A stretch of 64,000 nt of DNA. Origin: Primulina eburnea. Taxonomy: Eukaryota > Streptophyta > Magnoliopsida > Lamiales > Gesneriaceae. This document shows positions 1-64,000 of this stretch, piece after piece. The DNA lies in assembly GCF_022965805.1 (NCBI RefSeq), contig NC_133103.1, forward strand, positions 34,319,281-34,383,280. The letters run 5' to 3'. A program made the translations under genes and the position numbers. Position 1 is the first letter of the stretch. Each line of letters starts with the position of its first letter. The notes under the pieces were generated by a model that ran no database searches, was not told where the DNA came from, and was given only the letters and a program-made list of their open reading frames with translations.

Positions 1-261
1 CGGCACTTGGCAGAAAATAACACTCGCGCATATGCGCCACTTATCTCGCGCATGTGCGCCACAGCTACTAGACGTGTCGCGCATATGCGCCACTTATCTT
101 CGCGCATATGCGCCAACTGTTCTGTCAAAATTTTAAGATTTTCTCCTCTTGTCCATGTATTTCCTATTCTCATCTCAATTAACACTCCTCATTATATATA
201 TATACATACTCATATATTCCGAGTATTATGTCGATGAGAACTATTAATCTCGAGCCTTACA
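1..261 (-). mobile_element. Partial LTR (LTR-A), 5' (U3) end of a chromovirus-type LTR
   Basis: Non-satellite DNA runs from the window edge to a terminus reading ...CTCGAGCCTTACA at 261, and satellite begins at 262 (CATTGCGG). The same terminus, CTCGAGCCTTACA, closes the complete solo LTR at 33524, so this is the same or a sister family in the same (minus) orientation. Only the outermost U3 is inside the window. It holds a TA-rich run near 193-210 and a cluster of GC-rich palindromes at 25-114. The promoter and the rest of the LTR would lie to the left of base 1. No coding potential is supported. Confidence 0.75.
25..114 (-). promoter_or_regulatory. U3 palindrome cassette A: four 14-mers of type CGCGC-ATAT-GCGCC
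   Basis: Four 14-bp units start at 25, 47, 78 and 101. Three have centre ATAT and the second has ATGT. Start-to-start distances are 22, 31 and 23 bp, so they form two pairs with 22-23 bp spacing. The arms are 5-bp GC blocks around a 4-bp centre, the same design as the cassettes in LTR-B, LTR-C and LTR-D but with a different sequence. A role in promoter activity is inferred from position in U3 only. Confidence 0.6.
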
Positions 262-3200
262 CATTGCGGATTTGTTCTTTAGAGAAGTCTCTAGGTTGCA
301 TTGAATGCCTAGGACTATTGTTTCTGGTCGCGATGTTAAATTCTTTAGTTACTTTTGGAATAATTTATGGGCGAAACTTGGCACAAAATTGTTGTTTTCT
401 ACTACTTGTCATCTTCAAACGGATGGACAAACTGAAGTTGTCAATAGAACTTTGGGAACACTTTTGCGTGATATTCTTAAAAAGAACTTGGATTGACATT
501 TCTATGGACTTTATTTTGGGGTTGCCTAGGACTAAGAAGGGGATGGATTCTATTTTTGTTTTTGTGGATTGATTCTCTAAGATGGCACATTTTATAGCTT
601 GTTATAAAACCGATGATGCTTCAAACATTGCGGATTTTTTCTTTAGAGAAGTCGTTAGGTTGCATGGCATGCCTAGGATTATTGTTTCTGTTCGCGATGT
701 TAAATTCTTGAGTTACTTTTGGAAGACTTTATGGGCTAAACTTGGCACAAAATTGTTGTTTTCTACTACTTGTCATCCTCAAACGCATGGACAAACTGAA
801 GTTTTCAATAGAACTTTGGGAACACTTTTGCGTGCTATTCTTAAAAAGAACTTGGATTGACATTTTGATGGACTTTATTTTGGGGTTGCCGAGAACTAAG
901 AAGGGGAGTGATTTTATTTTGGTTGTTGTGGATAGATTCTCTAAGATGACACATTTTATAGATTGTCATAAAACCGATGATGCTTCGAACATTGCGGATT
1001 TGTTCTTTAGAGAAGTCGTTAGGTTGCATGGCATGCCTAGGACTATTATTTCTGGTCGCGATGTTAAATTCTTTAGTTACTTTTGGAATACTTTATGGGC
1101 TAAACTTGGCACAAAATTGTTGTTTTCTACTACTTGTCATCCTCAAACGGATGGACAAACTGAAGTTGTCAATTGAACTTTGGGAACACTTTTGCGTGCT
1201 ATTCTTAAAAAGAACTTGGATTGACATTTCTATGGACTTTATTTTGGGGTTGCCTAGGACTAAGAAGGGGATGGATTCTATTTTTGTTGTTGTGGATAGA
1301 TTCTCTAAGATGGCACATTTTATAGCTTTTTATAAAACCGATGATGCTTCAAACATTGCGGATTTGTTCTTTAGAGAAGTCGCTAGGTTGCATGGAATGC
1401 TTAGGACTATTGTTTTTGGTCGCGATGTTAAATTTTTGAGTTACTTTTGGAATACTTTATGGGCTAAACTTGGCACAAAATTGTTGTTTTCTACTACTTG
1501 CCATCCTCAAACGTATGTACAAACTGAAGTTGTCAATAGAACTTTGGGAAAACTTTTGCGTGCTATTCTTAAAAAGAACTTGGATTGACATTTCAATGGA
1601 CTTTATTTTGGGGTTGCCTAGGACTAAGAAGGGGATGGATTCTATTTTTGTTGTTGTCGATAGATTCTCTAAGATGGCACATTTTATAGATTGTTATAAA
1701 ACCGATGATGCTTCAAACATTGCGGATTTTTTCTTTAAAGAATTCGTTAGGTTGCATGGCATGCCTAGGACTATTGTTTCTGGTCGCGATGTTAAATTTT
1801 TGAGTTACTTTTGGAATATTTTATGGGCTAAACTTGGCACAAAATTGTAGTTTTCTACTATTTGTCATCCTCAAACGGATAAACAAACTGAAGTTGTCAA
1901 TAGAACTTTGAGAACACTTTTGCGTGCTATTCTTAAAAAGAACTTGGATTGCCATTTTGATGGACTTTATTTTGGGGTTGCCGAGGACTAAGAAGGGGAT
2001 TGATTCTATTTTGGTTGTTGTGGATAGATTCTCTAAGATGACACATTTTATAGCTTGTCATAAAACCGATGATGCTTCAAACATTGCGGATTTGTTCTTT
2101 AGAGAAGTCGTTAGGTTGCATGGCATGCCTAGGACTATTATTTCTGGTTGCGAGATTAAATTATTTAGTTACTTTTGGAAGACTTTATGGGCTAAACTTG
2201 GCACAAAATTGTTGATTTCTACTACTTGTCATCCTCGAACGGATGGACAAACTGAAGTTGTCAATAGAACTTTGGGAACACTTTTGCGTGCTATTATTAA
2301 AAAGAACTTGGATTGACATTTCTATGGACTTTATTTTGGGGTTGCCTAGGACTAAGAAGGGGAGGGATTCTATTTTTGTTGTTGTGGATAGATTCTCTAA
2401 GATGGCACATTTTATAGCTTGTCATAAAACCGATGATGCTTCAAACCATGCGGATTTGTTCTTTGGAGAAGTCGCTAGGTTGCATGGAATGCCTAGGACT
2501 ATTGTTTCTGGTCGCGATGTTAAATTCTTGAGTTACTTTTGGAATACTTTATGGGCTAAACTTGGCACAAAATTGTTGTTTTCTACTACTTGTCATCCTC
2601 AAACGGATGGACAAACTGAAGTGGTCAATAGAACTTTCGGAACACTTTTGCGTGCTATTCTTAAAAAGAACTTGGATTGACATTTCTATGGACTTTATTT
2701 TGGGGTTGCCTAGGACTAAGAAGGGGAGGGATTCTATTTTTGTTGTTGTGGATAGATTCTCTAAGATGACACATTTTATAGCTTGTCATAAAACCGATGA
2801 TGCTTCAAACATTGCGGATTTGTTCTTTAGAGAAGTCGCTAGGTTGCATTAAATGCCTAGGATTATTGCTTCTGGTCGCGATGTTAAATTCTTGAATTAC
2901 TTTTGGAATACTTTATGGGCTAACCTTGGCACAAAATTGTTGTTTTCTACTACTTGTCATCTTCAAACGGATGGACAAACTGAAGTTGTCAATAGAACTT
3001 TGGGAACACTTTTGCGTGCTATTCTTAAAAAGAACTTGGATTGACATTTCTATGGACTTTATTTTGGGGTTGCCTAGGACTAAGAAGGGGATGGATTCTA
3101 TTTTTGTTGTTGTGGATAGATTCTCTAAGATGGCACATTTTATAGCTTGTTATAAAACCGATGATGCTTCAAACATTGCGGATTTTTTCTTTAGAGAAGT

Positions 3201-5107
3201 CGTTAGGTTGCATGGCATGCCTAGGACTATTGTTTATGGTCGCGATGTTAAATTCTTGAGTTACTTTTGGAATACTTTATTGGCTAAACTTGGCACAAAA
3301 TTGTTGTTTTCTACTACTTTTCATCCTCAAACGGATGGACAAATTGAAGTTTTCAATAGAACTTTGGGAACACTTTTTCGTGCTATTCATAAAAAGAACT
3401 TAGATTGACATTTTGATGGACTTTATTTTGGGGTTGCCGAGGACTAAGAAGGGGAGTGATTTTATTTTGGTTGTTGTGGATAGATTCTCTAAGATGACAC
3501 ATTTTATAGCTTGTCATAAAACTGATGATGCTTCAAACATTGCGGATTTGTTCTTTAGAGAAGTCGTTAGGTTGCATGGTATGCCTAGGACTATTATTTC
3601 GGGTCGCGATGTTAAATTCTTTAGTTACTTTTGGAAGACTTTATGGGCTAAACTTGGCAAAAATTGTTGATTTCTACTACTTGTCATCCTCAAACGGATG
3701 GATAAACTGAAGTTGTCAATAGAACTTTGGGAACACTTTTGCGTGCTATTATTAAAAAGAACTTGGATTGACATTTCTATGGACTTATTTTGGGGTTGCC
3801 TAGGACTAAGAAGGGGAGGGATTCTATTTTTGTTGTTGTGGATAGATTCTCTAAGATGGCACATTTTATAGCTTGTCATAAAACCGATGATGCTTCAAAC
3901 ATTGCGGATTTGTTCTTTAGAGAAGTCGCTAGGTTGCATTGAATGCCTAGGACTATTGTTTCTGGTCGCGATGTTAAATTCTTGAGTTACTTTTGGAATA
4001 CTTTATGGGCTAAACTTGGCACAAAATTGTTGTTTTCTACTACTTGTCATCCTCAAACGGATGGACAAACTGAAGTTGTCAATAGAACTTTGGGAACACT
4101 TTTGCCTGCTATTCTTAAAAAGAACTTGGATTGACATTTCTATGGACTTTATTTTGGGGTTGCCTAGGACTAAGAAGGGGATGGATTCTTTTTTTGTTGT
4201 TGTCGATAGATTCTCTAAGATGGCACATTTTATAGCTTGTCATAAAACCGATGATGCTTCAAACATTGCGGATTTGTTTTTTAGAGAAGTCGCTAGGTTG
4301 CATTGAATGCCTAGGACTATTGTTTCTGGTCGCGTTGTTAAATTTTTGAGTTACTTTTGGAATACTTTATGGGCTAAACTTGGCACAAAATTGTTGTTTT
4401 CTACTATTTGTCATCCTCAAACGGATGGAAAAACTGAAGTTGTCCATAGAACTGTGAGAACACTTTTGCGTGCTATTCTTAAAAAGAACTTGGATTGCCA
4501 TTTTGATGGACTTTATTTTGGGGTTGCCGAGGACTAAGAAGGGGAGTGATTCTATTTTGGTTGTTGTGGATAGATTCTCTAAGATGACACATTTTATAGC
4601 TTGTCATAAAACCGATGATGCTTCAAACATTGCGGATTTGTTCTTTAGAGAAGTCGTTAGGTTGCATGGCATGCCTAGGACTATTATTTCTGGTCGCGAG
4701 GTTAAATTATTTAGTTACTTTTGGAAGACTTTATGGGCTAAACTTGGCACAAAATTGTTGATTTCTACTACTTGTCATCCTCGAACGGATGGACAAACTG
4801 AAGTTGTCAATAGAACTTTGGGAACACTTTTGCGTGCTATTATTAAAAAGAACTTGGATTGACATTTCTATGGACTTTATTTTGGGGTTGCCTAGGACTA
4901 AGAAGGGGAGGGATTCTATTTTTGTTGTTGTGGATAGATTCTCTAAGATGGCACATTTTGTAGCTTGTCATAAAACCGATGATGCTTCGCACATTGCGGA
5001 TTTGTTCTTTAGAGAAGTCGCTAGGTTGCATTGAATGCCTAGGACTATTGTTTCTGGTCGCGATGTTAAATTCTTGAGTTACTTTTGGAATACTTTATGG
5101 GCTAAAC

Positions 5108-8100
5108 TTGGCACAAAATTGTAGTTTTCTACTACTTGTCATCTTCAAACGGATGGACAAACTGAAGTTGTCATTAGAACTTTGGGAACACTTTTGCGTG
5201 CTATTCTTAAAAAGAACTTGGATTGACATTTCTATGGACTTTATTTTGGGGTTGCCTAGGACTAAGAAGGGGATGGATTCTATTTTTGTTGTTGTGGATA
5301 GATTCTCTTAGATGGCACATTTTATAGCTTGTCATAAAACCGATGATGCTTCAAACATTGCGGATTTGTTTTTTAGAGAAGTCGCTAGGTTGCATTGAAT
5401 GCCTAAGACTATTGTTTCTGGTCACGATGTTAAATTCTTGAGTTACTTTTGGAAGACTTTATGGGCTAAACTTGGCACAAAATTGTTGTTTTCTACTACT
5501 TGTCATCCTCAAACGGATGGACAAACTGAAGTTTTCAATAGAACTTCAGGAACACTTTTGCGTGCTATTCTTAAAAAGAACTTGGATTGACATTTTGATG
5601 GACTTTATTTTGGGGTTGCCGAGGACTATGAAGGGGAGTGATTTTTTTTTGGTTGTTGTGGATAGATTCTCTAAGATGACACATTTTATAGCTTGTCATT
5701 AAACCGATGATGCTTCAAACATTGCGGATTTGTTCTTTAGAGAAGTCGTTAGGTTGCATGGCATGCCTAGGACTATTATTTCTGGTCGCGATGTTAAATT
5801 CTTTAGTTACTTTTGGAAGACTTTATGGGCTAAACTTGACACAAAATTGTTGATTTCTACTACTTGTCATCCTCAAACGGATGGACAAACTGAAGTTGTC
5901 AATAGAACTTTGGGAACACTTTTGCGTGCTATTATTAAAAAGAACTTGGATTGACATTTCTATGGACTTTATTTTGGGGTTGCCTAGGACTAAGAAGGGG
6001 AGGGATTCTATTTTTGTTGTTGTGGATAGATTCTCTAAGATGGCACATTTTGTAGCTTGTCATAAAACCGATGATGCTTCAAACATTGCGGAATTGTTCT
6101 TTAGAGAAGTCGCTAGGTTGTTTGGAATGCCTAGGACTATTGTTTCTGGTCGCGATGTTTAATTCTTGAGTTACTTTTGGAATACTTTATGGGCTAAACT
6201 TGGCACAAAATTGTTGTTTTCTACTACTTGTCCTCCTCAAACGGATGGACAAACTGAAGTTGTCAATAGAACTTTGGGAACACTTTTGCGTGGTATTCTT
6301 AAAAAGAACTTGGATTGACATTTCTATGGACTTTATTTTGGGGTTGCCTAGGACTAAGAAGGGGATGGATTCTATTTTTGTTGTTGTGGATAGATTCTCT
6401 AAGATGGCACATTTTATAGCTTGTTATAAAACCGATGATGCTTCAAACATTGCGGATTTTTTCTTTAGAGAAGTCGTTAGGTTGCATGGCATGCCTAGGA
6501 CTATTGTTTCTGGTCGCGATGTTAAATTTTTGAGTTACTTTTGGAATACTTTATGGGCTAAACTTGGCACAAAATTGTTGTTTTCTACTACTTGTCATCC
6601 TCAAACGGATGGACAAACTGAAGTTGTCAATAGAACTTTGAGAAAACTTTTGCGTGCTATTCTTAAAAAGAACTTGGATTGACATTTCTATGGACTTGAT
6701 TTTGGGGTTGCCTAGGACTAAAAAGGGGAGGGATTCTATTTTTGTTGTTGTGGATAGATTCTCTAAGATGGCACATTTTATAGCTTGTTATAAAACCGAT
6801 GATGCTTCAAACATTGCGGATTTTTTCTTTATAGAAGTCGTTAGGTTGCATGGCATGCCTAGGACTATTGTTTCTGGTCGCGATGTTAAATTTTTGAGTT
6901 ACTTTTGGAATACTTTATGGGCTAAACTTGGCACAAAATTGTTGTTTTCTACTACTTGTCATCCTCAAACGGATGGACAAAATGAAGTTGTCAATAGAAC
7001 ATTGAGAACACTTTTGCGTTCTATTCTTAAAAAGAACTTGGATTGACATTTCTATGGACTTTATTTTGGGGTTGCCTAGGACTAAGAAGGGGAGGGATTC
7101 TATTTTTGTTGTTGTGGATAGATTCTCTAAGATGGCACATTTTATAGCTTGTCATAAAACCGATGATGCTTCAAACATTGCGGATTTGTTCTTTAGAGAA
7201 GTCGCTAGGTTGCATTGAATGCCTAGGACTATTGTTTTCGGTCGCGATGTTAAATTCTTGAGTTACTTTTGGAATACTTTATGAGCTAAACTTGGCACAA
7301 AATTGTTGTTTTCTACTACTTCTCATCTTCAAACGGATGGACGAACTGAAGTTGTCAATAGAACTTTGGGAACACTTTTGCGTGCTATTCTTAAAAAGAA
7401 CTTGGATTGACATTTCTATGGACTTTATTTTGGGGTTGCCTAGGACTAAGAAGGGGATGGATTCTATTTTTGTTGTTGTGGATAGATTCTCTAAGATGGC
7501 ACATTTTATAGCTTGTTATAAAACCGATAATGCTTCAAACATTGCGGATTTTTTCTTTAGAGAAGTCGTTAGGTTGCATGGCATACCTAGGACTATTGTT
7601 TCTGGTCGCGATGTTAAATTCTTGAGTTACTTTTGGAAGACTTTATGGGCTAAACTTGGCACAAAATTGTTGTTTTCTACTACTTGTCATCCTCAAACGG
7701 ATGGACAAACTGAAGTTTTCAATAGAACTTTGGGAACACTTTTGCGTGCTATTCTTAAAAAGAACTTGAATTGACATTTTGATGGACTTTTTTTTGGGGT
7801 TGCCGAGGACTAAGAAGGGGAGTGATTCTATTTTGGTTGTTGTGGATAGATTCTCTAAGATGACACATTTTATAGCTTGTCATAAAACCGATGATGCTTC
7901 AAACATTGCGGATTTGTTCTTTAGAGAAGTCGTTAGGTTGCATGGCATGCCTAGGACTATTGTTTATGGTCGCGATGTTAAATTTTTGAGTTACTTTTGG
8001 AAGACTTTATGGGCTAAACTTGGCACAAAATTGTTGTTTTCTACTACTTGTCATCCTCAAACGGATGGACAAACTGAAGTTGTCAATAGAACTTTGGGAA

Positions 8101-9475
8101 CACTTTTGCGTGCTATTCTTAAAAAGAACTTGGATTGACATTTCTATGGACTTTATTTTGGGGTTGCCTAGGACTAAGAAGGGGATGGATTATATTTTTG
8201 TTGTTGTGGATAGATTCTCTAAGATGGCACATTTTATAGCTTGTTATAAAACCGATGATGCTTCAAACATTGCGGATTTTTTCTTTAGAGAAGTCGTTAG
8301 GTTGCATGGCATGCCTAGGACTATTGTTTCTGGTCGCGATGTTAAATTTTTGAGTTACTTTTGGAATACTTTATGGGCTAAACTTGGCACAAAATTGTTG
8401 TTTTCTACTACTTGTCATCCTCAAACGTATGTACAAACTGAAGTTGTCAATAGAACTTTGGGAAAACTTTTGCGTGCTATTCTTAAAAAGAACTTGGATT
8501 GACATTTCAATGGACTTTATTTTGGGGTTGCCTAGGACTAAGAAGGGGATGGATTCTATTTTTGTTGTTGTCGATAGATTCTCTAAGATGGCACATTTTA
8601 TAGCTTGTTATAAAACCGATGATGCTTCAAACATTGCGGATTTTTTCTTTAGAGAAGTCGTTAGGTTGCATGGCATGCCTAGGACTATTGTTTCTGGTCG
8701 CGATGTTAAATTTTTGAGTTACTTTTGGAATACTTTATGGGCTAAACTTGGCACAAAATTGTTGTTTTCTACTACTTGTCATCCTCAAACGTATGTACAA
8801 ACTGAAGTTGTCAATAGAACTTTGGGAAAACTTTTGCGTGCTATTCTTAAAAAGAACTTGGATTGACATTTCAATGGACTTTATTTTGGGGTTGCCTAGG
8901 ACTAAGAAGGGGAGGGATTCTATTTTTGTTGTTGTGGATAGATTCTCTAAGATGGCACATTTTGTAGCTTGTCATAAAACCGATGATGCTTCACACATTG
9001 CGGATTTGTTCTTTAGAGAAGTCGCTAGGTTGCATGGAATGCCTAGGACTATTGTTTCTGGTCGTGATGTTAAATTCTTGAGTTACTTTTGGAATACTTT
9101 ATGGGCTAAACTTGGCACAAAATTGTTGTTTTCTACTACTTGTCATCCTCAAACGGATGGACAAACTGAAGTTGTCAATAGAACTTTGGGAACACTTTTG
9201 CGTGCTATTCTTAAAAAGAACTTGGATTGACATTTCTATGGACTTTATTTTGGGGTTGCCTAGGACTAAGAAGCGGAGGGATTCTATTTTTGTTGTTGTG
9301 GATATATTCTCTAAGATGGCACATTTTATAGCTTGTCATAAAACCGATGATCCTTCAAACATTGCGGATTTGTTCTTTAGAGAAGTCGCTAGGTTGCATT
9401 GAATGCCTAGGACTATTGTTTCTGGTCGCGATGTTAAATTCTTGAGTTACTTTTGGAATACTTTATGGGCTAAAC
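5108..9475 (+). repeat. Higher-order repeat unit L1 (12 monomers, 4368 bp)
   Basis: A distinctive monomer pair (TTGTAGTTTTCTACTACTTG, then a stop in TTCTCTTAGATGG, then GCCTAAGACT and GGTCACGATG) starts here and recurs at 9476, exactly 12 x 364 bp later. Intervening monomers repeat in order, for example the clone-specific GGATGGACGAACTGAAG monomer at 7292 and its counterpart at 11660, also 4368 bp apart. Its own private changes (for example CATTAAACC at 5699) distinguish it from L2. Confidence 0.85.
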
Positions 9476-12400
9476 TTGGCACAAAATTGTAGTTTTCTAC
9501 TACTTGTCATCTTCAAACGGATGGACAAACTGAAGTTGTCATTAGAACTTTGGGAACACTTTTGCGTGCTATTCTTAAAAAGAACTTGGATTGACATTTC
9601 TATGGACTTTATTTTGGGGTTGCCTAGGACTAAGAAGGGGATGGATTCTATTTTTGTTGTTGTGGATAGATTCTCTTAGATGGCACATTTTATAGCTTGT
9701 CATAAAACCGATGATGCTTCAAACATTGCGGATTTGTTTTTTAGAGAAGTCGCTAGGTTGCATTGAATGCCTAAGACTATTGTTTCTGGTCACGATGTTA
9801 AATTCTTGAGTTACTTTTGGAAGACTTTATGGGCTAAACTTGGCTCAAAATTGTTGTTTTCTACTACTTGTCATCCTCAAACGGATGGACAAACTGAAGT
9901 TTTCAATAGAACTTCGGGAACACTTTTGCGTGCTATTCTTAAAAAGAACTTGGATTGACATTTTGATGGACTTTATTTTGGGGTTGTCGAGGACTAAGAA
10001 GGGGAGTGATTTTTTTTTGGTTGTTGTGGATAGATTCTCTAAGATGACACATTTTATAGCTTGTCATAAAACCGATGATGCTTCAAACATTGCGGATTTG
10101 TTCTTTAGAGAAGTCGTTAGGTTGCATGGCATGCCTAGGACTATTATTTCTGGTCGCGATGTTAAATTCTTTAGTTACTTTTGGAAGACTTTATGGGCTA
10201 AACTTGACACAAAATTGTTGATTTCTACTACTTGTCATCCTCAAACGGATGGACAAACTGAAGTTGTCAATAGAACTTTGGGAACACTTTTGCGTGCTAT
10301 TATTAAAAAGAACTTGGATTGACATTTCTATGGACTTTATTTTGGGGTTGCCTAGGACTAAGAAGGGGAGGGATTCTATTTTTGTTGTTGTAGATAGATT
10401 CTCTAAGATGGCACATTTTATAGCTTGTCATAAAACCGATGATGCTTCAAACATTGCGGAATTGTTCTTTAGAGAAGTCGCTAGGTTGTATGGAATGCCT
10501 AGGACTATTGTTTCTGGTCGCGATGTTTAATTCTTGAGTTACTTTTGGAATACTTTATGGGCTAAACTTGGCACAAAATTGTTGTTTTCTACTACTTGTC
10601 CTCCTCAAACGGATGGACAAACTTAAGTTGTCAATAGAACTTTGGGAACACTTTTGCGTGCTATTCTTAAAAAGAACTTGGATTGACATTTCTATGGACT
10701 TTATTTTGGGGTTGCCTAGGACTAAGAAGGGGATGGATTCTATTTTTGTTGTTGTGGATAGATTCTCTAAGATGGCACATTTTATAGCTTGTTATAAAAC
10801 CGATGATGCTTCAAACATTGCGGATTTTTTCTTTAGAGAAGTCGTTAGGTTGCATGGCATGCCTAGGACTATTGTTTCTGGTCGCGATGTTAAATTTTTG
10901 AGTTACTTTTGGAATACTTTATGGGCTAAACTTGGCACAAAATTGTTGTTTTCTACTACTTGTCATCCTCAAACGGATGGACAAACTGAAGTTGTCAATA
11001 GAACTTTGAGAAAACTTTTGCGTGCTATTCTTAAAAAGAACTTGGATTGACATTTCTATGGACTTGATTTTGGGGTTGCCTAGGACTAAAAAGGGGAGGG
11101 ATTCTATTTTTGTTGTTGTAGATAGATTCTCTAAGATGGCACATTTTATAGCTTGTTATAAAACCGATGATGCTTCAAACATTGCGGATTTTTTCTTTAT
11201 AGAAGTCGTTAGGTTGCATGGCATGCCTAGGACTATTGTTTCTGGTCGCGATGTTAAATTTTTGAGTTACTTTTGGAATACTTTATGGGCTAAACTTGGC
11301 ACAAAATTGTTGTTTTCTACTACTTGTCATCCTCAAACGGATGGACAAAATGAAGTTGTCAATAGAACATTGAGAACACTTTTGCGTTCTATTCTTAAAA
11401 AGAACTTGAATTGACATTTCTATGGACTTTATTTTGGGGTTGCCTAGGACTAAGAAGGGGAGGGATTCTATTTTTGTTGTTGTGGATAGATTCTCTAAGA
11501 TGGCACATTTTATAGCTTGTCATAAAACCGATGATGCTTCAAACATTGCGGATTTGTTCTTTAGAGAAGTCGCTAGGTTGCATTGAATGCCTAGGACTAT
11601 TGTTTCTGGTCGCGATGTTAAATTCTTGAGTTACTTTTGGAATAGTTTATGAGCTAAACTTGGCACAAAATTGTTGTTTTCTACTACTTCTCATCTTCAA
11701 ACGGATGGACGAATTGAAGTTGTCAATAGAACTTTGGGAACACTTTTGCGTGCTATTCTTAAAAAGAACTTGGATTGACATTTCTATGGACTTTATTTTG
11801 GGGTTGCCTAGGACTAAGAAGGGGATGGATTCTATTTTTGTTGTTGTGGATAGATTCTCTAAGATGGCACATTTTATAGCTTGTTATAAAACCGATAATG
11901 CTTCAAACATTGCGGATTTTTTCTTTAGAGAAGTCGTTAGGTTGCATGGCATACCTAGGACTATTGTTTCTGGTCGCGATGTTAAATTCTTGAGTTACTT
12001 TTGGAAGACTTTATGGGCTAAACTTGGCACAAAATTGTTGTTTTCTACTACTTGTCATCCTCAAACGGATGGACAAACTGAAGTTTTCAATAGAACTTTG
12101 GGAACACTTTTGCGTGCTATTCTTAAAAAGAACTTGGATTGACATTTTGATGGACTTTTTTTTGGGGTTGCCGAGGACTAAGAAGGGGAGTGATTCTATT
12201 TTGGTTGTTGTGGATAGATTCTCTAAGATGACACATTTTATAGCTTGTCATAAAACCGATGATGCTTCAAACATTGCGGATTTGTTCTTTAGAGAAGTCG
12301 TTAGGTTGCATGGCATGCCTAGGACTATTGTTTATGGTCGCGATGTTAAATTTTTGAGTTACTATTGGAAGACTTTATGGGCTAAACTTGGCACAAAATT

Positions 12401-14207
12401 GTTGTTTTCTACTACTTGTCATCCTCAAACGGATGGACAAACTGAAGTTGTCAATAGAACTTTGGGAACACTTTTGCGTGCTATTCTTAAAAAGAACTTG
12501 GATTGACATTTCTATGGACTTTATTTTGGGGTTGCCTAGGACTAAGAAGGGGATGGATTCTATTTTTGTTGTTGTGGATAGATTCTCTAAGATGGCACAT
12601 TTTATAGCTTGTTATAAAACCGATGATGCTTCAAACATTGCGGATTTTTTCTTTAGAGAAGTCGTTAGGTTGCATGGCATGCCTAGGACTATTGTTTTTG
12701 GTCGCGATGTTAAATTTTTGAGTTACTTTTGGAATACTTTAGGGGCTAAACTTGGCACAAAATTGTTGTTTTCTACTACTTGTCATCCTCAAACGGATGG
12801 ACAAACTGAAGTTGTCAATAGAACTTTGAGAAAACTTTTGCGTGCTATTCTTAAAAAGAACTTGGATTGACATTTCTATGGACTTGATTTTGGGGTTGCC
12901 TAGGACTAAAAAGGGGAGGGATTCTATTTTTGTTGTTGTGGATAGATTTTTTAAGATGGCACATTTTATAGCTTGTTATAAAACCGATGAAGCTTCAAAC
13001 ATTGCGGATTTTTTCTTTATAGAAGTCGTTAGGTTGCATGGCATGCCTAGGACTATTGTTTCTGGTCGCGATGTTAAATTTTTGAGTTACTTTTGGAATA
13101 CTTTATGGGATAAACTTGGCACAAAATTGTTGTTTTCTACTACTTGTCATCCTCAAACGGATGGACAAAATGAAGTTGTCAATAGAACATTGAGAACACT
13201 TTTGCGTTCTATTCTTAAAAAGAACTTGGATTGACATTTCTATGGACTTTATTTTGGGGTTGCCTAGGACTAAGAAGGGGATGGATTCTATTTTTGTTGT
13301 TGTCGATAGATTCTCTAAGATGGCACATTTTATAGCTTGTTATAAAACCGATGATGCTTCAAACATTGCGGATTTTTTCTTTAGAGAAGTCGTTAGGTTG
13401 CATGGCATGCCTAGGACTATTGTTTCTGGTCGCGATGTTAAATTTTTGAGTTACTTTTGGAATACTTTATGGGCTAAACTTGGCACAAAATTGTTGTTTT
13501 CTACTACTTGTCATCCTCAAACGTATGTACAAACTGAAGTTGTCAATAGAACTTTGGGAAAACTTTTGCGTGCTATTCTTAAAAAGAACTTGGATTGACA
13601 TTTCAATGGACTTTATTTTGGGGTTGCCTAGGACTAAGAAGGGGAGGGATTCTATTTTTGTTGTTGTGGATAGATTCTCTAAGATGGCACATTTTGTAGC
13701 TTGTCATAAAACCGATGATGCTTCACACATTGCGGATTTGTTCTTTAGAGAAGTCGCTAGGTTGCATGGAATGCCTAGGACTATTGTTTCTGGTCGTGAT
13801 GTTAAATTCTTGAGTTACTTTTGGAATACTTTATGGGCTAAACTTGGCACAAAATTGTTGTTTTCTACTACTTGTCATCCTCAAACGGATGGACAAACTG
13901 AAGTTGTCAATAGAACTTTGGGAACACTTTTGCGTGCTATTCTTAAAAAGAACTTGGATTGACATTTCTATGGACTTTATTTTGGGGTTGCCTAGGACTA
14001 AGAAGCGGAGGGATTCTATTTTTGTTGTTGTGGATATATTCTCTAAGATGGCACATTTTATAGCTTGTCATAAAACCGATGATCCTTCAAACATTGCGGA
14101 TTTGTTCTTTAGAGAAGTCGCTAGGTTGCATTGAATGCCTAGGACTATTGTTTCTGGTCGCGATGTTAAATTCTTGAGTTACTTTTGGAATACTTTATGG
14201 GCTAAAC
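9476..14207 (+). repeat. Higher-order repeat unit L2 (13 monomers, 4732 bp)
   Basis: Begins with the same marker monomers as L1, and the marker recurs at 14208, 13 x 364 bp later. Rare variants are shared at matching offsets with the following unit, for example GGCTCAAAATTG at 9842 and 14574, TTGTATGGAATGCC at 10487 and 15219, and a stop in ACTTAAGTTG at 10622 and 15354. The one-monomer length difference from L1 is expected from unequal exchange. Confidence 0.85.
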
Positions 14208-16117
14208 TTGGCACAAAATTGTAGTTTTCTACTACTTGTCATCTTCAAACGGATGGACAAACTGAAGTTGTCATTAGAACTTTGGGAACACTTTTGCGTG
14301 CTATTCTTAAAAAGAACTTGGATTGACATTTCTATGGACTTTATTTTGGGGTTGCCTAGGACTAAGAAGGGGATGGATTCTATTTTTGTTGTTGTGGATA
14401 GATTCTCTTAGATGGCACATTTTATAGCTTGTCATAAAACCGATGATGCTTCAAACATTGCGGATTTGTTTTTTAGAGAAGTCGCTAGGTTGCATTGAAT
14501 GCCTAAGACTATTGTTTCTGGTCACGATGTTAAATTCTTGAGTTACTTTTGGAAGACTTTATGGGCTAAACTTGGCTCAAAATTGTTGTTTTCTACTACT
14601 TGTCATCCTCAAACGGATGGACAAACTGAAGTTTTCAATAGAACTTCGGGAACACTTTTGCGTGCTATTCTTAAAAAGAACTTGGATTGACATTTTGATG
14701 GACTTTATTTTGGGGTTGCCGAGGACTAAGAAGGGGAGTGATTTTTTTTTGGTTGTTGTGGATAGATTCTCTAAGATGACACATTTTATAGCTTGTCATA
14801 AAACCGATGATGCTTCAAACATTGCGGATTTGTTCTTTAGAGAAGTCGTTAGGTTGCATGGCATGCCTAGGACTATTATTTCTGGTCGCGATGTTAAATT
14901 CTTTAGTTACTTTTGGAAGACTTTATGGGCTAAACTTGACACAAAATTGTTGATTTCTACTACTTGTCATCCTCAAACGGATGGACAAACTGAAGTTGTC
15001 AATAGAACTTTGGGAACACTTTTGCGTGCTATTATTAAAAAGAACTTGGATTGACATTTCTATGGACTTTATTTTGGGGTTGCCTAGGACTAAGAAGGGG
15101 AGGGATTCTATTTTTGTTGTTGTAGATAGATTCTCTAAGATGGCACATTTTATAGCTTGTCATAAAACCGATGATGCTTCAAACATTGCGGAATTGTTCT
15201 TTAGAGAAGTCGCTAGGTTGTATGGAATGCCTAGGACTATTGTTTCTGGTCGCGATGTTTAATTCTTGAGTTACTTTTGGAATACTTTATGGGCTAAACT
15301 TGGCACAAAATTGTTGTTTTCTACTACTTGTCCTCCTCAAACGGATGGACAAACTTAAGTTGTCAATAGAACTTTGGGAACACTTTTGCGTGCTATTCTT
15401 AAAAAGAACTTGGATTGACATTTCTATGGACTTTATTTTGGGGTTGCCTAGGACTAAGAAGGGGATGGATTCTATTTTTGTTGTTGTGGATAGATTCTCT
15501 AAGATAGCACATTTTATAGCTTGTTATAAAACCGATGATGCTTCAAACATTGCGGATTTTTTCTTTAGAGAAGTCGTTAGGTTGCATGGCATGCCTAGGA
15601 CTATTGTTTCTGGTCGCGATGTTAAATTTTTGAGTTACTTTTGGAATACTTTATGGGCTAAACTTGGCACAAAATTGTTGTTTTCTACTACTTGTCATCC
15701 TCAAACGGATGGACAAACTGAAGTTGTCAATAGAACTTTGAGAAAACTTTTGCGTGCTATTCTTAAAAAGAACTTGGATTGACATTTCTATGGACTTGAT
15801 TTTGGGGTTGCCTAGGACTAAAAAGGGGAGGGATTCTATTTTTGTTGTTGTGGATAGATTCTCTAAGATGGCACATTTTATAGCTTGTTATAAAACCGAT
15901 GATGCTTCAAACATTGCGGATTTTTTCTTTATAGAAGTCGTTAGGTTGCATGGCATGCCTAGGACTATTGTTTCTGGTCGCGATGTTAAATTTTTGAGTT
16001 ACTTTTGGAATACTTTATGGGATAAACTTGGCACAAAATTGTTGTTTTCTACTACTTGTCATCCTCAAACGGATGGACAAACTGAAGTTGTCAATAGAAC
16101 TTTGAGAAAACTTTTGC
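14208..16117 (+). repeat. Higher-order repeat unit L3, partial
   Basis: The first five monomers match 9476-11385 in order and in private variants. From about 16118 the order breaks into local re-duplications: the monomers with TTTTTTAAGATGG and GATGAAGCTTC near 16220-16270 recur near 17680-17720, and a GGATGGACGAACTGAAG monomer recurs at 16756, 18211 and 20031 (4 and 5 monomers apart). The end coordinate is therefore approximate. Confidence 0.6.
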
Positions 16118-19064
16118 GTGCTATTCTTAAAAAGAACTTGGATTGACATTTCTATGGACTTGATTTTGGGGTTGCCTAGGACTAAAAAGGGGAGGGATTC
16201 TATTTTTGTTGTTGTGGATAGATTTTTTAAGATGGCACATTTTATAGCTTGTTATAAAACCGATGAAGCTTCAAACATTGCGGATTTTTTCTTTATAGAA
16301 GTCGTTAGGTTGCATGGCATGCCTAGGACTATTGTTTCTGGTCGCGATGTTAAATTTTTGAGTTACTTTTGGAATACTTTATGGGATAAACTTGGCACAA
16401 AATTGTTGTTTTCTACTACTTGTCATCCTCAAACGGATGGACAAAATGAAGTTGTCAATAGAACATTGAGAACACTTTTGCGTTCTATTCTTAAAAAGAA
16501 CTTGGATTGACATTTCTATGGACTTTATTTTGGGGTTGCCTAGGACTAAGAAGGGGAGGGATTCTATTTTTGTTGTTGTGGATAGATTCTCTAAGATGGC
16601 ACATTTTATAGCTTGTCATAAAACCGATGATGCTTCAAACATTGCGAATTTGTTCTTTAGAGAAGTCGCTAGGTTGCATTGAATGCCTAGGACTATTGTT
16701 TCTGGTCGCGATGTTAAATTCTTGAGTTACTTTTGGAATACTTTATGAGCTAAACTTGGCACAAAATTGTTGTTTTCTACTACTTCTCATCTTCAAACGG
16801 ATGGACGAACTGAAGTTGTCAATAGAACTTTGGGAACACTTTTGCGTGCTATTCTTAAAAAGAACTTGGATTGACATTTCTATGGACTTTATTTTGGGTT
16901 GCCTAGGACTAAGAAGGGGATGGATTCTATTTTTGTTGTTGTGGATAGATTCTCTAAGATGGCACATTTTATAGCTTGTTATAAAACCGATAATGCTTCA
17001 AACATTGCGGATTTTTTCTTTAGAGAAGTCGTTAGGTTGCATGGCATACCTAGGACTATTGTTTCTGGTCGCGATGTTAAATTCTTGAGTTACTTTTGGA
17101 AGACTTTATGGGCTAAACTTGGCACAAAATTGTTGTTTTCTACTACTTGTCATCCTCAAACGGATGGACAAACTGAAGTTTTCAATAGAACTTTGGGAAC
17201 ACTTTTGCGTGCTATTCTTAAAAAGAACTTGGATTGACATTTCTATTGATTTTATTTTTGGGTTGCCTAGGACTAAGAAGGGGAGGGATTCTATTTTTGT
17301 TGTTGTGGATAGATTCTTTAAGATGGCACATTTTATAGCTTGTCATAAAACCGATGATGCTTCAAACATTGCGGATTTTTTCTTTAGAGAAGTCGTTAGG
17401 TTGCATGGCATGCCTAGGACTATTGTTTTTGGTCGCGATGTTAAATTTTTGAGTTACTTTTGGAATACTTTATGGGCTAAACTTGGCACAAAATTGTTGT
17501 TTTCTACTACTTGTCATCCTCAAACGGATGGACAAACTGAAGTTGTCAATAGAACTTTGAGAAAACTTTTGCGTGCTATTCTTAAAAAGAACTTGGATTG
17601 ACATTTCTATGGACTTGATTTTGGGGTTGCCTAGGACTAAAAAGGGGAGGGATTCTATTTTTGTTGTTGTGGATAGATTTTTTAAGATGGCACATTTTAT
17701 AGCTTGTTATAAAACCGATGAAGCTTCAAACATTGCGGATTTTTTCTTTATAGAAGTCGTTAGGTTGCATGGCATGCCTAGGACTATTGTTTCTGGTCGC
17801 GATGTTAAATTTTTGAGTTACTTTTGGAATACTTTATGGGATAAACTTGGCACAAAATTGTTGTTTTCTACTACTTGTCATCCTCAAACGGATGGACAAA
17901 ATGAAGTTGTCAATAGAACATTGAGAACACTTTTGCGTTCTATTCTTAAAAAGAACTTGGATTGACATTTCTATGGACTTTATTTTGGGGTTGCCTAGGA
18001 CTAAGAAGGGGAGGGATTCTATTTTTGTTGTTGTGGATAGATTCTCTAAGATGGCACATTTTATAGCTTGTCATAAAACCGATGATGCTTCAAACATTGC
18101 GAATTTGTTCTTTAGAGAAGTCGCTAGGTTGCATTGAATGCCTAGGACTATTGTTTCTGGTCGCGATGTTAAATTCTTGAGTTACTTTTGGAATACTTTA
18201 TGAGCTAAACTTGGCACAAAATTGTTGTTTTCTACTACTTCTCATCTTCAAACGGATGGACGAACTGAAGTTGTCAATAGAACTTTGGGAACACTTTTGC
18301 GTGCTATTCTTAAAAAGAACTTGGATTGACATTTCTATGGACTTTATTTTGGGGTTGCCTAGGACTAAGAAGGGGATGGATTCTATTTTTGTTGTTGTGG
18401 ATAGATTCTCTAAGATGGCACATTTTATAGCTTGTTATAAAACCGATAATGCTTCAAACATTGCGGATTTTTTCTTTAGAGAAGTCGTTAGGTTGCATGG
18501 CATACCTAGGACTATTGTTTCTGGTCGCGATGTTAAATTCTTGAGTTACTTTTGGAAGACTTTATGGGCTAAACTTGGCACAAAATTGTTGTTTTCTACT
18601 ACTTGTCATCCTCAAACGGATGGACAAACTGAAGTTTTCAATAGAACTTTGGGAACACTTTTGCGTGCTATTCTTAAAAAGAACTTGGATTGACATTTTG
18701 ATGGACTTTTTTTTGGGGTTGCCGAGGACTAAGAAGGGGAGTGATTCTATTTTGGTTGTTGTGGATAGATTCTCTAAGATGACACATTTTATAGCTTGTC
18801 ATAAAACCGATGATGCTTCAAACATTGCGGATTTGTTCTTTAGAGAAGTCGTTAGGTTGCATGGCATGCCTAGGACTATTGTTTCTGGTCGCGATGTTAA
18901 ATTTTTGAGTTACTTTTGGAAGACTTTATGGGCTAAACTTGGCACAAAATTGTTGTTTTCTACTACTTGTCATCCTCAAACGGATGGACAAACTGAAGTT
19001 GTCAATAGAACTTTGGGAACACTTTTGCGTGCTATTCTTAAAAAGAACTTGGATTGACATTTCT

Positions 19065-19428
19065 ATGGACTTTATTTTGGGGTTGCCTAGGACTAAGAAG
19101 GGGATGGATTCTATTTTTGTTGTTGTGGATAGATTCTCTAAGATGGCACATTTTATAGCTTGTTATAAAACCGATGATGCTTCAAACATTGCGGATTTTT
19201 TCTTTAGAGAAGTCGTTAGGTTGCATGGCATGCCTAGGACTATTGTTTCTGGTCGCGATGTTAAATTTTTGAGTTACTTTTGGAATACTTTATGGGCTAA
19301 ACTTGGCACAAAATTGTTGTTTTCTACTACTTGTCATCCTCAAACGGATGGACAAACTGAAGTTGTCAATAGAACTTTGAGAACACTTTTGCGTGCTATT
19401 CTTAAAAAGAACTTGGATTGACATTTCT
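19065..19428 (+). pseudogene. Reference satellite monomer: integrase catalytic-core fragment with dead DDE site
   Basis: This monomer runs from the ATG of MDFILG to the base before the next one and gives 118 codons ending in TGA at 19419-19421. Residues: D2 (in SMDF) is the first catalytic Asp position. G63 (in VSGRDVKF) sits where the second Asp is expected. E99 (in QTDGQTEVV) is the catalytic Glu. Between 63 and 99 there are exactly 35 residues, the D,D(35)E spacing of retroviral-type integrases. So the fold segment is retained but the site is D-G-E. The zinc-binding N-terminal domain and the C-terminal chromodomain region are absent. The fragment looks most like chromovirus integrases of the CRM/Reina group; this is from family knowledge and the exact clade is uncertain. 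The stop lies at the monomer junction, where the frame shifts by one. It represents the about 148 copies in the window; I do not consider any of them a functional gene. Confidence 0.85.
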
Positions 19429-21258
19429 ATGGACTTTATTTTGGGGTTGCCTAGGACTAAAAAGGGGAGGGATTCTATTTTTGTTGTTGTGGATAGATTC
19501 TCTAAGATGGCACATTTTATAGCTTGTTATAAAACTGATGATGCTTCAAACATTGCGGATTTTTTCTTTATAGAAGTCGTTAGGTTGCATGGCATGCCTA
19601 GGACTATTGTTTCTGGTCGCGATGTTAAATTTTTGAGTTACTTTTGGAATACTTTATGGGCTAAACTTGGCACAAAATTGTTGTTTTCTACTACTTGTCA
19701 TCCTCAAACGGATGGACAAAATGAAGTTGTCAATAGAACTTTGAGAACACTTTTGCGTTCTATTCTTAAAAAGAACTTGGATTGACATTTCTATGGACTT
19801 TATTTTGGGGTTGCCTAGGACTAAGAAGGGGAGGGATTCTATTTTTGTTGTTGTGGATAGATTCTCTAAGATGGCACATTTTATAGCTTGTCATAAAACC
19901 GATGATGCTTCAAACATTGCGGATTTGTTCTTTAGAGAAGTCGCTAGGTTGCATTGAATGCCTAGGATTATTGTTTCTGGTCGCGATGTTAAATTCTTGA
20001 GTTACTTTTGGAATACTTTATGGGCTAAACTTGGCACAAAATTGTTGTTTTCTACTACTTCTCATCTTCAAACGGATGGACGAACTGAAGTTGTCAATAG
20101 AACTTTGGGAACACTTTTGCATGCTATTCTTAAAAAGAACTTGGATTGACATTTCTATGGACTTTATTTTGGGGTTGCCTAGGACTAAGAAGGGGATGGA
20201 TTCTATTTTTGTTGTTGTGGATAGATTCTCTAAGATGGCAAATTTTATAGCTTGTTATAAAACCGATAATGCTTAATAATTGCGGATTTTTTCTTTAGAG
20301 AAGTCGTTAGGTTGCATGGCATACCTAGGACTATTGTTTCTGGTCGCGATGTTAAATTCTTGAGTTACTTTTGGAAGAATTTATGGGCTAAACTTGGCAC
20401 AAAATTGTTGTTTTCTACTACTTGTCATCCTCAAAGGGATGGACAAACTGAAGTTTTCAATAGAACTTTGGGAACACTTTTGCGTGCTATTCTTAAAAAG
20501 AACATGGATTGACATTTTGATGGACTTTTTTATGGGGTTGCCGAGGACTAAGAAGGGGAGTGATTCTATTTTGGTTGTTGTGGATAGATTCTCTAAGATG
20601 ACACATTTTATAGCTTGTCATAAAACCGATGATGCTTCAAACATTGCGGATTTGTTCTTTAGAGAAGTCGTTAGGTTGCATGGCATGCCTAGGACTATTG
20701 TTTCTGGTAGCGATGTTAAATTTTTGAGTTACTTTTGGAATACTTTATGGGCTAAACTTGGCACAAAATTGTTGTTTTCTACTACTTGTCATCCTCAAAC
20801 GGATGGACAAACTGAAGTTGTCAATAGAATTTTGGGAAAACTTTTGCGTGTTATACTTAAAAAGAACTTGGATTGACATTTCTATGGACTTTATTTTGGG
20901 GTTGCCTAGGACTAAGAAGGGGATGGATTCTATTTTTGTTGTTGTGGATAGATTCTCTAAGATGGCACATTTTATAGCTTGTTATAAAACCTATGATGCT
21001 TCAAACATTGCGGATTTTTTCTTTAGAGAAGTCGTTAGGTTGCATGGCATGCCTAGGACTATTGTTTCTGGTCGCGATGTTAAATTTTTGAGTTACTTTT
21101 GGAATACTTTATGGGCTAAACTTGGCACAAAATTGTTGTTTTCTACTACTTGTCATCCTCAAACGGATGGACAAACTGAAGTTGTCAATAGAACTTTGAG
21201 AACACTTTTGCGTGCTATTCTTAAAAAGAACTTGGATTGACATTTCTATGGACTTTAT

Positions 21259-22803
21259 CAAGGGAATCCGAGATCTGGAACCCTTCTCGTAGAATTTCCA
21301 CTCGTCTGTCATCTCGGGTCTGAATCTGACAATCTTATGGAAACAATCTACAGTGGCTCTGTACTTCGTTAGCATATCAATACCGACTATACATTCAAAA
21401 TCAGCTAGACCCAACACTATACAATCTAGGTCAATCTCATGCCCCTCAAACTGTAGAATGCAATGTTTAACCGTAGTTACAGATATCAATCCACTTCCCA
21501 ACGGCGAATTAATAGATACAACCTCTAACAAAGACTCAACAGGCAATGAATGCAACAATGCAAATCGCTCCGAAATGAATGTATGCGATGCACCTGTATC
21601 TAACAAGATATAAGCAGGGTAACCATAAAGAAAGCAGTTACCTGCTATAACATCATCTGGTGCATCTTGTGCTTGCTCTTCTGTCAATGCAAACACTTGA
21701 GCCTGTTGCCTCGGAGGTTGACTCACTGTCTGACTACCACGAGCTCTGGGTTGAGTCGGTGCTGGTGGAGGCTGAAAAGAGTGAACTGATGATGCCTTCC
21801 GCTCAAACTGAGGTACTGGCCCGGATGCTCGTCCACTCTGGGCAGGCTGTACACTCCTCTGTGGGCAGACTTTGGCAAAATGCCCCGGTTGCCTACAAAG
21901 GTTACATCGGCCTGTAACTCCTTGGCATTGTTCAGTCGCATGCCTACCTCCACAAGAATTACAGTAGACACCTGAAGTCCTTGAACTTTGATCAAAACCA
22001 TGCTGTCTTGATCCGCTGGAGCTGGACGAACTGCTCCCAGGTCGCTTAAACTGTTTCCCCTTCGCCTTCAGCTGTTCCTTTCTGCCACTGCTACTACCGC
22101 CACTATCAAATCTTGGAGGAGGAGATTGCATTGAAGGTTGTGGTGGTCTTGGCGCAGGAGCAACATATGGAGCACTCCGCTGTCTTATCAACCCTGCTTC
22201 CGCTCCTTTGGCCCGATTTAACGCATCTGCGAAATTATTCGGTCTCCCCGTGTTTACCAACGTAAAGATGTCTGGATTTAAGCCATTGATAAATTGATCC
22301 GCCATGGCCTCGTCATTCCCTGAAACGTGAGGTGCAAAACGAAGCAAAGACGAAAATTTAGCAACATACTCTTCAATATTCAGTTGCCCTTGCCTCAAGT
22401 TTGCAAATTCAGCGCCTTTATCTTTACGGTAGGATACAGGAAAGAAACGCAGATTGAACTCCGTCTTGAACACTTTCCATGTAATTTCTGTACCACGTTG
22501 CTCTAGTGCTCTTCTCATGTTCAACCACCAGTTCTTGGCTATGTCCTGGAGTTGATGGCCAATAAGCTTTATTCTTTTCTCGTCACCATACTCCAAAGAC
22601 TCGAATAACATTTCAATGTCCTCAAGCCAACTTTCGCACTCGATGGCATTCTCGGTACCTTTTAATGTGGGAGGTCGAAAGGATTGGAATCGCTTCAGCA
22701 ACGTCTCCATAGGGGTCGCCGTAACATCCATAGGATCTCCGGATGTGCTCCCCTGTTCTGGTGCTGTGGGTCGTAGAGGTACGGCTGCTCTTGTAGGAGG
22801 CAT
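21259..22803 (-). pseudogene. gag: gag-protease polyprotein, 3'-truncated, fused in frame to satellite
   Basis: From ATG at 22803 an uninterrupted frame gives 515 element-derived residues. Residues 40-200 form a Retrotrans_gag-type capsid region (WLEDIEMLFESL near 59-70, then KNWW near 90-93). Residues 205-280 are a Pro/Ser-rich linker. Two zinc knuckles follow: an atypical CX2CX3HX4C at 281-293 and a canonical CX2CX4HX4C at 300-313. An aspartic protease has its active-site motif DTGA at 402-405 and a downstream GIDML near 474-478. Gag packages the RNA and the protease processes the polyprotein in the virus-like particle. The frame does not end with the element: it runs 49 codons further, to 21109, through satellite read antisense, so the open frame is chimeric. 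Absence of internal stops suggests a fairly young insertion. The start was chosen as the first ATG after the PBS and leader. No reverse transcriptase is present, so it cannot be autonomous. Confidence 0.9.
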
Positions 22804-23036
22804 GTATCTAATAATCCAACTGATTAGTATACCAAATATACAACCGTCTAAGCCCTCCTCTAGTCAGTTACCTCTGATCTAGAATCGGTTCTGATTCAGT
22901 CAATCACAGGCTGAATGAAATCAAATAACAACAACATGTAATAAGGAAAGCAATAATCATGCTAGCACATCATAAGCAAGGGAGAAGACTCGATCTACCC
23001 CGCTCATTCTATCCTATCTTAGTCTAAAGGAATCTT
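22804..23036 (-). other. Untranslated leader between PBS and gag
   Basis: About 233 bp separate the primer-binding site from the gag ATG on the minus strand. This is where a packaging signal would be expected in an LTR element. I see no open frame or striking repeat in it. Confidence 0.6.
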
Positions 23037-23048
23037 GCTCTGATACCA
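23037..23048 (-). other. Primer-binding site, initiator tRNA-Met type
   Basis: The minus strand reads TGGTATCAGAGC, the 12-nt sequence complementary to the 3' end of plant initiator tRNA-Met, five bases from the LTR terminus ...CCCCACA. It fixes both the orientation of the element and the inner border of LTR-B. Confidence 0.93.
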
Positions 23049-23377
23049 CCTGTTGTGGGGACCCGATGTCTAATTCTTTTTCTTGGGATTAAATGGATCG
23101 TTATTCTAAAATGTGGGTCAAATTTTTTTTCGCTTTTAAATTTAATCAAATGTAATTAAACAAGCATAAGTTCTTTATTAAATTTACAACATACAAACAC
23201 AATACATGTCTTATTCTGTAAGTCCTCAACTAACCAGTATTAAAAGACAGTACATAATAAAAGACAACTACTGGTCCATCTGCTACGCCCGTGATCTCCA
23301 CGCTAACACGATCATCTCTGTCTCGACCCAGATCCTGCCCCACCTGTTGTTACGCACACATACAGACATAACAACAG

Positions 23378-23389
23378 CCGGAAAACCGG
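23378..23389 (-). other. Conserved LTR mini-hairpin, CCGG-N4-CCGG (LTR-B copy)
   Basis: CCGGAAAACCGG on +. The counterparts in LTR-C, LTR-D and LTR-F have 5-bp stems CCGGA/TCCGG and other 4-nt loops. It adjoins the conserved stretch containing GATCCTGCCCCACCTGTTG. Confidence 0.55.
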
Positions 23390-23542
23390 TGAGAACAAAT
23401 ACCAGTATAAACATGTATACATGCATTAAAACAATCTAAAACATGAAACATGCTAATATGAATGTCATTCATATATAATCATGCAATGCGAGTCTAATCA
23501 TGCCTAGACGCGACTCGACTAGAACTCTAGGGATCCCGTTGT

Positions 23543-23601
23543 GAATAAGACGTCACTGGTTGTCACCTACCCTACCAATCGAGGTGCTGTACGTCTTATT
23601 C
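23543..23601 (-). other. Conserved LTR inverted repeat GAATAAGACG...CGTCTTATTC (LTR-B copy)
   Basis: Perfect 10-bp arms at 23543-23552 and 23592-23601. The same arms, at nearly the same spacing, occur in LTR-C and LTR-D although the loop sequence differs. Confidence 0.7.
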
Positions 23602-24520
23602 CTAGACTTCGGCCTGATCTGTATCCACGTCTACAAAGGGGCGGTAATCTTCCCCTAAGCTGAGATATCGCCGAACATCTAGAAGTCTGCCTGATCTCCA
23701 GACTGTCCTATCTTAATGCATGAATACAAAATCTGTAAACAAGCATAATCATTCTAATGCAATGCCACATAATCTGTAAACAAAGCATAGTAAGATTTGT
23801 ATACAAGTTCTATAAACAAATCTATAAACAATCATTATCATATCTAGATATAAACAATAAAATAAGTATGTGATTTTGGTTGGGAAACTCAAATGTGAGC
23901 TCATTTGAGTCGTGATTCCCCAAACAAAACATGTACTATACCTTTCGTCGCACAGTTGCTGTCACGGTTGACAATACGAATCTGAAATGGAAATGTTGAT
24001 ACAAAATCTATCAATCTCTTATCTAATCAACACATATCCAAGTCACTACGTGATCTCGATACAATTTGACGTCATAACGACGTATATTCTTAATACCGGT
24101 CAATCCAAATCTCAACAGATAACAACATATACCATCCTCAACTCATAAACATTACAATATCAATCTAAAACACAATAATTCTGCCCCAACTATTCATCCA
24201 ACATACTGAAACTCATAGGAATTGCATATGATATCGTTTCTTCGTTCCGTTTACGATTATAAACTCATAATCTTCACTAGAACAACTAAATACCATCATA
24301 ATAGCATTTCCCTTACATGAAGTTCTTGAAACATGATAGAACGGAACAAAACTTACATCACTTCGTAGCCAATAACGAGAGGAGCTCAAAACCGAAGTCA
24401 GATTCAAATTTGGATAACTAACTCCTACAAAATCGCAAGCCAAAGATCCAAAGAAATGGTAGCTTTCTTTCCGAATTTCGACCCTCTCTTTGCTGAAATG
24501 AAGAAAGAGTCGAAGCAATC

Positions 24521-24529
24521 TATATATAT
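24521..24529 (-). promoter_or_regulatory. TATA box of LTR-B
   Basis: TATATATAT (minus strand, in GATATATATAGATTG) is the only strong TATA-like run at the expected place, downstream of the palindrome cassette and about 320 bp from the LTR start. The nearest 14-mer starts 46 bp away, almost the same offset as in LTR-C and LTR-D. Confidence 0.65.
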
Positions 24530-24575
24530 CTTGCATGGTTCGAACACATGTCAATGTCTTTGCGTAACACGCATC

Positions 24576-24753
24576 ACCGCGGGTGCGGTCTCATGTAAAC
24601 ACCGCGGGTGCTGTCATGTAAACACCGCGGGTGCGGTCTCAGCACCGCGGGTGCGATATGGTTAGGACCGCGGGTGAGGTCTTGCAAACTCAAATTTGGG
24701 CACCCTACTGTCCATGCACCGTGGGTGCGGTCTAATTCTACCGCGGGTGCGGT
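24576..24753 (-). promoter_or_regulatory. U3 palindrome cassette B: seven 14-mers of type ACCGC-GGGT-GCGGT
   Basis: Units start at 24576, 24601, 24624, 24644, 24667, 24718 and 24740. Successive distances are 25, 23, 20, 23, 51 and 22 bp. Variants are single changes (GCTGT, GCGAT, GAGGT, ACCGT). The last six units follow the same spacing pattern as the cassette in LTR-D, though the DNA between them has diverged. The dense CpG content contrasts with the AT-rich surroundings. Confidence 0.75.
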
Positions 24754-24849
24754 GTTGCCCATTCCAAATTTCATATCTTATCACATCGTTTCGCCCCGTC
24801 TGTTCTTGCGTTTCGTATTCAACTATCTACAAGGATCTCAGGCATTACA

Positions 24850-26721
24850 CATGGCATGCCTAGGACTATTGTTTCTGGTCGCGATGTTAAATTTTTGAGT
24901 TACTTTTGGAATACTTTATGGGCTAAACTTGGCACAAAATTGTTGTTTTCTACTACTTGTCATCCTCAAACGGATGGACAAACTGAAGTTGTCAATAGAA
25001 CTTTAGGAACACTTTTGCGTGCTATTCTTAAAAAGAACTTGGATTGACATTTCTATGGACTTTATTTTGGGGTTGCCTAGGACTAAGAAGGGGAGGGATT
25101 CTATTTTTGTTGTTGTGGATAGATTCTCTAAGATGGCACATTTTATATCTTGTCATAAAACCGATGATGCTTCAAACATTGCGGATTTGTTCTTTAGAGA
25201 AGTCGCTAGGTTGCATTGAATGCCTAGGACTATTGTTTCTGGTCGCGATGTTAAATTCTTGAGTTACTTTTGGAATACTTTATGGGCTAAACTTGGCACA
25301 AAATTGTTGTTTTATACTACTTGTCATCCTCAAACGGATGGACAAACTGAAGTTGTCAATAGAACTTTGGGAACACTTTTGCGTGCTATTCTTGAAAAGA
25401 ACTTGGATTGACATTTCTATGGACTTTATTTTGGGGTTGCCTAGGACTAAGAAGGGGATGGATTCTATTTTTGTTGTTGTGGATAGATTCTCTAAGATGG
25501 CACATTTTATAGCTTGTTATAAACCGATGATGCTTCAAACATTGCGGATTTTTTCTTTAGAGAAGTCGTTAGGTTGCATGGAATGCCTAGGACTATTGTT
25601 TCTGGTCGCGATGTTAAATTCTTGAGTTACTTTTGGAAGACTTTATGGGCTAAACTTGGCACAAAATTGTTGTTTTCTACTACTTGTCATCCTCAAACGG
25701 ATGGACAAACTGAGGTTGTCAATAGAACTTTGAGAACACTTTTGCGTGCTATTCCTAAAAAGAACTTGGATTGACATTTCTATGGACTTTATTTTGGGGT
25801 TGCCTAGGACTAAGAAGGGGAGGGATTCTATTTTTGTTGTTGTGGATAGATTCTCTAAGATGGCACATTTTATAGCTTGTTATAAAACCGATGATGCTTC
25901 AAACATTGCGGATTTGTTCTTTAGAGAAGTCGCTAGGTTGCATGGAATGCCTAGGACTATTATTTCAGGTCGCGATGTTAAATTCTTGAGTTACTTTTGG
26001 AATACTTTATGGGCTAAACATGGCACAAAATTGTTGTTTTCTACTACTTGTCATCCTCAAACGGATGGACAAACTGAAGTTGTCAGTAGAACTTTGGGAA
26101 CACTTTTACGTGCTATTCTTAAAAAGAACTTGGATTGACATTTCGATGGACTTTATTTTGGGGTTGCCTAGGACTAAGAAGGGGAGGGATTCTATTTTTG
26201 TTGTTGTGGATAGATTCTCTAAGATGGCACATTTTATAGCTTGTTATAAAACCGATTATGCTTCAAACATTGCGGATTTCTTCTTTAGAGAAGTCGTTAG
26301 GTTGCATGGCATGCCTAGGACTATTGTTTCTGGTCGCGATGTTAAATTCTTGAGTTACTTTTGGAATACTTTATTGGCTAAACTTGGCACAAAATTGTTG
26401 TTTTCTACTACTTGTCATCCTCAAACGGATGGACAAACTGAAGTTGTCAATAGAACTTTGGGAACACTTTTGCGTGCTATTCTTAAAAAGAACTTGGATT
26501 GACATTTCGATGGACTTTATTTTGGGGTTGCCGAGGACTAAGAAGGGGAGTGATTCTATTTTTGTTTTTGTGGATAGATTCTCTAGGATGACACATTTTA
26601 TAGCTTGTCATAAAATCGATGATGCTTCAAACATTGCGGATTTGTTCTTTAGAGAAGTCGCTAGGTTGCATGGAATGCCTAGGACTATTGTTTCTGGTCG
26701 CGATGTTAAATTCTTGAGTTA
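24850..26721 (+). repeat. Satellite block 2: about 5.1 monomers
   Basis: Starts at CATGGCATGCC directly after LTR-B and ends at ...CTTGAGTTA, where LTR-C begins. Monomers are full length except for a one-base loss near 25522 (TATAAACCG). They belong to the more diverse class seen in blocks 3 and 4. Confidence 0.93.
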
Positions 26722-26796
26722 TATAGTTATAGACGGACCATCCCGAGATTAGTTGGTTTAAAAATGTGAAGGGCATAATATTGGAACAGATTTAGT

Positions 26797-26975
26797 GGCG
26801 CCCGAGCGGTAGAAAAAGCCCGCCCGAGCGCCATTGTCCAACAAAATTATGTTTTGGGCAGAAACTTCCGCGCCCGAGCGGTATATTTTGACCGCCCGAG
26901 CGCCAAGGTATCATTCGAAAAGTGTTGGACAGAAACTGCCGCGCCCGAGCGGTACATTCTTACCGCCCGAGCGCC
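26797..26975 (+). promoter_or_regulatory. U3 palindrome cassette C: three pairs of CCGA-centred 14-mers
   Basis: Units start at 26797, 26819, 26869, 26891, 26940 and 26962. Within each pair the start distance is 22 bp (gap of 8 bp). Pairs repeat every 71-72 bp. The first member reads GGCGC or CGCGC-CCGA-GCGGT, the second ACCGC (once CCCGC)-CCGA-GCGCC. The left arm of one is thus largely complementary to the right arm of its partner, so each pair could fold as one hairpin. The layout equals that of LTR-B and LTR-D with a different core. Confidence 0.75.
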
Positions 26976-27023
26976 GCCTGAAATGTGTTAATGTTTTAAG
27001 AAGACACGTATGAGATTTCATGC

Positions 27024-27032
27024 AATATATAT
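27024..27032 (+). promoter_or_regulatory. TATA box of LTR-C
   Basis: ATATATATG in GCAATATATATGAG, 49 bp after the last 14-mer of the cassette. A pyrimidine-rich TCTTCATTTCTCTTC stretch follows about 20 bp downstream and is a plausible start region. Confidence 0.65.
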
Positions 27033-27875
27033 GAGTTGAGCTGTCTTCATTTCTCTTCATTCTTCATCAGCAGAACCGAGAACAAGCTTTCCCTCAAGCT
27101 TTTCATATTAGAATTGGTATGGTGAAAGATTTATACCTCCAAATTTAAATCCAAGCATAGATTTGAACTCCTATCTTTGAAGACTACAAGAAGATGTAAG
27201 TTTCAGTTATTTTCAGCATGTTTCGATATTTGTGTGTTGGAAGAATTCAGATTTGAGTTATAATATGTGTTCTTGATATTATGAGCATCGTAGAAACGTT
27301 ACCGGATTGATTTTCAGATACCGTATGACGTTGTTTCGAAATTCTAGCATGTATTATGAGAGATTATGCAGATTTTCAGTGTTGAAATGATTGTGCTATT
27401 GATGTTGAATTGATTGAGGTTAATCGATTATTGTTATGTTGAGATGGGATTGAGCGGTATCGAAGAATTACGCCGTTACGCCGTCGAATTATATTGAAAC
27501 CGATTTCAGCCTTGTATATGGAATTGTTGAGATGTATATTGATAGAGTGCACATTGATTATGCCATTTCAGATTTGTATTGGCTATTGCGAATTCGAGAC
27601 TTCGACTACGACACCGACTATTCGCCAAGAAAGGTATAATTCATGTGGTCTCGAGATTGCACAACTCGATTCAGATTTGATACGAGTTTCCCTAAATCAC
27701 ATACTAGATTGTTATTACATTTCATTATGTAATGACTTGCTTATTGATTTATATTCGAGTCCTGAGATAGGAGATATTGGCAGACTGGCCAAAACTAGAC
27801 GTTTCGGTGTATCGACGCATGGTAGTAGATTTACTCTATGTGTAGACCTTCGATACAGAGTTGACCGAAGTCTAG

Positions 27876-27930
27876 GAATAAGACGTACCGTTGCCTCGAG
27901 TGGTTGGGTAGGTAACAGACCGTCTTATTC
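27876..27930 (+). other. Conserved LTR inverted repeat GAATAAGACG...CGTCTTATTC (LTR-C copy)
   Basis: Arms at 27876-27885 and 27921-27930 with a 35-nt loop. Inside the loop GTTGCC and GGTAAC can also pair if one G-U wobble is allowed, which would extend the stem in the sense RNA. Confidence 0.7.
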
Positions 27931-28101
27931 ACACGGGATCCCTAGATTAGAAATGAGTCGAGTCAAGATTTAAATGTTGAATACAGATTTGTATTCTTCT
28001 ACATGTTTAGATTTGAATTAATGTTACTTGATATATGCTATGCTCTTGTACATGATTATTACATTGCATGCATCCATGTTTTATACTGGGATATGTTCTC
28101 A

Positions 28102-28115
28102 CCGGAGTCATCCGG
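28102..28115 (+). other. Conserved LTR mini-hairpin CCGGA-GTCA-TCCGG (LTR-C copy)
   Basis: A perfect 5-bp stem with a 4-nt loop, followed by the conserved CAGGTGGGGCAGGATCTGG stretch. In the same sense LTR-D and LTR-F read CCGGA-GTTA-TCCGG: stem kept, loop changed. Confidence 0.6.
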
Positions 28116-29702
28116 CTGTTGTCGTGTCTGTATGTGTGCATGGCAACAGGTGGGGCAGGATCTGGGTCACGAGCTATATGAGAGGTTGATGATAGCGTGG
28201 AGATCTCGGGCATGGAAGATTTCTAGTGGTTTCTATTTAGACTTATATCACCTATGTTCGTAGTTGGTATGTAAACACTAGTGTATGGTTGTACTAGACA
28301 GACATGTATGTACATTATGTTGTTTACTTCTTATAAAGACACTGTTATGCTGTGACTATACATTTGAATTAATGTTAAAAGCAAATTTTTGACCCACATT
28401 TTCGAACAAAGATCCAATTAAGTCCCAAAAGAATTGAGTTAGAGCCCGGGTCCCCACACTTTTGGAATACTTTATGGGCTAAACTTTGCACAAAATTGTT
28501 GTTTTCTACTACTTGTCGTCCTCAAACGGAAGGACAAACTGAAGTTGTCAATAGAACTTTGGGAACACTTTTGCGTGCTATTCTTAAAAAGAACTTGGAT
28601 TGACATTTCTATGGACTTTATTTTGGGGTTGCCTAGGAATAAGAACGGGAGGGATTCTATTTTTGTTGTTGTGGATAGATTCTCTAAGATTGCACATTTT
28701 ATAGCTTGTCATAAAACCGATGATGCTTCAAACTTTGCGGATTTGTTCTTTAGAGAAGTCGCTAGGTTGCATGGAATGCCTAGGACTACTGTTTCTGGTC
28801 GCGATGTTAAATTCTTGAGTTACTTTTGGAATACTTTATGGGCTAAACTTGGCACAAAATTGTTGTTTTCTACTACTTGTCATCCTCAAACGGATGGACA
28901 AACTGAAGTTGTCAATAGAACTTTGGGAACACTTTTGCGTGCTATTCTTAAAAAGAACTTGGATTGACAATTCTATGGACTTTATTTTGGGGTTGCCTAG
29001 GACTAAGAATGGTATGGATTCTATTTTTGTTGTTGTGGATAGATTCTCTAAGATGGCACATTTTATAGCTTGTTATAAAACCGATGATGCTTCAAACATT
29101 GCAGATTTTTTCTTTAGAGAAGTCGTTAGGTTTCATGGCATGCCTAGGACTATTGTTTCTGGTCGCGATGTTAAATTTTTGAGTTACTTTTGGAATACTT
29201 TATTGGCTAAACTTGGCACAAAATTGTTGTTTTCTACTACTTGTCATCCTCAAACGGATGGACAAACTGAAGTTGTCAATAGAACTTTGGGAACACTTTT
29301 CCGTGCTATTCTTAAAAAGAACTTGGATTGACATTTCTATGGACTTTATTTTGGGGTTGCCTAGGACTAAGAAGGGGAGGGATTCTATTTTTGTTGTTGT
29401 GGATAGATTCTCTAAGATTGCACATTTTATAGTTTGTCATAAAACCGATGATGCTTCAAACATTGCGAATTTGTTCTTTAGAGAAGTCGCTAGGTTGCAT
29501 GGAATACCTAGGACTATTGTTTCTGGTCGCGATGTTAAATTCTTGAGTTACTTTTGGAATACTTTATGGGCTAAACTTGGCATAAAATTGTTGTTTTCTA
29601 CTACTTGTCATCCTCAAACGGATGGACAAACTGAAGTTGTCAATAGAACTTTGGGAACACTTTTGCGTGCTATTCTTAAAAAGATCTTGCATTGACATTT
29701 CT

Positions 29703-30066
29703 ATGAACTTTATTTTGGGGTTGCCTAGGACTAAGAAGGGGAGGAGTTCTATTTTTGTTGTTGTGGATAGATTCTCTAAGATGGCACATTTTATAGATTG
29801 TCATAAAACCGATGATGCTTCAAACAATGCGGATTTGTTCTTTAGAGAAGTCGCTAGGTTGCATGGCATGCCTAGGACTATTGTTTCTGATCGCGTTGTT
29901 AAATTCTTAAGTTACTTTTGGAGGACTTTATGGGCTAAACTTGGCACAAAATTGTGGTTTTCTACTACTTGTCATCCTCAAACGGATGGACAAACTGAAG
30001 TTTTCAATAGAACTTTGGGAACACTTTTGCGTGCTATTTTTAAAAAGAACTTGGATTGACATTTTG
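29703..30066 (+). pseudogene. Satellite monomer with the second catalytic Asp but other core residues lost
   Basis: Codon 63 is GAT (29889-29891), giving SDR rather than SGR. Codon 2 is AAC, so the first catalytic Asp is Asn here, and codon 65 (normally Asp) is Val. It belongs to the subtype whose upstream junction reads AAGATCTTGCATTGAC. Confidence 0.8.
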
Positions 30067-30430
30067 ATGGACTTTATTTTGGGGTTGCCAAGGAATAAGA
30101 AGGGGAGTGATTCTATTTTTGTTTTTGTGGATAGATTATCTATGATGACACATTTTATAGCTTGTCATAAAACCGATGATGCTTCAAACATTGCGGATTT
30201 GTTCTTTAGAGAAGTCGTTAGGTTGCATGGCATGCCTAGGACTATTGTTTCTGATCGGGATGTTAAATTCTTGAGTTACTTTTCGAAGACTTTATGGGCT
30301 AAACTTGACACAAAATTGTTGTTTTCTACTACTAGCCATCCTCAAACGGATGGACAAACTGAAGTTGTCAATAGAACTTTGGGAACACTTTTGCGTGCTA
30401 TTCTTAAAAAGAACTTGGATTGACATTTCT
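30067..30430 (+). pseudogene. Satellite monomer retaining all three DDE positions
   Basis: Codon 2 is GAC, codon 63 is GAT (30253-30255) and the Glu at 99 is present, so this core fragment shows D-D(35)-E. It still ends in the junction TGA and lacks the rest of an integrase. It likely preserves the ancestral state of the source element. Confidence 0.8.
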
Positions 30431-31703
30431 ATGGACTTTATTTTGAGGTTTCCTAGGACTAAAAAGGGGAGGGATTCTATTTTTGTTGTTGTGGATAGAT
30501 TCTCTAAGATGGCACATTTTATAGCTTGTCATAAAACCGATATTGCTTCAAACATGGCGGATTTGTTCTTTAGAGAAGTCGCTAGGTTGCATGAAATGCC
30601 TAGGACTATTGTTTCTGGTCGCGATGTTAAATTCTTGAGTTAATTTTGGAATACTTTATGGGCTAAACTTGGCACAAAATTGTTGTTTTCTACTACTTGT
30701 CATCCTCAAACGGATGGACAAACTGAAGTTGTCAATAGAACTTTGGGAACACTTTTGCGTGCTATTCTTAAAAAGAACTTGGATTGACATTTCTATGGAC
30801 TTTATTTTGGGGTTGCCTAGTACTAAGAAGGGGATGGATTCTATTTTTGTTGTTGTGGATAGATTCTCTAAGATGGCACATTTTAAGCTTGTCATAAAAC
30901 CGATGATGCTTCAAACATTGCGGATTTTTTCTTTAGAGAAGTCGTTAGGTTGCATGGCATGCCTAGGACTATTGTTTCTGGTCGCGATGTTAAATTTTTG
31001 AGTTACTTTTGGAATACTTTATGGGCTAAACATGGCACAAAATTGTTGTTTTCTACTACTTGTCATCCTCAAACGGATGGACAAACTGAAGTTGTGAATA
31101 GAACTTTGGGAACACTTTTGCGTGTTATTCTTAAAAAGAACTTGGATTGACATTTCTATGTACTTTATTTTGGGGTTGCCTAGGACTAAGAAGGGGAGGG
31201 ATTCTATTTTTGTTGCTGTGGATAAATTCTCTAAGATGGCACATTTTATAGCTTGTCATAAAACCGATGATGCTTCAAACATTGCGGATTTGTTCTTTAG
31301 AGAAGTCGCTAGGTTGCATTTTATGCCTAGGACTATTGTTTCTGGTCGCGATGTTAAATTCTTGAGTTACTTTTGGAATACTTTATGGGCTAAACTTGGC
31401 ACAAAATTGTTGTTTTATACTACTTGTCATCCTCAAACGGATGGACAAACTGAAGTTGTCAATAGAACTTTGGGAACACTTTTGCGTGCTATTCTTAAAA
31501 AGAACTTGGATTGACATTTCTATGGACTTTATTTTGGGGTTGCCTAGGACTAAGAAGGGGATGGATTCTATTTTTGTTGTTGTGGATAGATTTTCTAAGA
31601 TGGCACATTTTATAGCTTGTTATAAAACCGATGATGCTTCAAACATTGCGGATTTTTTCTTTAGAAAAATCGTTAGGTTGCATGGCATGCCTAGGACTAT
31701 TGT

Positions 31704-31708
31704 TTCTG
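31704..31708. repeat. Target-site duplication TTCTG, left copy
   Basis: TTCTG precedes LTR-D and is repeated at 33525-33529. The uninterrupted monomer reads GTTTCTGGTCGCG, so the five bases were duplicated on insertion. Confidence 0.93.
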
Positions 31709-32049
31709 TGTGGGGACCCGGGCTCTAACTCTATTCGTTTGGGATTTAATTGGATCTTTGTTCGAAAATGTGGGTAAAAATTTTGCTTTTAACTTTAATT
31801 CAAGTGTATTAATTAAAGCATAACATATCTCGATAGAAATTAAACAACGTAATGTACATACAAGTCTGTTCGTACAAACATTCACTAGTGTTCAAATGAC
31901 AACTACAAACATAAGTAGTACAAGTTTCATAAGGAAACACTAGTAATCTGCAATGCCCGAGATCTCCACACTATCATCATCTCTCATCTAGCTCGTGACC
32001 CCGATCCTGCCCCACCTGTTGCCATGCACACATACAGACACGACAACAG

Positions 32050-32063
32050 CCGGATAACTCCGG
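32050..32063 (-). other. Conserved LTR mini-hairpin (LTR-D copy)
   Basis: CCGGATAACTCCGG on +, a 5-bp stem with loop TAAC, next to the conserved GATCCTGCCCCACCTGTTG stretch. Confidence 0.6.
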
Positions 32064-32236
32064 TGAGAACATATCCCAGTATAAAACATGGATGCATGCA
32101 ATGTAATAAATCATGTACAAATGCATAACATAAATCAAGTAACATGAATATAAATCTAAACATGTAGTAGAATACAAATCTGTATTCAACATTCAAATCT
32201 TGACTCGACTCTTTTCTAATCTAGGGATCCCGGTGT

Positions 32237-32291
32237 GAATAAGACGGTCTGTTACCTACCCAACCACTCGGGGCAACGGTACGTCTTATTC
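32237..32291 (-). other. Conserved LTR inverted repeat (LTR-D copy)
   Basis: GAATAAGACG at 32237-32246 and CGTCTTATTC at 32282-32291. The inner GTTACC/GGCAAC pair is a G-U wobble only in the minus-strand (sense) RNA, in agreement with the LTR orientation. Confidence 0.7.
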
Positions 32292-33141
32292 CTAGACTTC
32301 GGTCAACTCTGTATCGAAGGTCTACACATATTACAAATCTGCTCCTATGCGTCGATACACTGAAACGTCTAGTTTTGGCAAGTCTGCCAATCTCTCCTAT
32401 CTCAGGACTCGAATATAAATCAATAAACAAGGAATTACATAATCAAATGTAATAACAATCTAGTATGTGATTTAGGTAAACTCGTATCAAATCTGAATCG
32501 AGTTGTGCAATCCCGTGACCACATGAATTATACCTTTCTTGTCAAATCGTCGGTCGAAGTCTCAAAGTCGGAATGTCAACTCTGTCAAGATTAATATGAA
32601 ATGGGATAATGAATGTGCTATATATATCAAAACACAATTCCAACCATCTTGTACAACTCAAGAATCACATTCGGTATAAAATCGACGGCATAACAACGTA
32701 TTTCTTCGATACCGATAATACAATCTCACTACAACAATATCATAATCAATCCCAACAACTCATGATCTCATCAACACCTCAATATATAGGCTGAATCTGT
32801 ACAATCATAACATAACACATGCTGAAATTCGAAACAATAGCATACGGTATCTGAAAATCAATCCGGTAACGTTTCTACGATGCTCAAAATATCAAGAACA
32901 CATTTCTCAACTCAAAACATAATTTCCCCAACATATGAATTTCGAATCATGCTGGAATTATATAAAACTTACATCCTTTCGTAGCCAACGATGCAAGGAT
33001 CACAAATCTTAACTCGGAATATAAATCGGATGGCTAAATCATTCAAACTCTCAAGTTAAAAATCAAAAGAATGAAACTTTCCTCCCAAGGTGCTCTCGGT
33101 TCTGCTGATGGGAAATGAAGGGATGAAGTGTCAATGCAAGG

Positions 33142-33151
33142 TATTTATATA
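33142..33151 (-). promoter_or_regulatory. TATA box of LTR-D
   Basis: The minus strand reads TATATAAATA within GCTATATAAATACC. The first 14-mer of the cassette starts 49 bp upstream, at 33201. Confidence 0.75.
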
Positions 33152-33200
33152 GCATGCCATGTGTCATCACGAAATTCAAAAGTGGCAATCTCGCATGCAG

Positions 33201-33428
33201 ACCGCGGGTGCGGTGACTCAAGAGCGCGGGTGCGCTGTGCTCACGGCAAATTCATTTTAAAGTGTAACACTTAGACCGCGGGTGCGGTCCTTACATGACC
33301 GCGGGTGCGGTCTCACACCGCGGGTGCGGTCATGCTAACACCGCGGGTGCGGTGTCTGTTCGCACATTTCCCTCAATTTTCTATCACCTACACCGCGGGG
33401 GCGGTAGTCCTAGCACCGCGGGTGCGAT
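33201..33428 (-). promoter_or_regulatory. U3 palindrome cassette D: eight 14-mers of type ACCGC-GGGT-GCGGT
   Basis: Units start at 33201, 33223, 33275, 33298, 33317, 33340, 33392 and 33415, which makes four pairs with internal spacing 22, 23, 23 and 23 bp. The second unit is AGCGC-GGGT-GCGCT: both arms changed so that they still pair. The seventh has centre GGGG and the eighth ends GCGAT. Confidence 0.8.
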
Positions 33429-36127
33429 GTGGCTTCGGCCCTGCTGCTCAAAATCTCATAATTCATGCATTCTTATTTATACAAGTCTAACATCAATGCC
33501 AATTGACAATTCTCGAGCCTTACATTCTGGTCGCGATGTTAAATTCTTGAGTTACTTTTGGAAGACTTTATGGGCTAAACTTGGCACAAAATTGTTGTTT
33601 TCTACAACTTGTCATCCTCAAACGGATGGACAAACTGAAGTTGTCAATAGAACTTTGAGAACACTTTTGCGTGCTATTCTTAAAAAGAACTTGGATTGAC
33701 ATTTCTATGGACTTTATTTTGGGGTTGCCTAGGACTAAGAAGGAGATGGATTCTATTTTGTTGCTGTGGATAGATTCTCTAAGATGGCACATTTTATAGC
33801 TTGTTATAAAACCGATCATGCTTCAAACATTGCGGATTTGTTCTTTAGAGAAGTCGCTAGGTTGCATGGAATGCCTAGGACTATTGTTTATGGTCGCGAT
33901 GTTAAATTCTTGAGTTACTTTTGGAATACTTTATGGGCTAAACTTGGCACAAAATTGTTGTTTTCTACTAATTGTCACCCTCAAACGGATGGACAAACTG
34001 AAGTTGTCAATAGAACTTTAGGAACACTTTTGCGTGCTATTCTTAAAAAGAACTTGGATTGACATTTCTATGGACTTTATTTTGGGGTTGCCTAGGACTA
34101 AGAAGGGGATGGATTCTATTTTTGTTGTTGTGGATAGATTCTCTAAGATGGCACATTTTATAGCTTGTTATAAAACCGATGATGCTTCAAACATTGCGGA
34201 TTTTTTCTTTAGAGAAGTCGTTAAGTTGCATGGCATGCCTAGGACTATTGTTTCTGGTTGCGATGTTAAATTCTTGAGTTACTTTTGGAATACTTTATGG
34301 GCTAAACTTGGCACAAAATTGTTGTTTTCTACTACTTGTCATCCTCAAACGGATGGACAAACTGAAGTTGTCAATAGAACTTTGGGAACACTTTTGCGTG
34401 CTATTCTTAAAAAGAACTTGGATTGACATTTCGATGGACTTTATTTTGGGGTTGCCGAGGACTAAGAAGAGGAGTGATTCTATTTTTGTTTTTGTGGATA
34501 GATTCTCTAGGATGACACATTTTATAGCTTGTCATAAAAACGATGATGCTTCAAACATTGCAGATTTGTTCTTTAGAGAATTCGCTAGGTTGCATGGAAT
34601 GCCTAGGGCTATTGTTTCTGGTCGCGATGTTAAATTCTTAAGTTACTTTTGGAATACTTTATGGGCGAAACTTGGCACAAAATTGTTGTTTTCTACTACT
34701 TGTCATCCTCAAACGGATGGACAAACTGAAGTTGTCAATAGAACTTTGGGAACACTTTTGCGTGCTATTCTTAAAAAGAACTTGGATTGACATTTCTATG
34801 GACTTTATTTTGGGGTTGCCTAGGACTAAGAAGGGGATGGATTCTATTTTTGTTGTTGTGGATAGATTCTCTAAGATGGCACATTTTATAGCTTGTCATA
34901 AAACCGATGATGCCTCAAACATTGCGGATTTATTCTTTAGAGAAGTCGTTAGGTTGCATGGCATGCCTAGGACTATTGTTTCTGGTCGTGATGTTAAATT
35001 TTTGAGTTACTTTTCGAAGACTTTATGGGCTAAACTTGGCACAAAATTGTTGTTTTCTACTACTTGTCATCCTCAAACGGATGGACAAACTGAAGTTGTC
35101 AATAGAACTTTGAGAACATTTTTGCGTGCTATTCTTAAAAAGAACTTGGATTGACATTTCTATGGACTTTATTTTGGGGTTTCCTAGGACTAAGAAGGGG
35201 AGGGATTCTATTTTTGTTGTTGTGGATGGATTCTCTAAGATTGCACATTTTATAGCTTGTCATAAAACCGATGATGCTTCAAACATTGCGGATTTGTTCT
35301 TTAGAGAAGTCGCTAGGTTGCATGGAATGCCTAGGACTATTGTTTCTGGTCGCGATGTTAAATTCTTGAGTTACTTTTGGAATACTTTATGGGCTAAACT
35401 TGGCACAAATTTGTTGTTTTCTACTACTTGTCATCCTCAAACGGATGGACAAACTGAAGTTGTCAATAGAACTTTGATTACACTTTTGCGTGCTATTCTT
35501 AAAAAGAACATGGATTGACATTTCTATGGACTTTATTTTGGGGTTGCCTAGGACTAAGAAGGGGAGGGATTCTATTTTTGTTGTTTTGGATAGATTCTCT
35601 AAGATGGCACATTTTATAGCTTGTTATAAAACCGATGATGCTTCAAACATTGCGGATTTTTTCTTTACAGAAGTCGTTAAGTTGCATGGCATGCCTAGGA
35701 CTATTGTTTCTGGTCGCGATGTTAAATTCTTGAGTTACTTTTGGAATACTTTATGGGCTAAACTTGGCACAAAATTGTTGTTTTCTACTACTTGTCATTC
35801 TCAAACGGATGGACAAACTGAAGTTGTAAATAGAACTTTGGCAACACTTTTACGTGCTATTCTTAAAAAGAACTTGGATTGACATTTCTATGGACTTTAT
35901 TTTGGGGTTGCCTAGGACTAAGAAGGGGAGGGATTCTATTTTTGTTGTTGTGGATGGATTCTCTAAGATTGCACATTTTATAGCTTGTCATAAAAACGAT
36001 GATGCTTCAAACATTGCAGATTTGTTCTTTAGAGAAGTCGCTAGGTTGCATAGAATGCCTAGGGCTATTGTTTCTGGTCGCGATGTTAAATTCTTAAGTT
36101 ACTTTTGGAATACTTTATGGGCGAAAC

Positions 36128-39100
36128 TTGGCACAAAATTGTTGTTTTATACTACTTGTCATCCTCAAACGGATGGACAAACTGAAGTTGTCAATAGAAC
36201 TTTGGGAACACTTTTGCATGCTATTCTTAAAAAGATCTTGCATTGACATTTCTATGGACTTTATTTTGGGGTTGCCTAGGACTAAGAAGGGGAGGGGTTC
36301 TATTTTTGTTGTTGTGTATAGATTCTCTAAGATGGCACATTTTATAGATTGTCATAAAACCGATGATGCTTCAAACAATGTGGATTTGTTCTTTAGAGAA
36401 GTCGATAGGTTGCATGGCATGCCTAGGACTATTGTTTCTGATCGCGATGTTAAATTCTTGAGTTACTTTTGGAGGACTTTATGGGCTAAACTTGGCACAA
36501 AATTGTTGTTTTCTACTACTTGTCATCCTCAAACGGATGGACAAACTGAAGTTGTCAATAGAACTTTGAGAACACTTTTGCGTGCTATTCTTAAAAAGAA
36601 CATGGATTGACATTTCTATGGACTTTATTTTGGGGTTGCCTAGGACTAAGAAGGGGAGGGATTCTATTTTTGTTGTTGTGGATAGATTCTCTAAGATGGC
36701 ACATTTTATAGCTTGATATAAAACCGATGATGCTTCAAACATTGCGGATTTTTTCTTTAGAGAAGTCGTTAGGTTGCATGGCATGCCTAGGACTATTGTT
36801 TTTGGTCGCGATGTTAAATTCTTGAGTTACTTTTGGAAGACTTTATGGGCTAAAATTGGCACAAAATTGTTGTTTTCTACTACTTGTCATCCTCAAACGG
36901 ATGGACAAACTGAAGTTTTCAATAGAACTTTGGGAACACTTTTGCGTGCTATTCTTAAAAAGAACTTGGATTGACATTTCGATGGACTTTATTTTGGGGT
37001 TGCCGAGGAATAAGAAGGGGAGTGATTCTATTTTTTGTTTTTGTGGATAGATTCTCTAAGATAGCACATTTTATAGCTTGTCATAAAACCGATGATGTTT
37101 CAAACATTGCGGATTTGTTCTTTAGAGAAGTCGTTAGGTTGCATGGCATGTCTAGGACTATTGTTTCTGGTCGCGATGTTAAATTCTTGAGTTACTTTTC
37201 GAAGACTTTATGGGCTAAACTTGGCACAAAATTGTTGTTTTCTACTACTTGTCATCCTCAAACGGATGGAGAAACTGAAGTTGTCAATAGTACTTTGAAA
37301 ACACTTTTGCGTGCTATTCTTAAAAAGAACATGGATTGACATTTCTATGGACTTTATTTTGGGGTTTACTAGGACTAAGAAGGGGAGGGATTCTATTTTT
37401 GTTGTTGTGGATAGATTCTCTAAGATGGCACATTTTATAGCTTCTCATAAAACCGATGATGCTTCAAACATGGCGGATTTGTTCTTTAGAGAAGTCGCTA
37501 GGTTGCATGGAATGCCTAGGACTATTGTTTCTGGTCGCGATGTTAAATTCTTGAGTTACTTTTGGAATACTTTATGGGCTAAACTTGGCACAAAATTGTT
37601 GTTTTCTACTACTTGTCATCCTCAAACGGATGGACAAACTGAAGTTGTCAATAGAACTTTGGGAACACTTTTGCGTGTTATTCTTAAAAAGAACTTGGAT
37701 TGACATTTCTATGGACTTTATTTTGGGGTTGCCTATTACTAAGAAGGGGATGGATTCTATTTTTGTTGTTGTGGATAGATTCTCTAAGATGGCACATTTT
37801 ATAGCTTTTCATAAAATCGATGAAGCTTCAAACATTGCGGATTTTTCTTTAGAGAAGTCGTTAGGTTGCATGGCATGCCTAGGACTATTGTTTCTGGTCG
37901 CGATTTTAAATTTTTAAGTTACTTTTGGAATACTTTATGGGCTAAACTTGGCACAAAATTGTTGTTTTCTACTACTTGTCATCCTCAAACAGATGGACAA
38001 ACTGAAGTTGTCAATAGAACTTTGGGAACACTTTTGCGTGCTATTCTTAAAAAGAACTTGGATTGACATTTCTATGGACTTTATTTTTGGGTTGCCTACG
38101 ACTAAGAAGGGGATGGATTCTATTTTTGTTGTTGTGGATAGATTCTCTAAGATGACACATTTTATAGCTTGTTATAAAACCGATGATGCTTCAAACATTG
38201 CGGATTTGTTCTTTAGAGAAGTCGCTAGGTTGCATGGAATGCCTAGGACTATTGTTTCTGGTCGCGATGTTAAATTCTTGAGTTACTTTTGGAATACTTT
38301 ATGGGCTAAACTTGGCACAAAATTGTTGTTTTCTACTACTTGTCATTCTCAAACGGATGGACAAACTGAAGTTGTCAATAGAACTTTGGGAACACTTTTG
38401 CGTGCTATTCTTAAAAAGAACTTGGATTGACATTTCGATGGACTTTATTTTGGGGTTGCCTAGGACTAAGAAGGGGAGGGATTCTATTTTTGTTGTTGTG
38501 GATAGATTCTCTAAGATGGCACATTTTATAGCTTGTTATAAAACCGATGATGCTTCAAACATTGCGGATTTTTTCTTTAGAGAAGTCGTTAGGTTGCAGG
38601 GCATGCCTAGGACTATTGTTTCTGGTCGCGAAGTTAAATTTTTGAGTTACTTTTGGAAGACTTTAAGGGCTAATCTTGGCACAAAATTGTTGTTTTCTAC
38701 TACTTGTCATCCTCAAACGGATGGACAAACTGAAGTTGTCAATAGAACTTTGGGAACACTTTTGCGTGCTATTCTTAAAAAGAACTTGGATTGACATTTC
38801 TATGGACTTTATTTTGGGGTTGCCTAGGACTAAGAAGAGGAGGGATACTATTTTTGTTGTTGTGGAAAGATTCTCTAAGATGGCACATTTTATAGCTTGT
38901 CATAAAACCGAAGAAGCTTCAAACATTGCGGATTTGTTCTTTAGAGAAGTCGCTAGGTTGCATGGAATGCCTAGGACTATTGTTTATGGTCGCGATGTTA
39001 AATTCTTGAGTTACTTTTGGAATACTTTATGGACTAAACTTGGCACAAAATTGTTGTTTTCTACTACTTGTCATCCTCAAACGGATGGACAAACAGAAGT

Positions 39101-40131
39101 TGTCAATAGAACTTTGGGAACACTTTTGCGTGCTATTCTTAAAAAGAACTTGGATTGACATTTCGATGGACTTTATTTTGGGGTTGCCGAGGACTAAGAA
39201 GGGGAGTGATTCTATTTTTGTTTTTGTGGATAGATTCTCTAGGATGACACATTTTATAGCTTGTCATAAAACCGATGATGCTTCAAACATTGCGGATTTG
39301 TTCTTTAGAGAAGTCGCTAGGTTGCATGGAATGCCTAGGACTATTGTTTCTGGTCGCGATGTTAAATTCTTGAGTTACTTTTAGAATACTTTATGGGCTA
39401 AACTTGGCACAAAATTGTTGTTTTCTTCTACTTGTCATCCTCAAACGGATGGACAAACTGAAGTTATCAATAGAACTTTGGGAACACTTTTGCGTGCTAT
39501 TCTTAAAAAGAACTTGGATTGACATTTCTATGGACTTTATTTTGGGGTTGCCTAGGACTAAGAAGGAGATGGATTATATTTTTGTTGTTGTGGATAGATT
39601 CTCTAAGATGACACATTTTATAGCTTGTTATAAAACCGATGATGCTTCAAACATTGCGGATTTGTTCTTTAGAGAAGTCGCTAGGTTGCATGGAATGCCT
39701 AGGACTATTGTTTCTGGTCGCGATGTTAAATTCTTGAGTTACTTTTGGAATACTTTATGGGCTAAACTTGGCACAAAATTGTTGTTTTCTACTACTTGTC
39801 ATTCTCAAACGGATAGACAAACTGAAGTTGTAAATAGAACTTTGGGAACACTTTTGCGTGCTATTCTTAAAAAGAACTTGGATTGACATTTCTATGGACT
39901 TTATTTTGGGGTTGCCTAGGACTAAGAAGGGGAGGGATTCTATTTTTGTTGTTGTGGATAGATTCTCTAAGATTGCACATTTTATAGCTTGTCATAAAAC
40001 CGATGATGCTTCAAACATTGTGGATTTGTTCTTTAGAGAAGTCGCTAGGTTGCATGGAATGCCTAGGACTATGGTTCTCGGTCGCGATGTTAAATTCTTG
40101 AGTTACTTTTGGAATACTTTATGGGCTAAAC
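36128..40131 (+). repeat. Older higher-order repeat unit in block 4 (11 monomers, 4004 bp)
   Basis: The monomer ending AAGATCTTGCATTGAC and followed by GGGGAGGGGTTC and ATAGATTGTCATAAAACC recurs exactly 11 x 364 bp later with the same private variants. A second marker, GATTTTTCTTTAGAG with a one-base loss, occurs near 37847 and 41485, ten monomers apart, so the unit has since been rearranged. Confidence 0.55.
36254..36617 (+). pseudogene. Satellite monomer retaining all three DDE positions (second example)
   Basis: Codon 2 is GAC, codon 63 is GAT (36440-36442) and codon 99 is GAA. It is the same junction subtype as 29703-30066. The related copy 11 monomers later (near 40258) has GGT at this codon, so the change or its reversal spread through exchange. 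Confidence 0.8.
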
Positions 40132-41720
40132 TTGGCACAAAATTGTTGTTTTCTACTACTTGTCATCCTCAAACGGATGGACAAACTGAAGTTGTCAATA
40201 GAACTTTGGGAACACTTTTGCGTGCTATTCTTAAAAAGATCTTGCTTTGACATTTCTATGGACTTTATTTTGGGGTTGCCTAGGACTAAGAAGGGGAGGG
40301 GTTCTATTTTTGTTGTTGTGGATAGATTCTCTAAGATGGCACATTTTATAGATTGTCATAAAACCGATGATGCTTCAAACAATGCGGATTTGTTCTTTAG
40401 AGAAGTCGCTAGGTTGCATGGAATGCCTAGGACTATTGTTTCTGGTCGCGATGTTAAATCCTTGAGTTACTTTTGGAGGACTTTATGGGCTAAACTTGGC
40501 ACAAAATTGTTGTTTTCTACTACTTGTCATCCTCAAACGGATGGACAAACTGAAGTTGTCAATAGAACTTTGAGAACACTTTTGCGTGCTATTCTTAAAA
40601 AGAACTTGGATTGACATTTCGATGGACTTTATTTTGGGGTTGCCGAGGAATAAGAAGGGGAGTGATTCTATTTTTGTTTTTGTGGATAGATTCTCTAAGA
40701 TAGCATATTTTATAGCTTGTCATAAAACCGATGATGCTTCAAACATTGCGGATTTGTTCTTTAGAGAAGTCGTTACGTTGCATGGCATGCCTAGGACTAT
40801 TGTTTCTGGTCGCGATGTTAAATTCTTGAGTTACTTTTCGAAGACTTTATGGGCTAAACTTGACACAAAATTGTTGTTTTCTACTACTTGTCATCCTCAA
40901 ACGGATGGACAAACTGAAGTTGTCAATAGAACTTTGGGAACACTTTTGCGTGCTATTCTTAAAAAGAACATGGATTGACATTTCTAAGGACTTTATTTTG
41001 GGGTTTCCTAGGACTAAGAAGGGGAGGGATTCTATTTTTGTTGTTGTGGATAGATTCTCTAAGATGGCACATTTTATAGCTTGTCATAAAACCGATGATG
41101 CTTCAAACATGGCGGATTTGTTCTTTAGAGAAGTCGCTAGGTTGCATGGAATGCCTAGGACTATTGTTTCTGGTCGCGATGTTAAATTCTTGAGTTACTT
41201 TTGGAATACTTTATGGGCTAAACTTGGCACAAAATTGTTGTTTTCTACTACTTGTCATCCTCAAACGGATGGACAAACTGAAGTTGTCAATAGAACTTTG
41301 GGAACACTTTTGCGTGCTATTCTTAAAAAGAACTTGGATTGACATTTCTATGGACTTTATTTTGGGGTTGCCTAGTACTAAGAAGGGGATGGATTCTATT
41401 TTTGTTGTTGTGGATAGATTCTCTAAGATGGCACATTTTATAGCTTGTCATAAAATCGATGATGCTTCAAACATTGCGGATTTTTCTTTAGAGAAGTCGT
41501 TAGGTTGCATGGCATGCCTAGGACTATTGTTTCTGGTCGCGATGTTAAATTTTTGAGTTACTTTTGGAATACTTTATGGGCTAAACTTGGCACAAAATTA
41601 TTGTTTTCTACTACTTGTCATCCTCAAACGGATGGACAAACTGAAGTTGTCAATAGAACTTTGGGAACACTTTTGCGTGCTATTCTTAAAAAGAACTTGG
41701 ATTGACATTTCTATGGACTT

Positions 41721-41725
41721 TATTT
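41721..41725. repeat. Target-site duplication TATTT, left copy
   Basis: TATTT is repeated at 43795-43799. The empty monomer site is ACTTTATTTTGGGG. Confidence 0.9.
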
Positions 41726-43027
41726 TGTTAGAGTAGGTGCACGTCGAGCCAAGTGTTGGCCGACTGTTCACGATGAAACTCTTTGAATTAAACGATCTTT
41801 ATTTTAATAATATTTGAATTTATTAATTTGGAGCATCTTTATCTTTATACCCATGCGAGTTGCATAGATAAAGTCCTTGAATATACAAATAGTAGAAAGA
41901 ATATGAGATGCTCATATGATGGGTATCATGAAACTCATATTTGTAATACTGTATATTCTAAACGGTTCCTAGTCGATTCAGCCGCCACTAAGAAGGATAT
42001 AGGCCGCTCGAGTTAGAGACTAGTATCTGCGATGTGAGTACCATGTTTCATTGGTAGGGGACATTGTGATGTCCGAGCATGCAGATAGGTGCTCCTTGTA
42101 GAGTGCACTGAACAACCCTCTATAAAGGACTTTCCAAGTGGTTCTCACTTATCGAGTGAAAAAGTCCTAGTTTATGGTTGTACACCATTAGTCCTTATGA
42201 CCCGGGACAACATTGAGACTCTATGTGCTAGCGTTTCACTTTGACTTGTTTACCGACTCTTATGGGGTCATCAGGTGGCAAGGTTGGGTGTTACGGCGAA
42301 ACACATAGGAGTCGATGCATTGTAGCCGGGGATTCACCGCTTACCTACGGGTATGGATATCCTATGTGTTTTTCATGTATGTGTGGGTTGAAATCTCTGA
42401 TCAGAGTATGGTGGTAATTGTGAAAGGGGTTTCTTAGATTACACCATCGATGCAACCACAACATGACACATAGTATCGATTCATTGACAACTCTCGATAA
42501 ACCAATAGTTGTCGAATCGGTCGGGATATATGAGTTGAAGGGACCGTACTGTACGCTAACCATAATTGAATGGTTCTTGCAGGCACTATCATGTGATACC
42601 TAGGGAATCACGTAAGCGATGCTGCTAGGCGTTTAACGTGATTGGTTGGGTACTATCAGACTTGAATTCTGACGTTCTTACTATCAAGGAGTTGATAAGT
42701 AAGAATGGAGCAATTGGGGTATGCTCGAATAAGGACATGTTTAGTCCGAATCACATAGAGATGTGAACCCACGGCTAGTTGTATCAATGAACCATTGAGG
42801 GCCACACAAGTACTGGCTTTGTAAATCCCGATGAGAAGTAAAATAGTTCAATGTGTTGAACAGCTTATAAATGTGTTTATAAGCGTAAAGAAAAATAGAA
42901 GTATGACTTCTAAGAGAGAAATATATATTTTAATTTATGGAAGTGTTCCTAAGATTAAAATTAGGCCAAGTAAATAATGTAGTTGAAAATTGTGATTTTC
43001 ATAAACATTATTGTGGACTAAATTAAA

Positions 43028-43107
43028 TTAATTCAAGTGTTGAATTAATTAAACACTAGTGGACCTAGTAGAGTCCAAATAATTAAAAATAATTCAAGTG
43101 TTGAATT
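43028..43107 (+). repeat. Repeated quasi-palindrome AATTCAAGTGTTGAATT in LTR-E
   Basis: The 17-mer occurs in 43028-43048 and again at 43091-43107, in an AT-rich stretch upstream of the TATA box. A related TTCAAGTGTTGAA is at 43457-43469. Confidence 0.5.
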
Positions 43108-43253
43108 AATAATATTGAGTCTTGTAGAGCTCAATTAAAATAATTATTTAACTAGTGGGACTTGAATAAATTCAAGTAGTATTTAATTAATCTCAAATAT
43201 ATTTGAGATAATTAAAATTTAGTCCATGGTTTTTAATGTGTTAAAAACCATAT

Positions 43254-43260
43254 TATAAAT
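43254..43260 (+). promoter_or_regulatory. TATA box of LTR-E
   Basis: TATAAAT in CATATTATAAATACATG, followed by a leader-like pyrimidine-rich region. Assigned by sequence and position only. Confidence 0.5.
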
Positions 43261-46200
43261 ACATGACATGCTAGGGTTTGCATGCTTGGGAGGTGAAGAG
43301 ACTTTGAATACTTTTTAATAAAATAATACATGGCATGGGGATCAACTTTTTCACTTTTCCCACACCCAAGTCTAGACTTCACTCCCTCATTCCACTCTAC
43401 CTCTTGGACGAAAATTCTTGTCAAAATTCTCTGCATTTTTCTTCTTGTTTTGTTCTTCAAGTGTTGAAGAATAAAAATCATTCTCATTGAAAAATCTTCT
43501 AGTTTTTCTAGTGCAAAACTAGAAGGGGTTTACCTAGCTTGTGGTGGGCCTTATTTTGAAGGAAAGGAGGAGGTGCTTGTAGACTTGTCTTCCATTTGAA
43601 GAGCTTTGTTGTTCACAACAAAGTTGGTGCCATTCATCAATCCTTTGTGATTGATAGGTAAAACTTCTAAACATCCTATGTATGTTTTATTTTGTAAATA
43701 TTGCACTAAACCATGGTGGCCGAAATATTGAGCTTTAAAATTTAAATTTTTTACTTCCGTTGCGCTTCTTGCCACCGTAACCGGTCCGCTTTCATATTTT
43801 GGGGTTGCCTAGGACTGAGAAGGGGAGGGATTCTATTTTTGTTGTTGTGGATAGATTCTCTAAGATGACACATTTTATAACTTGTTACAAAACCGATGAT
43901 ACTTCAAACATTGCGGATTTGTTCTTTAGAGAAGTCGCTAGGTTGCATGGAATGCCTAGGACTATTGTTTCTGGTCGCGATGTTAAATTCTTGAGTTACT
44001 TTTGGAATACTTTATGGGCTAAACTTGACACAAAATTGTTGTTTTCTACTACTTGTCATCCTCAAACGGATGGACAAACTGAAGTTGTCAATAGAACTTT
44101 GGGAACACTTTTGCGTGCTATTCTTAAAAAGAACTTGGATTGACATTTCGATGGACTTTATTTTGGGGTTGCCTAGGACTAAGAAGGGGAGGGATTCTAT
44201 TTTTGTTGTTGTGGATAGATTCTCTAAGATGGCACATTTTATAGCTTGTTATAAAACCGATGATGCTTCAAACATTGCGGATTTTTTCTTTAGAGAAGTC
44301 GTTAGGTTGCATGGCATGCCTAGGACTATTGTTTCTGGTCGCGATGTTAAATTTTTGAGTTACTTTTGGAAGACTTTATGGGCTAAACTTGGCACAAAAT
44401 TGTTGTTTTCTACTACTTGTCATCCTCAAACGGATGGACAAACTGAAGTTGTCAATAGAACTTTGAGAACACTTTTGCGTGCTATTCTTAAAAAGAACTT
44501 GGATTGACATTTCTATAGAATTTATTTTGGGGTTGCCTAGGACTAAGAAGAGGAGGGATACTATTTTTGTTGTTGTGGAAAGATTCTCTAAGATGGCACA
44601 TTTTATAGCTTGTCATAAAACCGAAGAAGCTTCAAACATTGCGGATTTGTTCTTTAGAGAAGTCGCTAGGTTGCATGGAATGCCTAGGACTATTGTTTCT
44701 GGTCGCGATGTTAAATTCTTGAGTTACTTTTGGAATACTTTATGGGCTAAACTTGGCACAAAAATGTTGTTTTCTACTACTTGTCATCCTCAAACGGATG
44801 GACAAACTGAAGTTTTCAATAGAACTTTGGGAACACTTTTGCGTGCTATTCTTAAAAAGAACTTGGATTGACATTTCGATGGACTTTATTTTGGGGTTGT
44901 CGAGGAATAAGAAGGGGAGTGATTCTATTTTTGTTTTTGTGGATAGATTCTCTAAGATGGCACATTTTATAGCTTGTCATAAAACCGATGATGCTTCAAA
45001 CATTTCGGATTTGTTCTTTAGAGAAGTCGTTGGGTTGCATGGCATGCCTAGGACTATTGTTTCTGGTCGCGATGTTAAATTCTTGAGTTACTTTTCGAAG
45101 AATTTATGGGCTAAACTTGGCACAAAATAGTTGTTTTCTACTACTTGTCATCCTCAAACGGATGGACAAACTGAAATTGTCAATAGAAATTTGAAAACAC
45201 TTTTGCGTGCTATTCTTAAAAAGAACTTGGATTGACATTTCTATGGACTTTATTTTGGGGTTGCCTATGACTAAGAAGGGGAGGGATTCTATTTTTGTTG
45301 TTGTGGATAGATTCTCTAAGAAGGCACATTTTATAGCTTGTCATAAAACCGATGATGCTTCAAACATTGCGGATTTTTTCTTTAGAGAAGTCGTTAGGTT
45401 GCATGGCATGCCTAGGACTATTGTTTCTGGTCGCGATGTTAAATTTTTGAGTTACTTTTGGAATACTTTATGGGCTAAACTTGGCACAAAATTGTTGTTT
45501 TCTACTACTTGTCATCCTCAAACGGATGGACAAACTGAAGTTGTCAATAGAACTTTGAGAACACTTTTGCGTGCTATTCTTAAAAAGAAATTGGATTGAC
45601 ATTTCTATGGACTTTATTTTGGGGTTGCCTAGGACTAAGAAGGGGATGGATTCTATTTTTTGTTGTTGTGGATAGATTCTCTAAGATGACACATTTTATA
45701 GCTTGTTATAAAACCGATGATGCTTCAAACATTGCGGATTTGTTCTTTATAGAAGTCGCTAGGTTGCATGGAATGCCTAGGACTATTGTTTTTGGTCGCG
45801 ATGTTAAATTCTTGAGTTACTTTTGGAATACTTTATGGGCTAAACTTGGCACAAAATTGTTGTTTTCTACTACTTGTCATCCTCAAACGGATGGACAAAC
45901 TGAAGTTGTCAATAGAACTTTGGGAACACTTTTGCGTGCTATTCTTAAAAAGAACTTGGATTGACATTTCGATGGACTTTATTTTGGGGTTGCCTAGGAC
46001 TAAGAAGGGGAGGGATTCTATTTTTGTTGTTGTGGATAGATTCTCTAAGATGGCACATTTTATAGCTTGTTATAAAACCGATGATGCTTCAAACATTGCG
46101 GATTTTTTCTTTAGAGAAGTCGTTAGGTTGCATGGCATGCCTAGGACTATTTTTTCTGGTCGCGATGTTAAATTTTTGAGTTACTTTTGGAATACTTTAT

Positions 46201-46937
46201 GGGCTAAACTTGGCTCAAAATTGTTGTTTTCTACTACTTGTCATCCTCAAACGGATGGACAAACTGAAGTTGTCAATAGAACTTTGAGAACACTTTTGCG
46301 TGCTATTCTTAAAAAGAACTTGGATTGACATTTCTATGGACTTTATTTTGGGGTTTCCTAGGACTAAGAAAGGGAGGGATTCTATTTTTGTTGTTGTGGA
46401 TAGATTCTCTAAGATGGCACATTTTATAGCTTGTCATAAAACCGATGATGCTTCAAACATGGCGGATTTGTTCTTTAGAGAAGTCGCAAGGTTGCATGGA
46501 ATGCCTAGGACTATTGTTTCTGGTCGCGATGTTAAATTCTTGAGTTACTTTTGGAAGACTTTATGGGCTAAACTTGGTACAAAATTGTTGTTTTCTACTA
46601 CTTGTCATCCTCAAACGGATGGACAAACTGAAGTTTTCAATAGAACTTTGGGAACACTTTTGCGTGCTATTCTTAAAAAGAACTTGGATTGACATTTTGA
46701 TGGACTTTATTTTGGGGTTGCCGAGGAATAAGAAGGGGAGTGATTCTATTTTTGTTTTTGTGGATAGATTCTCTAAGATAGCACATTTTATAGCTTGTCA
46801 TAAAACCGATGATGCCTCAAACATTGCGGATTTGTTCTTTAGAGAAGTCGTTAGGTTGCATGGCATGCCTAGGACTATTGTTTCTATTCGCGATGTTAAA
46901 TTCTTGAGTTACTTTTCAAAGACTTTATGGGCTAAAC

Positions 46938-49900
46938 TTGGCACAAAATTGTTGTTTTCTACTACTTGTCATCCTCAAACGGATGGACAAACTGAAGTTA
47001 TCAATAGAACTTTGGGAACACTTTTGCGTGCTATTCTTAAAAAGAACATGGATTGACATTTCTATGGACTTTATTTTGGGGTTTCCTAGGACTAAGAAGG
47101 GGAGGGATTCTATTTTTGTTGTTGTGGATAGATTCTCTAAGATGGCACATTTTATAGCTTGTCATAAAACCGATGATGCTTCAAACATGGCGGATTTGTT
47201 CTTTAGAGAAGTCGCTAGGTTGCATGGAATGCCTAGGACTATTGTTTCTGGTCGCGATGTTAAATTCTTTAGTTACTTTTGGAATACTTTATGGGCTAAA
47301 CTTGGCACAAAATTGTTATTTTCTACTACTTGTCATCCTCAAACGGATGGACAAACTGAAGTTGTCAATAGAACTTTGGGAACACTTTTGCGTGCTATTC
47401 TTAAAAAGAACTTGGATTGACATTTCTATGGACTTTATTTTGGGGTTTCCTAGGACTAAGAAGGGGAGGGATTCTATTTTCGTTGTTGTGGATAGATTCT
47501 CTAAGATGGCACATTTTATAGCTTGTCATAAAACCGATGATGCTTCAAACATGGCGGATTTGTTCTTTAGAGAAGTCGCAAGGTTGCATGGCATGCCTAG
47601 GACTATTTTTTCTGGTCGCGATGTTAAATTTTTGAGTTACTTTTGGAATACTTTATGGGCTAAACTTGGCACAAAATTGTTGTTTTCTACTACTTGTCAT
47701 CCTCAAACGGATGGACAAACTGAAGTTGTCAATAGAACTTTGAGAACACTTTTGCGTGCTATTCTTAAAAAGAACTTGGATTGACATTTCTATGGACTTT
47801 ATTTTGGGGTTTCCTAGGACTAAGAAGGGGAGGGATTCTTTTTTTGTTGTTGTGGATAGATTCTCTAAGATGGCACATTTTATAGCTTGTCATAAAACCG
47901 ATGATGCTTCAAACATGGCGGATTTGTTCTTTAGAGAAGTCGCAAGGTTGCATGGAATGCCTAGGACTATTGTTTCTGGTCGCGATGTTAAATTCTTGAG
48001 TTACTTTTGGAAGACTTTATGGGCTAAACTTGGTACAAAATTGTTGTTTTCTACTACTTGTCATCCTCAAACGGATGGACAAACTGAAGTTTTCAATAGA
48101 ACTTTGGGAACACTTTTGCGTGCTATTCTTAAAAAGAACTTGGATTGACATTTTGATGGACTTTATTTTGGGGTTGCCGAGGAATAAAAAGGGGAGTGAT
48201 TCTATTTTTGTTTTTGTGGATAGATTCTCTAAGATAGCACATTTTATAGCTTGTCATAAAACCGATGATGCCTCAAACATTGCGGATTTATTCTTTAGAG
48301 AAGTCGTTAGGTTGCATGGCATGCCTAGGACTATTGTTTCTGGTCGTGATGTTAAATTCTTGAGTTACTTTTCGAAGACTTTATGGGCTAAACTTGGCAC
48401 AAAATTGTTGTTTTCTACTACTTGTCATCCTCAAACGGATGGACAAACTGAAGTTGTCAATAGAACTTTGAGAACACTTTTGCGTGCTATTCTTAAAAAG
48501 AACTTGGATTGACATTTCTATGGACTTTATTTTGGGGTTTCCTAGGACTAAGAAGGGGAGGGATTCTATTTTTGTTGTTGTGGATAGATTCTCTAAGATG
48601 GCACATTTTATAGCTTGTCATAAAACCGATGATGCTTCAAACATTGCGGATTTGTTCTTTAGAGAAGTCGCTAGGTTGCATGGAATGCCTAGGAATATTG
48701 TTTCTGGTCGCGATGTTAAATTCTTGAGTTACTTTTGGAATACTTTATGGGCTAAACTTGGCACAAAATTGTTGTTTTCTACTACTTGTCATCCTCAAAC
48801 GGATGGACAAACTGAAGTTGTCAATAGAACTTTGGGAACACTTTTGCGTGCTATTCTTAAAAAGAACTTGGATTGACATTTCGATGGACTTTATTTTGGG
48901 GTTGCCTAGGACTAAGAAGGGAGGGATTCTATTTTTGTTGTTGTGGATAGATTCTCTAAGATGGCACATTTTATAGCTTGTTATAAAACCGATGATGCTT
49001 CAAACATTGCGGATTTGTTCTTTATAGAAGTCGCTAGGTTGCATGGAATGCCTAGGACTATTGTTTTTGGTCGCGATGTTAAATTCTTGAGTTACTTTTG
49101 GAATACTTTATGGGCTAAACTTGGCACAAAATTGTTGTTTTCTACTACTTGTCATCCTCAAACGGATGGACAAACTGAAGTTGTCAATAGAACTTTGGGA
49201 ACACTTTTGCGTGCTATTCTTAAAAAGAACTTGGATTGACATTTCGATGGACTTTATTTTGGGGTTGCCTAGGACTAATAAGGGGAGGGATTCTATTTTT
49301 GTTGTTGTGGATAGATTCTCTAAGATGGCACATTTTATAGCTTGTTATAAAACCGATGATGTTTCAAACATTGCGGATTTTTTCTTTAGAGAAGTCGTTA
49401 GGTTGCATGGCATGCCTAGGACTATTTTTTCTGGTCGCGATGTTAAATTTTTGAGTTACTTTTGGAATACTTTATGGGCTAAACTTGGCACAAAATTGTT
49501 GTTTTCTACTACTTGTCATCCTCAAACGGATGGACAAACTGAAGTTGTCAATAGAACTTTGAGAACACTTTTGCTTGCTATTCTTAAAAAGAACTTGGAT
49601 TGACATTTCTATGGACTTTATTTTGGGGTTTCCTAGGACTAAGAAGGGGAGGGATTCTTTTTTTGTTGTTGTGGATAGATTCTCTAAGATGGCACATTTT
49701 ATAGCTTGTCATAAAACCGATGATGCTTCAAACATGGCGGATTTGTTCTTTAGAGAAGTCGCAAGGTTGCATGGAATGCCTAGGACTATTGTTTCTGGTC
49801 GCGATGTTAAATTCTTGAGTTACTTTTGGAAGACTTTATGGGCTAAACTTGGTACAAAATTGTTGTTTTCTACTACTTGTCATCCTCAAACGGATGGACA

Positions 49901-50940
49901 AACTGAAGTTTTCAATAAAACTTTGGGAACACTTTTGCGTGCTATTCTTAAAAAGAACTTGGATTGACATTTTGATGGACTTTATTTTGGGGTTGCCGAG
50001 GAATAAAAAGGGGAGTGATTCTATTTTTGTTTTTGTGGATAGATTCTCTAAGATAGCACATTTTATAGCTTGTCATAAAACCGATGATGCCTCAAACATT
50101 GCGGATTTATTCTTTAGAGAAGTCGTTAGGTTGCATGGCATGCCTAGGACTATTGTTTCTGGTCGTGATGTTAAATTCTTGAGTTACTTTTCGAAGACTT
50201 TATGGGCTAAACTTGGCACAAAATTGTTGTTTTCTACTACTTGTCATCCTCAAACGGATGGACAAACTGAAGTTGTCAATAGAACTTTGAGAACACTTTT
50301 GCGTGCTATTCTTAAAAAGAACTTGGATTGACATTTCTATGGACTTTATTTTGGGGTTTCCTAGGACTAAGAAGGGGAGGGATTCTATTTTTGTTGTTGT
50401 GGATAGATTCTCTAAGATGGCACATTTTATAGCTTGTCATAAAACCGATGATGCTTCAAACATGGCGGATTTGTTCTTTAGAGAAGTCGCAAGGTTGCAT
50501 GGAATGCCTAGGACTATTGTTTCTGGTCGTGATGTTAAATTCTTGAGTTACTTTTGGAAGACTTTATGGGCTAAACTTGGTACAAAATTGTTGTTTTCTA
50601 CTACTTGTCATCCTCAAACGGATGGACAAACTGAAGTTTTCAATAGAACTTTGGGAACACTTTTGCGTGCTATTCTTAAAAAGAACTTGGATTGACATTT
50701 TGATGGACTTTATTTTGGGGTTGCCGAGGAATAAGAAGGGGAGTGATTCTATTTTTGTTTTTGTGGGTAGATTCTCTAAGATAGCACATTTTATAGCTTG
50801 TCATAAAACCGATGATGCCTCAAACATTGCGGATTTGTTCTTTAGAGAAGTCGTTAGGTTGCATGGCATGCCTAGGACTATTGTTTCTGGTCGTGATGTT
50901 AAATTCTTGAGTTACTTTTCGAAGACTTTATGGGCTAAAC
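46938..50940 (+). repeat. Higher-order repeat unit R1 (11 monomers, 4003 bp)
   Basis: Starts at the TTGGCAC of the monomer ending in AAGAACATGGATTGAC. The following monomers show, in order, TTCTTTAGTTAC with TTGTTATTTTC, TATTTTCGTTG with ACTATTTTTTCTGG, GGATTCTTTTTTTG, and TTGGTACAAAATTG. The same order recurs at 50941, 54944 and 58943. Confidence 0.85.
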
Positions 50941-53900
50941 TTGGCACAAAATTGTTGTTTTCTACTACTTGTCATCCTCAAACGGATGGACAAACTGAAG
51001 TTGTCAATAGAACTTTGGGAACACTTTTGCGTGCTATTCTTAAAAAGAACATGGATTGACATTTCTATGGACTTTATTTTGGGGTTTCCTAGGACTAAGA
51101 AGGGGAGGGATTCTATTTTTGTTGTTGTGGATAGATTCTCTAAGATGGCACATTTTATAGCTTGTCATAAAACCGATGATGCTTCAAACATAACGGATTT
51201 GTTCTTTAGAGAAGTCGCTAGGTTGCATGGAATGCCTAGGACTATTGTTTCTGGTCGCGATGTTAAATTCTTTAGTTACTTTTGGAATACTTTATGGGCT
51301 AAACTTGGCACAAAATTGTTATTTTCTACTACTTGTCATCCTCAAACGGATGGACAAACTGAAGTTGTCAATAGAACTTTGGGAACACTTTTGCGTGCTA
51401 TTCTTAAAAAGAACTTGGATTGACATTTCTATGGACTTTATTTTGGGGTTTCCTAGGACTAAGAAGGGGAGGGATTCTATTTTCGTTGTTGTGGATAGAT
51501 TCTCTAAGATGGCACATTTTATAGCTTGTCATAAAACCGATGATGCTTCAAACATGGCGGATTTGTTCTTTAGAGAAGTCGCAAGGTTGCATGCCATGCC
51601 TAGGACTATTTTTTCTGGTCGCGATGTTAAATTTTTGAGTTACTTTTGGAATACTTTATGGGCTAAACTTGGCACAAAATTGTTGTTTTCTACTACTTGT
51701 CATCCTCAAACGGATGGACAAACTGAAGTTGTCAATAGAACTTTGAGAACACTTTTGCGTGCTATTCTTAAAAAGAACTTGGATTGACATTTCTATGGAC
51801 TTTATTTTGGGGTTTCTTAGGACTAAGAAGGGGAGGGATTCTTTTTTTGTTGTTGTGGATAGATTCTCTAAGATGGCACATTTTATAGCTTGTCATAAAA
51901 CCGATGATGCTTCAAACATGGCGGATTTGTTCTTTAGAGAAGTCGCAAGGTTGCATGGAATGCCTAGGACTATTGTTTCTGGTCGCGATGTTAAATTCTT
52001 GAGTTACTTTTGGAAGACTTTATGGGCTAAACTTGGTACAAAATTGTTGTTTTCTACTACTTGTCATCCTCAAACGGATGGACAAACTGAAGTTTTCAAT
52101 AGAACTTTGGGAAAACTTTTGCGTGCTATTCTTAAAAAGAACTTGGATTGACATTTTGATGGACTTTATTTTGGGGTTGCCGAGGAATAAAAAGGGGAGT
52201 GATTCTATTTTTGTTTTTGTGGATAGATTCTCTAAGATAGCACATTTTATAGCTTGTCATAAAACCGATGATGCCTCAAACATTGCGGATTTATTCTTTA
52301 GAGAAGTCGTTAGGTTGCATGGCATGCCTAGGACTATTGTTTCTGGTCGTGATGTTAAATTTTTGAGTTACTTTTCGAAGACTTTATGGGCTAAACTTGG
52401 CACAAAATTGTTGTTTTCTACTACTTGTCATCCTCAAACGGATGGACAAACTGAAGTTGTCAATAGAACTTTGAGAACATTTTTGCGTGCTATTCTTAAA
52501 AAGAACTTGGATTGACATTTCTATGGACTTTATTTTGGGGTTTCCTAGGACTAAGAAGGGGAGGGATTCTATTTTTGTTGTTGTGGATAGATTCTCTAAG
52601 ATGGCACATTTTATAGCTTGTCATAAAACCGATGATGCTTCAAACATGGCGGATTTGTTCTTTAGAGAAGTCGCTAGGTTGCATGGAATGCCTAGGACTA
52701 TTGTTTCTGGTCGCGATGTTAAATTCTTGAGTTACTTTTGGAATACTTTATGGGCTAAACTTGGCACAAAATTGTTGTTTTCTACTACTTGTCATCCTCA
52801 AACGGATGGACAAACTGAAGTTGTCAATAGAACTTTGGGAACACTTTTGCGTGCTATTCTTAAAAAGAACTTGGATTGACATTTTGATGGACTTTATTTT
52901 GGGGTTGCCGAGGAATAAAAAGGGGAGTGATTCTATTTTTGTTTTTGTGGATAGATTCTCTAAGATAGCACATTTTATAGCTTGTCATAAAACCGATGAT
53001 GCCTCAAACATTGCGGATTTTTTCTTTAGAGAAGTCGTTAGGTTGCATGGCATGCCTAGGACTATTGTTTCTGGTCGCGATGTTAAATTTTTGAGTTACT
53101 TTTGGAATACTTTATGGGGTAAACTTGGCACAAAATTGTTATTTTCTACTACTTGTCATCCTCAAACGGATGGACAAACTGAAGTTGTCAATAGAACTTT
53201 GGGAACACTTTTGCGTGCTATTCTTAAAAAGAACTTGGATTGACATTTCTATGGACTTTATTTTGGGGTTTCCTAGGACTAAGAAGGGGAGGGATTTTAT
53301 TTTTGTTGTTGTGGATAGATTCTCTAAGATGGCACATTTTATAGCTTGTCATAAAACCGATGATGCTTCAAACATGGCGGATTTGTTCTTTAGAAAAGTC
53401 GCAAGGTTGCATGGCATGCCTAGGACTATTTTTTCTGGTCGCGATGTTAAATTTTTGAGTTACTTTTGGAATACTTTATGGGCTAAACTTGGCACAAAAT
53501 TGTTGTTTTCTACTACTTGTCATCCTCAAACGGATGGACAAACTGAAGTTGTCAATAGAACTTTGAGAACACTTTTGCTTGCTATTCTTAAAAAGAACTT
53601 GGATTGACATTTCTATGGACTTTATTTTGGGGTTTCCTAGGACTAAGAAGGGGAGGGATTCTTTTTTTGTTGTTGTGGATAGATTCTCTAAGATGGCACA
53701 TTTTATAGCTTGTCATAAAACCGATGATGCTTCAAACATGGCGGATTTGTTCTTTAGAGAAGTCGCAAGGTTGCATGGAATGCCTAGGACTATTGTTTCT
53801 GGTCGCGATGTTAAATTCTTGAGTTACTTTTGGAATACTTTATGGGCTTAACTTGGCACAAAATTGTTGTTTTCTACTACTTGTCATCCTCAAACGGATG

Positions 53901-54943
53901 GACAAACTGAAGTTGTCAATAGAACTTTGGGAACACTTTTGCGTGCTATTCTTAAAAAGAACTTGGATTGACATTTCGATGGACTTTATTTTGGGGTTGC
54001 CTAGGACTAAGAAGGGGAGGGATTCTATTTTTGTTGTTGTGGATAGATTCTCTAAGATGGCACATTTTATAGCTTGTTATAAAACCGATGATGCTTCAAA
54101 CATTGCGGATTTTTTCTTTAGAGAAGTCGTTAGGTTGCATGGCATGCCTAGGACTATTGTTTTTGGTCGCGATGTTAAATTCTTGAGTTACTTTTGGAAT
54201 ACTTTATGGGCTAAACTTGGCACAAAATTGTTGTTTTCTACTACTTGTCATCCTCAAACGGATGGACAAACTGAAGTTTTCAATAGAACTTTGGGAACAC
54301 TTTTGCGTGCTATTCTTAAAAAGAACTAGGATTGACATTTTGATGGACTTTATTTTGGGGTTGCCGAGGAATAAAAAGGGAGTGATTCTATTTTTTTTTT
54401 TGTGGATAGATTCTCTAAGATAGCACATTTTATAGCTTGTCATAAAACCGATGATGCTTCAAACATGGCGGATTTGTTCTTTAGAGAAGTCGCAAGGTTG
54501 CATGGAATGCCTAGGACTATTGTTTCTGGTCGCGATGTTAAATTCTTGAGTTACTTTTGGAAGACTTTATGGGCTAAACTTGGTACAAAATTGTTGTTTT
54601 CTACTACTTGTCATCCTCAAACGGATGGACAAACTGAAGTTTTCAATAGAACTTTGGGAACACTTTTGCGTTCTATTCTTAAAAAGAACTTGGATTGACA
54701 TTTTGATGGACTTTATTTTGGGGTTGCCGAGGAATAAGAAGGGGAGTGATTCTATTTTTGTTTTTGTGGATAGATTCTCTAAGATAGCACATTTTATAGC
54801 TTGTCATAAAACCGATGATGCCTCAAACATTGCGGATTTGTTCTTTAGAGAAGTCGTTAGGTTGCATGGCATGCCTAGGACTATTGTTTCTGGTCGCGAT
54901 GTTAAATTCTTGAGTTACTTTTCGAAGAATTTATGGGCTAAAC
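50941..54943 (+). repeat. Higher-order repeat unit R2 (11 monomers, 4003 bp)
   Basis: Same opening series as R1, with private changes such as AACATAACGGATTTG at 51187 and TTGCATGCCATGCC at 51588. The later monomers are rearranged relative to R1, and one has a stop at 53848 (GGGCTTAACTTGG). Confidence 0.85.
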
Positions 54944-57900
54944 TTGGCACAAAATTGTTGTTTTCTACTACTTGTCATCCTCAAACGGATGGACAAACTG
55001 AAGTTGTCAATAGAACTTTGGGAACACTTTTGCGTGCTATTCTTAAAAAGAACATGGATTGACATTTCTATGGACTTTATTTTGGGGTTTCCTAGGACTA
55101 AGAAGGGGAGGGATTCTATTTTTGTTGTTGTGGATAGATTCTCTAAGATGGCACATTTTATAGCTTGTCATAAAACCGATGATGCTTCAAACATGGCGGA
55201 TTTGTTCTTTAGAGAAGTCGCTAGGTTGCATGGAATGCCTAGGACTATTGTTTCTGGTCGCGATGTTAAATTCTTTAGTTACTTTTGGAATACTTTATGG
55301 GCTAAACTTGGCACAAAATTGTTATTTTCTACTACTTGTCATCCTCAAACGGATGGACAAACTGAAGTTGTCAATAGAACTTTGGGAACACTTTTGCGTG
55401 CTATTCTTAAAAAGAACTTGGATTGACATTTCTATGGACTTTATTTTGGGGTTTCCTAGGACTAAGAAGGGGAGGGATTCTATTTTCGTTGTTGTGGATA
55501 GATTCTCTAAGATGGCACATTTTATAGCTTGTCATAAAACCGATGATGCTTCAAACATGGCGGATTTGTTCTTTAGAGAAGTCGCAAGGTTGCATGGCAT
55601 GCCTAGGACTATTTTTTCTGGTCGCGATGTTAAATTTTTGAGTTACTTTTGGAATACTTTATGGGCTAAACTTGGCACAAAATTGTTGTTTTCTACTACT
55701 TGTCATCCTCAAACGGATGGACAAACTGAAGTTGTCAATAGAACTTTGAGAACACTTTTGCGTGCTATTCTTAAAAAGAACTTGGATTGACATTTCTATG
55801 GACTTTATTTTGGGGTTTCTTAGGACTAAGAAGGGGAGGGATTCTTTTTTTGTTGTTGTGGATAGATTCTCTAAGATGGCACATTTTATAGCTTGTCATA
55901 AAACCGATGATGCTTCAAACATGGCGGATTTGTTCTTTAGAGAAGTCGCAAGGTTGCATGGAATGCCTAGGACTATTGTTTCTGGTCGCGATGTTAAATT
56001 CTTGAGTTACTTTTGGAAGACTTTATGGGCTAAACTTGGTACAAAATTGTTGTTTTCTACTACTTGTCATCCTCAAACGGATGGACAAACTGAAGTTTTC
56101 AATAGAACTTTGGGAAAACTTTTGCGTGCTATTCTTAAAAAGAACTTGGATTGACATTTTGATGGACTTTATTTTGGGGTTGCCGAGGAATAAAAAGGGG
56201 AGTGATTCTATTTTTGTTTTTGTGGATAGATTCTCTAAGATAGCACATTTTATAGCTTGTCATAAAACCGATGATGCCTCAAACATTGCGGATTTATTCT
56301 TTAGAGAAGTCGTTAGGTTGCATGGCATGCCTAGGACTATTGTTTCTGGTCGTGATGTTAAATTCTTGAGTTACTTTTCGAAGACTTTATGGGCTAAACT
56401 TGGCACAAAATTGTTGTTTTCTACTACTTGTCATCCTCAAACGGATGGACAAACTGAAGTTGTCAATAGAACTTTGAGAACATTTTTGCGTGCTATTCTT
56501 AAAAAGAACTTGGATTGACATTTCTATGGACTTTATTTTGGGGTTTCCTAGGACTAAGAAGGGGAGGGATTCTATTTTTGTTGTTGTGGATAGATTCTCT
56601 AAGATGGCACATTTTATAGCTTGTCATAAAACCGATGATGCTTCAAACATGGCGGATTTGTTCTTTAGAGAAGTCGCTAGGTTGCATGGAATGCCTAGGA
56701 CTATTGTTTCTGGTCGCGATGTTAAATTCTTGAGTTACTTTTGGAATACTTTATGGGCTAAACTTGGCACAAAATTGTTGTTTTCTACTACTTGTCATCC
56801 TCAAACGGATGGACAAACTGAAGTTGTCAATAGAACTTTGGGAACACTTTTGCGTGCTATTCTTAAAAAGAACTTGGATTGACATTTCGATGGACTTTAT
56901 TTTGGGGTTGCCTAGGACTAAGAAGGGAGGGATTCTATTTTTGTTGTTGTGGATAGATTCTCTAAGATGGCACATTTTATAGCTTGTTATAAACCGATGA
57001 TGCTTCAAACATTGCGGATTTTTTCTTTAGAGAAGTCGTTAGGTTGCATGGCATGCCTAGGACTATTGTTTCTGGTCGCGATGTTAAATTTTTGAGTTAT
57101 TTTGGAATACTTTATGGGGTAAACTTGGCACAAAATTGTTATTTTCTACTACTTGTCATCCTCAAACGGATGGACAAACTGAAGTTGTCAATAGAACTTT
57201 GGGAACACTTTTGCGTGCTATTCTTAAAAAGAACTTGGATTGACATTTCTATGGACTTTATTTTGGGGTTGCCTATGACTAAGAAGGGGAGGGATTTTAT
57301 TTTTGTTGTTGTGGATAGATTCTCTAAGATGGCACATTTTATAGCTTGTCATAAAACCGATGATGCTTCAAACATGGCGGATTTGTTCTTTAGAAAAGTC
57401 GCAAGGTTGCATGGCATGCCTAGGACTATTTTTTCTGGTCGCGATGTTAAATTTTTGAGTTACTTTTGGAATACTTTATGGGCTAAACTTGGCACAAAAT
57501 TGTTGTTTTCTACTACTTGTCATCATCAAACGGATGGACAAACTGAAGTTGTCAATAGAACTTTGAGAACACTTTTGCGTGCTATTCTTAAAAAGAACTT
57601 GGATTGACATTTCTATGGACTTTATTTTGGGGTTTCCTAGGACTAAGAAGGGGAGGGATTCTTTTTTTGTTGTTGTGGATAGATTCTCTAAGATGGCACA
57701 TTTTATAGCTTGTCATAAAACCGATGATGCTTCAAACATGGCGGATTTGTTCTTTAGAGAAGTCGCAAGGTTGCATGGAATGCCTAGGACTATTGTTTCT
57801 GGTCGCGATGTTAAATTCTTGAGTTACTTTTGGAAGACTTTATGGGCTAAACTTGGTACAAAATTGTTGTTTTCTACTACTTGTCATCCTCAAACGGATG

Positions 57901-58942
57901 GACAAACTGAAGTTTTCAATAGAACTTTGGGAACACTTTTGCGTGCTATTCTTAAAAAGAACTTGGATTGACATTTTGATGGACTTTATTTTGGGGTTGC
58001 CGAGGAATAAAAAGGGGAGTGATTCTATTTTTGTTTTTGTGGATAGATTCTCTAAGATAGCGCATTTTATAGCTTGTTATAAACCGATGATGCTTCAAAC
58101 ATTGCGGATTTTTTCTTTAGAGAAGTCGTTAGGTTGCATGGCATGCCTAGGACTATTGTTTCTGGTCGCGATGTTAAATTTTTGAGTTATTTTGGAATAC
58201 TTTATGGGGTAAACTTGGCACAAAATTGTTATTTTCTACTACTTGTCATCCTCAAACGGATGGACAAACTGAAGTTGTCAATATAACTTTGGGAACACTT
58301 TTGCGTGCTATTCTTAAAAAGAACTTGGATTGACATTTCTATGGACTTTATTTTGGGGTTGCCTATGACTAAGAAGGGGAGGGATTTTATTTTTGTTGTT
58401 GTGGATAGATTCTCTAAGATGGCACATTTTATAGCTTGTCATAAAACCGATGATGCTTCAAACATGGCGGATTTGTTCTTTAGAAAAGTCGCAAGGTTGC
58501 ATGGCATGCCTAGGACTATTTTTTCTGGTCGCGATGTTAAATTTTTGAGTTACTTTTGGAATACTTTATGGGCTAAACTTGGCACAAAATTGTTGTTTTC
58601 TACTACTTGTCATCATCAAACGGATGGACAAACTGAAGTTGTCAATAGAACTTTGAGAACACTTTTGCGTGCTATTCTTAAAAAGAACTTGGATTGACAT
58701 TTCTATGGACTTTATTTTGGGGTTTCCTAGGACTAAGAAGGGGAGGGATTCTATTTTCGTTGTTGTGGATAGATTCTCTAAGATTGCACATTTTATAGCT
58801 TGTCATAAAACCGATGATGCCTTAAACATTGCGGATTTGTTCTTTAGAGAAGTCGTTAGGTTGCATGGCATGCCTAGGACTATTGTTTCTGGTCGCGATG
58901 TTAAATTCTTGAGTTACTTTTCGAAGACTTTATGGGCTAAAC
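54944..58942 (+). repeat. Higher-order repeat unit R3 (11 monomers, 3999 bp)
   Basis: Five single-base losses account for the length. Two neighbouring segments repeat nearly verbatim, with GAGTTATTTTGG and CATCATCAAACGG at 57095/57530 and again at 58183/58613 (3 monomers apart). Confidence 0.85.
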
Positions 58943-61900
58943 TTGGCACAAAATTGTTGTTTTCTACTACTTGTCATCCTCAAACGGATGGACAAACTGA
59001 AGTTGTCAATAGAACTTTGGGAACACTTTTGCGTGCTATTCTTAAAAAGAACATGGATTGACATTTCTATGGACTTTATTTTGGGGTTTCCTAGGACTAA
59101 GAAGGGGAGGGATTCTATTTTTGTTGTTGTGGATAGATTCTCTAAGATGGCACATTTTATAGCTTGTCATAAAACCGATGATGCTTCAAACATGGCGGAT
59201 TTGTTCTTTAGAGAAGTCGCTAGGTTGCATGGAATGCCTAGGACTATTGTTTCTGGTCGCGATGTTAAATTCTTTAGTTACTTTTGGAATACTTTATGGG
59301 CTAAACTTGGCACAAAATTGTTATTTTCTACTACTTGTCATCCTCAAACGGATGGACAAACTGAAGTTGTCAATAGAACTTTGGGAACACTTTTGCGTGC
59401 TATTCTTAAAAAGAACTTGGATTGACATTTCTATGGACTTTATTTTGGGGTTTCCTAGGACTAAGAAGGGGAGGGATTCTATTTTCGTTGTTGTGGATAG
59501 ATTCTCTAAGATGGCACATTTTATAGCTTGTCATAAAACCGATGATGCTTCAAACATGGCGGATTTGTTCTTTAGAGAAGTCGCAAGGTTGCATGGCATG
59601 CCTAGGACTATTTTTTCTGGTCGCGATGTTAAATTTTTGAGTTACTTTTGGAATACTTTATGGGCTAAACTTGGCACAAAATTGTTGTTTTCTACTACTT
59701 GTCATCCTCAAACGGATGGACAAACTGAAGTTGTCAATAGAACTTTGAGAACACTTTTGCGTGCTATTCTTAAAAAGAACTTGGATTGACATTTCTATGG
59801 ACTTTATTTTGGGGTTTCTTAGGACTAAGAAGGGGAGGGATTCTTTTTTTGTTGTTGTGGATAGATTCTCTAAGATGGCACATTTTATAGCTTGTCATAA
59901 AACCGATGATGCTTCAAACATGGCGGATTTGTTCTTTAGAGAAGTCGCTAGGTTGCATGGAATGCCTAGGACTATTGTTTCTGGTCGCGATGTTAAATTC
60001 TTGAGTTACTTTTGGAATACTTTATGGGCTAAACTTGGCACAAAATTGTTGTTTTCTACTACTTGTCATCCTCAAACGGATGGACAAACTGAAGTTGTCA
60101 ATAGAACTTTGGGAACACTTTTGCGTGCTATTCTTAAAAAGAACTTGGATTGACATTTCGATGGACTTTATTTTGGGGTTGCCTAGGACTAAGAAGGGAG
60201 GGATTCTATTTTTGTTGTTGTGGATAGATTCTCTAAGATGGCACATTTTATAGCTTGTTATAAACCGATGATGCTTCAAACATTGCGGATTTTTTCTTTA
60301 GAGAAGTCGTTAGGTTGCATGGCATGCCTAGGACTATTGTTTCTGGTCGCGATGTTAAATTTTTGAGTTACTTTTGGAATACTTTATGGGGTAAACTTGG
60401 CACAAAATTGTTATTTTCTACTACTTGTCATCCTCAAACGGATTGACAAACTGAAGTTGTCAATAGAACTTTGGGAACACTTTTGCGTGCTATTCTTAAA
60501 AAGAACTTGGATTGACATTTCTATACACTTTATTTTGGGGTTTCCTAGGACTAAGAAGGGGAGGGATTTTATTTTTGTTGTTGTGGATAGATTCTCTAAG
60601 ATGGCACATTTTATAGCTTGTCATAAAACCAATGATGCTTCAAACATGGCGGATTTGTTCTTTAGAAAAGTCGCAAGGTTGCATGGCATGCCTAGGACTA
60701 TTTTTTCTGGTCGCGATGTTAAATTTTTGAGTTACTTTTGGAATACTTTATGGGCTAAACTTGGCACAAAATTGTTGTTTTCTACTACTTGTCATCATCA
60801 AACGGATGGACAAACTGAAGTTGTCAATAGAACTTTGAGAACACTTTTGCGTGCTATTCTTAAAAAGAACTTGGATTGACATTTCTATGGACTTTATTTT
60901 GGGGTTTCCTAGGACTAAGAAGGGGAGGGATTCTTTTTTTGTTGTTGTGGATAGATTCTCTAAGATGGCACATTTTATAGCTTGTCATAAAACCGATGAT
61001 GCTTCAAACATGGCGGATTTGTTCTTTAGAGAAGTCGCAAGGTTGCATGGAATGCCTAGGACTATTGTTTCTGGTCGCGATGTTAAATTCTTGAGTTACT
61101 TTTGGAAGACTTTATGGGCAAAACTTGGTACAAAATTGTTGTTTTCTACTACTTGTCATCCTCAAACGGATGGACAAACTGAAGTTTTCAATAGAACTTT
61201 GGGAACACTTTTGCGTGCTATTCTTAAAAAGAACTTGGATTGACATTTTGATGGACTTTATTTTGGGGTTGCCGAGGAATAAAAAGGGGAGTGATTCTAT
61301 TTTTGTTTTTGTGGATAGATTCTCTAAGATAGCACATTTTATAGCTTGTCATAAAACCGATGATGCCTCAAACATTGCGGATTTATTCTTTAGAGAAGTC
61401 GTTAGGTTGCATGGCATGCCTAGGACTATTGTTTCTGGTCGTGATGTTAAATTCTTGAGTTACTTTTCGAAGACTTTATGGGCTAAACTTGGCACAAAAT
61501 TGTTGTTTTCTACTACTTGTCATCCTCAAACGGATGGACAAACTGAAGTTGTCAATAGAACTTTGAGAACACTTTTGCGTGCTATTCTTAAAAAGAACTT
61601 GGATTGACATTTCTATGGACTTTATTTTGGGGTTTCCTAGGACTAATAAGGGGAGGGATTCTATTTTTGTTGTTGTGGATAGATTCTCTAAGATGGCACA
61701 TTTTATAGCTTGTCATAAAACCGATGATGCTTCAAACATGGCGGATTTGTTCTTTAGAGAAGTCGCTAGGTTGCATGGAATGCATAGGACTATTGTTTCT
61801 GGTCGCGATGTTAAATTCTTGAGTTACTTTTGGAATACTTTATGGGCTAAACTTGGCACAAAATTGTTGTTTTCTACTACTTGTCATCCTCAAACGGATG

Positions 61901-62942
61901 GACAAACTGAAGTTGTCAATAGAACTTTGGGAACACTTTTGCGTGCTATTCTTAAAAAGAACTTGGATTGACATTTCGATGGACTTTATTTTGGGGTTGC
62001 CTAGGACTAAGAAGGGAGGGATTCTATTTTTGTTGTTGTGGATAGATTCTCTAAGATGACACATTTTATAGCTTGTTATAAAACCGATGATGCTTCAAAC
62101 ATTGCGGATTTTTTCTTTAGAGAAGTCGTTAGGTTGCATGGCATGCCTAGGACTATTGTTTCTGGTCGCGATGTTAAATTTTTGAGTTACTTTTGGAATA
62201 CTTTATGGGGTAAACTTGGCACAAAATTGTTGTTTTCTACTACTTGTCATCCTCAAACGGATGGACAAACTGAAGTTGTCAATAGAACTTTGAGAACACT
62301 TTTGCGTGCTATTCTTAAAAAGAACTTGGATTGACATTTCGATGGACTTTATTTTGGGGTTGCCTAGGACTAAGAAGGGAGGGATTCTATTTTTGTTGTT
62401 GTGGATAGATTCTCTAAGATGACACATTTTATAGCTTGTTATAAAACCGATGATGCTTCAAACATTGCGGATTTTTTCTTTAGAGAAGTCGTTAGGTTGC
62501 ATGGCATGCCTAGGACTATTGTTTCTGGTCGCGATGTTAAATTTTTGAGTTACTTTTGGAATACTTTATGGGGTAAACTTGGCACAAAATTGTTGTTTTC
62601 TACTACTTGTCATCCTCAAACGGATGGACAAACTGAAGTTGTCAATAGAACTTTGAGAACACTTTTGCGTGCTATTCTTAAAAAGAACTTGGATTGACAT
62701 TTCTATGGACTTTATTTTGGGGTTTCCTAGGACTAAGAAGGGGAGGGATTCTTTTTTTGTTGTTGTGGATAGATTCTCTAAGATGGCACATTTTATAGCT
62801 TGTCATAAAACCGATGATGCCTCAAACATTGCGGATTTATTCTTTAGAGAAGTCGTTAGGTTGCATGGCATGCCTAGGACTATTGTTTCTGGTCGTGATG
62901 TTAAATTCTTGAGTTACTTTTCGAAGACTTTATGGGCTAAAC
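58943..62942 (+). repeat. Higher-order repeat unit R4 (11 monomers, 4000 bp)
   Basis: Opens with the same marker series as R1-R3. It contains two adjacent 363-bp monomers, 62038-62400 and 62401-62763, that look identical over the integrase frame. A partial fifth unit (62943-63518) follows and is interrupted by LTR-F. Confidence 0.8.
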
Positions 62943-63518
62943 TTGGCACAAAATTGTTGTTTTCTACTACTTGTCATCATCAAACGGATGGACAAACTGA
63001 AGTTGTCAATATAACTTTGGGAACACTTTTGCGTGCTATTCTTAAAAAGAACATAGATTGACATTTCTATGGACTTTATTTTGGGGTTTCCTAGGACTAA
63101 TAAGGGGAGGGATTCTATTTTTGTTGTTGTGGATAGATTCTCTAAGATGGCACATTTTATAGCTTGTCATAAAACCGATGATGCTTCAAACATGGCGGAT
63201 TTGTTCTTTAGAGAAGTCGCTAGGTTGCTTGGAATGCCTAGGACTATTGTTTCTGGTCGCGATGTTAAATTCTTGAGTTACTTTTGGAATACTTTATGGG
63301 CTAAACTTGGCACAAAATTGTTGTTTTCTACTACTTGTCATCCTCAAACGGATGGACAAACTGAAGTTGTCAATAGAACTTTGGGAACACTTTTGCGTGC
63401 TATTCTTAAAAAGAATTTGGGTTGACATTTCGATGGACTTTATTTTGGGGTTGCCTAGGACTAAGAAGGGGAGGGATTCTATTTTTTTTGTTGTGGATAG
63501 ATTCTCTAAGATGGCACA

Positions 63519-64000
63519 TGTGGGGACCCGGGCTCTAACTCAATTCTTTTTGGGATTTAATTGGATCTTTGCTCGAAAATGTGGGTCAAAATTTTGCTTT
63601 TAATATTAATTCAAATGTATAACTAAAGCATATCATATCTGTAACTGAAATAAACAACATAATGTACATACATGTCTGTCTAGTACCACCATACACCAGT
63701 GTTTACATACCAACTACAACATAAGTGATACAAGTCTAGTAGGAAACACTACAAATCTTCAACGCCCGAGATCTCCACGCTATCATCAATCTCTCATCTA
63801 GCTCGAGACCCAGATCCTGCCCCACCTGTTGCCATGCACACATACAGACACGACAACAGCCGGATAACTCCGGTGAGAACATATCCCAGTATAAAACATG
63901 GATGCATGCAAGGTCATAAATCATGTACAAAAGCATAGCATATATCAATTAACATGAATGCAAATCTAAACATGCCGAAGAATACAAATCTGTATTCAAC
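63519..64000 (-). mobile_element. Partial LTR-F (3' end of a minus-strand LTR), cut by window end
   Basis: TGTGGGGACCCGGGCTCTAAC starts at 63519 directly after satellite ...ATGGCACA, and the sequence follows LTR-D closely through the CCGG hairpin. The U3 part lies beyond 64000. The expected duplicated target would be GCACA (63514-63518). Whether it is solo or part of a full element cannot be told here. Confidence 0.88.
63860..63873 (-). other. Conserved LTR mini-hairpin (LTR-F copy)
   Basis: CCGGATAACTCCGG, identical to the LTR-D copy, in the same context. Confidence 0.6.

What the first reader, a model, noticed from the sequence alone, without database searches (positions are those of the whole stretch)
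24576..33428. LTR promoters carry interchangeable cassettes of 14-bp palindromes with fixed geometry
LTR-A, B, C and D each have 4-8 copies of NNCGC-N4-GCGNN in U3. The centre is ATAT in A, GGGT in B and D, CCGA in C. The architecture is shared: pairs are 22-23 bp apart (about two helical turns), neighbouring pairs are often 49-52 bp apart, and the cassette begins 46-49 bp upstream of the TATA box in B, C and D. Conserved spacing with changed sequence suggests binding sites or hairpins whose specificity has switched, perhaps by replacement of the whole cassette. I know of no named element of this kind.
Basis: seen in the sequence. Interest (0 to 1): 0.9.

Follow-up and report, generated by a model that had tools for sequence, protein, structure and literature searches.

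The report
Swappable palindrome promoter cassettes in retrotransposons
In a plant genome (likely the gesneriad Primulina eburnea), copies of one retrotransposon lineage carry promoters made of paired 14-letter palindromes at fixed spacing, and copies whose remaining LTR sequence is closely alike carry quite different palindrome sets, likely swapped while the elements were being copied and predicted to change which plant regulators switch them on.

Summary
22 of the window's 23 exact CGC-N4-GCG sites lie in four LTR promoters (U3), 4-8 each against 0.1-0.3 per shuffle. U3s sampled across the genome show three centre types (ATAT, ACCC/GGGT, CCGA) with one layout: pairs 22-23 bp apart, next site usually 31 or 49-53 bp on, last site mostly 44-51 bp before TATA. 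A missed third part: a motif starting exactly 10 bp before the first site of a pair, in 13 of 19 and 88 of 95 pairs outside the discovery set. Cassettes are interchangeable: by U5 the LTRs group {A,B},{C,D,E}, by cassette {B,D},{C,E},{A}. One element joins a D-like U3 to a C-like R-U5 (97-100% over 360 bp), the junction lying within about 40 bp after TATA. This points to U3 exchange by template switching. The likely role, binding of dimeric host factors, is untested. Closest known: Sirevirus palindromic boxes, Tnt1 U3 modules, ONSEN recombination. New variant of a known kind.

The parts
1..261 (-). LTR-A, 5' part (U3, ATAT type); the rest lies upstream on the contig (L139)
   Evidence: full LTR 1827 bp, TGTAAG..CCACA
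25..114 (-). ATAT cassette of LTR-A (part in window): 14-bp sites at 25, 47 (centre ACAT on the LTR strand), 78, 101; motif M at 66-70 and 120-124
21259..23053 (-). internal region joined to LTR-B: gag, CCHC knuckle, aspartic protease; cut off by satellite
   Evidence: RVP_2 7e-31, Retrotrans_gag 1e-19, Ty3_capsid 1.5e-16
23054..24849 (-). LTR-B, 1796 bp (ACCC type); TATA at about 24521-24528
24576..24753 (-). cassette of LTR-B: sites at 24576, 24601, 24624, 24644, 24667, 24718, 24740 (4 exact, 3 with one mismatch)
26722..28458 (+). LTR-C, 1737 bp (CCGA type), 5' end lacks TG and no target-site duplication seen; TATA at 27026
26797..26975 (+). cassette of LTR-C: sites at 26797, 26819, 26869, 26891, 26940, 26962; motif M starting at 26787, 26859, 26930
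31709..33524 (-). LTR-D, 1816 bp solo LTR (ACCC type) with 5-bp target-site duplication TTCTG (31704-31708, 33525-33529); TATA at about 33151
33201..33428 (-). cassette of LTR-D: sites at 33201, 33223, 33275, 33298, 33317, 33340, 33392, 33415; motif M at 33434-33438 and 33242-33246 (a variant, GCGAA, at 33359-33363)
63520..64000 (-). LTR-E, 3' (R-U5) part; its U3 (CCGA type, 22,50,22,49,22) lies beyond the window in L140

Best explanation
The U3 promoters of this Ty3/gypsy lineage carry arrays of paired 14-bp CGC-N4-GCG dyads at fixed spacing upstream of the TATA box, which are likely binding sites for dimeric host transcription factors and were likely exchanged between elements as whole U3 modules by template switching at the U3/R boundary during reverse transcription. 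Shown: the sites, the pair spacing, the motif 10 bp before most pairs, the near-constant distance to TATA, the three centre types on related LTR bodies, and one element with a D-like U3 on a C-like R-U5. Inferred: that proteins bind the dyads, that the centre sets which protein, that the junction is the transcription start, and that the switch happened in a particle with two different RNAs. Within a cassette the arrays appear to grow and shrink by tandem duplication of the pair unit.
For: Site enrichment. Spacing against random placement and in 20 further ATAT U3s. Sites 93% (78 of 84 positions) against spacers 50% (42 of 84) between B and D, Fisher p 5e-10; at the 8 of 14 positions not used to recognise a site, 45 of 48 agree. 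Motif M at -10 in 28 of 40 discovery pairs; with the same pattern 13 of 19 and 88 of 95 in new U3s (16 of 19 if TCG is allowed too); present in all three centre types. U5 groups {A,B} 94% and {C,D,E} 90-93%; cassettes group {C,E} 84% and {B,D} 59%, the other eight pairs at or within 0.02 of the shuffled maximum. Of 21 usable U3s fetched through C's own promoter-leader sequence, 16 carry CCGA and 5 carry ACCC, one of these at 95% leader identity. In that element (X) the U3 is 70-95% like D and near baseline to C; from about 40 bp after TATA it is 97-100% like C for 360 bp; its two LTRs share the same U3 (421 of 423). ONSEN recombinants in Arabidopsis mostly fit the first template switch, in R (PMC5668417, passages).
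Against: No binding, expression or transcription-start data were available. One clear recombinant only; its internal pieces do not decide the donor (3' piece 92-93% to two D copies, 90% to two C copies; 5' piece 95.5 and 91.6% to two D copies, 94% to two C copies). A/B and C/D/E also show identity jumps about 440 and 640 bp after TATA, so other breakpoints exist. Motif M is absent from both LTR-B pairs tested, and in the ACCC type it is less regular than in the others. Helical phasing is not clean. Spacings within one array are not independent, because units were duplicated.
Confidence: 0.62

Rival explanations
1. The palindromes act as RNA hairpins rather than protein sites: U3 at the 3' end of the genomic RNA folds and feeds or escapes small-RNA silencing, as argued for maize Sirevirus palindromes.
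For: Cassette RNA folds far better than shuffles: D -104.8 kcal/mol, z -5.9; C -82.3, z -6.7; 0 of 200 shuffles as stable in either. In maize, small RNAs map in excess to Sirevirus palindrome clusters (PMC10760457, passages).
Against: Strong folding follows from any array of dyads. Hairpins do not by themselves explain the near-fixed distance to TATA, the motif 10 bp before each pair, or why spacing survives when the centre changes.
Confidence: 0.2
2. The cassettes are a neutral minisatellite: ordinary tandem duplication explains the repeats and their spacing.
For: Units are tandem: about 54 bp in A, 72 bp x3 in C, 117 bp x2 in D (positions); ATAT U3s differ by whole units, 7 to 13 sites.
Against: Sites outlast spacers (93 vs 50%; 45 of 48 at non-defining positions), though not in the A pairs; the same pair spacing and motif M occur in three centre types, and the 49-53 bp step in all three; the distance to TATA is mostly 44-51 bp.
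Confidence: 0.08
3. The U3 exchange happened by gene conversion or crossing-over between chromosomal copies, not by template switching.
For: The family looks abundant (first-look candidates 3537, 4704 and 2360 for three queries, which are not copy counts), which favours ectopic conversion.
Against: Both LTRs of X carry the same U3 (421 of 423), as expected if the chimaera arose before integration; its junction falls near the predicted U3/R boundary.
Confidence: 0.2
4. The cassette is a CpG-dense platform for DNA methylation or nucleosome placement, with no sequence-specific factor.
For: U3 CpG observed/expected is 1.13-1.63 against 0.99-1.02 in the rest of B, C and D.
Against: CpG density alone needs neither dyads of one centre per cassette nor fixed pair spacing.
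Confidence: 0.1

Closest known systems
Sirevirus repeated-motif boxes (Bousios 2010, PMC2829016: section 9 and passages read)
   Different: Ty1/copia; core CGG-CCG instead of CGC-GCG; the parts read report no pair spacing, no accessory motif and no exchange between LTR bodies. CGG-N5-CCG arrays also occur in this genome.
Tnt1 superfamily U3 modules (PMC1838419, passages read)
   Same: Elements alike elsewhere are split into subfamilies by divergent U3 regions; described as modular evolution.
   Different: Ty1/copia (recalled) in Solanaceae; no paired-dyad layout kept across the U3 types is described in the passages read.
ONSEN intra-family recombination (PMC5668417, passages read)
   Same: Most recombination products within LTRs fit the first template switch, within R.
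   Different: There new insertions of members of one family were sequenced; here the U3s are unrelated and the event is inferred from resident copies.
P1BS phosphate-starvation element (GNATATNC; PHR1) - consensus recalled, papers seen only in a search listing
   Same: ATAT sites contain GCATATGC, which fits GNATATNC.
   Different: No evidence of PHR binding; does not fit the ACCC and CCGA types.

Membership tests
Sirevirus RM boxes | palindrome with CGG-CCG core | tested here: not met
   arms are CGC/GCG in the three types
Sirevirus RM boxes | carried by a Ty1/copia Sirevirus | tested here: not met
   gag and protease beside LTR-B match Ty3/gypsy-type families; a piece before a 3' LTR in L141 matches the chromodomain, E 2e-5, 24.9 bits, just under the cut-off of 25.1
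Sirevirus RM boxes | multiple copies clustered shortly upstream of TATA | tested here: met
   gap 45-50 in LTRs A-E
Sirevirus RM boxes | clusters form CpG islands | tested here: inconclusive
   CpG o/e 1.13-1.63 in U3; no island caller was run
modular U3 evolution as in Tnt1 | same body, unrelated U3 | tested here: met
   internal pieces of C-type, D-type and X copies 89-96% alike across types
modular U3 evolution as in Tnt1 | U3 types differ in expression | not testable with these tools
   no expression data
template-switch recombinants as in ONSEN | LTR junction at or in R, same U3 in both LTRs | tested here: met
   element X, (transcription start predicted, not mapped)
template-switch recombinants as in ONSEN | two identifiable parents over the whole element | tested here: inconclusive
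neutral minisatellite | whole-unit copy-number variation | tested here: met
   7-13 sites among 20 ATAT U3s
neutral minisatellite | sites and spacers diverge alike | tested here: not met
   93 vs 50% B/D; 93 vs 49% D halves; 95 vs 61% C units 1 and 2; 93 vs 25% C pairs 1 and 3. The A pairs do not differ (96 vs 89%, p 0.43)
P1BS | GNATATNC core | tested here: met
   ATAT centre in 173 of 198 sites of 20 ATAT-type U3s; consensus recalled
P1BS | bound by PHR proteins | not testable with these tools
   needs DAP-seq or a one-hybrid test

The most novel reading that the evidence does not exclude
Plant LTR retrotransposons share a portable promoter grammar: an accessory motif, then two dyads two turns apart, repeated at fixed steps and held about 47 bp from TATA. 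The element keeps the frame and swaps the dyad, trading one host regulator for another through recombination at the U3/R boundary; the ATAT type would tap the phosphate-starvation regulator PHR, the others different dimeric factors. Similar paired layouts (steps of 19-21 and mostly 40-49 bp) in CGG-N5-CCG arrays of other gypsy and copia elements of the same genome would make the grammar general.
Probability: 0.25. Interest if true: 0.85.

Novelty: new variant of a known kind. Interest (0 to 1): 0.66.

Why it matters
It gives one retrotransposon lineage in which closely related bodies carry at least three different promoter modules, all built to one measured layout. That makes it possible to ask directly how a transposon changes the host signal it answers to, which features of a regulatory array are kept when its specificity changes, and whether swaps arise at the reverse-transcription step. 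If the dyads bind host factors, such LTRs are a large supply of regulatory sites for nearby genes.

Tried and rejected
Searches outside the genome gave nothing useful. A pattern scan of viral contigs returned 107 stretches (80 listed), which I did not pursue. The gag search of viral contigs found no relative. The LTR-end pattern found none. Two bacterial contigs matched a cassette pattern, treated as chance. A translated cassette found no protein. The exact 14-mer is in none of the held papers.

An early reading that C and D are '82% from TATA on' was replaced: that is a mean of about 65% and mostly over 90% on either side of a jump about 640 bp after TATA. The idea that breaks always sit at TATA was dropped; only X shows it clearly. 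Helical phasing was tested and is not convincing. I looked for other dyad arrays in the 20 sampled 10-kb stretches: besides many A+T-rich clusters there were CGC-N4-GCG and CGG-N5-CCG arrays.

Rows dropped before counting: L152 (fetched on the wrong side of the hit; its place was taken by L165); L164 was fetched but used only for a look at its sites; the near-copies L110-L118 were left out of the spacing and motif counts; L128a was left out of the motif count (its sister LTR L128b was kept). In some searches a pair counted only if it was not closely preceded by another site, and only if its first site lay more than 26 bp into the stretch. In one search LTR-A was counted with its window part only, and sites with up to four differences from a cluster member were accepted.
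Full report
WHAT THE WINDOW IS. The window is a 364-bp satellite array with insertions. An open frame of the satellite matches the integrase core, rve, E 6e-6, 27 bits, under the curated cut-off of 32.6. It lies at G000:C3:34319281-34383280 in an 812-Mb assembly. The contig lengths of C2 and C3 equal those listed for Primulina eburnea proteins, so the species is likely Primulina eburnea (Gesneriaceae). The insertions are LTRs A to E plus one further insertion at 41726-43794 that I did not compare with them. LTR-B is joined to a Ty3/gypsy-type gag-protease; a piece before a 3' LTR elsewhere (L141) matches the chromodomain just under the cut-off.

THE OBSERVATION. Of 23 exact CGC-N4-GCG sites in the window, 22 lie in the U3 of A, B, C and D. 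Per U3 there are 4, 4, 6 and 8 exact sites against shuffle means of 0.12-0.27. I fetched the missing parts of A and E: whole LTR-A has six sites spaced 23,31,22,51,23; LTR-E has the CCGA type spaced 22,50,22,49,22. The last site ends 45, 47, 50, 49 and 50 bp before TATA in A to E.

IS THE LAYOUT GENERAL? I took 20 stretches of 10 kb, blind to content: 18 lie about 21-38 kb from D-type hits, the other two on C3 and C1 away from any listed hit. Eleven clusters of CGC-N4-GCG sites lie in 7 of the 20, with only the same three centre types and minor variants. Over 16 clusters (12 from these stretches after splitting one mixed cluster, 4 from the window), 43 of 78 spacings are 22-23 bp and 22 of 78 are 49-53 bp; random placement gives means of 7 and 4%. 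I then fetched 20 U3s among the 40 copies scored for the LTR-A query: 95 of 178 spacings are 22-23, 59 are 31 and 15 are 51; the number of sites varies from 7 to 13, mostly in whole units, and the last site lies 44-47 bp before TATA in 19 of 20. In six further ACCC U3s the gap is 48-49 bp in five and 47 in the sixth. Spacings inside one array are not independent, because units were duplicated.

A THIRD PART. In the discovery set, 28 of 40 pairs have CAG, CCG or TAG followed by A or T, starting exactly 10 bp before the first dyad, with at most 4 of 40 at any other offset. As the motif was read from these same sites, I tested others: 13 of 19 pairs in six ACCC U3s and 88 of 95 pairs in the ATAT U3s have it at -10. 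With TCG also allowed the ACCC count is 16 of 19, the next commonest offset having 4; in the ATAT set the next commonest offset has 19 of 95. The three centre types all show it. LTR-B lacks it in both pairs tested.

CONSTRAINT. Between B and D, 78 of 84 site positions agree against 42 of 84 in the spacers, where shuffled spacers give 46%; between the halves of D 52 of 56 against 33 of 67; between units 1 and 2 of C 40 of 42 against 28 of 46. Sites were recognised by their six arm positions, so part of this is by choice; at the eight other positions 45 of 48 (B/D), 28 of 32 (D halves) and 22 of 24 (C units) still agree. The A pairs show no difference (27 of 28 against 8 of 9), so that array is probably young. 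Sites and layout are kept while spacers drift, which slippage alone does not do.

EXCHANGE. The last 800 bp group A with B (94%) and C, D, E together (90-93%), with 66-68% across. The U3 groups C with E (84%) and B with D (59%); the other eight pairs lie at or within 0.02 of the shuffled maximum. So cassette and U5 have different histories. Searching with C's own sequence from TATA on (40 hits scored), I fetched 22 U3s, 21 usable: 16 CCGA (three of them cut short) and 5 ACCC. Four of the ACCC cases are 82-83% identical to C over the query; one, element X on C2, is 95% identical. Upstream of TATA X is 70-95% like D and near baseline to C; the first 40 bp after TATA are 70%; the next 360 bp are 97-100% like C and 60-92% like D. 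Its two LTRs share this U3 (421 of 423 aligned positions). The junction therefore falls about where transcription is predicted to start. A switch of the first-strand DNA, which carries R-U5 of one RNA, onto the 3' end of another RNA would make this product, and ONSEN recombinants mostly fit that step (PMC5668417, passages). Internal pieces of C-type, D-type and X copies are 89-98% alike, so these look like one recombining lineage, but they do not settle which parent gave the interior of X. Further identity jumps about 440 bp (A/B) and 640 bp (C/D/E) after TATA show that other breakpoints exist.

HOW IT PROBABLY WORKS. Arrays of dyads at fixed steps just upstream of TATA, kept while spacers drift and accompanied by a motif at a fixed distance, fit binding sites of dimeric host factors next to a partner factor. 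The centre would set which factor binds. The ATAT type contains GCATATGC, which fits the P1BS consensus GNATATNC (recalled; papers seen only as a listing). No binding or expression data were available. The hairpin reading remains open: both cassettes tested fold far better than shuffles (z -5.9 and -6.7), and small RNAs gather on Sirevirus palindromes in maize (PMC10760457, passages).

WHAT IS KNOWN. The closest described thing is the Sirevirus repeated motif (PMC2829016, section 9 and passages): at least eight copies per element in the 13 elements that have it, CGG-CCG core in 12 of them, variable centre, clustered upstream of TATA, no common factor found. Membership fails on the core and on the superfamily. 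U3 modules that differ while the rest is alike are known from Tnt1 (PMC1838419, passages). My search for gypsy LTR palindromes upstream of TATA returned two papers, of which only the Sirevirus one is relevant, and the exact 14-mer appears in no held paper; these searches cover only open-licence PMC papers. In the same 200 kb, three larger CGG-N5-CCG arrays have steps of 19-21 bp and mostly 40-49 bp: one near a copia polymerase (L119; RVT_2 6e-72) and two next to LTRs that share the stretch before the polypurine tract with this gypsy lineage (L129, L130). Two smaller CGG clusters do not fit (21,68,21 in L119; 73,73,74 in L130, with another sequence). This suggests a wider layout rule, but it rests on few arrays.

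VERDICT. Observation confirmed; whole-cassette replacement supported, with one direct recombinant; protein binding likely but untested; new variant of a known kind.

Noticed in passing
window 261-63519: The array between the insertions is a 364-bp satellite that looks derived from the integrase core of a retroelement (rve E 6e-6, 27 bits, under the curated cut-off of 32.6). Centromeric function untested.
   Followed up: partly
window 41726-43794: A further insertion of about 2.07 kb without CGC-N4-GCG sites, with TG..CA ends and a 5-bp duplication TATTT on both sides: reads like a solo LTR (read).
   Followed up: no
L129 7531-7732, L130 6826-7087, L119 7037-7356: CGG-N5-CCG palindrome arrays with steps of 19-21 and mostly 40-49 bp; L119's near a copia polymerase, L129 and L130 in LTRs that look gypsy by the stretch before the polypurine tract; in L119 the array ends 8 bp from a TATA box.
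   Followed up: partly
LTR-B, L122 (both clusters), L131, L141: spacers after the second dyad of a pair: A stretch like CAGTAGGGT or CAGTA recurs after the second dyad of some ACCC pairs, resembling motif M; not counted systematically.
   Followed up: no
LTR-C 26797-26975: Flanks of the paired CCGA sites are near mirror images (for example CGCGC..GCGGT then ACCGC..GCGCC), so each pair is also a 36-bp imperfect inverted repeat.
   Followed up: partly
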